Source of the DNA: an uncultured bacterium
GTDB lineage: Bacteria > Krumholzibacteriota > Krumholzibacteriia > LZORAL124-64-63
DNA: 64,000 bases
Assembly: GCA_903912525.1 (NCBI GenBank)
Contig: CAIWHK010000063.1
Location: 1-64,000 of the forward strand
Reading direction: 5' to 3'
A model generated the notes under the pieces. The model ran no database searches. It was not told the DNA's origin and worked only from the letters and a program-made list of their open reading frames with translations. Below are positions 1 to 64,000 of the stretch, in pieces (the stretch's first letter is position 1; each line of letters opens with the position of its first letter). Made by a program: the position numbers and the translations under genes.

Positions 1-152
1 GAACTACGGTGCGGCGGGTGTGAACTACACCTCAAGCGTCACGAAGATGAATCAGCGAATCTTCACCGCACTGGTGAAGTCGTCGAAGTACCAGCTCAAC
101 AAGTCCACCGAGGACTGTTCCCGACAACACCCTCAGCACATCCTGACGCGCC
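1..152 (+). other. Left-edge stretch, possible 3' end of a gene
   Basis: No recognisable gene lies fully inside this stretch. The forward frame starting at base 2 is open from the window edge and has mostly G or C in third positions, as the real genes here do, so it may be the tail of a gene that begins outside the window. That frame runs on to a stop at 284-286, which would overlap the opposite-strand transporter/spermidine-synthase gene by about 130 bases; such an overlap is unusual. The frame starting at base 1 stops at 154-156 but has weak third-position bias. No family is recognised. Confidence 0.2.
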
Positions 153-1676
153 CTAGCGATCCAGCCCGGACCCGGAGAGCCACTCGCGCACCTTGCCCCG
201 CGCCGCCACATTCACATGATCCGACCACACCGACACCGGGTTGTTCTCGTCGGTCAGCACCTGCCCGCGGCCGGCCGGCACCGTGAACGCATTGTCCCAG
301 GCGTGCATGCGGTTGTAGTCGCCGCTCCAGCGATCGGGCGGGTCCGGCAGTTCTTCCGGCAGTTCCAGCGACGTGTCCGAGGCCAGCAGGACCAGGTTGC
401 CCAGGTCACTCGGCGGCTCGACGATCGGCAGCAGCTTCACGTTCGCGAAGTGCTTCCCCACCGTGGCAGCCAGCGAGCGCACGAGGATGTCGTCCCAGCC
501 CACCGCCTCGATGTTCATCGCCAGCACGCCGCCCGGGCGCAGGCGCGACTTCATGAGCGCGAACGCCTCGGTGGTGGTCAGGTGGAAGGGCACCGAGCTG
601 CTGCCGTAGGCGTCCAGGACGATGAGGTCGAACACGTCGTCGTGGTCGACCAGCCAGCGGCGGCCGTCCGCGTGGTCGACCCTGCCGTCCGCATCGGTCA
701 GGCCGAAGTGCGCGCGGGCCATCTTCGTCACCACGGGGTCGATCTCGACCGACTGCACCTGCCAGCCGTCGCGGCTGTAGACTTTCGCCACCGTGCCGGC
801 GCCCAGGCCGACCAGCAGCATGCGGCCCGGCTGGTCGTAGTAGCGCTTGGCGAGCTCCAGCACGTCCACGTACGGGAACGCGGGCGCTCCCGTGGCCAGG
901 TCGACCAGGCTGTGAGGCGCGCCGTCGATGAGCATGGCGCGCTGGTCGTGCCAGTCGATGACGCGGATCTCCGCGTAGGCACTCTGCTCGATGGCGATGA
1001 GCCCCCGCGCCGGGGCCGGGTTGTCGCGCGGCGCGGCGCGGTCGGCCACCGCCATCACGAAGACCATCGCCAGCAGCACCACCGGCAGCTTGCGCGCGCG
1101 CAACCCGGGCAGCAGCGGCACCGCGCCGGTCACCAGCAGCAGCACGCCGGTCAGGAACGTCAGCCGGCTGACACCCATCGCCGGGATCAGCCAGAATCCG
1201 GTGGCGATGGCCGCCGCGACGCTGGCGCAGGTCGACAGGGCGTAGAGGTTGCCGGCGGTGCGCCCGACGTCCTGCAGCGAGCCGGCCTTCAGGCGGATGG
1301 CGTACGGGCTGACCATGCCCATCAGCACCAGCGGCGGGAAGAACAGCACCGTGCCGGCGATGAGGACGGCCGCGCGCAGGTCGACGCTGTGCAGCGCGCC
1401 CAGCACGGGCGAGCGCAGCCACGGGATGAGCATCGTCCAGGCGCCGGAAACCAGCAGCAGCAGGCCCAGGCGCTGCATGGTGGGGCCGCGATCGGCCCAG
1501 CGACCGCCCAGCGCGTAGCCGACGGCCAGCGCGGCCAGGGTGACGCCGATGAGCGCTGACCACAGGTAGAGGCCCACGCCGAAGGCGGGGCCCAGCAGGC
1601 GGGTGCCGAGGATCTCGAGCGTCAGCACGGCGGCGCCGCCCACGACCACGGCCAGTTGGATGAAGAAGCGGGGCAT
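153..1676 (-). CDS. Membrane protein fused to a spermidine synthase-like domain
   Basis: A 507-residue protein with an N-terminal half of several hydrophobic segments (MFS-like, roughly residues 1-215) and a C-terminal Rossmann methyltransferase fold of the spermidine synthase type (about 235-450). The second half shows the nucleotide-binding loop VGLGAGTVAK, an acidic residue at the end of the next strand (VEIDP), and the DAYGSSSVPFHLTT segment typical of fused MFS/spermidine synthases. These fusions are widespread but mostly uncharacterised; aminopropyl transfer is not proven for them. The start at 1676 was chosen over an upstream in-frame start at 1871 because a GGGGAAGG ribosome site precedes it and the hydrophobic region begins at once. 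It lies downstream of the lipase gene on the same strand, 86 bases away. Confidence 0.85.
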   Translation of the reverse strand: MPRFFIQLAVVVGGAAVLTLEILGTRLLGPAFGVGLYLWSALIGVTLAALAVGYALGGRWADRGPTMQRLGLLLLVSGAWTMLIPWLRSPVLGALHSVDLRAAVLIAGTVLFFPPLVLMGMVSPYAIRLKAGSLQDVGRTAGNLYALSTCASVAAAIATGFWLIPAMGVSRLTFLTGVLLLVTGAVPLLPGLRARKLPVVLLAMVFVMAVADRAAPRDNPAPARGLIAIEQSAYAEIRVIDWHDQRAMLIDGAPHSLVDLATGAPAFPYVDVLELAKRYYDQPGRMLLVGLGAGTVAKVYSRDGWQVQSVEIDPVVTKMARAHFGLTDADGRVDHADGRRWLVDHDDVFDLIVLDAYGSSSVPFHLTTTEAFALMKSRLRPGGVLAMNIEAVGWDDILVRSLAATVGKHFANVKLLPIVEPPSDLGNLVLLASDTSLELPEELPDPPDRWSGDYNRMHAWDNAFTVPAGRGQVLTDENNPVSVWSDHVNVAARGKVREWLSGSGLDR

Positions 1677-1762
1677 GGGACCTTCCCCAGGCTGAAGGTG
1701 GCAAACGCAACGGGCGGGATCGTACCACGACCCCGCCCGCTGCTCATCCGTGAATCGCGCCC

Positions 1763-4003
1763 CTAGCGCAGCAGCACCAGGCGCGTCGTGCCCACGCTGC
1801 CGTCGGCCTCGAGCCGGGCGACGAAGGCGCCCGACGCCAGCGCGCGCCCGCTGTCGTCGCGCCCGTCCCACGCAACCTGCGGCCGGCCCGCGGCCAGCGG
1901 CCCGTCCAGCAGCGTCCGCACATGGCGGCCCTGCAGGTCGAAGATCTCCAGGCGCGCCCGCGCCACGTTCGCCGGCAGTTCGAGCACCAGGCGGGTGGAC
2001 GGGTTGAACGGGTTCGGCTGCGCGCCGACCAGGCGTGGCCGCGCGGCGGGAAGGACCGCAGGATCATCGACCCCACTGTTGGCGCGCGCGATCTCGCCGG
2101 AGAACCAGACCTTGTTCTCGGGCGTGACCAGCACGTGCTCCTGGTTCGCGGCCGGGTAGTAGACGGCGTCGAACTGGCTGTGCGCGGCGACATCGCCCAG
2201 CGTGGCGAGGTTCGTGTAGGGGTTGGTCACGTCCAGGGCCAGGGCGCTGATGGTCGGGATGAAGCAATGGTTGGGGTACAGCGCGACGATGTCGCCATAC
2301 GGGGCCGGCGTGGCGTCCATGTCGGCCAGCGACGAGCGCCAGCCGCCGGGCGCGCTGTCGAGCGGCCGCGTGCCGGTGACGGTGACATTGAGCTGGTCGT
2401 CCGACAGCGGCCAGATGCGGTCGATGAGTCCGCGGAGGATCTGCTTCGAGCCGCCATCGGGCACCGCCCAGACGTTGCCGATCAGGTCGACCAGAAAGCT
2501 GTAGTACTCGTAGGCGATGACCTGGGTTCCGGGCGCGTAGCCCTGGCCCGCCGAGGCGCCGCTGCCGTTGGCGACGGCCACCTTGCGCAGGCTGGTCGGC
2601 CAGCTGCCGATGGCGGCCAGGTCGGCCAGGTACGCGGCGCGCAGCGGATCGGCCTGGCCGGTGCCTCCGCCCGACGAGGTGTGGTGGTACAGCAGCATCT
2701 CGCGCGCGGCCGGCGTGTCCAGCCGGCTGAGCAGGTGCGCGGCCTCGGTCGACTCGACCTGGAACAGCTGCAGCCAGTACTGCACGCCCAGCGGGATGTT
2801 GGCGCCCAGCTGCGGGCTGTCGAACGAGATGAACGTGCGCACGTTCGCGTCCAGGCCCTGCTGCTCCATGTACGTCAGCGCGTAGCGGGCGACCAGGCCG
2901 CCCATGCTGGCGCCGATGACGATGCGGTCGCGCTGGTCGGGCTGCGCCACGCCGACCTGCCGCAGCAGTTCGACGAGGATCATGGCGTTGCGGCGGATGT
3001 CGTCGGTCGATTCGTGGAAGTTCAGCACGACGGCGTCGAACCCGGACGCGCGCAGGTCCTCGAGCATGTTCTCACGGTTGAGCAGCGCGTAGAGCTCGTC
3101 CCAGTTCATGATGTTGTCCAGGTCGAAGCCCTCGACGACCACGACCGGGTCGGTGACCACCGCGTGGCCCGGCGCCAGGTAGACGTAGGCCGTGCCGTAG
3201 CCGTAGACGCCCTGGTACGGCACCGTCGCGGTGATCGGCCAGGTCTCGGTCGGCGCGGGCGCGGCCAGGGCGGCGACGTCGAAGCTGAAGGCGGCTTCGC
3301 GCACTTCAGTCGAGGCGTATTCGGCGCGCAGACGCAACGTGCGCGCGCCCGTGGCGGCGTAGTTCACGGTGACGGGCGCATCGAGGGCGACGTCGCGCCA
3401 GCCGCGATCATCGTCGGCGTCGAACTGCAGCCGCGCGGGGCGCTCCGCATCGCCGGCGAACAGCTGCGAGGGGATCGTGAACGTGGCGTTGGCGCCGTGG
3501 TACGTGCGCGGGACCAGCGCCGCGGCGGCGAAGGCCTGGCGCACGACGTAGGGCGAGGTCGTCGCGGCGGCCGGCGTCTCGACCAGGCGGCCGCCGTCGT
3601 AGGCGACCAGGCCCGCGGTCAGCGCGTCATCGCGCAGGCGGGCATACGCCGCATCGAGCACGGCGATCGGGATGATGCCGGCCTCGCGCGCACGGCGCTC
3701 CTCGTCGCGCGCCAGGTCGGGCGTGGGCCACCCGGTCGGCAGGGCCAGCGAACTGAGCCGCATCTCGTGCAGCATCTGCCGCCAGGCGGCGGCATCCACG
3801 GCGGGACCGTTGCCGGCGCCGTCCTGCAGGGCGAGGCCCGACATCGGCAGGGCGCGGTCGTACAACCGGCCCGTGGGGATGCGCGCGGGATCGAGGCCGT
3901 CCAGGGCGGCGGCGGCCTGCTGGAAGGGGCTGGGGTCGACCGCCGACCAGGCGGGCAGGGCCAACACCAGCAGGACGAGCGCGGAGACGATGCGACGGGT
4001 CAT
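1763..4003 (-). CDS. Secreted lipase/esterase-like alpha/beta hydrolase with C-terminal sorting domain
   Basis: 746 residues. Residues 1-20 form a signal peptide ending near PAWSA. The middle holds an alpha/beta hydrolase core: VVVVEGFD near the start, a nucleophile elbow GASMGGL, and a following FISFDSPQLGANI strand, as in PGAP1/DUF676-like lipases. The last about 85 residues are the FlgD/T9SS-like domain (NPFNPSTRL, RTLLDG, AWDGRDDSG, SGAFVARL) shared by other exported proteins here, which suggests delivery to the outer surface. The region between signal peptide and hydrolase is probably beta-rich. Substrate is unknown; an acyl ester is likely from the fold. The catalytic Ser is clear but the Asp and His were not assigned. 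Confidence 0.8.
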   Translation of the reverse strand: MTRRIVSALVLLVLALPAWSAVDPSPFQQAAAALDGLDPARIPTGRLYDRALPMSGLALQDGAGNGPAVDAAAWRQMLHEMRLSSLALPTGWPTPDLARDEERRAREAGIIPIAVLDAAYARLRDDALTAGLVAYDGGRLVETPAAATTSPYVVRQAFAAAALVPRTYHGANATFTIPSQLFAGDAERPARLQFDADDDRGWRDVALDAPVTVNYAATGARTLRLRAEYASTEVREAAFSFDVAALAAPAPTETWPITATVPYQGVYGYGTAYVYLAPGHAVVTDPVVVVEGFDLDNIMNWDELYALLNRENMLEDLRASGFDAVVLNFHESTDDIRRNAMILVELLRQVGVAQPDQRDRIVIGASMGGLVARYALTYMEQQGLDANVRTFISFDSPQLGANIPLGVQYWLQLFQVESTEAAHLLSRLDTPAAREMLLYHHTSSGGGTGQADPLRAAYLADLAAIGSWPTSLRKVAVANGSGASAGQGYAPGTQVIAYEYYSFLVDLIGNVWAVPDGGSKQILRGLIDRIWPLSDDQLNVTVTGTRPLDSAPGGWRSSLADMDATPAPYGDIVALYPNHCFIPTISALALDVTNPYTNLATLGDVAAHSQFDAVYYPAANQEHVLVTPENKVWFSGEIARANSGVDDPAVLPAARPRLVGAQPNPFNPSTRLVLELPANVARARLEIFDLQGRHVRTLLDGPLAAGRPQVAWDGRDDSGRALASGAFVARLEADGSVGTTRLVLLR

Positions 4004-4083
4004 GATGAACTCCCTGAATCAGTTAGCTTCGTTGGCGACGCGCGACACATCATAACATCAGGCGGGACGACCGCGACGAGCCG

Positions 4084-4114
4084 TTGCCCCCACCCCCCGA
4101 CTGCGGTGTAGAAT
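4084..4114 (+). promoter_or_regulatory. Candidate sigma70-type promoter
   Basis: TTGCCC at 4084-4089 and TAGAAT at 4109-4114, preceded by TG, are separated by 19 bases. Initiation would be near 4121, leaving a short leader with the GGGAGG ribosome site of the 4143 gene. The spacing is longer than ideal. Confidence 0.35.
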
Positions 4115-4142
4115 ACCACATCATCAACGATGGGAGGTCGCC

Positions 4143-4772
4143 ATGGGAATGAAGACCGCCACCCGATCGCTGGCCCTGGCCGCCGCCCTTGCGGCGACGA
4201 TGGTCTTGCCCGCATTCGCCCAGCTGGTCGACACGCGCCCGAACGTGATCGTGTTCTGCCTCGACCCGGCGGGCAACCGACCGGGCATCTGCCAGATCTT
4301 CATGCCGCAAACAGCGTACCTGATGATCCTCAACCCGACCGACAGGGCAGGCCTGTCCTCGTTCGGGGCCGAATTTACGTTGCCGCCGGGCGTGGCCTCG
4401 CTGGGATTCGCGTCGATGAGCGGCGTCATCAACGGCAGCGTGTTCCCTGCCCTGGACCTGGGCTTCACCGCGCCGCTGCCGCCCGTGGGTGACACGTACA
4501 CCCTCGGAAGGTGGACGGTGATGGTCACCAGCCCGGCCGAGGGCATCGTCAGCCTCACCGACCACTTCCCCATCTATCCCTACCGCGCCGCGTACACCGG
4601 CGCCGGGTCGACCACGCCGATCCCGCTGACGCCGCCGGACTGGGGCAACGGGATGCCGATGGGCGACCCCTGGGCCAGCGCCGTGCTGTGGCTGAACAAC
4701 CCGGTGTTCTGCAACTTCGTCACGCCCGAAGAGCCGACCGAGTGGGGCGCCGTCAAGGCGATGTTCCGGTAG
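4143..4772 (+). CDS. Small secreted protein of unknown function
   Basis: 209 residues with a clear signal peptide (about 1-26, ending PAFA before QLVD). The mature part is beta-rich with no motif I recognise; it has four Cys (FCLDP, GICQ, VFCNF among them) that could form disulfides. There is no C-terminal sorting domain, unlike the other exported proteins nearby. The ATG at 4143 follows GGGAGGT with a five-base spacer; an ATG at 4152 is also possible. It is transcribed away from the lipase gene, is preceded by a plausible promoter and ends at a strong hairpin, so it looks monocistronic. Hypothetical; no function can be assigned. Confidence 0.75.
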   Translation: MGMKTATRSLALAAALAATMVLPAFAQLVDTRPNVIVFCLDPAGNRPGICQIFMPQTAYLMILNPTDRAGLSSFGAEFTLPPGVASLGFASMSGVINGSVFPALDLGFTAPLPPVGDTYTLGRWTVMVTSPAEGIVSLTDHFPIYPYRAAYTGAGSTTPIPLTPPDWGNGMPMGDPWASAVLWLNNPVFCNFVTPEEPTEWGAVKAMFR

Positions 4773-4795
4773 CGGGCATTCCATCTTGACCACGG

Positions 4796-4831
4796 CCGCG
4801 GCCCGTCCGACCATCGTGCGACGGGCCGCGG
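4796..4831 (+). terminator. Hairpin terminator after the 4143 gene
   Basis: Twelve-base perfect stem (CCGCGGCCCGTC / GACGGGCCGCGG) with a 12-base loop, followed by TCGCTCTTT. The pyrimidine tract is short, but the position directly after the stop codon supports a terminator. Confidence 0.6.
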
Positions 4832-4850
4832 TCGCTCTTTGCGGCCCTCG

Positions 4851-4866
4851 CTTGCGCCGGCGCAAG
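4851..4866. repeat. Palindromic repeat, short copy
   Basis: CTTGCGCCGGCGCAAG, a perfect 16-base palindrome. The same core occurs at 13303-13320, 15484-15501, 15687-15702 and 43947-43963. It lies just upstream of the permease gene. Confidence 0.7.
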
Positions 4867-4906
4867 TCGCCCATCGGTGATCCGTCATCTTCCGGAGGTC
4901 TCCCCG

Positions 4907-5347
4907 TTGCCCACTGCCTGGAAAGGACTCCTGGTCGGCGGCCTGCTGCCGGCGCTGCTGTTCGGCATCACCGGCGTGCTGCAGAAGGCCTACGGACGCG
5001 CGGGCGGCGGCTCGGCGTGGTACCTGTTGCTGGTCGGACTGGGCGTGACGGCGACGGGGCTGGCTGCGATGGGATTCATGGGCGAACGCACGCTGACCAT
5101 GCGCGCCAGCCTGGTCGCGCTGGGCATCGGGCTGAGCTGGGGCCTGGGGATGATCGCCGTCGTGCTGGGCCTGGACCGCTACGGCGCGCCGCTGTCGAAG
5201 CTGGCGCCGCTCTACAACCTCAACACGCTGGTCGTCGTGCTGCTGGCGCTGGTGTTCTACGCCGAGAGCCGCGACGTGAACACGATGAAGCTGCTGGGCG
5301 GCGCCTCGCTGATCATGGCAGGCGCCGCCGTAGTGGCACGCGCCTGA
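4907..5347 (+). CDS. Half-size EamA/DMT-family permease
   Basis: 146 residues with about five hydrophobic segments, matching a single EamA unit (usual full-length members carry two). The final helices (LDRYGAPLSKLAPLYNLNTL then VVLLALVFYAE and a last helix ending in VVARA) have the layout of the C-terminal part of EamA domains. Such single-unit proteins usually act as dimers; the substrate is unknown. The TTG start at 4907 is chosen because GGAGGT lies seven bases upstream; a GTG at 4877 is in frame but would place that site inside the gene. The palindromic repeat at 4851-4866 sits in its leader, and a very long hairpin follows its stop. Confidence 0.7.
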   Translation: MPTAWKGLLVGGLLPALLFGITGVLQKAYGRAGGGSAWYLLLVGLGVTATGLAAMGFMGERTLTMRASLVALGIGLSWGLGMIAVVLGLDRYGAPLSKLAPLYNLNTLVVVLLALVFYAESRDVNTMKLLGGASLIMAGAAVVARA

Positions 5348-5357
5348 AGCAGTCGCC

Positions 5358-5446
5358 TCAGGAAGGGCGCAAACAGAAGATGGCGGGCTATCCGCAGCGC
5401 CGAAGGCGCGAGGACTGCCCGCCATCTTCTGTTTGTGCCCTTCCTG
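5358..5446. terminator. Very long inverted repeat between convergent genes
   Basis: Arms 5358-5387 and 5417-5446 pair over about 30 bases with one mismatch (a G:T pair on one strand), separated by about 30 bases that hold a small inner hairpin (GCGCCGAAGGCGC). It lies exactly between the stop codons of two convergent genes (5347 and 5453) and probably terminates both. There is no U-tract. Confidence 0.6.
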
Positions 5447-5452
5447 ACGCGC

Positions 5453-6727
5453 CTACTTCAACAGCATGACCTTCTGCGTCTCACTGTGCCCCCCGGCGTC
5501 GATCCGCCCGAAGTACACACCCGAAGGAACAACCTGCCCGTTGTCCGACTGCCCGTCCCAGGCCAGTTCGTGCGCGCCAGCGCCCTGGCTGTCGCTTAGC
5601 AGCGTACGCACGAGCGCGCCGTCGGCGTTGAACACGCGCACCGTGACCGGGGCGGCCTCGGGCAACGTGTACGCGAACGTCGTGCGCGGGTTGAACGGGT
5701 TCGGGTAGTTGCGCAGGCCGAGGCGCTCGGCGAGTTCGGCGGGCACACCGGTCGCGATGGTGGAGGTGACCTCCTGCATCGGCGGTCCGTACATGCTGAC
5801 GTCGAACGGCCCGGTGTGCGTATTCACGACGAAGGCCTGGAGCGCGACGTTGTCCGCGTCGCCGCTGACCACGCACACGGCGCCCACGACGACCCCGACG
5901 GCTATGCCTGAGCCAATGGTGTCATACATCCGTAACCGCGACTTGCGGACTCCGGCGTCCACCGACTCGGTGCATGGATTGCAGACCGGTGTGCCGGTGG
6001 CATCGCTCAGCAGCTGGCCGGTCGCCTCGTCGTACAGGTACACATCGACGGTGGCCCCACTGCCGGGCGGAGAGCCGGCCAGGCCGCCCGTGTACGTGAT
6101 GTAGATCGTCGTGTCGTACGAGTAGGGTGTGTCGGGAACCACGCCAGGCGACACCGGCAGGTTGCTGGCCGTAAAGACGCGGCCGCACGGCAGCGTGGCT
6201 CCGGTCTTGGCCGGCGCCCTGATCTCCACCGGGTCGAACCCGAACACGGACAGGTCGAACGGGCCGGTGTGCGCGTTCGTGACGAAGCCCTGCACTTGGA
6301 CGTCTTCGTTTCCGGCCCCGCCCACGACAATGACGCCGAAGCCGGTTTTGATCCCCTGCAACCCGCCGGACGGCGCAAACAGGTCCTCGATGTTCAGGTG
6401 CACCGAGCTGCGCGTCGGGTCAAGGTCGAACGCGCAGGGGTTGCACACATCGCTGCCGTCGAGGCCGAGCATCGGCTTGCCGCTGTCGTCGTACAGGTAC
6501 ACAGCATTGGGGGACGGCGGCTTGGGACCGATGCAAGCGACGCCGCTCGCGTAATTCGCGAAGATGGTCGTGTCAAAGGTGTAGGGCGTGCTCCTGATGG
6601 TGCCGGACTTCTCGAGGATGTGAGGCATGACGAATGTCTTGGCATGCGCGATGTTGCTTGCTGCCAGGACGAGGAAGGCGGCGGCGGGCAGGGCGAGTTT
6701 TCGGACAACGTTGGCGAGTGCGTTCAT
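5453..6727 (-). CDS. Secreted protein with two homologous repeats and a sorting domain
   Basis: 424 residues: signal peptide (about 1-30, ending IAHA), two tandem units of about 135 residues, and the FlgD/T9SS-like C-terminal domain (NPFNPRTTF, RTLLSDS, AWDGQSDNG, SGVYFGRI). The repeats are obvious by eye: TPYTFDTTIF / TPYSYDTTIY, VYLYDDSGKP / VYLYDEATGQ, CNPCAFDLD / CNPCTESVD, and QGFVTNAHTGPFDLSVFG / QAFVVNTHTGPFDVSMYG. Each unit carries a CNPC pair that may be a disulfide or a metal site. No known family is recognised. The start at 6727 follows AAGGAG with an eight-base spacer. It converges with the permease gene. Confidence 0.8.
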   Translation of the reverse strand: MNALANVVRKLALPAAAFLVLAASNIAHAKTFVMPHILEKSGTIRSTPYTFDTTIFANYASGVACIGPKPPSPNAVYLYDDSGKPMLGLDGSDVCNPCAFDLDPTRSSVHLNIEDLFAPSGGLQGIKTGFGVIVVGGAGNEDVQVQGFVTNAHTGPFDLSVFGFDPVEIRAPAKTGATLPCGRVFTASNLPVSPGVVPDTPYSYDTTIYITYTGGLAGSPPGSGATVDVYLYDEATGQLLSDATGTPVCNPCTESVDAGVRKSRLRMYDTIGSGIAVGVVVGAVCVVSGDADNVALQAFVVNTHTGPFDVSMYGPPMQEVTSTIATGVPAELAERLGLRNYPNPFNPRTTFAYTLPEAAPVTVRVFNADGALVRTLLSDSQGAGAHELAWDGQSDNGQVVPSGVYFGRIDAGGHSETQKVMLLK

Positions 6728-6832
6728 GGCCCGGACTCCTTGGTCAGGGGGGAAGTCCATCACGCGGATGAACCGCCAATCGTACCAAGGCCGGTCGCCA
6801 TCTACTACAAAATAAGTCCTGATTAGATCAAT

Positions 6833-7561
6833 TCAGCGTGAACTCCTTTTCTTCGAATGACTTGTGGCCAGCGCCAGGAACGGCGCCAACGCCGAGTCCG
6901 TCCACTTGTCGACGATCTTGCGCCGTATCCGCAGCGTCCGGTCGCCCCGGTCGTGCATCATCCGGGCGCACTCGTCCGGCCTCACCTTATAAATTGTGCA
7001 CCTGCCGCGGTCGTAGAAGACGCAGCGTCCGGCCTGCGCGATCTCGACCAGGGACCAGCGGCTGCCCGGCTTCTTGCCGTCGCGCAGCTTATGGGGCATG
7101 ACGCCCTGGCGCTGGGTGCCGTCGACCAGATGAGTGACGCCAACCGCGAGGTAGCGGCGGAACGTCTCTTCCACCGACAGGTCGAGGTGCTTGGCCAGCC
7201 GCGGAATCTGCTGGGGCACGAACCAGCCGGGCGCGTTGATGCAGGCGGCGCGGCAGGCGTCGCACTCGCAGCTGGTGACCGAAAAGTCCTCGTGCTTGGG
7301 GATGGCGTGGGACGGCGCGGCCACCGGCGCGGCCAGCGGCGGCGCCGACGGGGCGGGCTTGCCGGGGCGGAAGGGCGCCGGTCGGCCGGTCGGCTTGCCG
7401 GCCGGCTTGCCGGCCGGTTTGCCGGCGGACCTGCCACCGGCCGTCGGCTTCGCGCCACGCGGACCCTTCGGCCCCGCGGTCGTCGAGGGCGCCGACTTCG
7501 TCGGACCCGTGGACCGCGACGTGCGCGAGGTGCGGGCTGGCTTGTTGCCCTTGGGACTCAT
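6833..7561 (-). CDS. YkgJ-type cysteine-cluster protein with low-complexity N-terminus
   Basis: 242 residues. Residues about 1-90 are a basic Pro/Ala/Gly/Lys-rich linker with short tandem units such as GKPAGKPAGKP, encoded by 12-base DNA repeats near 7380-7430. The rest is a YkgJ/UPF0153-like domain: C-E-C-D-A-C-R-A-A-C early, then GRCVFYDRGRCTIY and RPDECARMM, the eight-or-so conserved Cys expected to bind an Fe-S cluster or zinc. The function of the family is unknown. The start at 7561 follows a GGGAG site; the longer frame upstream has no such site. It is divergent from the DUF523 gene, 101 bases apart. Confidence 0.8.
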   Translation of the reverse strand: MSPKGNKPARTSRTSRSTGPTKSAPSTTAGPKGPRGAKPTAGGRSAGKPAGKPAGKPTGRPAPFRPGKPAPSAPPLAAPVAAPSHAIPKHEDFSVTSCECDACRAACINAPGWFVPQQIPRLAKHLDLSVEETFRRYLAVGVTHLVDGTQRQGVMPHKLRDGKKPGSRWSLVEIAQAGRCVFYDRGRCTIYKVRPDECARMMHDRGDRTLRIRRKIVDKWTDSALAPFLALATSHSKKRSSR

Positions 7562-7662
7562 GGCGACGCTCCCGGTTGGATGGCTCTGGCTCACCTCTCT
7601 CAATCCTGCTATGAATGGACCCAATCCGCCAGTGTTGAACCGCCCAACCCACGGGTGAAACC

Positions 7663-8625
7663 ATGGCCGACCCCGCCCCCACCACACTGCGCATCGGCGT
7701 CAGCGCCTGCCTGCTGGGCCAGGAGGTGCGCTTCGACGGCGGCCACAAGCACGACCGCTGGCTGACCGGCACGCTGGCCACCTGGTGCGAGCTGGTGCCC
7801 GTCTGCCCCGAGGTCGAGGTCGGCATGACCATCCCCCGCGAGTCGGTGCGCCTGGAGGGCGACGCCGACGCGCCCCGCATGGTGGCCCCCCGCTCGGGCG
7901 TCGACTGGACCAAACCGATGAACGAGTGGGCGCGCAAGCGGTCCCGCGAGCTGGCGGCCGAGGACCTGGACGGGTTCGTGTTCAAGAAGAACTCGCCCAG
8001 CTGCGGCCTCTTCCGGGTGAAGGTGCACCCGGAGAAGGGGATGCCCGCCCGCGGCGGCCGGGGCCTGTTCGCCGCCGCCTTCGCGGCCGCCCAGCCCCTG
8101 GTCCCGGTCGAGGAAGAGGGCCGGCTGGTCGATGCCCGGCTGCGCGACAACTTCGTCGAGCGCATCTTCGCCTACCGCCGGGCGCGCGACGTGTTCACCG
8201 GGCGCTGGAGCCGCGGCGCCGTCGTGGCCTTCCATTCCCGCGAGAAATACCTGCTGATGGCCCACAGCCCGAAGCACTACCAGGAGCTGGGCCGGCTGGT
8301 GGCCGCCATCGCCCAGGAGCCGCCTGCCGCCTTCCGCGACCGCTACCTGGCCCTCTACATGGAGGCCCTCGGCGTGCTGGCCACCCCGCGGCGGCATGTC
8401 AACGCCCTGCAGCACGTGGCCGGGCACCTGCGCGGACAGGTCGGCGATGCCGAGCAGAAGCGCCTGCTCGCGGTCATCGAGGACTACGGCCGGGACCTCG
8501 TCCCGCTGATCGTCCCGATCACCCTGCTGAGGCACTACATCGAACTGCTGGACGTCCCCTACGTGAAGGACCAGGCCTACCTGAACCCGCATCCGCGGGA
8601 ACTGATGCTCCGCAATCACGTCTGA
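7663..8625 (+). CDS. DUF523-DUF1722 fusion protein (YbgA/TudS-like)
   Basis: 320 residues. The N-terminal half is DUF523 with its three conserved Cys contexts: SACLLGQEVRFDGG, PVCPEVEVG and NSPSCG. In the characterised relative TudS, three such Cys hold a [4Fe-4S] cluster used for desulfuration of thiouracil; whether this protein does the same is inference. The C-terminal half (about 170-320) is DUF1722, with FHSREKYLLMAHSPKHYQ and LRHYI blocks, and full-length fusions of this kind are known as E. coli YbgA-like proteins. The ATG at 7663 follows a weak GGGTGA site. It is divergent from the cysteine-cluster gene and ends before a hairpin with a T-run. Confidence 0.85.
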   Translation: MADPAPTTLRIGVSACLLGQEVRFDGGHKHDRWLTGTLATWCELVPVCPEVEVGMTIPRESVRLEGDADAPRMVAPRSGVDWTKPMNEWARKRSRELAAEDLDGFVFKKNSPSCGLFRVKVHPEKGMPARGGRGLFAAAFAAAQPLVPVEEEGRLVDARLRDNFVERIFAYRRARDVFTGRWSRGAVVAFHSREKYLLMAHSPKHYQELGRLVAAIAQEPPAAFRDRYLALYMEALGVLATPRRHVNALQHVAGHLRGQVGDAEQKRLLAVIEDYGRDLVPLIVPITLLRHYIELLDVPYVKDQAYLNPHPRELMLRNHV

Positions 8626-8635
8626 CCGGGAGCCG

Positions 8636-8671
8636 GCGGCGCGCGGACCCCGGCGACGCCGCAGGTTTTTT
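8636..8671 (+). terminator. Probable intrinsic terminator
   Basis: A GCGGCG/CGCCGC stem (8636-8641 with 8657-8662) is followed by AGG and six T residues. It separates the DUF523 gene from the aminomutase operon. Confidence 0.5.
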
Positions 8672-8693
8672 GCCGGGCCTCACCGATTGCGGG

Positions 8694-8721
8694 TTGACAC
8701 GATTTGCGGTTGACCTATTTT
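8694..8721 (+). promoter_or_regulatory. Promoter of the aminomutase/ATP-grasp operon
   Basis: A consensus TTGACA at 8694-8699 is followed after 16 bases by TATTTT at 8716-8721. It is the best sigma70-like promoter in this part of the window and would give a leader of about 120 bases before the TTG start at 8851. Confidence 0.6.
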
Positions 8722-8850
8722 CTGCGCGACCTCTGCAACATGCGTTGCGACTAATTCGTCGTCAGCGCGGGTACGGCAGGGATCATTCCGGCGGCGGTGG
8801 AATCCCCGGCCGGTCACGGAGGCACGGTCCGACCTCACGGAGGCGACCCC

Positions 8851-10182
8851 TTGAGAGAACAAACAGCTCGCCTGGACATCCGCGCCGGCCAGAGCCGGAG
8901 CATGCAGGAGGTCGATACGGGATCCGCTCCCGACGACCCTCCCTCGCTTGCTGCCGCGCCCGATCCTGTCGACGCGCCTGCAAACATCCCCGCCCTGCCG
9001 ATCCAGCTCGAACACTTCCTGGCCAAGCGACTGCCGAAGACCGGTCCGCGCACGCGCATGTTCCGTCGCGCCCACTTCCCGGACGTGAAGGACAGCGACT
9101 GGCATGACTGGCACTGGCAGCTGCGGCACTCGCTCCGTACGACCGAGCAACTTGAACGCGTGCTTGAGCTTACGGACGAGGAACGCACTGCCCTGAGCCG
9201 CTGCGGATCGCTGCTGCCGGTCGCGGTGACTCCCTATTATATGAGTCTGCTCAACGCGTACGATGCGGACTGTGGACTGCGGCGCACCGTGGTGCCCGTG
9301 CAGAACGAGTTCCTGCGCACGCACGGCGAGGCGGACGACCCGCTGGACGAGGACGGGTACAGCCCGGTCCCCGGCCTGGTCCACCGCTACCCCGACCGCG
9401 TGTTGTTCCTGGTGCTGGATCGCTGCGCGACGTACTGCCGCTACTGCACGCGTTCGCGCGTGGTCGGCCAGGACGAGCTGCGCCCGAGCCGCGACCGCTG
9501 GGAATCGGCGCTCGATTACATCCGCAGCCACCCCGAGATCCGGGACGTGCTGCTGTCGGGCGGCGACCCCCTGACCCTCAGCGATGAGCGCTTGGACTAC
9601 CTTCTGGGAGAGCTTCGGAAGATCCCGCACGTCCAGTTCGTGCGCATCGGGACCAAGGTCCCGGCCGTGCTGCCGCAGCGGGTGACCCCGGCCCTGGTGA
9701 AGATCCTGCGCAAGCATCATCCCCTGTGGCTGAGCCTGCACTACCTGCACCCGGACGAGTGCACGCCCGAGTCGGTGGCCGCCTGCCGGCGCCTGGCCGA
9801 CGCGGGCATCCCCCTCGGGAGCCAGACGGTGCTGCTGAAGGGCGTCAACGACGACGTCGGGATCATGAAGGCGCTGATGCACTCGATGCTGATGATGCGG
9901 GTGCGTCCGTACTACCTGTACCAGTGCGACCCGATCTCGGGCTCGTCCCACTTCCGGACGACCATCGAGAAGGGCCTGGAGATCATCAAGGGGCTGCGCG
10001 GCTTCACCACCGGTTACGCCGTGCCGACCTACGTGATCGACGCACCGGGCGGGGGCGGCAAGATCGCCATGCAGCCGGATTCCCTGGTCGGCCGCGAGGG
10101 CGGCGACGTGCTCCTGCGCAACTATGCCGGCGAGATCCACCGCTATCCCGACGGCCACGTCGCGATGGAGGCGGTCCGGTGA
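8851..10182 (+). CDS. kamA: Lysine 2,3-aminomutase-like radical SAM enzyme
   Basis: 443 residues; the KamA family interconverts L-lysine and beta-lysine with SAM, a [4Fe-4S] cluster and PLP. Visible here are the radical SAM triad C192-x3-C196-x2-C199, R201 in the place of the carboxylate-binding Arg, the SGGDPL motif, D360 (YQCD) and D397 (IDAPGGGGK), and the PLP lysine K404. The spacings between the cluster Cys, both Asp and the Lys (168, 37 and 7) equal those of the clostridial lysine enzyme (C125, D293, D330, K337), where the two Asp bind the lysine side-chain amine; glutamate-type enzymes lack them. The first about 60 residues are a variable extension. The TTG start is favoured by GGAGG seven bases upstream; a GTG at 8797 is in frame. 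It overlaps the next gene by four bases and leads a five-gene operon. Confidence 0.9.
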   Translation: MREQTARLDIRAGQSRSMQEVDTGSAPDDPPSLAAAPDPVDAPANIPALPIQLEHFLAKRLPKTGPRTRMFRRAHFPDVKDSDWHDWHWQLRHSLRTTEQLERVLELTDEERTALSRCGSLLPVAVTPYYMSLLNAYDADCGLRRTVVPVQNEFLRTHGEADDPLDEDGYSPVPGLVHRYPDRVLFLVLDRCATYCRYCTRSRVVGQDELRPSRDRWESALDYIRSHPEIRDVLLSGGDPLTLSDERLDYLLGELRKIPHVQFVRIGTKVPAVLPQRVTPALVKILRKHHPLWLSLHYLHPDECTPESVAACRRLADAGIPLGSQTVLLKGVNDDVGIMKALMHSMLMMRVRPYYLYQCDPISGSSHFRTTIEKGLEIIKGLRGFTTGYAVPTYVIDAPGGGGKIAMQPDSLVGREGGDVLLRNYAGEIHRYPDGHVAMEAVR

Positions 10183-11237
10183 GGATCGGCCTGACCTACG
10201 ACCTGCGGGACGACTACCTGGCGATGGGCTACAGCGAGCAGGAGACGGCGGAGTTCGACCGCGTCTCCACGATCGAGGCCATCGAAGGGTCGCTGCAGCG
10301 ACTGGGGCACCAGACCGACCGCATCGGCCATATCAAGTCGCTGGCCGCCCGACTGACGGCCGGCGACCGCTGGGACCTGGTGTTCAACATCGCCGAGGGG
10401 ATGTACGGGATCGGACGGGAGGCCCAGGTGCCCGCGCTCCTGGACGCGTACGCGATCCCGTACACCTTCAGCGATCCCCTGGTCCTGAGCCTGACCCTGC
10501 ACAAGGGCATGACCAAGCGCGTGCTGCGCGACGCCGGGCTGCCGACGCCGCTGTTCGCCGAGGTGCACACCCCCGCCGACATCGACGGGGTGTGCCTGCC
10601 CTTCCCCCTGTTCTGCAAGCCGCTGGCCGAGGGCACCGGCAAGGGCGTCGACACGATGTCGCTCGTGAAGACGCCGGCCGAGCTGCGCGCGACCTGCGAG
10701 CGGCTGCTGGCCACGTTCCATCAGCCGGTGCTGGTCGAGACCTACCTGCCGGGGCGCGAGCTGACGACCGGCATCGTGGGCACCGGCGCCGCGGCGCGCG
10801 TGGTCGGCACCATGGAAGTCATTTTGGGCGACAAGGCCGACCCCGGCGCCTACACCTACACCAACAAGGAACTGTGCGAGGACCGGGTCGAGTACCGGAT
10901 CGTCACCGCGCAGGATCCCGTGGTGCGGATGGCCGAGGACATCTGCCTGGCGGCGTGGCGCCTGCTGGGCTGCCGCGACGGCGGGCGGCTGGACCTGCGC
11001 TGCGACGAGGCCGGCAATCCCCAGCTGATGGAACTGAACCCGCTGGCCGGCCTGCATCCCGAGCATTCCGACCTGCCGATCATCGGCAACATGATCGGGC
11101 TGCCGTACGACCAGCTGATCCGTGACATCGTCGAGTCGGCGAGTTTACGGATGGCGGCGGCCCCCTCGAACCGGAAGGCGGACAGCGGTGCGGGTGCTCA
11201 TCCTGCACAACCGCGTGTCGGCGCAAGCGGCGCCTGA
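10179..11237 (+). CDS. ATP-grasp ligase, D-Ala-D-Ala ligase-like (first of two)
   Basis: 352 residues, GTG start overlapping the aminomutase stop (GTGA). It has the D-Ala-D-Ala ligase-type ATP-grasp layout: an N-terminal domain with VFNIAEGMYG, a central lysine strand FPLFCKPLAEGTGKG, an acidic ETYLPGRELT strand, and metal-binding residues in GRLDLRCD and LMELNPLAGL. Enzymes of this fold join a carboxylate, via acyl phosphate, to an amine. The last about 30 residues are a poorly conserved tail that overlaps the next gene by 50 bases. Its position directly behind a beta-lysine-forming enzyme suggests the beta-amino acid is a substrate; this is inference. Confidence 0.85.
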   Translation: MRIGLTYDLRDDYLAMGYSEQETAEFDRVSTIEAIEGSLQRLGHQTDRIGHIKSLAARLTAGDRWDLVFNIAEGMYGIGREAQVPALLDAYAIPYTFSDPLVLSLTLHKGMTKRVLRDAGLPTPLFAEVHTPADIDGVCLPFPLFCKPLAEGTGKGVDTMSLVKTPAELRATCERLLATFHQPVLVETYLPGRELTTGIVGTGAAARVVGTMEVILGDKADPGAYTYTNKELCEDRVEYRIVTAQDPVVRMAEDICLAAWRLLGCRDGGRLDLRCDEAGNPQLMELNPLAGLHPEHSDLPIIGNMIGLPYDQLIRDIVESASLRMAAAPSNRKADSGAGAHPAQPRVGASGA

Positions 11238-12180
11238 CGAACTCGACGTCCTGGTCCAGGTCGAGGCGGTCGGCTGTGCGCTCCGCTCCCTGGGCCATGA
11301 ATTCGAGGCGCGGGGCTGCGACCTCGACCTTTCCGGCCTGCCGTTGTTGCTGCGCGAACTGAAGACCGACGTCGTGTTCAACCTGGTCGAGGGACTCGAG
11401 GGCCAGGGCCGGCTGATCCATGTGGCGCCCGGCGTCGTCGAGACGCAGCGCGTGCGCCTGGCCGGCTGCCCGGCCGAGGCGATCTTCCAGACTTCGCACA
11501 AGGTGCTGGCCAAGGGCCTGCTGCGGCAGGCCGGGCTGCCGACGCCCGACTGGCTGGGCGACGGCCTGGCCGACGCGGCCGCCGACCCGGGCATGGGCGC
11601 GGCGTCGCGGTGGATCGTCAAGTCGGTGTGGGAAGATGCGTCGATCGGCATGGACGACTCGGCGGTGGTCGACGGCGGGGCGGCGGTCGCGCGGGCCGAA
11701 CTGGCGCGGCGTTTGGACCGGCCGGGGGCGCCGTGGTTCGCCGAGGCGTTCGTCGAGGGGCGCGAGTTCAACCTCGGCCTGCTGGACGGCCCGGGCGGCC
11801 CGACCGTGCTGCCGCCCGCCGAAATGACCTTTCAGGACTATCCCGAGGGCAAGCCGCGCATCGTCGGCTACGCCGCCAAGTGGCACGAGGACTCGTTCGA
11901 GTACAGCCACACCGTGCGGCGCTTCGACCTGCCGGCGCACGACCACGCGCTGGTCGAGGAGATGACGCGCCAGGCGCTGGCCTGCTGGCGATTGTTCCGC
12001 CTGCGGGGCTGGGCGCGCGTGGACTTCCGCGTCGACGGGGCCGGCCGGCCCTTCATCCTCGAGGCCAACGCCAACCCGTGCATCTCGCCGGACGCGGGGT
12101 TCGTGGCGGGGCTGGCGCGGGCGGGGATTTCTTATGACGAGGCGATCGGGCGCATTGTTGATTCGGCGGCGCTCGACTGA
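11188..12180 (+). CDS. ATP-grasp ligase, D-Ala-D-Ala ligase-like (second of two)
   Basis: 330 residues from a GTG at 11188; an upstream in-frame start at 11122 lies deep inside the previous gene and was rejected. Key features are VFNLVEGLEGQG, the lysine strand WIVKSVWEDASIGM, FVEGREFNLG, and the C-terminal metal site RVDFRVDGAGRPFILEAN followed by NPCISPDAG. The sequence is clearly diverged from the preceding ligase, so the two probably add different groups or act in order. It lies in the operon with 33 bases to the acetyltransferase. Specificity is not predictable from the sequence. Confidence 0.85.
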   Translation: MRVLILHNRVSAQAAPDELDVLVQVEAVGCALRSLGHEFEARGCDLDLSGLPLLLRELKTDVVFNLVEGLEGQGRLIHVAPGVVETQRVRLAGCPAEAIFQTSHKVLAKGLLRQAGLPTPDWLGDGLADAAADPGMGAASRWIVKSVWEDASIGMDDSAVVDGGAAVARAELARRLDRPGAPWFAEAFVEGREFNLGLLDGPGGPTVLPPAEMTFQDYPEGKPRIVGYAAKWHEDSFEYSHTVRRFDLPAHDHALVEEMTRQALACWRLFRLRGWARVDFRVDGAGRPFILEANANPCISPDAGFVAGLARAGISYDEAIGRIVDSAALD

Positions 12181-12213
12181 GTTTCCTTCTTACCCGCTAT
12201 TGGAGTCCCCGTC

Positions 12214-12708
12214 ATGACTGAACACGCCGACACCTTCCGTGACCAGGTGCTGCCCTCCGACGTCGAGGCCGTGCGCGAGATGGTGCGCGCCACCGGCTAC
12301 TTCAACGACGAGGAAGTGGCGATCGCCGCCGAACTGGTGGCCGAGACGCTGGCGCGCGGCGACGAGGCGGGGTACTCGTTCCTGTTCGCCGAAGCTGGTG
12401 GGCGCGTGGTCGGGTATTCGTGCTACGGGCTGGTGCCGTGCTCTACCGTGAGCTGGGACCTGTACTGGATCGCCGTGCATCCCTCGCAGCAGGGCAGCGG
12501 GCTGGGCCGACGGTTGCTGCGCGAGACGGAGCGGCGCGTGCGCGAGGCCGGCGGTCTGACGCTGTACGCGGAGACCAGCGGCAAGGCGCAGTATTTCTCG
12601 ACGCGGGCGTTTTATGAAAAGAGCGGGTACGCGACGGCCGGGGTGTTCGAGGATTTCTATGCGGTTGGGGATGCGAAGTATACGTATTGCATGCGGCTCG
12701 ACGGGTAG
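12214..12708 (+). CDS. GNAT-family N-acetyltransferase
   Basis: 164 residues. The acetyl-CoA-binding motif A is visible as [18 protein letters not shown] (Q/R-x2-G-x-G/A), followed by a helix and the late AFYEKSGY motif B. The start follows a TGGAG site. Archaeal and bacterial ablA/ablB pairs combine lysine 2,3-aminomutase with a beta-lysine acetyltransferase to make the osmolyte N6-acetyl-beta-lysine; this protein is much shorter than AblB, so the analogy is suggestive only. In this operon it most likely acetylates an amine of the ligase product or of the beta-amino acid. Confidence 0.8.
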
Positions 12709-12721
12709 GTCTGCGAATACC

Positions 12722-13246
12722 ATGCCGGCAAACTTGCGTGCCATCCAGGCCGACATCACCACCCTTCGGGTCGACGCCATCGTCAACGCCGCGAACTCGG
12801 CGCTGCTCGGCGGCGGCGGGGTCGACGGCGCGATCCATCGCGCCGCGGGGCCGGACCTCCTGCAAGAATGCCGGTTGCTGGGCGGCTGCAAGACCGGCGA
12901 CGCCAAGCTGACGAAGGGCTATCGGCTTCCGGCGCGCTACATCATCCACACCGTGGGCCCAACCTGGCGTGACGGCGCGAGTGGCGAACCTCAGGCACTC
13001 GCGTCGTGTTATCGGCGCTGTCTGGAGATCGCTGTCACGACGAAGATCCGGACACTCGCCTTCCCGAGTATCAGCACCGGGGCCTACGGCTATCCGGTCG
13101 AACTAGCCGCGGCTGTTGCCGTGGAAACCGTGCGGCATTCCCTTGGAGAATCGGACGCCATCGCGGCCATCGACTTCTGCTGCTATTCCGCCGCCGACCT
13201 GGCGGTCTACGAGAACATTTTGCGTGGATTCGCCGACCAATTCTGA
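12722..13246 (+). CDS. Macro-domain protein (O-acetyl-ADP-ribose deacetylase-like)
   Basis: 174 residues, a single macro domain of the MacroD/YmdB type: [40 protein letters not shown] and [12 protein letters not shown] are the ADP-ribose-binding blocks. Family members remove O-acetyl or glutamate-linked ADP-ribose. It starts 14 bases after the acetyltransferase stop, so it is probably the last gene of the operon; why an ADP-ribose hydrolase belongs there is unclear. An ATG at 12614 is in frame but lies inside the preceding gene. The first palindromic repeat element begins about 50 bases after its stop. Confidence 0.85.
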
Positions 13247-13296
13247 GGTTGGGACCGACGGAAACTGCTGTTCATCTCCCGACAGCAGGTCCCATT

Positions 13297-13345
13297 GGCG
13301 CAACTTGCGCCGGCGCAAGTATTCCAAGAACGTGATAGTTGCGCC
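13297..13345 (+). repeat. Palindromic repeat element, full copy A
   Basis: The 18-base palindrome ACTTGCGCCGGCGCAAGT (13303-13320) is followed by ATTCCAA and, 20 bases on, by an extra half-site TTGCGCC (13339-13345). Copy B at 15484-15526 has the same order and spacing. The right arm GGCGCAA can pair either with the left arm or with the downstream half-site, so two hairpins compete. Confidence 0.75.
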
Positions 13346-13418
13346 GACTCCGAGCCACTCGGAACGATTGAGCATATCGATCTGCACACATTTCCGGGAG
13401 CAGCGAACCCGGTTGGCC

Positions 13419-14690
13419 CTATCGCACCATCCCCATCCTCACCGTCTCTACCACGCCGCCGCATTCCAGTCGCGCCAAGTAACTCCCCGACCCGACCGCC
13501 CTGCCTGCATCATCCCGCCCGTCCCAGGCGCACTCATGACTCCCTTGGACCAGTCCCCCATCGACCAGCGTGCGCACGTGACGCCCGGCGACATCGAACA
13601 CCGACAACCGCACGGCGCCGCCCGCCGGCAGCTCGAACCTGATCGTCGTCCGCGGATTGAACGGGTTCGGCGTGACGCCCAACAACAGGCCGCTGCGGGT
13701 GGACGAAGACGGTTCGTCCACGGCGCTGGCGCTGCCGTCATGCCAGCGGTGATAGAAGACGTTGAGCATGGGAACGAATTCGCCTGTGGCCTTCAGGTTG
13801 CCCGCGCGGCTCGGGTGGTCATCGCCCGCGGACGACGGATAGGCCAGGACATTCGCGCCGCCGTCGGTCTTGTGCTGGACGGCGCCGTTCCGCCAACGGT
13901 GGTGGTTGCCGGTCGCCAAGCCCAGGTCGTTGGTGGCGGCGTTGCCGCCGTTGCTGGTCAGGACGTTGTAGAAATCGAAGACGGCCACGTTCTTCTGCAC
14001 GTAGGCGTTCTGCGCCAGCCAGTCGTTCACCAGCCATTGGTTGAAGGCGCGCGCGTTGGCCGCGTAGGTCCCGTCCGAGAGCGGCGGCGCCGTGATGACG
14101 ACGAACAACTTCTCGGGATGCGCGGCGAAATACACCAGCAGCTCGTTGTAGACGTACTTGGCGTGGCCGACCGTCAGCCAGCCGCTGGACGAAGGCGGGT
14201 CCGCCGGGCTGCCCTCCAGGGCCGAATTGGGGAAGCACGACTTGAAGACGACAATCGTGTTCTCGCCACCCGGATCGGCCAGGGTGCGGGTGTAGGTGCT
14301 GTGCTGCCCGCTCTCGGCGTAAAGGGCCGCCATGTACGTCGCCGTCGAGGGGCCGCGGAACCAGGTGAGCCAGTCGGGGATGTCGGTGGTGTCGCCGATC
14401 GAGTCGGGGCCCCATCCGTAATTCGTGTCACTGGTGAAGTAGTTGTTCGCGCCGAGGGCGATGCCCAGGCCGCCGTTTCCGTCGGCCAGCCAGTTCTCGC
14501 CGGTCGAGTGGTGGATGAAGACGAGTTTGACGACCGATGTGGGCGCGGCCGGATTGTCCGTCGCCGCCTCGGGCTGGCCCTGGTCGGCGCTGCCACAGCC
14601 GGCGACCGCCATCTGGAACAGGAGACTGGCGACAACGAGGAAGATCGTTCGTTTCGATGTGGCCCGCGGTCCGATGTTCGCTTGCAGCAT
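13419..14690 (-). CDS. SGNH-hydrolase-like lipoprotein with sorting domain
   Basis: 423 residues. A lipoprotein signal ends AVAGC (lipobox Cys near residue 31). The central domain opens with KLVFIHHSTGENW and later has VFKSCFPNS, FVVITAPPL and DDHPSRAGN, an order that fits an SGNH/GDSL-like esterase fold with the last His as a catalytic candidate; this assignment is tentative. The last about 85 residues are the FlgD/T9SS-like domain (NPFNPRTTI, RTLVDG, AWDGRDDAG, SGSYLARL). A lipid anchor together with this sorting domain in one chain is unusual. The start at 14690 follows a purine-rich GGGGAAGGGG stretch. It shares its strand with the upstream FKBP gene. Confidence 0.7.
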   Translation of the reverse strand: MLQANIGPRATSKRTIFLVVASLLFQMAVAGCGSADQGQPEAATDNPAAPTSVVKLVFIHHSTGENWLADGNGGLGIALGANNYFTSDTNYGWGPDSIGDTTDIPDWLTWFRGPSTATYMAALYAESGQHSTYTRTLADPGGENTIVVFKSCFPNSALEGSPADPPSSSGWLTVGHAKYVYNELLVYFAAHPEKLFVVITAPPLSDGTYAANARAFNQWLVNDWLAQNAYVQKNVAVFDFYNVLTSNGGNAATNDLGLATGNHHRWRNGAVQHKTDGGANVLAYPSSAGDDHPSRAGNLKATGEFVPMLNVFYHRWHDGSASAVDEPSSSTRSGLLLGVTPNPFNPRTTIRFELPAGGAVRLSVFDVAGRHVRTLVDGGLVQGSHECAWDGRDDAGRAVGSGSYLARLECGGVVETVRMGMVR

Positions 14691-14740
14691 GGTTCCCGCC
14701 CCTTCCCCCTGGCTCAACCCCCATGGCGGTGCGGCCACCG

Positions 14741-14770
14741 GGCCGTTCCATCGTCGGCGATGGAACGGCC
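14741..14770 (-). terminator. Terminator-like hairpin after the FKBP gene
   Basis: A perfect 13-base stem (GGCCGTTCCATCG / CGATGGAACGGCC) with a four-base TCGG loop lies between the FKBP stop and the lipoprotein start. No T-run follows. Confidence 0.5.
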
Positions 14771-14833
14771 GCCCGGCGAGTCTAGCACAATCCCGGCGCA
14801 GCGTCTGCGCGATCGCAACCGCGACCATGCCGC

Positions 14834-15349
14834 CTACTGCAGCCCGAGCAACTCCACCTCGAACACGAGCGTGGCGTTCGGCGGGATGACGCCGCCCGCG
14901 CCGCGCGCGCCGTAGCCGAGTTCCGACGGGATGGTGAGCTTCCGCTTGCCGCCGATGCGCATGCCCTGCACGCCCTCGTCCCAGCCGCGGATGACCTGGC
15001 CGGCGCCGAGCGCGAACTGGAACGGATCGCCCCGGTCAAGCGAGCTGTCGAACTTGGTGCCGTCGGTGAGCCAGCCCGTGTAGTGGACGGTGGCGCTTTG
15101 GCCGGCCTCGGCGACGCGGCCCTCGCCGACGACGAGGTCTTCATAGACGAGTCCGCTGGGGAGCGTGTGCACTTTGGCCTCCTGGGTGGGTGCGGGTACG
15201 GATACGGGTACGGGTGTGGGTGCGGGGGCAACCGCGGTCGTGTTGGCCACCGGCTTGTCCTGGACGCCGGCTTTGTGGGAAGAGGCGCAACCGGCCGCCA
15301 GCACGCCAGCCAACGCTACGGACGCGACAATCATGGGAATTCGATTCAT
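14834..15349 (-). CDS. FKBP-type peptidyl-prolyl isomerase lipoprotein
   Basis: 172 residues: lipoprotein signal (LAAGCAS, Cys near 21), a Pro/Val/Thr linker of about 25 residues encoded by imperfect six-base repeats at 15187-15232, and one FKBP domain (about 62-172). Diagnostic blocks are [39 protein letters not shown] and [16 protein letters not shown]. It should catalyse proline isomerisation on the periplasmic side and could help fold exported proteins made by the neighbouring genes. The start at 15349 follows GGAGAGG. An upstream in-frame extension crosses repeat copy B and was rejected. Confidence 0.9.
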
Positions 15350-15483
15350 GGGCCTCTCCGGGTGATGGGAATGGATTCCGTTCGGGGCAGGACAATCGCA
15401 CAGGGAGCGCCCCCGCGACAAGCCCGGATCGCTGAGCTCGCACCCGCTCCCCGCCTCAACTGCCTGGACTTTGACCTCGCGCC

Positions 15484-15526
15484 ACTTGCGCCGGCGCAAG
15501 TATTCCAAATCCGTGAGAGTTGCGCC
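15484..15526 (+). repeat. Palindromic repeat element, full copy B
   Basis: ACTTGCGCCGGCGCAAGT at 15484-15501, then ATTCCAA, then TTGCGCC at 15520-15526, with the same 20-base spacing as copy A. It lies in the divergent promoter region of the FKBP and S41 genes. Confidence 0.75.
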
Positions 15527-15630
15527 AAGGTGGAGCCGGCACCACGCCATTGCCTTCGACTCCCCCGGCAGACTATAGTCGCCCGGCCCGCCGCAACGCC
15601 CCACGCCCTGGACCCGTGGAGAGATCGGCC

Positions 15631-17202
15631 ATGAAGACCCTCATCGCCGGACTCGCGACCGCCGCGCTGCTCCTGCTCATTCCGGCACTTGCGCCGGCGC
15701 AACCGACCGCCGCCGACCGCACCCTCGGCCCCGACCGCGACCAGGCCTTCACCGCCTATGTCGACTTCATCACCAGCGTGCACGCCGTCTCCCGCGACGG
15801 GGCGGCCCGCATCGGCGTGCCCTGGGAGACGGCGCTGGAAAATGGTCGGCGCCGCTTCCGCGAGGCCCGCACCGTCGAGGACGTCTACTACGCCCTGCTC
15901 TCGGTGCAGCGCACGCTGCGCGACGGCCACGGGCGGTTCGCGCGGAACGAACTGCCGGTGACCTTCGGCCCCGCGGTGGTCCTCGACTTCGATGTCGTCG
16001 CGCGTTATGCCGCGCCGACAGGCGGCGCCCACGAATACGTCGTCTCCCGCTCGGGCGTGCCGTCCCTGCCGGCGGGCAGCACGATCACCGGCTGCGACGG
16101 CCTGGACATGGCGGCGTTCGAGGCGCAGATGCTCGAGTGGTACGATCGCCACACGCCGGAGGGTCTCCGCGAGTTCGTGGCCCGGCGCCTGTCGTACCGC
16201 AAGCCGCAGTCGATGCCCAGCCCGCGGCCCGGGGAGGCGGCCGCGATCACGTACCGGGATGCGGACGGGCGCAGCCACACCGCGACGCTGGCCTGGCGCG
16301 ACGCCGGCGACGGCATCGGAACCGATCCGGACGTCAATGGGTCGTCCGAAGCGTCGGCCACGCCGCCCGGGCAGCGCGAGCCGCTCCGGTTCGACGCCGA
16401 GTACCAGGGCTTTCCGCAGGAGAAGTCGGGACTCTTCTTCGAGATCTACGGCACGCGGTCGGCCGGCACGAAGATCCTGCGCTACGTCTCGTTCAACTAC
16501 GCAAACGAGTCGGACTTCCCGCCCGAGATCGCCGCCATCGGCGAGCACCTGCGCGCAGCCGGCGCGAAACGGGTGCTGGTCGACATCCGCGAGAACGGCG
16601 GCGGCGCCTTCGACCCTGCGCTGGTCGGCGTTTTCACGACCCAACCGTTCCGCATCATGATGAAGAGCTTCTACTACGGATCACGGATCAAGGCGCACCC
16701 GGAGGCCATGAAGCTCGACAAGAAGCTGGACCTGTGGACCGACGATGAAACGCGGCTCCTGCAGGAAGACCTGGCGGCGCACCCGTCGGCAACGTGGTCG
16801 CGACCGATCCCGTTCTTCTGCCGGACCGCCGCGTGCGCGGACGACGAAGCGGCATTCCAGTTCGATGGTTCACCCGGCTACGAGACCGTCGTCCTGTGCG
16901 GGCCCGCCACCTTCAGTTCGGGCGACATGTTGGTGACGATCATGAAGGACAACGGCATCGCGAAGTTGGCGGGCATGCCATCGGGGGCCGGCGACGCGCC
17001 CTATCGCTGGAAGCTCGACTACCCGCTGGCCGACGGCACGAAGGTGACGCTGCGGTTGACCACGGCCGTCAGCTACCGGCCCAACTCGGACCATGTCATC
17101 ATCGAGGGCAACCCGCCGGCGGTGGACTTCCCGGTCTACCCGACGCGGGCGAACGCGGATGGGTTCCTGGATTCGGTGCTGACAGCGGTGGGTTGGCACT
17201 AG
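15631..17202 (+). CDS. Exported S41-family (C-terminal processing type) peptidase
   Basis: 523 residues with a signal peptide (about 1-23, cleavage likely after PALAPA). The C-terminal half has the S41 core: [15 protein letters not shown], then [20 protein letters not shown], with Ser429/Ser430 in the place of the nucleophile. The usual catalytic lysine context (T-x-G-K-G) appears as MPSGAGDAP, so the dyad lysine seems to be missing; either another residue serves or activity is changed. The middle contains a PDZ-like stretch ([16 protein letters not shown]). The start at 15631 follows GGAGAG. The palindromic repeat core lies inside the signal-peptide coding region. A strong bidirectional terminator follows. 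Confidence 0.75.
15687..15702. repeat. Palindromic repeat core inside a signal-peptide coding region
   Basis: ACTTGCGCCGGCGCAA lies in frame in the S41 peptidase gene and encodes the ALAPAQ segment around its predicted signal-peptidase site. Only the palindromic core is present, not the downstream half-site. Confidence 0.6.
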
Positions 17203-17229
17203 CAGCCCCCGCGACCTGAGGACAAAACG

Positions 17230-17259
17230 AAGGCCCCGACCATCGCCGGTCGGGGCCTT
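17230..17259. terminator. Bidirectional terminator between convergent genes
   Basis: A perfect 12-base stem (AAGGCCCCGACC / GGTCGGGGCCTT) with a six-base loop. On the minus strand it is followed by CGTTTTGTC. It lies between the stops of the S41 peptidase and metalloprotease A. Confidence 0.75.
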
Positions 17260-17274
17260 CCATCACATGAAGCC

Positions 17275-20200
17275 CTACTTCAGCAGCATCATCTTCATCA
17301 TCCCCGTCACCCCGTCCGCCGTCAACCGCGCCAGGTAGACGCCGCTGGCCACGCGGCCGCCGTCGTCGGCGACGCCGTTCCAGGTCTCGACGTGACGACC
17401 GACACCGCGACTGCCGGCCACCAGCGTGCGCACCAGGTGGCCCTGCACGTCGTAGATTTCCAGACGGACCGGGCCTTCATGCGCCAGGTCGTAGGTGACC
17501 TTCGTCTGCGGGTTGAACGGGTTGGGCGTGATGTCCACCAGCGCCGTCGCCTTCGGCAGCGGCACGTCGCCGTCGACGCCGCTGGCCCACATCGGCTTGA
17601 TCAACAGCTTGTAGGTGCCGATCTGCCACAGGTCCACGCTCGAGCGCTTCCACACGGCCAGGCAGTAGTAGCCGGTCGCCGGCACGTCGACGACCAGCAA
17701 CTCGTTGCCGCCGGCGCCGCCGTAGGCGAACGACTGGCCCAGGGCATCGGACTTGCCCTGGTACCCCATGTCGGCGCGGTGCAGGGTCACGCCCCAGTCC
17801 ACCGAGCCCTCCACGTTCATCAGGTGGATGCCGTGCTGCCCGGCGGGCAGGTACATCTCGTGGAGGTCGAGGATGCGCCCGTTCGGCATCGTGTACGGAC
17901 CGTAGATGTCGTTCGGGAAGGTCAGCCAGCCGTTGGTGGCCGTCGATTCGGCCACGTAGTGGTCGGCGCCCGCGGCCCGGGTCACGCCGACGTCGTAGGG
18001 CACCGCGTTGTTCGAGACCACGTTGAAGTTCGCCAGCACGTAGTCCGACGAGTCGCCGCCCCAGTACGATCCCACCAGGTGCTCGGCGAAGCCGCTCTTC
18101 GCGCCGTCGCTCGCCGGGTGCAACTGCAGGTCGACGTCGCTGCCGGCAGCTTCCGGCATCGCCGCCACCGCATGCCAGTAGCCGCCGCCGCCGGGCATCC
18201 GCAGGCCGTCGCAGTTGGGATAGAACGGTTCGCTCGTGCTCAGTTCCGTCCAGCCGCCGAAGGGGTTCGGCGGCGACACGCGATAGACGGGCGTGTTGTT
18301 GACCAGGTCAAGCGGCGACCAGACCCACTGCTCGCCGTACGCGTTGTTGTCCTCGTGGATCTCCTCGTTGGCGTTGGAGAAGTCCGTCCGCCAGGTCAGC
18401 ATGTGCCGGCCGCCCGGGATGCTCCACGGGAATTCCCAGTTGTAGCTGGCCGTGGTGTTGGCCGCGAACGGCCCCCAGCCGATCCAGGCGCCCCAGTCGC
18501 CGTCGAACATGATGTTCGCGTCCACACTCTGGGGCGAACTGCCCGCGCTGTGGTTGCGGATGGCCGCATTGAAGTAGGTCGAGTAGGAGTTGCCGAACAG
18601 CATCGTCGGCGCCGGCACCGAGGTCGGCGTGCCGTCGGCGGCGGCGCGCGGCACCATCGGCGCATGCCAGCCGGCCAGCGGCATCGGGATGAAGTCCGGC
18701 GGCGTGCGGCCGATCTCGATCGTCACGGTGATCGGCAGGTTGCCCGTGGTCCAGTTCGGGTCCCGGTAGACCACCAGCGCGTTGTAACCCCAGGACGGGA
18801 TGTTCAGGTCCTTCCGGGCGCGCCCGGCGGCATTGGTATTGGCCCAGTAGCTGGGTGTGTACAGGCTGCCCGTGTGGAAGTCCGAGTTCAGCCACTGCGC
18901 ATGCACCATGCCGTTCGCCGGAGCCGTGTCGACCGTGATGCTCACGGGACCGACCTGCGTCGTATCAATGGAGAACTCCCAGATCCGCAGCATCTGGTCC
19001 TGGCCGAACGACACCGTCACCGAGTCGCCGTAGGCGATGTCCTGGTTGGTGACGTGGGTGATTTCGTAGTTCTCGGACCGGCCGTCGTAGTTCTCGACAC
19101 CCAGGTCGTACGGCGTGCCCGAGCCGGTCCAGTTGTGGTTCACGATGACCGCGTCGAGGTTCGAGCCACTGTACGACCCGGCCAACGGCGTGTCGAAGCC
19201 GGCGCCGGCGCCCGTGCTGGCCGGGTACAGGACCAGGTCACGATCATTGACGGGAGACAGCGGCCGCAGCACGGCGACGTCCCACCACGACGCCCCGCTC
19301 ATGCGCAGGCCGTCGACATTGAAATAGAGCGGCGACCCGTCGGTGACGGCGTCCCAGCCGGCGGTCTTGATCGGCGGCGCGGCGCGCACCACCGGCACGT
19401 TCGGCGGAAGGGTTGTCGGCGTCCACACCCACTGGTGCGCCCAGCGGTTGTCGGTCTCGTTGGTCTCGGCGATCACTCCGGAGACGTCGAGTTGCGCCTC
19501 GAACGTATGGCGACCGCCGCGAATCCACATCGGGCCGCCGTTGGCCAGGTACTGCGTGTAGTGCGGATTGATGTCGGGGCTGTAGCCCCACAGGTGCGTC
19601 TCGCTGTCCACGTTCAGGTAGAACAGCTGGGGGGCCCCGGTGTTCACCTCGCCGCTGTTCCACAAGCCGAGATTGGCCCAGGTCGCGAAAGCGTCGCCTG
19701 TCAGCGTTGTCGGCTCCAGCACGCTGGCCAGGGAGGCGTCTGCCGTCGCACGCGGCACGGCGGGACGTGACCAGCCCGGGAACTGGTAGAAGGCCAGGTT
19801 GGCCGCCAACGGCGAACGCACCGTGTAGGGGCCGGACCAGGCGTAGCTGCCGCCCCACTTGCCCGAGCGGTCGAGCGTTCGGATGCTGAAGTAGTAGGTT
19901 CCGGGCGCCAGAGTCGGCGTCGTGTAGCTCGTGACATCGCCGAGGTCCATGTCGGTGGTCGGCAATCCGATGCCACCGGAGATCGTGATGCCGTAGCCCT
20001 TGATGCCCGAGACATCGTCGACGGCGCGGGCCCACGCCAGGTCGATGGTGGCGTCGGGGGAATCGCCGGTGGTCGCATGGCTGGTCGAATACAGCCCGGT
20101 CACGTTCGACGGCGGGGCCATGTCGATCTCGTAGTTGCAGTTCTTCGCCGTGGACCACAGCGCTTCGCTGTAACCGGGGTAGCGGTTGCGGAACGCGGCC

Positions 20201-21690
20201 AGGAACGACCAGGCCGTGGTCGGCGTGTCCAGGTCGATGCAGGTGAGGACCGACCCCCAGCCCAGCGACAGCGCGTCGGTCTCGGCGAAGGCCCCGTGGT
20301 CGTCGTTCGTGTCGTCGCCGATGTCGCGGATCACTGCCGCCAGGAACCCCTCGGTCTTTGTCGGGTCTGCGTAGGTGCCGTAGCACATGCCGAGGTTTTC
20401 CACATCGCGCGTCCACAACGCCGCCGTTCCGTAGGCAGCCTCGAAGCTGCGGGGAACGATGTCTCCAAGGAAGTCAGGGAAGCCCTCGGTGAACGAGATG
20501 TTGTCGTTCTCGGGGCACCACAGGCAGTGTCCACAGCCGCTGGCGTCGTCGCAGAGGCCGTTGCAGTAGAACGGGGCCGGGCTCAAAGCGTACGTTTCCA
20601 CCCAATGGTGAGCGTACTCGTGGCTGAGCGTGTCCTCTTTCCACTGGGCGTCGGTGCCGATGTGGATCGTGCCGTCGTAATAGGCGTCCCCCGCAAGTGC
20701 GCTCGGCCATTGGCACCAGGGACCAGGTGTGTCGTAGCCGTACGCGTGCAGCCAGCGCCAGGTCCGCCCCAGGGTGGTCATGATGTGAATCGCGGGGTGT
20801 TGGCTGAGATCGCTCGGCTGCTGCCAGCCGAAGTCGAGGTCGGTACCGGTGTAGTCCCAGGTCGTCGGGGTCTTCCATTGGTAGTATGCCGTGAACATCC
20901 AGTCCCCGTGATACACCAGGGCATTGGGGCCGCCGGCCTCGAACATCACGGAGATGTCGGGCTCGGCGTCGAAGACCCCCGGGGTCCAGGTGAAGCTCGC
21001 ATCGTAGTAGCCCTGGGCGTCCGTCACGGCCGTGACATGGGTTTCCGCCGGGAAGGGCACGTTCTCGTCGGCGATCCAGACATACAGGCCATCGGCGCCG
21101 ATGGTCGCTCCGTCCGAGCGCTGGTAAGTGAAGCGGCCATGCACCCGGATGGTCCGCGCCTTGTCCGGGTTTCCGCCCTTGGGCACGGCGGGCGCGTCGA
21201 AAGCGGGAGCCGTCAGCGGAATCCGCGCCTCGTCGGACAGCGGGGCCACCTCGCCGGTCTGCTTGACCGGCATCGTCGTCCCCGGTTGCCTCATGCTGGC
21301 GATTTCCGCCGGCGACAGGTCGAACCGCCGCGTCATGGGAACGCCGTCGAACTCGAACGTGAATTCCAGCGCCTTTTCGGGATCGACAGTCACAACCGAG
21401 AAGTCGAGGATGAGCGGGCGATCCTTGTCCACGCTCACCTCGGGCGCGGACGACATCGAAAGCAGGTCCCAGCCGGGACCGGCGAATCCCAGCTTGCCTA
21501 TGATGCCCGGCACACCGGTGGTGATCTGCAATTGGCCCGTGAAAGGTACCCCGGCTTCGGCGGGACGGGGCTCGCCGAGGAGTTTCACCGACACCGGCGG
21601 GCGGACGTCCGCCCACGCAGACGTCACTCCGAGCAGGACAAGGGCCCCCAACAGGAAGCAATGGAGCCTGGGGCTCTGCAGCTTACGCAT
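17275..21690 (-). CDS. Large secreted HEXXH metalloprotease, paralog A
   Basis: 1471 residues. Signal peptide (about 1-27), a beta-rich N-terminal region, then a gluzincin-like site H357-E-Y-A-H361 with E402 (TEGFPDF) as probable third zinc ligand. Between them lies a Cys cluster C-x3-C-x5-C-x2-C-x2-C (376-392). After the catalytic region come a fibronectin-III-like module, two units resembling CARDB modules (each with GGRH and ETDN/EDNN), beta-sandwich regions, and the FlgD/T9SS-like domain (NPFNPQTKV, RTLVAGS, TWNGVADDG, SGVYLARL). It is the second gene of a cassette, 18 bases behind a small coiled-coil gene. Its paralog at 23307-27722 has the same length and order. The peptidase family is not one I can name; zinc protease activity is inferred from the site. 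Confidence 0.85.
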   Translation of the reverse strand: MRKLQSPRLHCFLLGALVLLGVTSAWADVRPPVSVKLLGEPRPAEAGVPFTGQLQITTGVPGIIGKLGFAGPGWDLLSMSSAPEVSVDKDRPLILDFSVVTVDPEKALEFTFEFDGVPMTRRFDLSPAEIASMRQPGTTMPVKQTGEVAPLSDEARIPLTAPAFDAPAVPKGGNPDKARTIRVHGRFTYQRSDGATIGADGLYVWIADENVPFPAETHVTAVTDAQGYYDASFTWTPGVFDAEPDISVMFEAGGPNALVYHGDWMFTAYYQWKTPTTWDYTGTDLDFGWQQPSDLSQHPAIHIMTTLGRTWRWLHAYGYDTPGPWCQWPSALAGDAYYDGTIHIGTDAQWKEDTLSHEYAHHWVETYALSPAPFYCNGLCDDASGCGHCLWCPENDNISFTEGFPDFLGDIVPRSFEAAYGTAALWTRDVENLGMCYGTYADPTKTEGFLAAVIRDIGDDTNDDHGAFAETDALSLGWGSVLTCIDLDTPTTAWSFLAAFRNRYPGYSEALWSTAKNCNYEIDMAPPSNVTGLYSTSHATTGDSPDATIDLAWARAVDDVSGIKGYGITISGGIGLPTTDMDLGDVTSYTTPTLAPGTYYFSIRTLDRSGKWGGSYAWSGPYTVRSPLAANLAFYQFPGWSRPAVPRATADASLASVLEPTTLTGDAFATWANLGLWNSGEVNTGAPQLFYLNVDSETHLWGYSPDINPHYTQYLANGGPMWIRGGRHTFEAQLDVSGVIAETNETDNRWAHQWVWTPTTLPPNVPVVRAAPPIKTAGWDAVTDGSPLYFNVDGLRMSGASWWDVAVLRPLSPVNDRDLVLYPASTGAGAGFDTPLAGSYSGSNLDAVIVNHNWTGSGTPYDLGVENYDGRSENYEITHVTNQDIAYGDSVTVSFGQDQMLRIWEFSIDTTQVGPVSITVDTAPANGMVHAQWLNSDFHTGSLYTPSYWANTNAAGRARKDLNIPSWGYNALVVYRDPNWTTGNLPITVTIEIGRTPPDFIPMPLAGWHAPMVPRAAADGTPTSVPAPTMLFGNSYSTYFNAAIRNHSAGSSPQSVDANIMFDGDWGAWIGWGPFAANTTASYNWEFPWSIPGGRHMLTWRTDFSNANEEIHEDNNAYGEQWVWSPLDLVNNTPVYRVSPPNPFGGWTELSTSEPFYPNCDGLRMPGGGGYWHAVAAMPEAAGSDVDLQLHPASDGAKSGFAEHLVGSYWGGDSSDYVLANFNVVSNNAVPYDVGVTRAAGADHYVAESTATNGWLTFPNDIYGPYTMPNGRILDLHEMYLPAGQHGIHLMNVEGSVDWGVTLHRADMGYQGKSDALGQSFAYGGAGGNELLVVDVPATGYYCLAVWKRSSVDLWQIGTYKLLIKPMWASGVDGDVPLPKATALVDITPNPFNPQTKVTYDLAHEGPVRLEIYDVQGHLVRTLVAGSRGVGRHVETWNGVADDGGRVASGVYLARLTADGVTGMMKMMLLK

Positions 21691-21708
21691 GATCCGTTCT
21701 CCTGTCGG

Positions 21709-22302
21709 CTAGCGGCCGGGGTTGGTGGGCACGGGGCGATCGACCGGCTGCAGGACGGGCTGCGGCGCATCCCACGCCGTCAGCGCCTCGTTCATCATCT
21801 CGACGCGCGCCTGGTCGCCGTCACGCGTGGCGAACTCGAGCTGCAGTTCGAGCAGCTGGCGCTGCGTGGCCTGCTTCTCAAGCGCGATCTCCTGCTGGAT
21901 CGCCATGACGGCGTCGTCCCCGGCAGCCGTCGCGAGGCGGTCCTTCAGCGCCTGGATCTTTGCCTGCTGCGCCGCGATGACGGCGTCGAAGGCCGCGCGG
22001 CGGGCGGTGGCGGCGGCGGCAGGGGCCGGCACGGCCTCGGCGCCGGCGGGCCTCTCGAGGGTCATCTTCCCGGCGCGGAGCGCGTCGATCTCGGAGCGGT
22101 TGGCCGGGATGTCGGGGACCCCCGCCGCCGGATCGGTCGCGGCCGCGCTGCCAGCCGACATCCCGGTGGCTTCGAGGGCAACGGGCTGTCCAACGAAGGT
22201 CACCGGAGGCGGTGCATGGACGGACGGATCGTCCGCAGCAAACGCGACGACGGTGACAAGGCCCAGCAAGACAACGGGTACGAGGCGACGCGGAAACGAC
22301 AT
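21709..22302 (-). CDS. Small exported coiled-coil protein, paralog A
   Basis: 197 residues: signal peptide (about 1-23, ending AFAA), a Pro/Ala-rich stretch, a predicted alpha-helical/coiled-coil region (about 95-170, rich in Gln, Glu, Ala and Leu) and a tail LQPVDRPVPTNPGR. The protein across the intergenic region (22759-23295) matches it in order, with an IPD(I/V)xxN(R/Q)xE segment and the tail RQPVERPAPDAGNR. No family is recognised. Being first in a cassette with the metalloprotease suggests a chaperone, inhibitor or surface partner of that protease; this is inference. The start at 22302 follows AGAAGGA; a longer frame to 22440 would run through the promoter region. Confidence 0.7.
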   Translation of the reverse strand: MSFPRRLVPVVLLGLVTVVAFAADDPSVHAPPPVTFVGQPVALEATGMSAGSAAATDPAAGVPDIPANRSEIDALRAGKMTLERPAGAEAVPAPAAAATARRAAFDAVIAAQQAKIQALKDRLATAAGDDAVMAIQQEIALEKQATQRQLLELQLEFATRDGDQARVEMMNEALTAWDAPQPVLQPVDRPVPTNPGR

Positions 22303-22758
22303 GGCGACATCCTTCTGCCGGGGAAAGCGGTAAACCGCCCGATGTGCCACCCGGACAGGACGCCGGCGGGCGTGCCGTGGGCCCCAGGGAACACACACTG
22401 AATTACGATGAATAAGAGTACTCTCGACGGCCAAAGTCACAATTAAACGCAGTGTTTTCTACGAATTTTTCCCAATTTGCGCAACTTGTTGTCATCAAGA
22501 TAGTTGGCGGGCGGGAGCGCCCAGGGCAGGCCTGTTTTGCCCCGTGGGCCATCGCGCGCTCCTGAAGAGCCCGGTTCGGCCGATACCATGACCACCGACG
22601 GTGCCGTCGCATTTTTTGTCAAAATACATCAAGAACAGCCAACAACACTTTCCCTCGAATACGCATACTCATATAGAATGACATCCGGCAGGACTCAGGG
22701 GGATGAAGACTTCGGCAGAAACAGGTCACCCGGAAACCCGGTTCAGGAAGGTCGCGCC
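22303..22758. promoter_or_regulatory. AT-rich divergent promoter region of the two protease cassettes
   Basis: 456 bases without a gene, markedly richer in A and T than its surroundings. Both sides carry a related motif on their own coding strand: TCGA followed shortly by ACTCATAT (22655-22658, 22667-22674, plus) and by ACTCTTAT (complement of 22412-22419 and 22424-22427, minus), each preceded by ACTTT. They lie about 85 and 110 bases upstream of the respective start codons. This suggests that the promoters were duplicated with the genes. Exact -10 and -35 boxes cannot be fixed. Confidence 0.45.
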
Positions 22759-23295
22759 ATGAAGATTCGCCCCACGAGCTTTGTTCTCCCGCTGTTGGTG
22801 GCCCTCGCGGCCGCCCCGGCCTTCGCCGCCGAACGCGCACCCGTTACCCCCACGGCCTCTGGACCGGCCGCGGCCGGCGTGCCTGCCGCCGGAACCATCC
22901 CCGATGTGGACGTCAACCAAGCGGAACTGCGGGCGAGCGCCGGTCGCGAGAGCGCCTTGCATCCCGGGCTGGTGGAGCCCGGCCCGCGCGCGTCCAGCCC
23001 GCTCATGGAGCGCATCAACGCCGTGACCGCCGACGCGGACACGCGCATCGTCGACCTGCAGGCCCGCCTGAACACCGAAACCAACAACACGACCGCCCTG
23101 GAGATCATCCGCGCCATGGAACAGGTGAAGGTCCAGGTCGAACGTGACGTCCTGGCTGCGCAGGCCGCCTACGCGCGGCAGACCGGCCGCGAGGACGTGG
23201 CCCTGGAGATCGAAGCGGTCCTGGCCGAAATGACGTCGCCGCGCGCGGTGCGTCAGCCCGTCGAGCGCCCGGCGCCCGACGCCGGCAACCGGTAG
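22759..23295 (+). CDS. Small exported coiled-coil protein, paralog B
   Basis: 178 residues: signal peptide (about 1-24, ending AFAA), a Pro/Ala/Gly-rich segment, a helical region (about 80-160) and the tail RQPVERPAPDAGNR. It is the counterpart of the protein encoded at 21709-22302, on the opposite strand. The start at 22759 follows GGAAGG; a frame back to 22504 would cross the AT-rich promoter region. Only 11 bases separate its stop from the start of metalloprotease B, so the two are surely co-transcribed. No known family is recognised. Confidence 0.75.
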   Translation: MKIRPTSFVLPLLVALAAAPAFAAERAPVTPTASGPAAAGVPAAGTIPDVDVNQAELRASAGRESALHPGLVEPGPRASSPLMERINAVTADADTRIVDLQARLNTETNNTTALEIIRAMEQVKVQVERDVLAAQAAYARQTGREDVALEIEAVLAEMTSPRAVRQPVERPAPDAGNR

Positions 23296-23306
23296 GGGCG
23301 GCGCAC

Positions 23307-26300
23307 ATGAAAACCATCACCACCACCATGGTGGCGGTGTGCCTGGGCCTGGCCCTGGCCACCACCGCCCTGGCCAGCCAGGGCCCGCCGGTGAAGATCC
23401 GGCTGATGGGCGACCCCCGCGGCGTGACGGAAGGGGAATCGTTCAAGGGATCCCTGGAAATCCTCATGGGCGCCAGCGCCCGGTTGGGGAGCTTCCGCTT
23501 CGAAGGCAAGGGCTGGCATGTCAGCCGCCTCGACGCGCCGCAGGACATCGCCCTCGACAAGGCCGGCCGCCTGGAAATCCCCTTCGAGGTCGAAGCCCTC
23601 GCCGGGGCGGACGAGCTGCAGTTCCGCTTCCAGTTCGACGGCGTGACGGTCACCAAGACGCTGAACCTGACCCGCCGGCACTTCGAACGCATGACCACGC
23701 CGGCCGCAACCCGGGAAGTGCCGTCCACGCCGGATCCGGCCCGTGATCCGTCATTGCCGACGGCCGGCCCGGTCCCCCGGAAACCCGCCGACAACGGCGC
23801 GGCGCTGTCCGATGCGGAGGACCAGAAGTCCGCGCTGAGCCGCACCATCAACGTCAACGGCCGCTTCATCTACCAGCGCGTCGACGGCGTGACCATGGGC
23901 GCCGACGGCGTGACGGTCAGCATCTACGACGAGGACACCGTTTCGGACGACCTGCTGGCCACGGTCGTGACCGATGCCTTCGGCTACTACAGCGCCAACG
24001 TCAGCACCAGCACGGCAGGGGAGAACGACCCCGACCTGTACCTCGAATTCGAGGCGGCCAACGACAAGGTCGTGGTCCAGGATGCCACCTGGGAGGCCAA
24101 CTACTCCTGGAAGACCGGCGTCTGGAACAACTTCAGCGGCAGCACCCTGAACGTCGGCTGGCGGGCGCCCTCCGACGAGAGCGAACATCCCGCCCTGCAC
24201 ATCTGCACCGACATCTCGCGCACCTGGCGCTGGTTGCTGAACCACGAGGGCTACAACACGCCGACCACCGACGCACAGTGGCCCGACGGGGACACCGGGG
24301 CGTGGTACGTGCCCTACTGGGAAGAAGTCCACATCAGCACCGAGCACCAGTGGAACGAAGCAACGCACACCCACGAGTACGGACACCATTGGGTGAACAT
24401 GTATGCCCTATCGGTATCCGCCGATTACTGCAACGGGATCTGCGATTTCGACGGCGACTGCGGCCACTGCATGTGGTGCGGGGAAACCGACCATGATGCC
24501 TTCTCCGAAGGCTTTGCCAACTGGATGGCCGACGTCCTGACGCGCAGCTATGAGAGCGAGTACGGCATCGCGCCCGTGTACTTCCGCAGCACGGAGTCCC
24601 TGCGTACCTGCGAGGTCAACGGCCTCTGGGGCAACCCCAATGTGACCGAAGGCTACTTCGGCGCGCTGCTGCGCGACATCGAAGACGACACCAATGACGA
24701 TCACGGCATCTACCCGGGCGGCCTCGACGTCATGAGCCTGGGCACCGACGAGATCTTCGCTGTCGCCGACCTCGACCAGCCCACCACCCCGGCCCAGTTC
24801 CTGGCGGACTTCCGCAACCGGTACCCGGCCCTCAAGGAGGACCTGTGGGCGACGGCCCGCAACAGCGGCTACGACTTCGATGTCGCGCCGCCGGGGACCG
24901 TCACCAACCTGGGTTCCAGCAGCCACACCATCGGCGTGAGTTCCCCGGACCGGACCATCCGCTACACCTGGACCCGGGCCACCGACGACGCTTCGGGCAT
25001 CCAGGGTTACGGTTTGTACATCGCCGCCATCGCAGGCATGCCCGAGACCGTCCTGGATATCGGCGACGTGACCAGCTACACGACCCCCGTGCTGTCGCCG
25101 GGAAACTACTATTTCAGCATCCGGGCCCTGGACAAGAAGGGCAACTGGAGCGCCGCATACCAGGCGTTCGGCCCCATCACCGTGCGAACGGCCGAGCCCT
25201 CGGACCTGGCCAGCTACCAACCGGCCGGCTGGCAGTATCCGCTGGTGCCCCGCAACGACGCCACCGCCGGCCTGGCGGCAGCTACCGTGTCGGCCACCCT
25301 CAATGGCGGAACCGCCAATACGTACTGGAACGTGTGCGGGATCAACCAGGGCGAGTCCGCCACCTCGACGGGCTTCACCACCGGGCTCTTCCTGGACGAT
25401 GCGTTCGTGCTGTGGGCCAATTGGGGCAGTGTCGGCACCGGCGTGACCTTCCGCGGGTCCAACCTGGGAACGCTGAGCGTACGGGGCGGTCGCCATGCCC
25501 TGGCAGCCCACTACGACGCCACCGACATGGTCTCCGAGACCAACGAAACCAACAACAGCTACGGGCGCCAGTTCATCTGGACGCCGACCAACCTGGCCCT
25601 GGGCGTGCCGGTCACGCGCGCGGCTCCACCCGACGGCCAGGCCGGCTGGGACGACATCACCGGCGCCACTCTGTGGTATGACTGCGACGGCCTGCGCACC
25701 GGGACACCGGGCTGGTGGAACGCCGTGTGGGTCCGCGCCCTGGACAACACGCAGAACTACGACGCTCGCCTGCACGCCGTGTCCACCGGGGCGGAGGACG
25801 GCTTCGCCGCCAACCTGGCCTACTCGGCGCGGCCGGCCGGCTATCTCGACGCGGTGCTGACCAACCGCAACGTCGTGGCCGAAACCCAGTGGGATGTGGG
25901 CGTGCTCAACAACGCGGGAGGCACTGGTAATTACCAGGCGGTCCAGGTTGCCAGCACCGCCTTCACCTTCGGGGATTCGTTGACGGTGTCCATGGGCCAG
26001 GACGACTACCTGGACCTGCAGGAGTTCTACGTCGGCACCGCCAACGCCGGCTTTGTCAGCGTAACGGTGGACGTCGCCCCGGGATCCGGTCCGCTGACGG
26101 TGCTGTGGCTGCCGTCGACGTTTGCGACCGGGTCACTGACCAGCTACTCGGCAGCGGCGGCCACCGCCGACTCCACCGGCCGGGCCCGGCTGGACCTCAC
26201 GATTACCACCGTCGGCTACCACTGCCTGGCGATCTACCGGGATCCCCGCAGCGGTGGCGGCCCGCTGCCGTACACCCTGGAGATCCAGAAGACGCCGCCC

Positions 26301-27722
26301 GACTTCCTGCCCCTGTTCGCCGCGGGTTGGCACGCTCCCATCGTGCCGAGGCCGGCGTTCGACGGCACGGCGGGCTCGGTCGCCCTGCCCGACACGCTGC
26401 ACGGAAACGTGGCGTCGACCTACCTGAACTTCGCCGTGCGCAACGAAAGTCCGTCGGCCAGCCCGAGCGGGCTGCCCGTCTGGGCCTACATCGACGGTGT
26501 GTACCGGGCCTGGTTCGCCTGGCCTGCTTTCGGGGCCAACACGAACGGACTGTTCAACTGGAACTACGCGTGGAATTTCTCCGGCGGCCGGCACACGCTG
26601 GACACTCGATGCGATCCGCTCGGCACGGTGGAGGAAATCCACGAGGACAACAACGTCTACAGCGAGCAGTACGTGTGGTCACCGCTGGACGTGGCCATGG
26701 GCACGACCGCCGATCGCATCGCCCCGCCCGACCGCACGGGCGGTTGGGACCAAATGGCATCCAGCGTGCCCCTGTGGTTCAACTGCGACGGTCTGCGAAT
26801 GCCCACCCGCCAGACCTGGTGGCAGGCCATGGCGGTCATGCCGGCTACCGGCAGCGACGTGGACGTGCGGTTGCACAACAAACTGTCGGGAGTGAAAAAC
26901 GGTTTCGCGGCCAACCTGACGACGTCGGCGTGGGGCCTGGAATCGTCGGACTTCGTCCTGGTCGACTACAACATCGCGCCTGCGAAGGGCCTGGACGTGG
27001 GCGTGCTCAATGCGGGCGGTGCCTCGGGCTACACCGCCGAACACGCCGGCTCGACCTACGTCGGCGCCAACCCGCTGGGCGCCTTACCTGACGGGACGAT
27101 CGAAAGCGGCCACATCATCGACCTGCTGGAGGTCTTCCTGGACCCGGCCACGCTGCCGGGCGGGTATTTCCTGGCTCAACTGCAGGAAGTGTCGGGCAAC
27201 GTGGACTGGGGCATCTCCCTGCATCCGGCCGGAATTGATTTCATGGGCAAGTCCACCGTGACGCCCGACGGCGCTGCGTGGGCCGCGGGTCCCGGCGCGG
27301 GGGAATCCTTCGGCGTGTATGTGCCCGTGACCGGATACTATTGCCTTGCCGTGTGGAAGGCCAAATCGGACGACCTGACCAAGACCGGCGTCTATCGGCT
27401 GATCTTCGGCAACGGCATGACACCGGTGGGTGATACGCTGCCCTCGGCTACCGGCCTGGCCAGTGTCTCTCCCAACCCGTTCAATCCGCAGGCGACCATC
27501 GTGTTCAACCTCGCCCGACCCGAGCGCGCCGAACTGGCGATCTACAACCTCCAGGGTTCGCTGGTGCGCACCCTGGTCAGCGAGAACCGCGAGGCCGGAA
27601 GGCACGAGGTGGTGTGGAACGGGAAGAACAACGCCGGACAGCAGGTGGCCAGCGGGGTCTACATGGCCCGGCTCAGGGCCGGGGATGCCAGTTGGATGCA
27701 CAAGCTGGTCCTGGTCAAATGA
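23307..27722 (+). CDS. Large secreted HEXXH metalloprotease, paralog B
   Basis: 1471 residues, same length and domain order as paralog A. Signal peptide (about 1-24), N-terminal beta-rich region with KIRLMGDPRG (KLLGEPRP in A), carboxypeptidase-regulatory-like stretch, then H356-E-Y-G-H360, the Cys cluster C375-C391 with identical spacing, and E401 in SEGFANW. Both paralogs have 45 residues between first His and Glu. Downstream are a fibronectin-III-like module (ATDDASGIQGYG), two CARDB-like units (SETNETNNSYG, EIHEDNNVYS), and the FlgD/T9SS-like domain (NPFNPQATI, RTLVSEN, VWNGKNNAG, SGVYMARL). Probably a surface or released zinc protease; the substrate is unknown. Followed by a strong terminator. 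Confidence 0.85.
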   Translation: MKTITTTMVAVCLGLALATTALASQGPPVKIRLMGDPRGVTEGESFKGSLEILMGASARLGSFRFEGKGWHVSRLDAPQDIALDKAGRLEIPFEVEALAGADELQFRFQFDGVTVTKTLNLTRRHFERMTTPAATREVPSTPDPARDPSLPTAGPVPRKPADNGAALSDAEDQKSALSRTINVNGRFIYQRVDGVTMGADGVTVSIYDEDTVSDDLLATVVTDAFGYYSANVSTSTAGENDPDLYLEFEAANDKVVVQDATWEANYSWKTGVWNNFSGSTLNVGWRAPSDESEHPALHICTDISRTWRWLLNHEGYNTPTTDAQWPDGDTGAWYVPYWEEVHISTEHQWNEATHTHEYGHHWVNMYALSVSADYCNGICDFDGDCGHCMWCGETDHDAFSEGFANWMADVLTRSYESEYGIAPVYFRSTESLRTCEVNGLWGNPNVTEGYFGALLRDIEDDTNDDHGIYPGGLDVMSLGTDEIFAVADLDQPTTPAQFLADFRNRYPALKEDLWATARNSGYDFDVAPPGTVTNLGSSSHTIGVSSPDRTIRYTWTRATDDASGIQGYGLYIAAIAGMPETVLDIGDVTSYTTPVLSPGNYYFSIRALDKKGNWSAAYQAFGPITVRTAEPSDLASYQPAGWQYPLVPRNDATAGLAAATVSATLNGGTANTYWNVCGINQGESATSTGFTTGLFLDDAFVLWANWGSVGTGVTFRGSNLGTLSVRGGRHALAAHYDATDMVSETNETNNSYGRQFIWTPTNLALGVPVTRAAPPDGQAGWDDITGATLWYDCDGLRTGTPGWWNAVWVRALDNTQNYDARLHAVSTGAEDGFAANLAYSARPAGYLDAVLTNRNVVAETQWDVGVLNNAGGTGNYQAVQVASTAFTFGDSLTVSMGQDDYLDLQEFYVGTANAGFVSVTVDVAPGSGPLTVLWLPSTFATGSLTSYSAAAATADSTGRARLDLTITTVGYHCLAIYRDPRSGGGPLPYTLEIQKTPPDFLPLFAAGWHAPIVPRPAFDGTAGSVALPDTLHGNVASTYLNFAVRNESPSASPSGLPVWAYIDGVYRAWFAWPAFGANTNGLFNWNYAWNFSGGRHTLDTRCDPLGTVEEIHEDNNVYSEQYVWSPLDVAMGTTADRIAPPDRTGGWDQMASSVPLWFNCDGLRMPTRQTWWQAMAVMPATGSDVDVRLHNKLSGVKNGFAANLTTSAWGLESSDFVLVDYNIAPAKGLDVGVLNAGGASGYTAEHAGSTYVGANPLGALPDGTIESGHIIDLLEVFLDPATLPGGYFLAQLQEVSGNVDWGISLHPAGIDFMGKSTVTPDGAAWAAGPGAGESFGVYVPVTGYYCLAVWKAKSDDLTKTGVYRLIFGNGMTPVGDTLPSATGLASVSPNPFNPQATIVFNLARPERAELAIYNLQGSLVRTLVSENREAGRHEVVWNGKNNAGQQVASGVYMARLRAGDASWMHKLVLVK

Positions 27723-27764
27723 CCCGGGCCTGATCCGGACGACCAACGCATGTGAACATGAGTG

Positions 27765-27793
27765 CCGGCCGCGCCCGACATGGGCGCGGCCGG
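27765..27793 (+). terminator. Terminator of protease cassette B
   Basis: A perfect 12-base stem (CCGGCCGCGCCC / GGGCGCGGCCGG) with a five-base loop followed by ACCCTTTC. Confidence 0.6.
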
Positions 27794-27953
27794 ACCCTTT
27801 CTGGACGGCGCAATCCAGGCGGCGTATTGTTCCGACGACCGTGCGACGAACCGACGCGCTCGCCAGCGCGACGCGCTCCGTCGACCACGATTCCCCAGTC
27901 AGCACCGCTCGAGCCGGGAGCCGCCCAACGCCCCGGCCATCCGGGAGACAAGT

Positions 27954-29021
27954 ATGACCGCCCACCTCTTTTCCCCGCTTACCCAGCGCAGCCTCACCTT
28001 CCGCAACCGCGTGGTGATGGCTCCGATGTGCCAGTACTCGGCCGTCGACGGCGTCGCCACCGACTGGCACCTGGCGCACCTGGGCAGCCGCGCCGCGGGC
28101 GGCGTGGGCGCCATCATCGCCGAGGCGTCGGCCGTGCTGCCGAACGGGCGCATCAGCCCCGCCGACCTGGGCCTGTGGGATGACAAGCACATCGAGCCGC
28201 TGCGCCGCGCCTTCGCGTTCGTCGCCTCGCAGGGCTGCGTGCCGGGCATCCAGCTGGCGCACGCCGGCCGCAAGGCCTCGACGCTGGCGCCGTGGCTGGG
28301 CGGCACGCCGGTCGGCGGCGCGCAAGGCGGCTGGGACGACATCGTCGCGCCCAGCGCGCTGCCGTTCGCCGCGAACCACGCAACGCCGCATGAACTGGAC
28401 GAGGCCGGCATCGCGACCGTGATCGAGGCCTTCGCCGCCGCCGCCCGCCGCGCGCACGCCGCCGGCGCGCAGCTGGTCGAGGTGCACGCCGCGCACGGCT
28501 ACCTGGTGCACCAGTTCCTCTCGCCGCTGACCAACCGGCGGACCGACCGCTGGGGCGGCTCGTTCGAGAACCGCACGCGCCTGGCGCGCGAGGTCACCGC
28601 CGCCGTGCGCAAGGCGTGGCCCGACAGCCTGCCGCTGTGGGTGCGCATCTCGGCCACCGACTGGGTGGACGGTGGCTGGAACGAGGACGAGTCGGTGGAA
28701 CTGTCGCGCGAACTGGCGAAGCTTGGCTGCGACGTGGTCGATGTCTCGACGGGCGGCACGGTGCCCGACGCGAAGGTGCCGGTGGCTCCCGGCTTCCAGG
28801 TGCGATTCGCGGAGAAGATCCGGCGCGAGGCCGGCGTGCCCACCGGCGCGGTGGGGCTGATCACCGAGCCCGCGCAGGCCGACGCCGTCGTGCGCGAGGG
28901 CCGCGCCGACGCGGTGCTGCTGGGCCGGGTGCTGCTGCGCGAGCCGCAGTGGGCGATCCACGCGGCACGCAGCCTGGACCAGCCGGCGCCGATCCCGAAC
29001 CAGTATTTGCGGGGATTCTAG
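27954..29021 (+). CDS. NADH:flavin oxidoreductase, Old Yellow Enzyme family (YqjM-like)
   Basis: 355 residues, one TIM-barrel FMN enzyme of the OYE class. Recognisable blocks are NRVVMAPMCQYS (with the Cys of the thermophilic/YqjM-like class), IQLAHAGRKAS, EVHAAHGYLVHQFLSP (catalytic His pair), NRRTDRWGGSFENR and VGLITEP. Members reduce activated C=C bonds or nitro groups with NAD(P)H. The start at 27954 follows GGGAGACA; the upstream frame extension is GC-rich noise over the intergenic region. It appears to be a single-gene unit facing a convergent phosphatase gene 10 bases away. Confidence 0.9.
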   Translation: MTAHLFSPLTQRSLTFRNRVVMAPMCQYSAVDGVATDWHLAHLGSRAAGGVGAIIAEASAVLPNGRISPADLGLWDDKHIEPLRRAFAFVASQGCVPGIQLAHAGRKASTLAPWLGGTPVGGAQGGWDDIVAPSALPFAANHATPHELDEAGIATVIEAFAAAARRAHAAGAQLVEVHAAHGYLVHQFLSPLTNRRTDRWGGSFENRTRLAREVTAAVRKAWPDSLPLWVRISATDWVDGGWNEDESVELSRELAKLGCDVVDVSTGGTVPDAKVPVAPGFQVRFAEKIRREAGVPTGAVGLITEPAQADAVVREGRADAVLLGRVLLREPQWAIHAARSLDQPAPIPNQYLRGF

Positions 29022-29031
29022 GGCCTGCCGC

Positions 29032-29727
29032 CTAAGGCGTGATCGTCACGCCGGGGTAGGTCGTCCGCGCCCACGGGATGTGCCCGCTGTCGGCGAACGA
29101 GATCAGCTTGGTGGCGCCGTCGGCCTTCACCTGGATGATCGTCACGCTGCAGTTGGCGATGCTCATCCCCAGCCACGCCTGCGGGTCCACGCCCAGCACC
29201 CGACACACCATCCAGCGGATGACGTTGCCGTGGCAGACGACGATGTCGTGCTCGTCGTGGCCCGCGGTCGCGGGCACCAGCAGGCGCGCCGCTGCAGCCT
29301 GCAACTGCGCGTCGCACTCGGCGGCCTCGCCCGGTTTCAAATCATCCATGATGTCCTGGCGATGCGTGGACGGCGTGCACTCGTGGATGTCGTCGCGGTG
29401 GACCGGCTTCAGGTCGGGGAACGACAGCGCGATGATGTCGGCGGTCTGGCGCGCGCGCGTCATCGGGCTGCACTGCAGCGACGAGAACGCGATCGGCATC
29501 GCCTTCAGCCGCGCGGCCACCAGCGCCGCCTGCTCGCGGCCCAGCGCATCCAGCTCGCAGCCCGTGTACTCGTCGCAATCCTTGTCGTGCACGTACTCGC
29601 CGTGGCGGATCAGGACCAGCGTGCGGATCGGCTGGTCCGCCGTCGGCAGGACGGCGTGGGCCGCGCCGGCGACGGCGCACAGCAGAAGGACCATGGCCGC
29701 GCGCGCGAAGATCACCCGATGATTCAT
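29032..29727 (-). CDS. Exported histidine phosphatase family protein
   Basis: 231 residues with a signal peptide (about 1-26). The phosphatase core shows LVLIRHGEY (phospho-accepting His in RHG), a second Arg region in SPMTRARQTADII, and the second catalytic His in VVCHGNVIRW. The overall look (YTGCELDALGREQA, SLQCSPMTRARQT) is closest to PGAM5-type branches. The substrate is unknown. Its start is one base from the stop of the DOMON-like gene upstream, so the two form an operon. Confidence 0.85.
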   Translation of the reverse strand: MNHRVIFARAAMVLLLCAVAGAAHAVLPTADQPIRTLVLIRHGEYVHDKDCDEYTGCELDALGREQAALVAARLKAMPIAFSSLQCSPMTRARQTADIIALSFPDLKPVHRDDIHECTPSTHRQDIMDDLKPGEAAECDAQLQAAAARLLVPATAGHDEHDIVVCHGNVIRWMVCRVLGVDPQAWLGMSIANCSVTIIQVKADGATKLISFADSGHIPWARTTYPGVTITP

Positions 29728-29728
29728 G

Positions 29729-30280
29729 CTATTCCCCCACCGGAGGCAGGCGCAGCCTGAAGCCGCGCCGGTCGTGAAAATCGGGACGATCGGCCACGTG
29801 GGCCAGCGCCCAGTACGTGAGCGTGCCGTCGTCGGCCTCGAGCACCGCGCTCAGGCCCACCTCCAAACCGGCCGTGGCCAGCCCGAGCGGCGCCAGCGGC
29901 AGGTCGGCCTCGACCACCAGCACGCCGTTGCGGCAGGCGACACGCGGCGCGGCGTCGGCGACGGCCGCCTCGGGCCGGCCGCCCTTGCGGTGCCCGTCGA
30001 AGCGGTACAGGTTCCAGTCCCCCGACGGCGACAGGTTCCACTCGATGTACCCGGGGTCGCGGACGGCGCCCGCGAACACCTCCAGGCACGTGTGGCGCCA
30101 CAGCCCGTCACACCGGGCCGGGGTCTCCGTGGACGGCGACGGCGTCTTCACGCCGCACCCCGTCACCTCGAACCGGCAGCGGAGGGTCTCCCCATCGCGC
30201 CGGACCGTCACCCGCACAACGACCGGAATGGCGGCCGGAGTTGTCGCGAATAGCTGAAGCTGGAATTCCTGTGTGTCCAT
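29729..30280 (-). CDS. DOMON-like domain protein
   Basis: 183 residues, no signal peptide seen. The sequence CDGLWRHTCLEVFAG followed by YIEWNLSPSGDWNLYRFDG is typical of DOMON-like (type 9) beta-sandwich proteins, which resemble sugar- or haem-binding modules. The role is unknown. It is the first gene of a two-gene operon with the histidine phosphatase and is transcribed away from the S46 peptidase gene, 121 bases from its start codon. Confidence 0.75.
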   Translation of the reverse strand: MDTQEFQLQLFATTPAAIPVVVRVTVRRDGETLRCRFEVTGCGVKTPSPSTETPARCDGLWRHTCLEVFAGAVRDPGYIEWNLSPSGDWNLYRFDGHRKGGRPEAAVADAAPRVACRNGVLVVEADLPLAPLGLATAGLEVGLSAVLEADDGTLTYWALAHVADRPDFHDRRGFRLRLPPVGE

Positions 30281-32434
30281 GGCGCCTACACTACCGCTCC
30301 GTCCGCCGGTAGGCTATGGTTTTCGCGCCGCGGCCGGCCCGGCGCCCCCGCGGCGCCGCGCCCGCCTGAAGCCCCACGCCCCCCGGATTGGAGATCGATC
30401 CATGCGCCAGTTGACGCGAATCCTCACCACGGCCGCCCTGCTGCTGGTCGCCGCCAACGCCATAGCCGACGAGGGCATGTGGACCTTCGACAACCCGCCC
30501 GCCGATCAGTTGCAGAAGCAGTACGGATTCGCCGTGACGCCGGCGTGGCTCGATCACCTGCGCCTGTCGGCGGTGCGCCTGGGCGGCGGTTCGGGCTCGT
30601 TCGTCAGCCCGGACGGCCTGGTGCTCACCAACGCGCACGTGGCGCGCGGCCAGCAGCAGAAGCTGTCGTCGCCGGACCGCGACCTGGTGACCGACGGCTA
30701 CGTCGCCGCCTCGCGCGCGGACGAACTCCAGTGCCCCGACCTGGAAGTGGTCGGGCTGGCCTCCTATGAAAACGTCACCGCCCGCGTCATCGCCGCGGCC
30801 CCGAAGGGCGCCGACGAGGCAGCGGCCCTGGCGGCCCGCCGCGCCGAGATGGCGGCCATCACGAAGGAGAGCCAGGACAAGACCGGCCTGCAGTCGGACG
30901 TCGTCACGCTGTACCACGGCGGCGAGTACTGGCTGTACCGCTACCGCGCCTACACCGACGTGCGCCTGGTCTTCGCGCCCGAGGAGACCGACGCCTACTT
31001 CGGCGGCGACGACGACAACTTCACGTTCCCCCGCCACGACCTGGACATGGCGCTGTTCCGCGTCTACGAGAACGGCCAGCCGCTCAAGAGCCCCGACTGG
31101 CTGCCGCTGAACGTGTCCGGCGCCAGGGAAGGCGACCTGGTGTTCGTGCCCGGCCATCCCGGCTCGACCAACCGCCTGATGACCGTCGCCCAGCTGAAGA
31201 TGCAGCGCGACCACACCTACCCGCAGCGCGAGAAGTCCACGAAGGAATCCATCGCTTCGCTGCACGAGTACGGCGCGCGCGGCCCCGAGCAGGAGCGGCA
31301 GGCCTCGGCCGGCCTGTCCGGCCTGGAGAACGGGCGCAAGGTCGGGCACGGCGAGTACCTGGGCCTGCTCGACCCCAACGTCTGGGCCGCGAAGGAGAAG
31401 GAAGAGGCCGATTTCCGCGCCCGCGTCGCCGCCGACCCGAAGCTGCAGGCCCGCTTCGGCCAGGCGTGGTCACTCATCGAGAAGGCGCAGGAAGCGCGCC
31501 TGTCGCGGCTCGAGCAGCTGAACGGCCGCTCGCTGGGCCGCGGCGGCCTGGCGCGCACGGCATTGAGCCTGGTGCGGGCGGCCGCCGAGTCGCAGAAGCC
31601 CGACGCCGAGCGGCTCGAGGGCTACCACGACTCCCAGTTGCGCCGCCTGCGGTTCCGGCTGCTGTCGCCGGCGCCGATCTACCCCGAGTTCGAGCAGTTC
31701 CAACTGGAGCGATCCCTCAAGCGCATGCTCGACCGCCTGGGCCCGGACGACGCGTTCGCGAAGATCGCCCTGGCCGGGCAGACGCCGGCCGACCGCGCCA
31801 CGACACTGGTGAACAACTCGAAGCTGGCCGACCCCGCGGTGCGCCAGGCCCTGCTGGACGGCGGTCCGGCCGCCATCGCCGCCAGCGACGACCCGTTCAT
31901 CGTGATGGCGCGCGCACTGGACCCGCTGCTGGCCGACCAGGACAAGTGGGAGAAGGAGAACATCGATGGCCCCGAAACAGCCGGCGAGCAGCTGCTCGGC
32001 GCCGCGCGCTTCGCGGTCTACGGCAAGGCGATGGCCCCCGACGCCACGGGCACGCTGCGCCTGTCGTACGGCGAGGTCAAAAGCTACGCGTACAACGGCA
32101 CCGTGGCGGCGCCGCTGACCACGTTCCACGGGCTGTTCGACCGCACGCTGTCGTTCGGCGGCCGCGCCCCGTTCCGCTGCTCGCCGCGCATGCTCGCCGC
32201 GCAGAAGACGATCGACCTGGCCACGCCGCTGAACTTCGCCAGCACCTGTGACATCATCGGCGGCAACTCGGGCTCGCCGGTGGTCGACCGCGAGGGACGC
32301 CTGGTCGGGCTGGTCTTCGACGGCAACATCGAGAGCCTGGTCGGCCGGTTCGTCTTCGACGGGACGGCCAACCGCGCCGTGTCCGTGCACGCGGCGGCCA
32401 TCGCCGTCGCGCTGCGCGACATCTACGGGGCGGG

Positions 32435-34324
<1,890 letters not shown>

Positions 34325-34325
34325 G

Positions 34326-34883
34326 TCAGTCGCCCCCCTTCACGATCTCGGCGACCTTCAGCAGTTGCGAGCTCAGGCGCAAGCCGGCTCGCTCCGCGGC
34401 GTCGCGGTTGACCCGCAACTGGACGCGATTGCGCTCGCGCCGCATCTGGATCATGCCTCCCTGTTCACAGAAGCCGTCCAGCTCGCTGACCGTCAGCACG
34501 GGTCGGCCGGCCAGCGTCGCCAGGAGACTGCCCAGGGACGTCGCCTGCGAGCGCGAGATGTAGACGATCTGGACTTCGCCGAACGCTGCCGGCGACAGGG
34601 TATCGCGCAACGCGAGCCCACGGCCACGCACGGTCTTGTTCGCCAGCGAGAAGAGGGCCGGGTCGGAATCGTCATGACCGATCACGCCGATGCCGAACGC
34701 CGTGGTCGTCGCCGCGCTGTCGGGCCAGGAAACGACCTGCGCCAGGTTGAACACGATGCCGGCCTTGATCTGGGCTTCGGGCGTCGACGTGGCGGGCAGC
34801 TGGCCGGCGCACGCCGGCCCGCTCGCCAGCGCGCTTACGAGCGCCAGCCCCGCTGCAACAGCCATGATCCCGGATCTCGGCAA
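34326..34883 (-). CDS. YfiR-like periplasmic protein (DUF4154)
   Basis: About 185 residues. The family pattern is clear: [17 protein letters not shown] near the mature N-terminus, [46 protein letters not shown], and the end block [25 protein letters not shown]. In Pseudomonas YfiR restrains a membrane diguanylate cyclase from the periplasm; here the partner is presumably the adjacent hybrid kinase. The TTG at 34883 is chosen because AAGGTGG precedes it and it yields a good signal peptide ending PACA; an ATG at 34865 or a GTG at 34913 are alternatives. Confidence 0.8.
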
Positions 34884-35126
34884 ATCCCACCTTCCGTGTT
34901 CAATGGACGGCACAACGGGGCCACCGCAGCCTCGAACCCGCCGCGGCGGCGCCCCGGGGCGACCACCATCCGTTCATGGTATCGGCATGTGTCGCGGCCG
35001 TTTGAGGGTGATTTGTGCTCAATTTTCCCTCATTGCGGCCGATGAGATCCGCTGACGGGGCGAAACCGGCGGCGACGCCGGGCGGCTTTGTCGTTCCGTA
35101 CGTCGTGATTGTCCCGGGAGGATTCG
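34884..35126. promoter_or_regulatory. Divergent intergenic region, YfiR/kinase and TonB receptor
   Basis: 243 bases between divergent start codons. It holds an inverted repeat TGAGGG...CCCTCA (35003-35032) around an AT-rich centre, which could be an operator or promoter overlap. No clear -10/-35 pair was fixed. Confidence 0.3.
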
Positions 35127-37151
35127 ATGCTCCGGTTCCGGCAGGCTTGCCTGACATGCGTCGTTGCGCTGGCGGTGTCCGCCGGCGTGCCGGCGTCTGC
35201 GCAGGAAGCCACCCCGGATGGGGCCGGCACCGACTACACGACCTTCAACCTGGACGAACTGACCGGCATGGACGTGGTCTACGGCGCCGCCAGCTACGAC
35301 CAGAAGATCACCGACGCCCCGGCCTCGGTCACCGTCATCACCGCCGACGAGATCCAGGCCCACGGCTACCGGACGCTGGCGGACGTGCTCGCCTCGGTGC
35401 GCGGCTTCAACATCTCCTACGACCGCTCCTACGACTACGTAGGCGTGCGCGGCTTTTCGCGTCCCGGGGACTACAACACCCGCGTTCTGCTTTTGCACGA
35501 CGGCCACCCGGGCAACGACATCGTCTACGGCACCGCGGCCGCCGGGCCGGAGATGACCGTGGACCTCGCGATCGTCAAGCGCATCGAGATCATCCGCGGC
35601 CCGGGCAGCGTCCTGTACGGCGCGGGCGCGTTCTTCGCCGTCATCAACCTGGTGACCTACGACGGTGACGAACTGGGCGATGCCGAGGTGACCGCGGAAT
35701 ACGGCAGCCGCCAGCGACTGGGCGGCCAGGCCGCCTGGGGCGGGACGGTCGGCAGCGGCGGCAGCCTGTTGCTGGCTGGCAGCGCCTTCCGCGACGAGGG
35801 CGACGACCTGTACTGGCCGGAATACGATGATCCCGCGACCAACAACGGCGTGTTCGAGAACGGCGACCGCGAAGTGGCGAGGCATGCCTATGCGAAATAT
35901 GTCCGCCCGGGCCTGCAGGCCACCGCAGGCTGGGTCCGCCGCGACAAGCGGATACCTACCGGCGACTGGGGCATGATCTTCAACGACACGGGCGCGGTGG
36001 TGAGCGACGAGCGCGTTGCCCTGGATCTTTCCGGGGACCGTCGGTTGTCGGCCGACGCCTCGCTGCGCGGGCGACTGTCCTATGACGATTACACCTGCCG
36101 GGGCGATTACCCGTACGACGTCGCCGAAGAAGGCCAGCCCCTGCAGCGCGCCGTCCAGCACGACGAGGCCCACGGCATCTGGTGGAGCGGCGAGCTCCAG
36201 GCCAGCCTGCGCCGCGGCAGCCATCGCTTCGTGGCCGGCGCCGACTTTCGTCGCTCCACGACCGCCCGACAGACGAGCGTCGTCGTGGATCCGTTCGAGT
36301 CACTGCTCGACATCGACGGGACGATGGACAATGCCGGCGTCTATGTGCAGGACGAGTGGACCCTCGGCCAGCCCGCCTCGCTCTACCTGGGCCTGCGCGG
36401 CGACTCGTACCGCAGCTTCGGCGGCAACCTGACGCCCCGCTGCGGCCTCGTCACGCGCCCCGACCGGCGCACGACCGCGAAGATCCTGTACGGCGAGGCC
36501 TTCCGCGCCCCGAACGCGTACGAACTCTTCTACAGCGACGGCATCTCGCAGAAGCCGAATCCCGGGCTCGAGCCCGAGTGCGTGCGCACCTGGGAAGCCG
36601 TCATCGAGCGCGAACTGTCCGATCGCCTGCGCGTGGGCGTGTGCCTGTACGACAACCGGATCACGGGGCTGGTCGACCAGATTGTTGATCCCGACGACGG
36701 GATGATCGTCTTCCGGAACGTCGCCGATGCTTACACGCGCGGCGTCGAGATCGATGTCGATGCGCGCCTGATGCCGGGCCTGCGCGGGCGATTCAGCCTG
36801 AGCGCCCAGCGGGGCGAAGAGGAATCCAGCGAGACGCCCCTGACCAATGCGCCCGCGCGCCTGGTGAAGCTCAACCTCACGACACCCCGCCAGGGTGCGG
36901 CCCTGGCCGGCGCGCTCGAGGTCCAGCACGTCAGCCGGCGTGGGACGCTGGCCGGCGCCTGGGCTCCCGCCTACACCGTGGTCAATCTGGACGCGACCTG
37001 GTGGACACCGGTCCGCGGCCTGCAGTTCGACCTCGCGATCGACAACGCCCTGGACGAGCGCTATGCGGACCCCGGCGCCGCGCACCAGGTGCAGGACGTG
37101 CTCGCGCGCGAGGGACGCCGGCTGACCGGCCGCCTGGGCTGGCACTGGTAG
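35127..37151 (+). CDS. TonB-dependent receptor
   Basis: 674 residues with a signal peptide (about 1-25, ending ASA). The plug domain shows ITDAPASVTVITADEIQ, TLADVLASVRGF and RIEIIRGPGSVLYGAGAFFAVINLVT, and the rest alternates amphipathic strands ending in an aromatic-terminated strand (GWHW), as expected for a 22-strand barrel. The ligand is unknown. The start follows GGGAGG. It is divergent from the YfiR-like/kinase pair, suggesting a receptor whose occupancy is sensed through the periplasm. Confidence 0.9.
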   Translation: MLRFRQACLTCVVALAVSAGVPASAQEATPDGAGTDYTTFNLDELTGMDVVYGAASYDQKITDAPASVTVITADEIQAHGYRTLADVLASVRGFNISYDRSYDYVGVRGFSRPGDYNTRVLLLHDGHPGNDIVYGTAAAGPEMTVDLAIVKRIEIIRGPGSVLYGAGAFFAVINLVTYDGDELGDAEVTAEYGSRQRLGGQAAWGGTVGSGGSLLLAGSAFRDEGDDLYWPEYDDPATNNGVFENGDREVARHAYAKYVRPGLQATAGWVRRDKRIPTGDWGMIFNDTGAVVSDERVALDLSGDRRLSADASLRGRLSYDDYTCRGDYPYDVAEEGQPLQRAVQHDEAHGIWWSGELQASLRRGSHRFVAGADFRRSTTARQTSVVVDPFESLLDIDGTMDNAGVYVQDEWTLGQPASLYLGLRGDSYRSFGGNLTPRCGLVTRPDRRTTAKILYGEAFRAPNAYELFYSDGISQKPNPGLEPECVRTWEAVIERELSDRLRVGVCLYDNRITGLVDQIVDPDDGMIVFRNVADAYTRGVEIDVDARLMPGLRGRFSLSAQRGEEESSETPLTNAPARLVKLNLTTPRQGAALAGALEVQHVSRRGTLAGAWAPAYTVVNLDATWWTPVRGLQFDLAIDNALDERYADPGAAHQVQDVLAREGRRLTGRLGWHW

Positions 37152-37181
37152 GCGCCGCTTCCCCCGCTCCCCGGATTCCGA

Positions 37182-37523
37182 CTAGTCGTCGCCGCTGAGG
37201 TAGCGCGAGAGTTTCTCGCGGCTGTGCTCGTCCTCGTGGCAGTAGATGCAGAGGTTTTCCCAGTTGGATCCGTCGGCGGGATTGTGGCTGTCGTTGCCGT
37301 CCTTGTGGTGGACGGTGAGCAGGTGGCGATCCTTTTCGGTGAATTCGCGCGCGCACTTGGCGCAGATCATCCCGTGCAGGGCCAGCGACAGTTCCCGGTA
37401 GTTGGAGCGCGGCGAGGCCAGCGACTTCAGTTCCTTCAGGCGACGCGCGATCTCCTCGGGCGTCTGCGGTGTCGCCGGCCCGCGCTTCTTGCCGCCCCTG
37501 CGGTAGGATCCACCCAGTGACAC
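37182..37523 (-). CDS. YajD-like HNH nuclease
   Basis: 113 residues, close to the size of E. coli YajD. A zinc-binding HNH fold is visible: CAKCAREF, LTVHHKDGNDSHNPADGSNW and ENLCIYCHEDEH (two CxxC pairs framing the HH and N). Small stand-alone HNH proteins of this kind are usually of unknown role. A GTG at 37523 preceded by AGGAGG and an eight-base spacer is the best start; a longer frame to 37643 overlaps the neighbouring gene end. It converges with the TonB receptor gene. Confidence 0.8.
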   Translation of the reverse strand: MSLGGSYRRGGKKRGPATPQTPEEIARRLKELKSLASPRSNYRELSLALHGMICAKCAREFTEKDRHLLTVHHKDGNDSHNPADGSNWENLCIYCHEDEHSREKLSRYLSGDD

Positions 37524-37639
37524 GACGTCCACCTCCTGCCCGCTGACCCGCCCAACGATCGCTGCCGGCGGATCGTAGCAGTCGCGTCGGGGCCCGGCAA
37601 GGCATCTGCCGCCGGACCCCGACGTCCACCGCACAGGCG

Positions 37640-38314
37640 TCACTTCACCAGGGTGACCTTCGTCGCTTCGTGCAACCCGGCGCCCGACACCGTCACCAGG
37701 TAGACACCCGCGGGCATCACGCGCCCGTCCTCGCCGGCGCCGTCCCAGGCCAGTTCGTGGCGCCCGGCCTCCTGCTGCAGGTCGACAGCCAACTGGCGCA
37801 CGAGGCGGCCCGCCGCGTCATGCACCGCCGCGCTCACTCCCGAGGCGGCCGGCAGCGTGTAGCCGATGAGCGTGCGCGGGTTGAACGGATTGGGCGCGCT
37901 GGCCAGGGCCAGCGTGACGTGCGCCGGCACGTCGCCGACGCCCGAGGCGACCTGCACTGTGACGGTGCCCGTCATGCCGAACACCAGGTGCGGGCGGCAG
38001 AAGTACGGCACCGTGCCCGGCGCGGTGAACGTGTACGAGAACATCGTGGTGGTCGGAGTGAGCGATGCGTCGAACTTCTTGCCGACGTTCGGATCCGCCA
38101 GGCTGGCGCCGTTGGTCACCGTGTGGAAGCCGGCGGTCCAGACCCACTGCACCGTGTCGCCGACGTTGATGACGAGGTCAGGCGGCGAGAAGGACATATC
38201 GACTTGCGTGACGACATGGGTCGCGGCCGCCGCCGGCGAGGCGACGAGGATGGCCAGCACCACCGACGCTAGGGCCGGGTGCAGGAAGCGCGGGATGATG
38301 TTGCGGAACAGCAT
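37640..38314 (-). CDS. Secreted blue-copper (cupredoxin) protein with sorting domain
   Basis: 224 residues. Signal peptide (about 1-30), a plastocyanin/pseudoazurin-like domain (31-125) with ligands H64 (AGFHTVT), C106 and H109 (YFCRPH) and M114 (FGMTG), giving a type 1 copper site, and then the FlgD/T9SS-like domain (NPFNPRTLI, RQLAVD, AWDGAGEDG, AGVYLVTV). It probably carries electrons at the outer surface. The start at 38314 follows a run of six G then AA. Downstream on the same strand lies the HNH gene, 116 bases away. Confidence 0.85.
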   Translation of the reverse strand: MLFRNIIPRFLHPALASVVLAILVASPAAAATHVVTQVDMSFSPPDLVINVGDTVQWVWTAGFHTVTNGASLADPNVGKKFDASLTPTTTMFSYTFTAPGTVPYFCRPHLVFGMTGTVTVQVASGVGDVPAHVTLALASAPNPFNPRTLIGYTLPAASGVSAAVHDAAGRLVRQLAVDLQQEAGRHELAWDGAGEDGRVMPAGVYLVTVSGAGLHEATKVTLVK

Positions 38315-38442
38315 GGTTCGTTCCCCCCAGGACAGAAGTAGCCCCGGCCGGATGGCTCCGGCTGGTAAGTGAACGGACCGCATGGGGCACAATAATGAGG
38401 ATCAATGTCATCGTCAATAGCGAGGTGGATCCCGGAAAGAGA

Positions 38443-38474
38443 ATCGCCCCGCCACCTTGCGGCAGCGGGGCGAT
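38443..38474 (-). terminator. Terminator of the RRM gene
   Basis: A 10-base perfect stem (ATCGCCCCGC / GCGGGGCGAT) with a 12-base loop followed, on the minus strand, by TCTCTTT. Confidence 0.7.
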
Positions 38475-38496
38475 ATCCGTCAGTGCGTGGGCTGGA

Positions 38497-38832
38497 TTAC
38501 CAGCGGCCGCCGCCGCCGCCACCGCCGCCACGACCGCCGCCGTAGCCACCACGGCCGCCGCCGCCACCACCACCGCCGCCGCCGCTGCGCGGACGGTCCT
38601 GGGCCTCGTTGACACGGAGGGCGCGGCCGCCGATTTCCTTGCCGTCGAGGGCCTGAATCATCGCCTGCAGGGCGTCATCGTCGACTTCGACGAAGCCGAA
38701 GCCACGGGGACGGCCCGTCTCGCGGTCATTGATCAGCGCCACCGAATGCACGGTGCCATGCTGGCCGAACAGCTGGGAAATCTCGTCCTCGGTTGCGCTG
38801 AAGGGCAGGTTACCCACGTACAGTTTCTTCAC
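38497..38832 (-). CDS. Glycine-rich RRM RNA-binding protein
   Basis: 111 residues: one RNA-recognition motif (1-80) with RNP2 KLYVGNLPF and RNP1 RGFGFVEV, then a tail of Gly, Arg and Tyr. This is the layout of bacterial cold-responsive Rbp proteins. It likely binds single-stranded RNA and may be cold-induced. The GTG start follows GGAGAG. A long leader with inverted repeats lies upstream, and a terminator follows. Confidence 0.9.
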   Translation of the reverse strand: MKKLYVGNLPFSATEDEISQLFGQHGTVHSVALINDRETGRPRGFGFVEVDDDALQAMIQALDGKEIGGRALRVNEAQDRPRSGGGGGGGGGGRGGYGGGRGGGGGGGGRW

Positions 38833-39222
38833 AGTCGTCTCTCCAAATGCCGGCTGTCCGGCTTACAAGCCCGCAGGGCCGCCGGCCAGTTCCGACGACG
38901 CCCCTTGCGCTTCAAACTGGCCCGGCCGGTGCCGAGCCGCATCCCCCGAAGGCCAGGGAAACTACAAGCCGCTGCCCCACAACGCCTTATGGCGCGGTCG
39001 AGACCGGCGACATGATCGCATCCGTTTCGCGGCTGGCTGATCGAAAATGACCGGCAAGGGCGAATGTGGCGCAATTCCCTTGGAACGTAATGCAAGATCC
39101 TCATCAGCGCAATATTTTTGAGTGCCCCCGGGCGGCCGGATTTTTTCCGCCGATCCGACCGCGGTTCGGTGCTTGGCCGCCTGTAGCTTCTGGCGTTATC
39201 GTGACTGGGGAGGGGGTTTGTC
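38833..39222. other. Intergenic region upstream of the RRM gene
   Basis: 390 bases between divergent genes. The half near the RRM gene contains an inverted repeat (GGCCAGTT at 38884-38891 with AACTGGCC at 38915-38922) that would fold in the RRM leader RNA and may be regulatory. The other half contains an AT-rich patch near 39080-39150. No gene was seen. Confidence 0.35.
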
Positions 39223-39423
39223 GTGGTCGGGTTCCTGCTCTGGTGCATCCTGTTCGTACTGTGCTGGCCGGTTGCCCTGCTGGGGTTGATCCTGTACCCC
39301 ATCGTCTGGCTGCTGCTGCTGCCGCTGCGACTGATCGGCATCACCGTCGGCGCCGTCCTGGCCCTGGTCAAGGCGATCATCTTCCTTCCCGCCCGCCTGC
39401 TGGGGCACCGCCCGGGCAAGTAG
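39223..39423 (+). CDS. Small two-helix membrane protein
   Basis: 66 residues, GTG start after GGGGAGGGGG. Almost wholly hydrophobic, with two or three predicted helices separated by prolines and a short basic tail (HRPGK). No family is recognised. It lies 41 bases before the desaturase start on the same strand and may be co-transcribed with it. Confidence 0.6.
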   Translation: MVGFLLWCILFVLCWPVALLGLILYPIVWLLLLPLRLIGITVGAVLALVKAIIFLPARLLGHRPGK

Positions 39424-39464
39424 CCCGGCGCCACACCAACCTCGCCCTGCGCCGCGGAGAAGCC

Positions 39465-40523
39465 ATGTCCCAGACCCCGAACCGGCCCGCGCCGGTCGAT
39501 CGGGCAGCCTTGGCGCGCCAGGTCGCACCATTTGGTCGCTCGTCCACCCGCAAGGGCACGTGGCAACTCGTCAACACGGTGATCCCCTACGTCGGCCTGC
39601 ACGTACTGATGGTTTACGGTCGCCTGCACGAATGGCCCCTGGCGGTGACACTGGCCCTGGTGCTGCCGACGGCGGCCCTCATGATGCGCGTCTTCATCTT
39701 CTTCCACGACTGCTGCCACGACTCGTTCTTCGACTCGCGCACGGCCAACCGCATCGTGGGCACCATCACCGGCGTCCTGACGTTCACGCCGTTCGATGAC
39801 TGGAAGTACTCGCACGTGCGGCACCACACGACCGCCGGCGACCTCGACAACCGCGGCACGGGCGACATCTGGACGATGACGGTGGACGAGTACCTGGCCG
39901 CCCCGCGCCTGAAGCGCCTGGGCTACCGACTGGTGCGCAACCCGTTCTTCCTGCTGCTGGTGGTGCCGTTCTACCTGCCGCTGATCGCCTACCGCATCCC
40001 GCGGCCGTCCGCGGGGCGCGCGGCCGTCCTGAGCGTGCTGCTGACCAACGCGGTGCTGGCGGCGATCGCGATCACGGCCTGGCGGACCATCGGCCTGCAG
40101 AACTACCTGATCGTGCAGTTGCCGGTGATCGTCATCGCCTGGACCAGCGGCGTCTGGCTGTTCTACGTGCAGCACCAGTTCGACGGCACGCACTGGCGCC
40201 GACACCACGAGTGGGAACCGATGGAAGCCGCGCTCAACGGCAGCTCGTACTACAAGCTGCCGCGCGTGCTGCAGTGGTTCACCGGCAACATCGGCCTGCA
40301 CCACATCCACCACCTGCGGCCGCGCATCCCCAACTACCACCTGCAGGCCTGCCAGGACTCGGTGCCGTCGCTGCAGCGCGTCAAGCCGCTGACGATCAGG
40401 CGCAGCCTGCGCTCGGTGGCGATGAATTTGTGGGATGAAAGACAGCAGAAGCTGGTCAGCTTCAGGGCGATCAGGGGGATGCCGCGGCGGGCGGGGTCGC
40501 GGACGGCTTCGCCGGCGCGGTGA
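39465..40523 (+). CDS. Membrane fatty-acid desaturase
   Basis: 352 residues. The three His boxes of the membrane di-iron desaturases are present: HDCCHD (81-86), HVRHH (117-121) and HHIHH (279-283), with hydrophobic pairs between them. The end HLRPRIPNYHLQACQ is typical of acyl-lipid omega-type enzymes. It should introduce a double bond into membrane acyl chains using oxygen, which implies at least intermittent aerobic life. The ATG at 39465 was chosen because the His-box protein begins soon after; the longer frame from 39066 crosses other features. Confidence 0.9.
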   Translation: MSQTPNRPAPVDRAALARQVAPFGRSSTRKGTWQLVNTVIPYVGLHVLMVYGRLHEWPLAVTLALVLPTAALMMRVFIFFHDCCHDSFFDSRTANRIVGTITGVLTFTPFDDWKYSHVRHHTTAGDLDNRGTGDIWTMTVDEYLAAPRLKRLGYRLVRNPFFLLLVVPFYLPLIAYRIPRPSAGRAAVLSVLLTNAVLAAIAITAWRTIGLQNYLIVQLPVIVIAWTSGVWLFYVQHQFDGTHWRRHHEWEPMEAALNGSSYYKLPRVLQWFTGNIGLHHIHHLRPRIPNYHLQACQDSVPSLQRVKPLTIRRSLRSVAMNLWDERQQKLVSFRAIRGMPRRAGSRTASPAR

Positions 40524-40568
40524 GGCGGGCGCGCCAGCCATCGGTGAACATCTGCAAGGGAACTGGTG

Positions 40569-43469
40569 ATGACGAACCCGGAACGCCTGCAGGAAATCCT
40601 GGCCGGCGCGATCGCACTGCCGCCCGCGCGGCGGGCAGCCTATCTCGACGCCGCCTGCCGCGGGGATGCGCCGCTGCGGGCCGAGGCCGAGGCGGCGCTC
40701 GCGCTCCACCTCCAGGCGGGACTGGCCACGGACGCCCCGACCCAGGGCATCCCGGGGAGCGAGGCCGCCACGGTTTTGCAGGACGGCGGGACGATGGGCC
40801 ACGCGGCCGACCTGAGGGAAGGACCGGGGTCCCGGATCGGCCCCTACAAGCTCCTGCAGATCGTCGGCGAAGGCGGCTTCGGCACGGTGTTCATGGCCGA
40901 GCAGGAAGAGCCGGTCCGGCGCAAGGTGGCGCTCAAGATCATCAAGCTGGGAATGGACACGCGCCAGGTCGTCGCTCGCTTCGAGCAGGAGCGGCAGGCG
41001 CTGGCGATGATGGACCATCCGAACATCGCGCGGGTGCTGGATGCGGGAGCGACGGAGACGGGCCGGCCCTTCTTCGTGATGGAGCTGGTCAAGGGTGACC
41101 CGATCGTCGAGTACTGCGACAAGAACAACCTGAGCATCAACGAACGGCTGGAACTGCTGGCGGAAGTGTGCAGCGCCGTGCAGCACGCGCACACGAAGGG
41201 GATCATCCACCGCGACATCAAGCCCAGCAACGTCCTGGTTTCGACGCAGGACGGCAAGCCGCACACGAAGGTCATCGACTTCGGAGTCGCCAAAGCCACG
41301 GCCGCCAAGCTCACCGAGATGACGCTCTTCACCGAGCACCGGCAGATGATCGGCACGCCGGAGTACATGAGTCCCGAGCAGGCCGAGGGCAGCCTCGACA
41401 TCGATACCCGCACCGATGTCTATGCCCTGGGCGTATTGGCGTACGAACTGCTCACCGGCACGACACCGTTCAGCGGCAGCGAACTCCGCTCCGCCGCCTA
41501 CGCGGAGATCCAGCGGATCATCCGCGAGGTCGACCCACCCAAACCCAGCGCACGCCTGGGCAACAACACCGAAACCCTCGCCGGCGTCGCCGCCCGCCGC
41601 CACACCGAACCCCAGCGACTGGGCGCCATCGTCCGCGGCGAGATCGACTGGATCGTGATGAAGGCGCTGGAGAAGGACCGCCAGCGCCGTTACGAGACGG
41701 CAAACGGCCTGGCTATGGACATCCGGCGGTACCTGGCGGGCGAGGCCGTGGTCGCCGCGCCGCCCAGCAGGGCCTACCGGTTCCGGAAATTCGTCCGCCG
41801 CAACCGGGTGATCGTGACGGCGGGCGGCACGGTGGCCGCGGCGCTGGTCGCGGTCAGCGTGGTCACCGCCGTCGCCGCCTATCGGCTGAACGTGCAGAAG
41901 CAGGAACTGGCCAGGGAGAAGACAATCTCCGACCAGAGGCTGGAGACCTACCGCACGACCGTGTCGCAGCTGGTGAACCGGGCCCCGCAGCTGCTCGAGG
42001 GCGCGCCGGTGGGATCGGGCACGCGGGAGGAACTGCTGGCCCTCGTGCGGTCCGCGCTGCAGGAGTCGGAAGACGCCGGGGCGGTCGGACCGGCGCGCCG
42101 GTACGGCCTGGCGGCGGTCGCGATCCGCGAGGGGGATCGCCTCCGGTCCCAGGCGGTGGCGGACCTCGCGCAAAGCGACCGTCTCGAAATCGCTTCCGAT
42201 CGCCTGAAGCAGGCCGCCGAGAAGTACACGGAAGCGGAACGCATCTTCCGCGAGGTGTACGACTCGCATCCCGAGGACGCTTCCAAGGCGGCCGCAAACC
42301 TGGCCACCGGGCTGTCGGGACTCGCCAGCGTGCTTGCATTGCAGTCGAAGCCGATGGCCGAAGTCGTGCCGGTCCACAAGAGCGCCGTCGCGCTGCGGCG
42401 CGAGTCGCTGGCGGCGGCACGGCCGGACGACAAGGACGACGTCGCCCGCCGGACACAGGAGCTCGGGACGGCGCTGACCAACTATGCCGCGTTCCTCTTC
42501 GCCAACCGGTCGGCTGATGTGCAGCGCTTCGCCGCGCGCTCGCTGGAGCTGACCACCGAGTCGTGCGGCCTGCTTCAGGACGCCGTCGCTTCGCAGCCGG
42601 CATCCAGTGACATCGGCGCGGGCGCCCGCGCTGACCTGGCCGATGCGCTTTCCCTGCGGGCCATGAGCGCCGAAGCGCTCGGGCAGTTCGACGAAGCGGC
42701 CCGGTCACTCGCCGAAGCGGTGGCTGTCTGCCGGCAATTGTGTGCGGATCATCCCAATCGATACTCCTACCGCGCGCGTCTGGTGACGACCGCGAACCGG
42801 TACGGAGATTACCTCCTCGGCCACAACGCCGACGCGAAGGAGATCGCCCGGCTGTATGCGCTGGCGATGCAGGCGCTCAGGCAGACGCTGGCCGAGCCGG
42901 AGATGCGTGATCTCCAGAACGGCTCCAACGGCCTGGCCATGCAGTTCTATCGACTGGGACTGGCCGAATTGCTGCAGGGCGACCGCGGAAAGGCCAGGGA
43001 GCAGTTCGCGCATTGCGCACTCCTGCGCGAGATGGCCTGGCATGACAGCCTCGACGAATTGCAGGGCGCCGGGCAGTCGGACCGTCTCATCACGCAGCGG
43101 ATCGAGTTGATGCTGGCCCAGGCCCGTGGCGGACAGGCGGATTCCGCGATCGCCCACGCCCGCTGGCTCTTTGATCGCGCCGGGCAGCTGACCCGAAGCG
43201 ACCCGGCAACCCGGACCCAGGCCGGCGGATTCAGCGCTGACCAGTTGTTCGTGTTCTCGGCGGCAGGCTTCGGCCTGGCGTCCGAGCAGGTTGCCCCCGG
43301 ACGCCGAACGGACATCGTCCGCAGCGCGATCGAATCGACCGCACTGGCCATCCGGAGCGGATACCGCGATGCCGACTACCTGCTGCGGGATCCTGATTTC
43401 GCCCCGTTGAGAACGGTCAAGGAGTTCAGGGACCTGGTGGCGGGCATGGGCGGATCCAGAGCGAAGTAG
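40569..43469 (+). CDS. Membrane Ser/Thr protein kinase with large C-terminal helical region
   Basis: 966 residues. A short N-terminal region, a Hanks-type kinase domain (about 90-390) with GEGGFGTVF, VALKIIK, IHRDIKPSNV, VIDFGVAK and GTPEYMSPEQAEG, a transmembrane segment near 414-440, and an extended helical, TPR-like external region of more than 500 residues. Such kinases are common in Planctomycetes and FCB relatives. Target unknown. ATG at 40569 after AAGGGA; a GTG three bases earlier is equivalent. The 3' end is overlapped by the transposase remnant frame on the other strand. Confidence 0.85.
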   Translation: MTNPERLQEILAGAIALPPARRAAYLDAACRGDAPLRAEAEAALALHLQAGLATDAPTQGIPGSEAATVLQDGGTMGHAADLREGPGSRIGPYKLLQIVGEGGFGTVFMAEQEEPVRRKVALKIIKLGMDTRQVVARFEQERQALAMMDHPNIARVLDAGATETGRPFFVMELVKGDPIVEYCDKNNLSINERLELLAEVCSAVQHAHTKGIIHRDIKPSNVLVSTQDGKPHTKVIDFGVAKATAAKLTEMTLFTEHRQMIGTPEYMSPEQAEGSLDIDTRTDVYALGVLAYELLTGTTPFSGSELRSAAYAEIQRIIREVDPPKPSARLGNNTETLAGVAARRHTEPQRLGAIVRGEIDWIVMKALEKDRQRRYETANGLAMDIRRYLAGEAVVAAPPSRAYRFRKFVRRNRVIVTAGGTVAAALVAVSVVTAVAAYRLNVQKQELAREKTISDQRLETYRTTVSQLVNRAPQLLEGAPVGSGTREELLALVRSALQESEDAGAVGPARRYGLAAVAIREGDRLRSQAVADLAQSDRLEIASDRLKQAAEKYTEAERIFREVYDSHPEDASKAAANLATGLSGLASVLALQSKPMAEVVPVHKSAVALRRESLAAARPDDKDDVARRTQELGTALTNYAAFLFANRSADVQRFAARSLELTTESCGLLQDAVASQPASSDIGAGARADLADALSLRAMSAEALGQFDEAARSLAEAVAVCRQLCADHPNRYSYRARLVTTANRYGDYLLGHNADAKEIARLYALAMQALRQTLAEPEMRDLQNGSNGLAMQFYRLGLAELLQGDRGKAREQFAHCALLREMAWHDSLDELQGAGQSDRLITQRIELMLAQARGGQADSAIAHARWLFDRAGQLTRSDPATRTQAGGFSADQLFVFSAAGFGLASEQVAPGRRTDIVRSAIESTALAIRSGYRDADYLLRDPDFAPLRTVKEFRDLVAGMGGSRAK

Positions 43470-43834
43470 TCGTCCTGCGGCGCGACCACCGTCTCACCTG
43501 GCCCATGGGCCTGTTCCCAGCCGCCGCCCTGCCCCGCCGTCTGGTCCATCTCCGGCCAGTCCGTGGTCGTCGGCGCCTGGTCGAACCCGAACGCCAGCTG
43601 CGGCGGCGAACGTGCCGGCAGCACCGCGGGCGGCTGCGTCGGCTCGCCGATGTGATCGAGGATCCGCTCGATCGTCGGCGCGTCGAGCACGAACGCAATG
43701 ATGCGCATCGGCTCGCCGCACTTCGGGCACTTCAGGGGGAGGCATTCGTAGATGCGCGCCAGGAGCAGCGCCCAGCAGCGCGCCAGCTTGCGGCGGAAAT
43801 CCGGCTTGGGCTCGGCTTCGTCAGGATCGTTGGA
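43470..43834 (-). pseudogene. Remnant of an IS91-type transposase (C-terminal part)
   Basis: The recognisable part, on the minus strand at about 43577-43798, reads LLARIYECLPLKCPKCGEPM then RIIAFVLDAPTIERILDHIG and PARSPPQLAFGFDQ. This is the typical end of IS91/IS801-like Y2 transposases, with a CPKCG zinc pair. The catalytic HUH/tyrosine part is absent: upstream sequence loses similarity before the palindromic repeat at 43947. The frame runs on into the 3' end of the kinase gene, so its natural stop has been lost. Clearly decayed. Confidence 0.6.
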
Positions 43835-43946
43835 GGGCGCGGCGAACCCCGTCCGGAGGGAGCCGTCGCTGGCGGTGGACACGTCGCAGCGAGCACGCAC
43901 GCTCCCGAACGCCTTGCGGCGGCGGGAGATGGTGAGGCCGGCGGGG

Positions 43947-43963
43947 ACTTGCGCCGGCGCAAG
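43947..43963. repeat. Palindromic repeat core next to the transposase remnant
   Basis: ACTTGCGCCGGCGCAAG, the same core as at 13303, 15484, 15687 and 4851, about 110 bases from the recognisable transposase segment. The downstream half-site of copies A and B is not present. Confidence 0.65.
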
Positions 43964-44108
43964 CGGATTGGCGTCGGCCGTCCTGCGGCGGGGAATCAAC
44001 CCGGGCGACGCAAGGGGCGAGCCCAGGTGCGACATGGTCTCGCGAGGATGACGGTCCATGCCCAATGCGTCTCCTGCGGCGATCACCGAACGTAATAGGG
44101 TGAATCCC

Positions 44109-44138
44109 TTGAGCAGTCGCTGCCGGCGCAGCTATAAT
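44109..44138 (+). promoter_or_regulatory. Promoter of the HicB-like gene
   Basis: TTGAGC (44109-44114), an 18-base spacer and a perfect TATAAT (44133-44138). Initiation would be near 44145. Confidence 0.55.
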
Positions 44139-44225
44139 GTGGGCAATATGTTGTCGGCATCGCAGTGGCTGGGGCGCAATCCCTGCAACCCGGTCCCCAT
44201 GCGCTACTACACGAAAGCACCCGGC

Positions 44226-44435
44226 ATGCGTGAATTCAGCGTTGTTGTCGAACGGGACCCGACAACGGGCCTGTATGTCGGCTATGTTCCCGGTTGGGCC
44301 GGTGCACACAGCCAGGGCACGTCGCCGATGGAGTTGGCGGCCAACCTCAGGGAGGTCGTGATGATGCTCCTCGAGGACGGGGAGCCGAAGTTCGAATCGG
44401 AGTTCATCGGCGTGCAGACCCTGCGCGTGGCTTGA
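44226..44435 (+). CDS. HicB-like orphan protein
   Basis: 69 residues: MREFSVVVERDPTTGLYVGY, then a short GTSPMELAANLREVVMMLLE helix, matching the partial RNase H-like fold of HicB antitoxins and their stand-alone relatives. No HicA toxin gene is visible on either side, and there is no DNA-binding tail, so it is either an orphan antitoxin or a solitary HicB-like regulator. No good ribosome site is seen; an ATG at 44199 is the alternative start. It has its own TATAAT promoter and converges with the radical SAM gene. Confidence 0.65.
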   Translation: MREFSVVVERDPTTGLYVGYVPGWAGAHSQGTSPMELAANLREVVMMLLEDGEPKFESEFIGVQTLRVA

Positions 44436-44478
44436 CGGTGGGACGAGAGGTAACAGAAACTGGTCAGCTTCCGCCCGG

Positions 44479-47094
44479 TCAGGCGCTTGCCGCAGCGTCC
44501 GCCACGACGTACAACACCGCCCGCGCCGTCACCCGCGCCTGCTCCTCGGGCGCCGGCAGCCGAAACGCCTCATGGCAGAACACCTCGACCTCGAAGCGCT
44601 CACCGGGAACCACCTCGACTTCAAATCGACCGTCAGGCAACTCGCGCTGCAGGTAGTCGAGCACCAGCTTCTTCTTCAATGAATCGCGCGCGATCTCGCA
44701 GCGGTAGCCGGGGCCATCCGGCAGCCGGCGTTGCACGAACTTCAGGTGGCGCGCCACCAGCCACGACTGCCCCTCGGGCGCGAACGGCGCGGCGAACGCC
44801 AGGCGCGGCTGCGCCAGGTCCGCGGCCTCGAGGCCCAGCACCGTTCCCCACGGCGCGAACCGCTCGGCCACCGCGGCCCTGAACTGCGGATCGCCCTTCC
44901 AGCGCCCGGTCACGTGCGCGGCGCCGGCAGCCGACCACATCAGGCCCAGCCGATCGTGCCCGACGATGCGGCACGGGAAGTCCTTCACGCCCCAGCGCGA
45001 CGTGCCCGGTCCCTTGAACGTGTCGACCAGGTCGGGATCGGCCAGCATCAGCGCGCGGCCGAGCGCGGCGGCCATGTACGTGCGGGGCAGGCCGGCGGCG
45101 GCGGGGCCGAGGTCGACGAGGAAGGCGCACTCGACGCGGTCGCGACGCGCGGTCAGGATGCGGCGGCGGATCTCCGGCACCGTCGAAGTTGCGGCGCGCT
45201 CGGTGCGCGGCGGGCGCGCGGGCGCGTTCGCGGCGGCGGCGCGGACGTCGTTTGCCCGTTTCGGGTCCGGCGCGCCGGCCGGGCCGGCCAGCCCGCGCAG
45301 GCTCAGCGCGTGGACGCGGCGCACGGGCTCCTCGGGCGTGCCGATGACCAGCGGCGGCGGGACGGGAGCGCCTGTGGCGGCTTCCTCCCCCACGCCCGTC
45401 TCGCGCGCGAGCCGCGCCAGGAAGTCGACCGCGAAACCGCCCGTGATCGCATCGTAGTAGACGTAGCCACCCTCGCGCACGGCGCCGACCACGGCGCGCC
45501 ACACGGCGCGCGCATCGCCGGCGGGAGTCGCCTCACCTTCGACGGCGGCGTTCGGATGCCGCCCGCTGACCAGCGCCTGCGAAACGACAGCCTCGGGATC
45601 GCGCGCGGCGGCGCGCACCTGGAAGCCGGCGCGCTTGGTCGTGATGGCGATGCGCCGCACCATCTTCGCCACCAGTTCTGGCGACGGCGGCGCCTCGTAG
45701 ACCAGCGGCGTGGACGGGAAGTGCACCAGCGGCGTGATCGAGAAGATGATGCGCGGGCGACGGCCCTGCCCCTCCAGCTCTTCCTTGAACCAGGCCAGCA
45801 GCGCGGCGTACTCGGCGAAGTCGTCGTCCTCTTCGCGACCGGTGGCGATCAGGAAGATCTTCACCTGGCGCATCTTCGCGCCCGCGATGGCGCTCAGGGC
45901 GCGCCGCAGTTTTTCATCCTCGAGCCGCTTGTTCAGGTAGGCGCGCAGGCGGTCGGAGATGCCCTCCATCCCGCAGGTGATGCTCGTCTTGCCGACGGCG
46001 TGCATCAGCTCGAGCATGCGCGGGTCGCCGGCCAGCTGGTCGAAGCGCTGGCTCTTCAGGCCGATGCGGTCGAAGCGCTGGCTGAGCCGGTCGATGATGC
46101 CGCGGATGTCCTCGTGCATGTCGAAGTTGAAGCTGAAGACGTCGGCGCGGTGAGCGCCCGACCACGCCTTCAGTTCGCGCGCGCGCTGGTCGATGTCGGC
46201 GCCCGGCACGCTGCGGTAGCGCGGGTGCAGCCACGACTCGTAGCAGAAGCTGCACTTCCAGCGGCAACCCTCGGTGATCGGCACGGTGATGATGCCGGTG
46301 CGCGAGGGGTCGTAGCTGACGGGCATCGCCGCGGCCGAGGGCCATGCGGACGCGGCGGCAGGCTCTTCGACCGCAGCGTCGGCGCCCTCGGCGACCGGCC
46401 CCGGCCGCTCGCCGGTCACCGCCGGCGCAACCGCCTCGCCGGGCAGGATGAAGCCCGGGATCGTGCGCAGGGTCTCGAGGATCGCCCGCTTGCCCAGCCC
46501 CGCAGCGCGACCGTCGCGGCAGCGGCCGAACAGGTCGGCGATGGCGGCGGGGTCATCCCCCACGAAGATGCCGTCGACGCCGCCCTCGTCGCTGTACAGC
46601 GCGGCCGCCGCCCCCACGCTGGCGCCGCCGGCGATGACCAGGGGCGCGCCGGGGTCGTCCAGCCGCTCACGGCGATCGGTCGGGATGCCGCTGCGCAGCA
46701 GCATCGCCGCCAGGTTGACCGTCTCCTGGGGCACCGACAGCGAGACGCCCAGGCAGTCGAAATCGCGGGCGCCGCGCTTGGTCTGGGTGCCCAGCAGCCA
46801 CGGAACCCCTTCCTGGCTCATCAGTTCGCCGTCACGGGGCGGCGGCAGCCAGGCCAGGTCGGGATAGATGCCGCCCAGGCCGTCGATGATGGCGTGGATC
46901 AGCAGGTGGGACGTCGAGACGGCGGTGTCGCGGTAGGTGGACAGGCGGGTGATCAGGATCCGGTAGGGGCGGCGGTCCCACTCGGCGGCCGGGATCGTGT
47001 TGATCTCGCCCCCGCGCAGCCAGGTGCCGCCCGCGCTCAGGTGGGGCCACCGGCGCTGGTACCAGTCGACATGGGTTGAGGAGGTGGCGTCCAT
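44479..47094 (-). CDS. Radical SAM protein with B12-binding-type N-terminus and extra C-terminal domain
   Basis: 871 residues. The N-terminal about 200 residues resemble a cobalamin-binding domain (RILITRLSTYRD, then VIAGGASVGAAAALY and GVDGIFVGDDPAAI). The radical SAM domain has C277-x3-C281-x2-C284 in ITEGCRWKCSFCYESW and IFLIATGREEDD. The last about 250 residues, after a Pro/Ala linker near 630, form a separate domain with FLVDLGPAAAGLPRTYMAAAL, unassigned to a family. The layout recalls TIGR03960-like proteins, but the tail differs. The reaction is unknown. No strong ribosome site precedes the ATG at 47094, so the start is less sure. Confidence 0.75.
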   Translation of the reverse strand: MDATSSTHVDWYQRRWPHLSAGGTWLRGGEINTIPAAEWDRRPYRILITRLSTYRDTAVSTSHLLIHAIIDGLGGIYPDLAWLPPPRDGELMSQEGVPWLLGTQTKRGARDFDCLGVSLSVPQETVNLAAMLLRSGIPTDRRERLDDPGAPLVIAGGASVGAAAALYSDEGGVDGIFVGDDPAAIADLFGRCRDGRAAGLGKRAILETLRTIPGFILPGEAVAPAVTGERPGPVAEGADAAVEEPAAASAWPSAAAMPVSYDPSRTGIITVPITEGCRWKCSFCYESWLHPRYRSVPGADIDQRARELKAWSGAHRADVFSFNFDMHEDIRGIIDRLSQRFDRIGLKSQRFDQLAGDPRMLELMHAVGKTSITCGMEGISDRLRAYLNKRLEDEKLRRALSAIAGAKMRQVKIFLIATGREEDDDFAEYAALLAWFKEELEGQGRRPRIIFSITPLVHFPSTPLVYEAPPSPELVAKMVRRIAITTKRAGFQVRAAARDPEAVVSQALVSGRHPNAAVEGEATPAGDARAVWRAVVGAVREGGYVYYDAITGGFAVDFLARLARETGVGEEAATGAPVPPPLVIGTPEEPVRRVHALSLRGLAGPAGAPDPKRANDVRAAAANAPARPPRTERAATSTVPEIRRRILTARRDRVECAFLVDLGPAAAGLPRTYMAAALGRALMLADPDLVDTFKGPGTSRWGVKDFPCRIVGHDRLGLMWSAAGAAHVTGRWKGDPQFRAAVAERFAPWGTVLGLEAADLAQPRLAFAAPFAPEGQSWLVARHLKFVQRRLPDGPGYRCEIARDSLKKKLVLDYLQRELPDGRFEVEVVPGERFEVEVFCHEAFRLPAPEEQARVTARAVLYVVADAAASA

Positions 47095-47220
47095 GGGGGT
47101 GAAGATGAGGCCCCGGAGCCCGGTCGGAAACCGGAAAAACGACGGTGCGGTCGAAGATCGAAAAATGATAGTAAATATTCAAAAAATGGGTGCATAACCC
47201 CCTCGAAATGCGCCCGCCCA

Positions 47221-47250
47221 TTGCGCCAACATGATGAAATATGCTACCCT
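47221..47250 (+). promoter_or_regulatory. Candidate promoter of the C25 protease gene
   Basis: TTGCGC (47221-47226), an 18-base spacer and TACCCT (47245-47250) in an unusually AT-rich stretch. The match to consensus is moderate. Confidence 0.35.
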
Positions 47251-47345
47251 TACAGAGGCACCCGGAGCGCACGGACGCGCCCCGTCGCGGCGGGAGCCAG
47301 ATATACCCTGCCGCCCCCATCATCATTTCGCACCGGAGGCCGTCC

Positions 47346-50300
47346 ATGCATCGCCCCTGCAAGGGCTACGCGCCCCTGTTGTTGTTCCTTGTTGCCATCG
47401 CCGGCGCACCCGGCAATGCCACGGCCGCGGCGCCTGCCGGAGAAGTCATCCACGAAGGCCGCTTCGACGCCGCGCAGTTGCGGTGGGTGGCGCAGGCCGA
47501 CGGCAACGTTGCCGCCGAACTTCCGGACACGCGCCTGGTCCCGGTGCCGGGACGCGCCATGCTGCCGAACCGCGAGATGCTGCTGCTGGTGCCGGCCGAT
47601 CGCCGCGTGGCGGGCGTCGTGATCGAACCGCTGTCGACGTCGCTGATGAAGGTGCCCGGGCAGATGGCCCTGGCCGCGGACGTGACGACAAGTTCGGGCG
47701 GCCGGCTCGGCGCCGCCGACGTGGCCGCTGCGCTGGACAAACGCGCGACGACGGGCGAATGGGTGGCCACGTGGTCGACGCACCTGTGGCGCGGCTACCA
47801 GCTGCTGGCCGTGGCGGTCACGCCGCTGCGCCCGCTGGCCGGCGATGCCGGCGCCTGCGAATTCCTTTCCGACTACGCGGTGCGCGTGGTGTGGGCCGAT
47901 GGCGGCGCGCCCGATGTCGCCCAGCGCGAACGCCTGGTGCCGGGCGAGGCCGAGGACAACCGCCAGGTGCTCGCGCGCCTGGTGGCCAACCCCGAGGCCG
48001 TTTCGGCGATGCGCCGCGAGGACGGCGCCCTGGTCAGCGCGCCCGCCGGCTTCACGCCGGACAAGACCCCCAGCCTGACCGGCAGCCCGGTCACCTGCCT
48101 GATCATCACCAGCAGCGCGCTGGCCCCCTCGTTCCAGGTGCTGGCCAACTACCGCACCGCCCGCGGCATGCCCACGGTGGTGGCGACGCGCGAGTACATC
48201 GCCGCCAACTTCCGCAACGGCGCCGACATCCAGGAAACCATGCGCATGTACATCCGCGACGCCTACACGAAGTGGGGCGTGCAGTACGTGCTGCTGGGCG
48301 GCGACTCGGACGTGCTGCCTCCGCGCTACATCGACAACACGCTCTACCCGCCCAACAGCTTCACGTCCATCCCGTGCGACCTGTACTTCGCCTGCCTGGA
48401 CGGCAACTGGAACGCCGACGGCGATGCCTGGTACGGTCAGCCGGTGAAGTACGACAAACCGGGCGACAACGTCGATTTCGCCTCCGAGGTCTACATCGGC
48501 CGCGCGCCGGTCAGCTCGGCGACCGATGCCGCGACCTTCGTGCAGAAGGTCATCAACTACGAGTCGTTGCCGGCGGGCACCGCGTGGCCGAGCCGCACGC
48601 TGTTCGCGGCCGAGGTGCTCTTCCCCGAGGACTGGGCGCCGGGCGACCAGATCCTGCTGGACGGCGCCGGCTACGCCAACGAGCAGGTCACGACGCTGAT
48701 CCAGCCCTGCACCGACCTCCAGGTGCTGCGGATGTACCAGACCGACGCGGTCTACCCGCGCGACCTGTCACTGACGCGCGCTGCCCTGATCGACTCGCTG
48801 AACGGCGGCAACTACGGCATCGTCAACCAGATCGGGCACGGCTATTTCTTCAACATGTCGGTCGGCGACGCGAATTTCATGACCACCGATGCCGACAACC
48901 TGGTCAACGGCACGCACCAGTTCTTCCTGTTCGGCCTGAACTGCGCCTCGGCGGCCTTCGACAACAGCTGCCTGATGGAGCGTTTCGTGCAGAACCCGGA
49001 CGGCGGGGCCGTGTGCGCCCTCGGTTCGTCCCGCGAGGCCTTCCCGACCGCGGCCAACTCCTACCAGCAGGAGTTCTTCCGGAACTTCTACTGCGTCGGC
49101 GAGCACCGCCTCGGTCGCCTGCAGATGCTCAGCCGCCTGCCCTGGCTGGCCAACACGGTCGACAACTACCTCGACCGCTGGACCTACGAGAACTACACGC
49201 TGCTGGGCGACCCCGCCCTGGCCCTGTGGAGCGCGGCCCCGCGCACAGCGACGGTGACGGCGCCGACGAGCATCGCCGCCGGCCAGCGAACGGTTAGCGT
49301 GACGGTGACTGTGAGCGGCGTCGCCGTGCAGGGCGCCACCGTCTGCCTGGCCAAGTCGAACGAGGAACTCGTCTACGGAACCACGGATGCGACCGGCGCG
49401 GTGTCGCTGTCGGCTCTCCTGCCGAGCGCAGGCACGGCGACGTTGATCGTGACCGGGCACAACCTGGCGACGACAACGCGCTCGATCCCTGTGACGCTGA
49501 GCGGGCGCTACCTGAAGATCACCGGCATGCCGTTCGTGGACAACGGCACGGGCGGCAGCATCGGCAACGGCAACGGCGTCGTCGACGCCGGCGAGCGCAT
49601 CGCTTTCACGCCGACCTACATCAACTCGGGCACGACCTCGGCCACGAGCCTGCGCGGCGCGCTGACGACCACCGCAGTGGGGGTCACGGTCGTGACCACC
49701 AGCGTCTCGGTCACCAACGCCGCCGCCGGCGCCAACACGGCCGCGACCGCGCCCATCCTGGTCGATTTCGCCAGTTCCATGCCCGACGGCTACCCGGTAA
49801 CCTTCAAGTCGGACGCGTACTCCGGCACGACGCACTGGTACTCCGAGTACACGGTGCCGATCAATGCCCCCCAGCCCGAGGTCACGAGCCTGGACTGGCA
49901 GGACGCCGCGTTCGGCAACGGCAACGGGATCCTGGAGAACGGCGAACGGGTCGCGATCACCGTCGAAGTGAAGAATTTCGGCGTCGGGGCCTCCGGCACG
50001 CTGACCGGCCGCCTGCGGACTGCCAGCCCGAACGTGACGGTGCGTGACTCGGTGGCCACGTGGTCGTCCCTGGGCCTGCTCGGGCACAACACGGCCGCGA
50101 CCACGTTCTCGCTGTCGCTGGTCGACACCGCTGTCGCCGGGCCCGCCTGGGTCGTGCTGCAGGACGGCTATGGCCGGAAGGTTCGCCACGACTTCACGCT
50201 GGGTCGGCCGGTACCGCCCACCCAGCTCGAGGCCGGCACGTCCCTGGGGCCCGACTCCATCGAACTGAGCTGGCTGCCATCGGCCAGCCCCGACGTCTAC

Positions 50301-52175
50301 GGCTACAACATCTACCGCGCCGCCGTGCTGGCCGGCCCGTACGCGCGGGTGAACACGGATGTCGTGGCCCGTGTCTCGTCATACGTCGACACCGGATTGC
50401 CGCTGTTGACGCCGTTCCATTACCGTATCGTGGCGGTCGACTCGTCGCGCGTGCCCAGCACGTATTCGGCGACCATCAGCTGTTCGACGGCGCCGGCGGA
50501 GATGGCCGGGTTCCCGGCGCCGTTCGACGGCGAGACCAGCGGCCCGCTGGCCGTGGGCGACATCGACGGCGACAACGACCTGGAGATCGTCCTGGCCAGC
50601 AGCCAGGTCTACGCCTGGCACCACAACGGCACCGAAGTGCGCGACGGCGATGGCGTGGCGCTCACGCTCGGTCCGTTCTCGAATTTCGCCGACGGGACGC
50701 TGCTCGAGTTGGCGGCCGTGACGCTGGCCGACCTCGACGGCCTGCCGGGCGCCGAGATCATCGTCAGCGAGCGCAGCCCGGTGGCGCAGATCCACGTGTT
50801 CAAAGCCAACGGCACCGAGATGCCCGGGTGGCCGCGCCCGTTCAACATGTCGACGTTCAACTGGGCGGCGCCCGCGGTCGGGGATATCGACGGCGACCAC
50901 CTGCCCGAAGTGGTGGTCCACACGCTCAACGGCGTGATCTGGGCCTGGAACGCCGACGGCACCGAGGTGCGCGACGGCGACGCGAACGCGGGCACGCAGG
51001 GCGTGCTCTATGTTCGCGAAGGCGCCCAGTGGGAATGGTCGCGCAGCGGCCCGACGCTGGTCGACCTCGATCATGACGGGGCCCGGGACATCGTCTTCGG
51101 CACCAAGAACGACGCCACCGGCATCAAGCGACTGATGGCGATGAAATGGACCGGCGCGTTCCTGCCCGGCTTCCCCAAGACCATGAACGGCGGCATCAAC
51201 GTCGACATCGCGGCCGGCGACGTCAACCGGGACGGCGTGGTCGAACTGGTGACCTATGACTCCCAGCGGTATGTCTACGTCGTTCGCGAGGACGGAACCG
51301 ACTACCAGGGCTTCCCGGTACGGACGCCGTACACCGCCAGCAACGATTGGGCGAGCAGCCCGGCGCTGGCTGACCTGGACGGCGACGGCAAGCTCGAGAT
51401 CATCTACACGCCGAACGCCACGGGCCTGAACTCGAAGATCGTCGTGATCAGCACGAACACGACCGACGGCACCTCCGGCCAGGTGAAGGCCGGCTGGCCG
51501 GTCGACCTGCCCGGCAGCTCCGAGGCCAGTCCGGTGGTCGGCGACCTCGACGGCGACGGCGTGCCCGAGATCGTCCATGGCATCGGCGGCGGCGACGTGG
51601 GCGCCCCCTACAACCTGTACGTCTACCACGCGAACGGGCAGCCGATGAGCGGCTTCCCGATCACGCTGACCGGTCCGGTGCGCACCTCGGCGGTGATCAC
51701 GGACATCGACCACGACCTCGACGTCGACCTGGTCTACGGCGGCTGGGACTTCCTCTGCCACATCTGGGACCTGCCGTTCGCCTACAACGCCGGCAAGGTG
51801 CCCTGGCCCACGTACAAGGGCGACATGAAGCGCGACGGCGTCTACTCGGCGCCCGGCGTTTCCGGCGTGGACCCGCGCCCACTGGTGCCCGCGGCACCGG
51901 TGGCGCTGGACCGGCCGTACCCGAACCCGTTCAACCCGTCGGTCACGGTGCGGCTGTACCTGGACTCGGCCCGCAACGTGACGCTCGGCGTCTACGATGT
52001 CCGCGGGCACCTGGTGCGCTCGCTTCACGAGGGACCGGCTGCTGCCGGCTGGCGCACGGTGGTGTGGGACGGACGCAATGACGCCGGCCTGGCCTCGGCC
52101 AGCGGCGTCTATTTCCTGCGGGCCGAGAGCCCCGGCGCCCCGTCGGTCACGCGGAAGATGATGCTGGTCAAGTGA
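47346..52175 (+). CDS. Giant secreted C25 (gingipain-like) cysteine protease
   Basis: 1609 residues. Signal peptide (about 1-28), an N-terminal propeptide-like region, then a peptidase C25 core: VQYVLLGGDSDVLPPRYID, H498 in NQIGHGYFFN and C533 in FGLNCASAAF (35 residues apart, as in gingipains). After it come beta-sandwich regions, a fibronectin-III-like module near 970, about seven FG-GAP/VCBS-type repeats with D-x-D-G-D loops (VGDIDGDNDLEIV, LADLDGDGKLEII and others) likely forming a calcium-binding propeller, and the FlgD/T9SS-like domain (NPFNPSVTV, RSLHEG, VWDGRNDAG, SGVYFLRA). The start follows GGAGG. Probably a surface-anchored or released endopeptidase. Confidence 0.9.
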   Translation: MHRPCKGYAPLLLFLVAIAGAPGNATAAAPAGEVIHEGRFDAAQLRWVAQADGNVAAELPDTRLVPVPGRAMLPNREMLLLVPADRRVAGVVIEPLSTSLMKVPGQMALAADVTTSSGGRLGAADVAAALDKRATTGEWVATWSTHLWRGYQLLAVAVTPLRPLAGDAGACEFLSDYAVRVVWADGGAPDVAQRERLVPGEAEDNRQVLARLVANPEAVSAMRREDGALVSAPAGFTPDKTPSLTGSPVTCLIITSSALAPSFQVLANYRTARGMPTVVATREYIAANFRNGADIQETMRMYIRDAYTKWGVQYVLLGGDSDVLPPRYIDNTLYPPNSFTSIPCDLYFACLDGNWNADGDAWYGQPVKYDKPGDNVDFASEVYIGRAPVSSATDAATFVQKVINYESLPAGTAWPSRTLFAAEVLFPEDWAPGDQILLDGAGYANEQVTTLIQPCTDLQVLRMYQTDAVYPRDLSLTRAALIDSLNGGNYGIVNQIGHGYFFNMSVGDANFMTTDADNLVNGTHQFFLFGLNCASAAFDNSCLMERFVQNPDGGAVCALGSSREAFPTAANSYQQEFFRNFYCVGEHRLGRLQMLSRLPWLANTVDNYLDRWTYENYTLLGDPALALWSAAPRTATVTAPTSIAAGQRTVSVTVTVSGVAVQGATVCLAKSNEELVYGTTDATGAVSLSALLPSAGTATLIVTGHNLATTTRSIPVTLSGRYLKITGMPFVDNGTGGSIGNGNGVVDAGERIAFTPTYINSGTTSATSLRGALTTTAVGVTVVTTSVSVTNAAAGANTAATAPILVDFASSMPDGYPVTFKSDAYSGTTHWYSEYTVPINAPQPEVTSLDWQDAAFGNGNGILENGERVAITVEVKNFGVGASGTLTGRLRTASPNVTVRDSVATWSSLGLLGHNTAATTFSLSLVDTAVAGPAWVVLQDGYGRKVRHDFTLGRPVPPTQLEAGTSLGPDSIELSWLPSASPDVYGYNIYRAAVLAGPYARVNTDVVARVSSYVDTGLPLLTPFHYRIVAVDSSRVPSTYSATISCSTAPAEMAGFPAPFDGETSGPLAVGDIDGDNDLEIVLASSQVYAWHHNGTEVRDGDGVALTLGPFSNFADGTLLELAAVTLADLDGLPGAEIIVSERSPVAQIHVFKANGTEMPGWPRPFNMSTFNWAAPAVGDIDGDHLPEVVVHTLNGVIWAWNADGTEVRDGDANAGTQGVLYVREGAQWEWSRSGPTLVDLDHDGARDIVFGTKNDATGIKRLMAMKWTGAFLPGFPKTMNGGINVDIAAGDVNRDGVVELVTYDSQRYVYVVREDGTDYQGFPVRTPYTASNDWASSPALADLDGDGKLEIIYTPNATGLNSKIVVISTNTTDGTSGQVKAGWPVDLPGSSEASPVVGDLDGDGVPEIVHGIGGGDVGAPYNLYVYHANGQPMSGFPITLTGPVRTSAVITDIDHDLDVDLVYGGWDFLCHIWDLPFAYNAGKVPWPTYKGDMKRDGVYSAPGVSGVDPRPLVPAAPVALDRPYPNPFNPSVTVRLYLDSARNVTLGVYDVRGHLVRSLHEGPAAAGWRTVVWDGRNDAGLASASGVYFLRAESPGAPSVTRKMMLVK

Positions 52176-52183
52176 TCTGGACC

Positions 52184-52199
52184 GGCTGGTCAACCAGCC
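52184..52199 (+). terminator. Hairpin after the C25 protease gene
   Basis: GGCTGG, a TCAA loop and CCAGCC, eight bases after the stop. Short stem and no T-run. Confidence 0.35.
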
Positions 52200-52342
52200 C
52201 CCGGCTCGACGGCGGCCGACGCGCGTGCTATCGTCCCGGACGAAGCGGCCGCGCATCGGCCGCCGCCGGCGCGTCAGCCCCCTGCACGGGGCCGCGCACG
52301 CGCCCGGCCGACCCCATTTAGATCAAGGAAGGGCGCCGCCCC

Positions 52343-53326
52343 GTGCGCATCTGCCTGCTGACACCCCAGGATCTCGCCGCCGATCCGTTCCCGGCCGACG
52401 ACTGGCCCTGCGATCCGCGCCCCTACCTGCCGGACGCCGTCTGGCACGTCGAGACGCTGGAGAAGGCCACCTCGGTGCGGACCATCCGCCGCCTGGTGAG
52501 CGAGGGCTTCGACCTGTTCTTCAACCTCTGCGACGGCACCCCCGAGTGCGACGTGCCGGGCATCGAGGTGGTGCGCGCCCTGGAGCGCCTGAACGTGCCG
52601 TTCACCGGCGCCACCTCCGAGTTCTACGAGCCATCGCGGGTGACGATGAAGCGCGTGTGCCGCGAGCTGGGCATCGCGACGCCGGCCCATGTGCTGGCGC
52701 GGGGCGAGCAGGACGTCACGCGCGCGGCCGCGCGCCTGCGCTACCCGCTCATCGTCAAGCACCACAGCAGCTACGCCAGCGTGGACCTCAGCCGCGCCTC
52801 GCGGGTGGTCAGCGAGGCGGGACTGCGCCGACAGGCCGGCAAGATGATCCGCCGCCACGGCGCCGCGCTGATCGAGGAGTTCATCGAGGGCACCGAGTGC
52901 ACCGTGCTGATCGCCGAGGTGCCCGGACGCCCCACCCGCCCGCGCGCCTACCCGCCGGTGCAGTACGTCTTCCCGAAGGGCGAGACCTTCAAGCACGAGA
53001 AGCTGAAGTGGGTCGACTACGACGGCATGACCTCGGGCCCGGTCACGGACCCGCGGCTGGCCAGGCGCCTGCAGGACGAATCGGCGAAGCTGTTCGTGGC
53101 GCTCAAGGGCGCCGGTTTCGGAAGGGCCGACATCCGCGTCGACCACGAGGGCACGCCGTGGATGCTCGAGATCAACGCCAACTGCGGCATCTATTTTCCG
53201 CCGGAGAGCTACGGCGGCGCCGACATGTGCCTGGCCCAGGACCCGGATGGCCATGTCGGCTTCACGCGGCGCCTGGTCGAAGCCGGGCTCTGGCGCCACC
53301 GGCGGCGGCGGCGCGCGAAGCGCTGA
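52343..53326 (+). CDS. ATP-grasp ligase, D-Ala-D-Ala ligase-like (solitary)
   Basis: 327 residues, GTG start after AGGAAGGG. ATP-grasp landmarks: FFNLCDGTPECDVPG, IVKHHSSYASVDLS (lysine strand), ALIEEFIEGTECTVL, and the metal site RADIRVDHEGTPWMLEINAN. It differs from the two ligases at 10.2-12.2 kb. The substrate is unknown; the family includes peptide-type ligases. It lies 35 bases upstream of the selenocysteine redoxin gene on the same strand, so the two are probably co-transcribed, perhaps in a peptide- or thiol-linked pathway; that link is speculation. Confidence 0.85.
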   Translation: MRICLLTPQDLAADPFPADDWPCDPRPYLPDAVWHVETLEKATSVRTIRRLVSEGFDLFFNLCDGTPECDVPGIEVVRALERLNVPFTGATSEFYEPSRVTMKRVCRELGIATPAHVLARGEQDVTRAAARLRYPLIVKHHSSYASVDLSRASRVVSEAGLRRQAGKMIRRHGAALIEEFIEGTECTVLIAEVPGRPTRPRAYPPVQYVFPKGETFKHEKLKWVDYDGMTSGPVTDPRLARRLQDESAKLFVALKGAGFGRADIRVDHEGTPWMLEINANCGIYFPPESYGGADMCLAQDPDGHVGFTRRLVEAGLWRHRRRRRAKR

Positions 53327-53361
53327 AGCAACGTCCCCAACCAACGTCAACGGGAGCCGCT

Positions 53362-53916
53362 ATGCGACCGATCCGCCTCGCCCGTTTGTTGACCGTCCTG
53401 GCGCTCGCCGTCCTGGCGACTGCCTGCGGCAAGGACAAGGCCACCGACCCTGTTGTCGCGGCCATGCCCGACTTCCAGCTCACCGACCTCAACCCGAACT
53501 CGTTGACTGCGGGTGAACTGGTCTCGCCGCGCGACTACCTGCAGACGGTATCCGTCTGGTACTTCGGGCACTCGACCTGAGGCTACTGCGTTAGCCAGTT
53601 CGGCTATCTCGATTTCATGCAGGACGAGATCACGGCGGAAGGCTGGGCGCAGGACGTGCAGATCCTGGGCGTCAATGCGACCGGCCTCGAGAGCGACAAC
53701 CCCGCGGCAGTCGTGGGCAAGGACCTGCCCTGGCTGCAGGACACGGCGCCGGCCTCGGTCTGGACGCTTTGGAACGTGGAATGGCGGGATGTCGTCATCC
53801 TGGACGGGGCGAACCGCAAGGTCGGCGTCTACAACCTGACGACGCACGACCTTGCGAATCCGGCGTACTATCTGGAACTGAAGGGCATGCTGCACGCCGC
53901 GATCGCGGCGCGCTAG
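53362..53916 (+). CDS. Thioredoxin-like lipoprotein with in-frame TGA read as selenocysteine
   Basis: 184 residues if the TGA at 53578-53580 is decoded as selenocysteine (Sec73). Upstream: lipoprotein signal (LATACGK) and a redoxin strand PDFQLTDLNPNS. The TGA falls in FGHST-U-GYC, exactly where a thioredoxin-fold protein has its first active-site Cys (U-x-x-C). After it the same frame continues with strong G/C third positions through VSQFGYLDFM, VQILGVNATG and DVVILDGANRKVGVYN, ending at TAG 53914. A hairpin suited to a bacterial SECIS starts 11 bases after the TGA. Without readthrough the product would be a 72-residue stub lacking the fold. Start ATG follows GGGAG. Likely an envelope thiol-redox protein; a nonsense mutation is the alternative reading. 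Confidence 0.75.
53578..53606 (+). promoter_or_regulatory. Candidate bacterial SECIS element
   Basis: After TGA 53578-53580 a five-base stem TAGCC/GGCTA (53592-53596 with 53602-53606) closes a five-base loop AGTTC that begins 17 bases after the TGA and has G as its second base. Published descriptions of bSECIS call for a small loop about 16-37 bases downstream with G among its first two bases. An overlapping hairpin GGCTA...TAGCC (53581-53596) is also possible. Confidence 0.55.
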
Positions 53917-53918
53917 CC

Positions 53919-54791
53919 CTAGCGGGCCACCTTCAACTGCGATTCATAGACCGCGCGACGGACCTTGCCCAGCTGGACTTCCTGCTCGGCGAGGTCCTTT
54001 CGCTTGGCAGCCTGGTCCACCTGCGCGTTCAGGACGCTGCCCTCGAGCTTGGTGATCTCCGTCTGCAGGCGCCGGTATTCGGCCGCGGCGTTCGGATCGA
54101 CCGTGCTGGTGATCGAGGCGCGCTCGCGCCGCTTGACCGCGAGGTCCATCTCCAGCCGGCACGCCTTCGCGGCCGCGTCATGGAAGGACTTCACCGCGCG
54201 CGCCGTGTCGATCTCGCGCCGGCGAAGGTCGCGACGTCGCTCCAGCAGCTGCTTCTCGGTCTCGGCGTACTTGCGACGTCCTTCCAGTTCGGCCCGCTTG
54301 GCGTCGTTCTTCTCCGACTTGGCCAGCGCGATCTGCGCGTCCAGCCCCTTGATCTCGCTCGTCTTGATGTCGATATGCGTCCCGGCCACGGTCGCCAGCA
54401 TGCTGGCGCGGTCCAGCCGACGTTCCGCCAGCGCCTTCTCGGTCACGGCGTTCTGCAGGTCGCGCGAGATCTCGGACTCGGCGCGGTAATCGACCAGCAC
54501 CGTGAGCGTATCGCCGGCGGCGACGAAGAGCGGCGCGGCAGCGCTGCCCTGCGCGGGCGCGACGCCGCCAACCGGCGCTTCGACCGTCACGCCGGGATTG
54601 AGCACTGCCGGGCCATTGTCGGGCGCGGGCACGGCCGCGACCGGCGGCGCGGGCAGTTCGACCGGCGCCGTCGTCGAATCGCCGGCGGCGGGCACAGGGT
54701 CAACCTGGGCGACGGCCGGCATGGAAAGGGCGGCGGCCATCGCCAGGGCGACGGCAATGATTGACGGGCATCCGACAGCGTGACGAGACAT
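53919..54791 (-). CDS. Exported coiled-coil protein downstream of the RND pump
   Basis: 290 residues: signal peptide (about 1-24, ending PAVA), a Pro/Ala/Val-rich stretch (25-85), then a long charged helical region (about 100-285, rich in Ala, Arg, Glu, Lys) ending QLGKVRRAVYESQLKVAR. It resembles periplasmic coiled-coil hairpins but no family is recognised. It lies 89 bases after the RND transporter gene on the same strand, so it may be a fourth pump-operon member or an independent envelope protein. Start ATG at 54791 follows CGGGGGT. It converges with the selenoprotein gene with only two bases between stops. Confidence 0.7.
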   Translation of the reverse strand: MSRHAVGCPSIIAVALAMAAALSMPAVAQVDPVPAAGDSTTAPVELPAPPVAAVPAPDNGPAVLNPGVTVEAPVGGVAPAQGSAAAPLFVAAGDTLTVLVDYRAESEISRDLQNAVTEKALAERRLDRASMLATVAGTHIDIKTSEIKGLDAQIALAKSEKNDAKRAELEGRRKYAETEKQLLERRRDLRRREIDTARAVKSFHDAAAKACRLEMDLAVKRRERASITSTVDPNAAAEYRRLQTEITKLEGSVLNAQVDQAAKRKDLAEQEVQLGKVRRAVYESQLKVAR

Positions 54792-54880
54792 GGATCGACC
54801 CCCGGGAAACGACATGCGTCCCATGTTGTAATGTTGCCGCCCCACGATAGCGCCGACGGCGCTCCGCAGCAACGGACTGC

Positions 54881-57800
54881 TCAACCGGCCGTGCGCCAGC
54901 GGATCTTCTCCAGCCTGGTTTGCACACGATCCAGGTAGGTGAAGAACACCGGCGTCACGTAAAGCGTGATCAGTTGCGAGAACAGCAGGCCGCCCACCAC
55001 GCACAGGCCCAGCGGCCGGCGCGACTCGGCGCCGGCGCCCAGGCCCAGCGCGATCGGCAGCGTGCCCATCAGCGCGGCCATCGTCGTCATCATGATGGGC
55101 CGGAAGCGGATGCTGCAGGCCTTGACGATCGCGGCCTCGGCGTCCAGGCCACCGCGCTTGGCCTCGATGGCGAAGTCGATCATCATGATCGCGTTCTTCT
55201 TCACCACACCGATGAGCATGATCAGGCCGACGAAGCTGAACATGTCCAACTGCACCTTGAAGACCAGCAGCGTCAGCAGCGCCCCGAAGAGCGCGAACGG
55301 CAGGCCGGTCAAGATCGTGATCGGGTGCACGAAACTCTCGTAGAGGATGCCCAGGATCATGTAGATGACCAGGATGGCCAGCAGCAGCATGGCCATCAGG
55401 CCCGACTGCGAGGCCTTGAAGGCCTGCGCGGTGCCCGAGAAGGCGGTTGTGACCGACGACGGCAGCGTCTCGCCGGCAGCCTTGTTCACGATCTCCACGG
55501 CCTCGCTGAGGGCCACGCCCTCGCCCAGGTTGAACGAGATGGTGACAGCGGGCAGCTGCCCGGCATGGTTCACCGTCATCGGGCCCACCCCGGGCTCCAG
55601 CGTCGCCAGCGCCGACAGGGGCACCAGCTGGCCGCTGTTCGAGCGCACGTACAGCTGCGACAGCGCCGACGGGTCGCGCTGCGACTCGGGCAACAGTTCC
55701 ATCAGCACGCTGTACTGGTTGTTCGGCGCCAGGATGGTCGAGACCTGCCGGGTGCCGAAGGCCGAGTAGAGCGTCTCTTCGATCACCTGCGTCGTGACAC
55801 CCAGCGAGGCGGCGCGGTCGCGGTCGATGCGCACGTTCAGCTCGGGGTTGCTGACGCGCAGGTCGCTGTTGATGTCGCGCAGCTTCGGCTCCTGGCGCAG
55901 GCGGGCCTCCAGCTTCGGGGCCGCCGTGTAGAGCTCGTCCAGGTCCGGCGACTGCATCGTGTACTGGTAGAGGCCCGAGGCGAAGCGCGCGCCGATGTTG
56001 ATGGCCGGCGGGTTGGTGACGAACACGCGGATGCCGGGGATCTTCGCCATCTCGCGCCGCAGCGCGACGACGACCTCGTCGGCGCTCAACTCGCGGTCCT
56101 TGCGCGGCTTCAGGCGGATGAAGAACCGGCCGCCGTTGCCGCTGGACGTGGGGCCGCCGGCGCCGACGCTGGACATGAAGGCGTCCACGTTCGGGTCCTT
56201 GGCCAGCACGGCGGCCGCGGCCTGCTGGTGCTCTTTCATGGAATCGAACGCCAGGCCCTCGGCGCCCTCGGTGGTGCCGGTCAAAAAGCCGGTGTCGGCC
56301 GTCGGGATGAAGCCCTTGGGCACCACCTTGAACAGCACCATCGTGCCGGCGAAGACGGCCAGCGACAGCAGCAGCGTGGCGCTCTTGCGGCGCATCGCCA
56401 TGGCCAGCGTGCGTTCGTACCAGCCCAGGCTGACGACCCACACGCGCTCGATGCCGTCGTAGAAGCGGTTGTGCTTCATGTGCTGCGGGCGCAGGAAGCG
56501 GCTGCACATCATCGGCGTCAGGGACAGCGAGACGAAGCCCGAGACGATGATGGCGGCCATGATCACGACCGCGAATTCGCGGAACAGGCGCCCCATGATG
56601 CCGCCCATGAACAGGATGGGGATGAACACGGCGGCCAGCGAGAGCGTCATCGAGACGATGGTGAACGACACCTCGCGCGCGCCCTCGCGGGCGGCCTGCA
56701 GCGGCGGCTTGCCCATCTCCATGTGCCGGTAGATGTTCTCGAGCATCACGATGGCGTCGTCGACGACGAAGCCCACCGAGAGCGTCAGCGCCATCAGCGA
56801 CAGGTTGTCCAGGTTGAAGTGCATCAGCGACATCACCCAGAAGGTGCCGACGATCGACATCGGCAGCGCCAGGCTGGGAATCACCGTCGCCGAGAGGTTG
56901 CGCAGGAACAGGAAGATCACCAGGATGACCAGCACCAGGGTCAGCAGCAGCGTCACCTTGACGTCGTGCACCGACTCGCGGATGGGCTCGGCGCGGTCGA
57001 ACATCACTTCGAGCTTCGTCGCCGCCGGCAACTGGTCGCGGAACGTGGGCAAGAGATCGCGCACGGCGCGCGAGACGGCGTCGGTGTTCGTGCCGGGCTG
57101 GCGCTGCACGGCCAGCATGATGGCGCGTTCGTCCTTGAACCAGCTGGCGGCCTTGTCGTTCTGGACGCTGTCCAGCACGCGGCCCAGCTCCTGCAGGCGC
57201 ACCGGGGCGCCCTCGCGCCAGGCCACGATGATGGGGCGGTACTCGGCGGCCGTATTGAGCTGGCCGTCGGCGCGCACGGTCATGGAACGCTCGGTCCCGT
57301 ACAGGGTGCCGGTGGGCAGGTTCACGTTGCTCGACTGCACGGCCGAGACGACCTGGTCGATGCCCAGCCCCCGCGCGGCCAGTTCCTGCGGGTCGAGCTG
57401 GATGCGCACGGCGTACTTCTGCGAGCCGTAGACCTGCACCTGGGCCACGCCGCTGACCATCGAGATGCGGCGGGCGACCATGGTCTGCGCGAACTCGTCG
57501 ACCGTGGACAACGGCAACGTCGGCGAGCTCAGCACGATGTAGAGGATGGGCTGGTCGGCGGGGTTCACCTTGCGGTACGACGGCGGCGCCGGCATGTCGC
57601 GCGGCAACTGGCGCGCGACGTCCGAGATGGCGGCCTGGACGTCCTGGGCGGCGGCGTCGATATCGCGGTCGAGCTTGAACTGGATCGTGATGTTGGTCGA
57701 ACCGAGCGCGCTCGAGGACGTCATGTTGTCGATGCCCGCGATCGTCGAGAACTGCTTCTCGAGCGGCGTCGCCACGGCTGAGGCCATGGTCTCGGGGCTG

Positions 57801-57952
57801 GCGCCCGGCAGCGAGGCGGACACCGAGATGGTCGGGAAGTCGACGTTCGGCAGGTCGCTGACCGGCAGCTGCCGGTAGCCGATGACGCCGGCCACCAGGA
57901 TGGCCACCATCAGCAGGGTGGTCATCACCGGGCGGTGGATGAAGATGTTCAT
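54881..57952 (-). CDS. RND efflux transporter, HAE-1 type (MdtB/MdtC/AcrB-like)
   Basis: 1023 residues, the normal length of the inner-membrane pump of tripartite efflux systems. It begins MNIFIHRPVMTTLLM, as MdtC-type proteins do, has the proton-relay Asp pair D398-D399 in VGFVVDDAIVM, and the Lys of the second half in GVVKKNAIMMIDF. Two large periplasmic loops and 12 TM helices are expected. Its start overlaps the adaptor stop by four bases. Exports hydrophobic compounds such as drugs, bile salts or dyes; the real substrate is unknown. Confidence 0.95.
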   Translation of the reverse strand: MNIFIHRPVMTTLLMVAILVAGVIGYRQLPVSDLPNVDFPTISVSASLPGASPETMASAVATPLEKQFSTIAGIDNMTSSSALGSTNITIQFKLDRDIDAAAQDVQAAISDVARQLPRDMPAPPSYRKVNPADQPILYIVLSSPTLPLSTVDEFAQTMVARRISMVSGVAQVQVYGSQKYAVRIQLDPQELAARGLGIDQVVSAVQSSNVNLPTGTLYGTERSMTVRADGQLNTAAEYRPIIVAWREGAPVRLQELGRVLDSVQNDKAASWFKDERAIMLAVQRQPGTNTDAVSRAVRDLLPTFRDQLPAATKLEVMFDRAEPIRESVHDVKVTLLLTLVLVILVIFLFLRNLSATVIPSLALPMSIVGTFWVMSLMHFNLDNLSLMALTLSVGFVVDDAIVMLENIYRHMEMGKPPLQAAREGAREVSFTIVSMTLSLAAVFIPILFMGGIMGRLFREFAVVIMAAIIVSGFVSLSLTPMMCSRFLRPQHMKHNRFYDGIERVWVVSLGWYERTLAMAMRRKSATLLLSLAVFAGTMVLFKVVPKGFIPTADTGFLTGTTEGAEGLAFDSMKEHQQAAAAVLAKDPNVDAFMSSVGAGGPTSSGNGGRFFIRLKPRKDRELSADEVVVALRREMAKIPGIRVFVTNPPAINIGARFASGLYQYTMQSPDLDELYTAAPKLEARLRQEPKLRDINSDLRVSNPELNVRIDRDRAASLGVTTQVIEETLYSAFGTRQVSTILAPNNQYSVLMELLPESQRDPSALSQLYVRSNSGQLVPLSALATLEPGVGPMTVNHAGQLPAVTISFNLGEGVALSEAVEIVNKAAGETLPSSVTTAFSGTAQAFKASQSGLMAMLLLAILVIYMILGILYESFVHPITILTGLPFALFGALLTLLVFKVQLDMFSFVGLIMLIGVVKKNAIMMIDFAIEAKRGGLDAEAAIVKACSIRFRPIMMTTMAALMGTLPIALGLGAGAESRRPLGLCVVGGLLFSQLITLYVTPVFFTYLDRVQTRLEKIRWRTAG

Positions 57953-59187
57953 CGGGACGCGCCCTCGGCGGGCTTCGAGCCTTCAGCCGGCTTCGCCGCA
58001 GGAGCCGCGCCTGGGCCACCCGCGCCCTTGACCATGACGGCCGCGCCGGGCACCACGCGCATCTGGCCGTCGACGATCACCGCCTGGCCGTCGAGCACGT
58101 CGCCCTCGATGACGGCCTGGCCGCCGACCGTGCGGCGCACCGTGACCATCTTCTTCTGGGCCTTGCCGGCCTCGTCGATGACGTACACGAAGGTGCCGGC
58201 CTGGCCCGTGACCACGGCGGCCGCGGGCACCGTCAGCGCCTGCGGCTCGACCTCGAGCTCCACCTCGACATCGACGAACTGGCCGGGCCACAACGCATCG
58301 TCGCCGTTGGCGAACTCGGCCTTCATCCCCACCGTGCCGCTGTTGGGGCCCACGGCATTGTCCACGAACACCAGTCGCCCGGAGACCGGATCGCCGGCCC
58401 GGCCGCCGGACGGGCGCACCCTGACCGTGAGCGGGCCGGCCGCCTGGCGGCGCCGGACCTCGGCCAGCTGCGTGGCCGGCAGCGCGAAGGCCACGCGGAT
58501 CGGGTCGAGCTGGTTGACGATGACCAGCGGCCCGCCGCCCGCCGCCACGACGTTGCCCTTCTTGACCAGCACCGCGCCGGTGCGGCCGGCCACCGGGGAG
58601 GTCACCGTCGCGTAGGCCAGGTTCAGCTTCGCCTGCTCGACGTTCGCCTGGTCGGCCTGCACGGCCGCGGCGAAGACGTCGGCCTGCGTGCGCGCGGCGT
58701 CGGCCTGCTCGCGCGTGACATAGTCCTTCTCGACCAGCCGCGCGTAGCGCTCGGCCTGCGCCGCGGCGTTGGCCGCCTGCGCCTGGTCGCGCGCCAGCTG
58801 GGCGCGCGCGGCGTCCAGCGACGCCTGCAACTGGCGCGCGTCGATCTGGAACAGCGCCTGCCCCGCCTTGACGTCCTGCCCGTCGGTGAAGGCCACGCGC
58901 GTGATGACGCCGCCCACCTGCGGGCGCACCGACACCGACTCGATCGGCTCGACGGTGCCCACCGCGTTCACCAGCACGGGCACCGCCTGTGTCGTCGCCT
59001 GGCCGGCCACCACGGGCGCGGGCGCGGGGCCGCCCTTGCCGGGCGCCGATTTGCCCGTCGGTGCGGCCTTCGCCGCCGCATCCTTCGTTTCGCCGGGCCC
59101 GGCTCCCGCCACGATCGCGACGACGAACCCCATAACCAGCAACGCGGCCAGCGTCACGACTGCGCGTCGAAGATTCCATCGCGTCAT
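57949..59187 (-). CDS. RND periplasmic adaptor (membrane fusion protein, MdtA-like)
   Basis: 412 residues: N-terminal membrane anchor or signal (9-28), Ala/Pro/Lys-rich linker, biotinyl-lipoyl half-motif VRPQVGGVITRVAFTDGQDV, a coiled-coil hairpin (about 120-195), the second half VTSPVAGRTGAVLVKKGN, and beta-barrel and membrane-proximal domains with the VPAAAVV strand. It links the transporter to the outer-membrane channel. It overlaps the channel gene before it and the transporter after it by four bases each, so all three are translationally coupled. Confidence 0.92.
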   Translation of the reverse strand: MTRWNLRRAVVTLAALLVMGFVVAIVAGAGPGETKDAAAKAAPTGKSAPGKGGPAPAPVVAGQATTQAVPVLVNAVGTVEPIESVSVRPQVGGVITRVAFTDGQDVKAGQALFQIDARQLQASLDAARAQLARDQAQAANAAAQAERYARLVEKDYVTREQADAARTQADVFAAAVQADQANVEQAKLNLAYATVTSPVAGRTGAVLVKKGNVVAAGGGPLVIVNQLDPIRVAFALPATQLAEVRRRQAAGPLTVRVRPSGGRAGDPVSGRLVFVDNAVGPNSGTVGMKAEFANGDDALWPGQFVDVEVELEVEPQALTVPAAAVVTGQAGTFVYVIDEAGKAQKKMVTVRRTVGGQAVIEGDVLDGQAVIVDGQMRVVPGAAVMVKGAGGPGAAPAAKPAEGSKPAEGASR

Positions 59188-60662
59188 TTCTCGACCTCGG
59201 GATGCAGGGCGCCGGGCGCCAGGGGATTCTCGCCGTGCAGGCCCAGCACGCCGGCGTCGCGCGCCAGCTGGGCCAGGGAGATGTACCAGCCGAGCCGCGC
59301 GCCGACCTGCGCCGCCCGAGCCTCGGCCAGCGCGCGCTGCGCCGAGAGCAGGTCCAGGATGTCGCCGACGCCCTCCTGGTAGCGCCCGCGCGCCACTTCC
59401 TCGGACTGCGTGGCGCTGGCCATCAATTCGTCCACCGTGCGCACGCGCTCGGTCGACGTCAGGAAATCGCTGTGCGCGACGAAGATCTCGTAGACGACCT
59501 GCTGCTTCAGGCCGCGCGCGCGCTCGGACGCCGCCTCGGCCTCGGCCTGCGCCTGCGCCAGGTCATGCCGACCCGAGAAGCCGCCGAAGATGGGCAGGTT
59601 CAGCGTCAGCGACCCCGCCGCGCGATCCCTGTAATCGTCTTCTCCGTCCGTCCACGCACGCCCGGCCGAACCGGACAGCGACAGCGACGGCAGCAGGTCC
59701 GAGCGCGCGGCGCGGGCCCGGGCCGACGCCGCCTGGGCGCGCGCCTGGGCGGCCATCAGGTCGGGTCGGTTGGCCACGGCGCTGCGGATCAGCGCCTCCA
59801 CTTCCTGCGATACGCCGTCGACGGGCACGTCGGGCACGCCGATCTCCACATCGTAGGGCACGTTCGCGGGGTAACCCATCGACACGGCCAGCGCGCCCTT
59901 CGTGGTGCGCACCTGGCCCTCGGTCGCCTGCAGTTCCAGCTTCGCCTGGGCGCGGGCCGTGCGGGCCTGCAGCACGTCGGCGATGGTGGCCAGGCCCACG
60001 TCGTGGCGCGTCTCGGCCGCGGTCACGCTGCTCTCGGCCTCGGCGTACGACAGCCGGTTGGCCTCGAGGATCGCCTTGGCCCCCGCATAGCGGTAGAAAG
60101 CGGCCTCGACCGTGAAGATGGCGTCCTGCAGCACGGCGTTGTGCGTCCAGTCGGCCGCAAGCATGGCCTGCCGCGCGGCCTCGACGCGGCCCCCGCGGCC
60201 GCCGAAGTCGAGCACCTTCCACGACAGGGTCGCGCCCGGGCCGTAGGTGGTGGTCCACTCCCCGTCGCCGGCGGCCGGGTTGTTCGTGTAGCTGCGCGTG
60301 GCGCCGGCGGTGCCGTCAAGGGTGGGCAGGCGGTCGCCCTTCGCCGAGCCGTAGCCGGCGGCGGCGGCCTTCGCGTCGGCCCAGGCCGCGCGCGTGACGG
60401 GGCTGTTGGCCAGCGCCACGTCGACGACCTCGGCCAGGGTCAGGTTGGTCAGGCGGTCGGCGATGGCTTCGGGGGGAATGGCCGGAGAGCCGGAAAGGGT
60501 GTCGCCAGGCGCCGTCTTCACGGCCGGCGGCGTCCAGAAGCGGTCGGCGGCAGGCGCCACGCCCGCCACGCCGCGGGTGTGCGGCGGGGCCGCCGCGCAA
60601 CCGGCGATCAACGGCAGCAGCAGCGCCAGGCGCGCGCGCCGCCTCCAGGGAAGCATCTGCAT
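59184..60662 (-). CDS. TolC-family outer-membrane efflux lipoprotein (NodT-like)
   Basis: 492 residues with a lipoprotein signal (LIAGCAA, Cys near 22). Two homologous TolC-type halves are visible, each with coiled-coil stretches and amphipathic strands (for example SWKVLDFGGRGG in one and LTLNLPIFGGFSGR in the other). It forms the trimeric outer-membrane duct of the pump. It is the first gene of the channel-adaptor-transporter operon. ATG at 60662 after AGGTAA; a second ATG two codons on is equivalent. The 116-base stretch upstream showed no clear promoter. Confidence 0.9.
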   Translation of the reverse strand: MQMLPWRRRARLALLLPLIAGCAAAPPHTRGVAGVAPAADRFWTPPAVKTAPGDTLSGSPAIPPEAIADRLTNLTLAEVVDVALANSPVTRAAWADAKAAAAGYGSAKGDRLPTLDGTAGATRSYTNNPAAGDGEWTTTYGPGATLSWKVLDFGGRGGRVEAARQAMLAADWTHNAVLQDAIFTVEAAFYRYAGAKAILEANRLSYAEAESSVTAAETRHDVGLATIADVLQARTARAQAKLELQATEGQVRTTKGALAVSMGYPANVPYDVEIGVPDVPVDGVSQEVEALIRSAVANRPDLMAAQARAQAASARARAARSDLLPSLSLSGSAGRAWTDGEDDYRDRAAGSLTLNLPIFGGFSGRHDLAQAQAEAEAASERARGLKQQVVYEIFVAHSDFLTSTERVRTVDELMASATQSEEVARGRYQEGVGDILDLLSAQRALAEARAAQVGARLGWYISLAQLARDAGVLGLHGENPLAPGALHPEVEK

Positions 60663-60778
60663 CAGTTACCTGCCGTCCGGGGATCGCGGACAGGACGCCC
60701 TGCCCAACGCGCCAATTTAGCACATGGGCACCACGCTAGACAGGGCACGTTTCGTCCGCCGGCAACCCCCGGCCCGCG

Positions 60779-62797
60779 CTACCTCACCCGCGCCGGCAAA
60801 ATCACCATCGTGCGCCCGTTCCACTGCAGCCGCTTCTGGATGGCGAATGCCGTCTCGTTGTGCAGCAGGTGCTGGAACCACTGGTCGCGCTGGAAGATGA
60901 TCTGGCCCGCGAAGAACGTCACATCGTGGAACTCGTGGCCGACGGCGATGCAGAGCTTCTCGCCTTCATCGACCACGTCGGTGCCCAACGCTGTGCGCCC
61001 CACGGCCGGGATGCCCATCTTGTGCGCCAGTTCGACGTACTTGCCGACGGTCTCGTTGCACCGCTCCTGCAGCCCCTCGACGGCGTTTTCGCCCTTGAAC
61101 TCGCCCGTGTCCAGCACGCCCACGCAGATGATGACCAGGTTGCGGTAGTGTCCCTTGAACACGCGCAGGATGCTGAGCAGCGTGTGCACGCCCAACCCGC
61201 TGTAGCCGGCCACGAGCAGCGCCGCGGTCGGATAGCGCGTGTCGAACGCCGGCACCTCGGTGGGCGCCTTGGCCTCGACGGCGGCGATGACCGGCTCCAT
61301 CTCGCGGTGCAGCTTCGCCAGCTTGCGGCCCAGCGTGCGGTAGTGGGCGCGCACCAGGTGACACAGGATCAGCAGGACACCCGTCACGACGATGGTCAGC
61401 CAGGCGCCCTCGCGGAACTTCTCGTAGATGGTCACGACGAGGATCGTCGCGCAGACCAGCAGGCCCACACCGAACAGCAGCGAACGGCGGCGCCAGTGCG
61501 CGCGGCGCTCGCGCGTCTGCACCGTCCACATCACCATGGCCAGCATCGACAGCGAGAACGTCAGGAACACGTTGATGCTGTACATGATGACCAGGGCGCG
61601 CACGTTGCCGCGGGCGTACACGAGCACCGCCAGGGCCAGGACGCCCATCAGCACGATGCCGTTCTGCGTGGTCAGGCGGCTGGACAGCGAGGCGAACCGC
61701 CGCGGCGCCCAGTTGTCGAGCGCCATGTTCGCCAGCACGCGCGGGCCGCCGATGATGCCCGCCTGCGCGGCGACGACCAGCAGCAGGGCCTCGGACAGCA
61801 GCGTGATCCAGATCAGCGGCTTGCCGAACGGCAGGTGACCCACCATGTCGCCGAAGAGCACCGCGTTCATCGTCTTGCCCTCCTGGGGCACGACGTTCCA
61901 CAGCAGGTAGCACAGCAGCAGGCCGCCGGCGGTGAACGACAGCGAGATCGCCATGTAGGACATGGTGCGCTGGCCGTTCTGGACGCGGGGCTCGCGGATG
62001 ATCGGCATGCTGTTGGAGACGACCTCGATACCGGTGTAGGTACCACCGCCCATCGAGAAGGCCTTCAGCAGCAGCGCCAGCATGCCGCCCATGCCGAGGG
62101 TGGCCAGGCCCTGCGAGAAGCCGGTCTGCACGTGGGTCACGGTCGCGGGGACCTGGCCGATGTGCGCGAAGATGCCGCCCACGATGCCGAGCGTGTGCGT
62201 GACCAGGAAGACCAGGAAGACCGGCAGCATGGTCATCACGGACTCGCGCACGCCGCGGATGTTCAGGATGGTCAGGCCGATGACGAAGACGACCTCGGTC
62301 ATCAGCTTGAGGCCGTGCCACCCGGGCGGCAGGAAGCTGTAGACCGCATCGCCGGCGGCCGCGAGCGACACCGCGACCGTCAACACGTAGTCGACCAGCA
62401 GCGCGCAACCGGAGATGACGCCGATGTTCGACCCGAGCAGCTTCGTGGCCACCACGTAGCCGCCGCCGCCGTGCGGGAATTCCTCGATGATGCGCTTGTA
62501 GGCAGCCGAGATGATGAACACCGTGCCGGCTGTCATCACGGCCAGGGCCAGCAGCAGGTAGGTGTGCTCGCCGAGCGTCCGGAACGCCTCGTCAGGGCCG
62601 TAGCTCGACGACGACAGGCCGTCGGCGCCCAGGCCCACCCAGGCCAGGAACGGCACCAGGGTCAGGCTGTGGAACAGGCCGGTCTCGGCCAGGCTGCGCG
62701 GCCGGCCGAAGATGAACCGGGAGAAGCGCTGGAACAACGGTGATTTCCCGGAAGACGGATCGTCGTCCGGGGTCACGGGTGGCTTGGAGTCGCCCAT
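60779..62797 (-). CDS. KimA-like APC-superfamily permease
   Basis: 672 residues: short cytoplasmic N-terminus, about 12 TM helices and a C-terminal cytoplasmic domain of about 180 residues. Matches to the potassium importer KimA are visible in GLSSSSYGPDEAF, FPHGGGGYVVATKLLGSN, LLVDYVLTVAVSLAAAGDA and GGTYTGIEVVSNSMP. KimA takes up K+ with protons and is shut by cyclic di-AMP in Bacillus; whether this relative moves K+ or amino acids cannot be told here, and no nucleotide-binding site was identified. The ATG at 62797 follows ACAGGAG; the upstream start at 62848 lacks such a site. Confidence 0.8.
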   Translation of the reverse strand: MGDSKPPVTPDDDPSSGKSPLFQRFSRFIFGRPRSLAETGLFHSLTLVPFLAWVGLGADGLSSSSYGPDEAFRTLGEHTYLLLALAVMTAGTVFIISAAYKRIIEEFPHGGGGYVVATKLLGSNIGVISGCALLVDYVLTVAVSLAAAGDAVYSFLPPGWHGLKLMTEVVFVIGLTILNIRGVRESVMTMLPVFLVFLVTHTLGIVGGIFAHIGQVPATVTHVQTGFSQGLATLGMGGMLALLLKAFSMGGGTYTGIEVVSNSMPIIREPRVQNGQRTMSYMAISLSFTAGGLLLCYLLWNVVPQEGKTMNAVLFGDMVGHLPFGKPLIWITLLSEALLLVVAAQAGIIGGPRVLANMALDNWAPRRFASLSSRLTTQNGIVLMGVLALAVLVYARGNVRALVIMYSINVFLTFSLSMLAMVMWTVQTRERRAHWRRRSLLFGVGLLVCATILVVTIYEKFREGAWLTIVVTGVLLILCHLVRAHYRTLGRKLAKLHREMEPVIAAVEAKAPTEVPAFDTRYPTAALLVAGYSGLGVHTLLSILRVFKGHYRNLVIICVGVLDTGEFKGENAVEGLQERCNETVGKYVELAHKMGIPAVGRTALGTDVVDEGEKLCIAVGHEFHDVTFFAGQIIFQRDQWFQHLLHNETAFAIQKRLQWNGRTMVILPARVR

Positions 62798-62861
62798 GAA
62801 GCTCCTGTGGGGATGCCGGAAGTAGCCAAGGCTCAGATTGCGCGCCAACCATTAACACACC

Positions 62862-62911
62862 GGGCGCGGCGCCACAAGTCAGGGGGTCCCCCTGGCCTGG
62901 CCGCCGCGCCC
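62862..62911 (-). terminator. Hairpin between phosphoesterase and permease genes
   Basis: GGGCGCGGCG (62862-62871) pairs perfectly with CGCCGCGCCC (62902-62911) around an inner GGGG/CCCC hairpin. It directly follows the phosphoesterase stop on the minus strand. No T-run follows the stem. Confidence 0.45.
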
Positions 62912-62925
62912 AGAGATCAAAAAAT

Positions 62926-64000
62926 CTAGCGAACGAGGCTCATCCGGGTCGTCCGGCTGTCCCCACCCGCCTCCAGACGAGCAAAGTACGTCCCGGACGG
63001 GAGCCCGCGCCCGGAGGCGTCGCACCCGTTCCAGGTCACTTCGCCGGCGCCCGCCGGCTGCTCGCCGTCGACCAGCGTGCGCACCAGGCGGCCCGCCAGG
63101 TCGTAAACAGCCAGCTTGGCCCGGCCGGCCGTCGGCAGTTCGAAGCGAATGGCCGTCTGCGGATTGAACGGGTTGGGCGTGGCCTGCCCCAGCACCAGCG
63201 CCGAAGGCTTCGGCCGCGGGGTGTCGGAGGCCGACCGGTGGATCGTGAACGTGTCGAGCACCGTGCCGGCGTTGACGGCCGCGAAACCGAGCGTGGGCCC
63301 GTCGATCGTGATGCGGCTGTACTGGAACGATTTCACGAAGGCCACCACGTTCTCGGAACCCGGCACCGGCGTGTGCAGCGGGCCGCCGCCGCCGCCGGTC
63401 GTGATGTGGTTGACGCCGTCGACGATCGCGCGCGCGTAGTAGTGGTTGTGACCGGTGAACACGATCGCCACACCGTACTGGACGAACAGCGGCTGCAGGA
63501 AGTCCTGCACGGCCGTGTTGTTCGGATGGCCGCCGCCGGCGCTCCAGCCCGGCTCGTGCAGCACGACGAAGCGCCAGGGCTGGGTCGTCGTCGCCAGGTC
63601 GTTCTGGATCCAGGCATACTGCGCCGAACCCGGCGAGTAATTCACGTACTGGTCGATGACCGTGAAGTGCGCCGGGCCGTAGTCGTATGACCAGTAACGG
63701 CCGTCGACGAACGGGTACGGGAAGTACTTCGTGAACAGCGTCCCGGAGCCCTCGTGGTTGCCCATGCAGCCCTGGAACGGCAGCGTGGCGCCCATGCGGC
63801 GGACGTTGGCGTAGATGGCCGGGAAATACTCGTTGTCCCAGCTGGCCTCGTCGTCGCCGTTGGTGACCATGTCGCCCACCGAGACGACCATCGTCTGGCG
63901 CTCGGGATCCACGTCCACCGAGTGCAGCAACTGGCCCACGACCTGGTTGTGGATCGACGAATTGGTGCGGGTGTCGCCGTAGGCGATGAACTTCAGCTTC
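62926..64000 (-). CDS. Secreted metallophosphoesterase with sorting domain (5' end outside window)
   Basis: About 357 residues are inside the window; the start lies beyond base 64000. Calcineurin-like phosphoesterase motifs are in order: IAYGDTR, GDMVTNGDD, MGNHEG, VVLHEPGW and FTGHNHYYARA, giving the two-metal site. The surrounding sequence is closest to purple acid phosphatase-like enzymes. It ends with the FlgD/T9SS-like domain (NPFNPQTAI, RTLVDG, TWNGCDASG, SGTYFARL), so it should act at the cell surface and could release phosphate from organic esters. The expected signal peptide is not visible. Confidence 0.85.
   Translation of the reverse strand, partial: KLKFIAYGDTRTNSSIHNQVVGQLLHSVDVDPERQTMVVSVGDMVTNGDDEASWDNEYFPAIYANVRRMGATLPFQGCMGNHEGSGTLFTKYFPYPFVDGRYWSYDYGPAHFTVIDQYVNYSPGSAQYAWIQNDLATTTQPWRFVVLHEPGWSAGGGHPNNTAVQDFLQPLFVQYGVAIVFTGHNHYYARAIVDGVNHITTGGGGGPLHTPVPGSENVVAFVKSFQYSRITIDGPTLGFAAVNAGTVLDTFTIHRSASDTPRPKPSALVLGQATPNPFNPQTAIRFELPTAGRAKLAVYDLAGRLVRTLVDGEQPAGAGEVTWNGCDASGRGLPSGTYFARLEAGGDSRTTRMSLVR

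Follow-up and report, generated by a model that had tools for sequence, protein, structure and literature searches.

The window, by which we mean the whole analysed stretch of 64,000 nucleotides, carries on its forward strand a reading frame (53362-53916) that starts with ATG at 53362, ends with TAG at 53914-53916 and specifies 184 residues if the sole in-frame TGA is read as selenocysteine (Sec). The product reads MRPIRLARLLTVLALAVLATAC...SVWYFGHST-U-GYCVSQFGYLDFMQDE..., and the TGA (53578-53580, codon 73), lying within a T-U-G-Y-C site, takes the first position of U-G-Y-C. Cys76, the resolving cysteine of this U-x-x-C site, is encoded at 53587-53589 on the same strand. At the other end of the protein, a signal peptide with a lipobox (LATAC; 53362-53427, forward strand) ends at the lipid-accepting Cys22, and both cysteines are invariant in 13 homologs. 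Just past the TGA, the forward strand also holds the core of a bacterial SECIS hairpin, UAGCC-AGUUC-GGCUA (53592-53606). A first-pass annotation of this DNA, made from the letters alone, had placed the frame, the TGA and the TAG at exactly these coordinates, had seen a signal peptide in the frame and had proposed that the TGA is decoded as Sec. It had also pointed to coding bias continuing past the TGA, and GC3 of the frame is indeed equal on the two sides (0.875 upstream, 0.883 downstream). The length of the open stretch is in itself weak evidence, a stop-free run of 111 codons having a chance of about 19% in this window of 69% G+C. In a crude codon comparison of four pairs, dN was lower than dS after the TGA in the proposed frame, whereas neither of the shifted frames showed this.

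The read-through translation matches the NCBIfam family NF053656.1 (redoxin_TUGYCR) with E=4.5e-64 and 214.8 bits, against a curated cut-off of 100. The alignment covers the whole soluble domain, residues 35-179 being aligned to positions 1-145 of the 146 in the profile. We searched this profile in six frames over 80 genomes of the class; a search at the level of the phylum comes down to the same 80 genomes. Matches above the cut-off were found in 13 genomes, including the window's own, and all 13 members have exactly one in-frame stop, which is always TGA and always aligned to residue 73. The relatives come from separate assemblies, share 47-76% protein identity with the window product and are nearly invariant around the Sec site (WYFxHxTUxxCxxQFGxL). 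Homologs had been expected to show whether the site is kept, and they do keep it, but the cysteine anticipated at residue 73 did not appear: neither Cys nor any other sense codon occupies this position among the 13 above-cut-off members in the 80 genomes. Seven weaker matches to the family (L039-L045; 20-27 bits) lack an in-frame stop. Two of these, L040 and L041, were considered as Cys members of the family and rejected, since on close inspection they are ordinary W-C-x-x-C TlpA proteins. A scan of contigs returned two close relatives, both with the TGA and both from metagenome-assembled genomes, together with a Cys-containing TlpA-type protein of Sedimenticola (E ~1e-5), while a scan of viral contigs returned no relative. 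In most of the relatives, TGA also serves as the regular stop at the end of the gene, so that UGA does not always stand for an amino acid in these organisms. The first-pass annotation had cautioned that the TGA might be a sequencing error for TGC or TGT, from which it differs by one base, and a single assembly could hold an error of sequencing or assembly; the gene might also be a pseudogene, derived from an ordinary Cys redoxin by a nonsense mutation. All this is excluded for practical purposes, as is chance, by the recurrence of this TGA codon in 13 separate genomes, which span two families and eight genera, and by the coding constraint that continues after it.

Bacteria decode UGA as Sec with the help of SelB, tRNA-Sec and a hairpin. 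The hairpin at 53592-53606 has a five-nucleotide loop, AGUUC, which begins 16 nt past the UGA and has G as its second base, and its MFE is −8.8. A small hairpin of this kind, with G second in the loop, was already part of the first-pass annotation, and it can now be followed through the family: the apical loop AGUU(C/U) lies 16 nt from the UGA in every member. Two members (L031 and L032) keep the hairpin by way of a bulged U in the 3′ arm of the stem. When the 13 sequences are aligned without gaps, 83.5% of the cells of the seven-pair stem are paired and 10 cells are double-changed; none of 500 shuffles (0.137 +/- 0.040) reached the covariation score of 0.352 that this stem obtains. When the structure was slid along the alignment as a control, scores stayed at or below 0.084, with 0 to 5 double-changed cells, and an unconstrained consensus fold recovered the same helix. 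Covariation is needed here, since the shape of a hairpin in a single sequence says little: 47% of the UGA triplets on both strands of the window precede a loosely SECIS-like hairpin (five pairs, G-U allowed). Nor is the window hairpin on its own informative by its folding energy, which is no better than that of shuffled sequences (z −0.41). The evidence that goes beyond chance is thus comparative and consists of the TGA found at one codon in 13 of 13 members and of the covariation of the hairpin. The hairpin also satisfies the published constraints on bacterial SECIS elements, namely a loop of 3-9 nt, a stem of 4-16 bp, a spacing of 16-37 nt, a G at loop position one or two and an MFE of at most −7.5 (PMC13188914).

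The window genome (4.29 Mb, 98% complete) is equipped for Sec insertion. It encodes SelA, SelB and SelD as well as a tRNA-Sec with a UCA anticodon, so that the check on selA, selB, selC and selD suggested at the outset turned up all four genes. Across the class, 78 of 80 genomes have SelA, as do 12 of the 13 carriers of the family. The remaining carrier, G047, gave no SelA match, probably owing to genome incompleteness (90% complete, 610 contigs). Two further genes of the window genome have an in-frame TGA. One of them (L024, G000:C49:3567-4481) is a Sec-containing selenophosphate synthetase, a SelD with the TGA at its catalytic position (FAKSSG-U-AAK) and a hairpin loop 17 nt past it. The other (L066, G000:C62:1907-2167), a Thioredoxin_2 protein with a signal peptide and the TGA in W-U-P-S-C, is a probable additional selenoprotein.

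Could the UGA nevertheless be a true stop followed by a separate small gene, or be decoded by a near-cognate tRNA instead of tRNA-Sec? An ATG at 53617 does start a frame of 99 aa, and bacteria are known to read through UGA. However, the x-x-C-x-x-Q-F-G-x-L segment between the TGA and this ATG holds some of the most conserved residues of the family, and the predicted fold spans the TGA site. Both variants of this explanation are further opposed by an active-site position that suits Sec, by the covarying hairpin and by the presence of the Sec machinery, and we regard them as very improbable. Sec decoding at 53578-53580 is, by comparison, very well supported: machinery, conserved site and covarying hairpin all bear out the original proposal, and we are highly confident that this bacterial locus is a true selenoprotein gene, that it belongs to the redoxin_TUGYCR family and that its UGA 73 is decoded as Sec. 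By analogy with established bacterial Sec biology, SelB carrying Sec-tRNA(UCA) would bind the hairpin and thereby direct the insertion of Sec at this codon.

The family had not been recognised as described in the first-pass annotation, which holds for the papers that we searched, but not for the databases. A literature search for the TUGYCR or UGYC motif found nothing, and a 2026 review of prokaryotic selenoproteins does not have the family under its accession or motif (PMC13188914). NCBIfam, on the other hand, names NF053656.1 'TUGYCR motif thioredoxin fold (seleno)protein', and all 13 members match this profile. The gene is therefore a well-supported new member of an already named selenoprotein family and not a discovery. 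The eponymous T-U-G-Y-C-R motif is itself somewhat variable, the window protein having TUGYCV, with V instead of R at the last position, and its relatives including TUSYC, TUGIC, TUGTC and GUGYC. The same review lists Prx-like U-x-x-C proteins and a 'Redoxin family protein' (PF08534, UxxC; HEU0032618.1) among prokaryotic selenoproteins (PMC13188914). These share with the window protein a U-x-x-C site in a redoxin fold (PMC13188914), but their Pfam models do not match it; HEU0032618.1 may or may not belong to redoxin_TUGYCR.

The window protein gave no match in Pfam and no significant match in a sequence search of the PDB. Its AlphaFold2 model, computed from the 13 family sequences, has a redoxin fold (mean pLDDT 85, pTM 0.77). 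In this model, Sec73 directly precedes the first active-site helix (residues 74-92), and the linker after Cys22 is of low confidence. The best PDB matches found by Foldseek are ResA and TlpA/DsbE-like proteins, with a target-normalised TM-score of 0.74 for ResA (2h1b), and AhpE of M. tuberculosis is also among the structural matches. TlpA, ResA and DsbE share the fold and, presumably, the membrane anchoring of the window protein, but have W-C-x-x-C in place of U-x-x-C and are only ~20% identical to it. A second difference concerns the cis-proline of thioredoxin-fold oxidoreductases, which in TlpA and ResA lies ahead of the strand that comes after the active-site region. Here, all 13 homologs have an invariant Arg142-Asp143 pair (53785-53790, forward strand) aligned to the Ile-Pro-Ser of a TlpA-type protein, which suggests that Arg-Asp replaces the cis-proline; an alignment at ~20% identity gives a placement that is to be checked on structure.

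What, then, might the protein do? Most likely it is a periplasm-facing lipoprotein that acts as a thiol-disulfide reductase or as a peroxidase. The protein would be exported, receive its lipid at Cys22 and stay at a membrane facing the periplasm. There, as happens in other thioredoxin-fold enzymes with a U-x-x-C site, Sec73 might attack a disulfide or a peroxide and Cys76 might resolve the intermediate. Of these two activities, the peroxidase one, of a peroxiredoxin or AhpE-like kind, is a real if less probable contender. The best of the weak Pfam hits among family members are to AhpC-TSA (E 0.005) and Redoxin (E 0.00075). The structural match to AhpE points the same way, as does the invariant Arg-Asp at the cis-proline position, an arginine near the active thiol being typical of peroxiredoxins. 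On the other side, the top structural matches are of the ResA/TlpA/DsbE types, and the window protein has H-x-T-U-x-x-C where the peroxiredoxin site reads P-x-x-x-T-x-x-C/U. Sec peroxiredoxins, moreover, have T-x-x-U rather than a U-x-x-C site (PMC13188914).

A more speculative idea, which we consider rather unlikely, is that the family represents a Sec-only lineage. Its members would be lipid-anchored thioredoxin-fold proteins in which Arg-Asp stands in for the otherwise near-universal cis-proline and whose substrate or chemistry requires selenium. This idea stems from the UGA in 13 of 13 members and from the lack of a Cys relative in the 80 genomes of the class. If no Cys form exists, the family would lend itself well to studies of what makes selenium necessary.

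Taken by itself, the Sec reading extends a large and well-understood class by one member. Its practical weight lies in the fact that ordinary gene callers end such genes at the UGA, and most of the protein is lost. In addition, a covarying SECIS element and a uniform Sec site are now documented for a family that has a database entry but does not occur in the papers searched.

No conserved gene neighbour was found across all genera, and the absence of a conserved operon means that genomic context does not point to a partner. A D-Ala-D-Ala-ligase-like ATP-grasp protein is encoded just upstream in the window (52343-53326), preceded by a large peptidase of the C25 family that has FG-GAP repeats and, at its C-terminus, a FlgD-like Ig domain (47241-52175); both neighbours are retained mainly within the genus. 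In two genomes of the genus g8 and in G052, a lipoprotein gene comes next after the selenoprotein gene.
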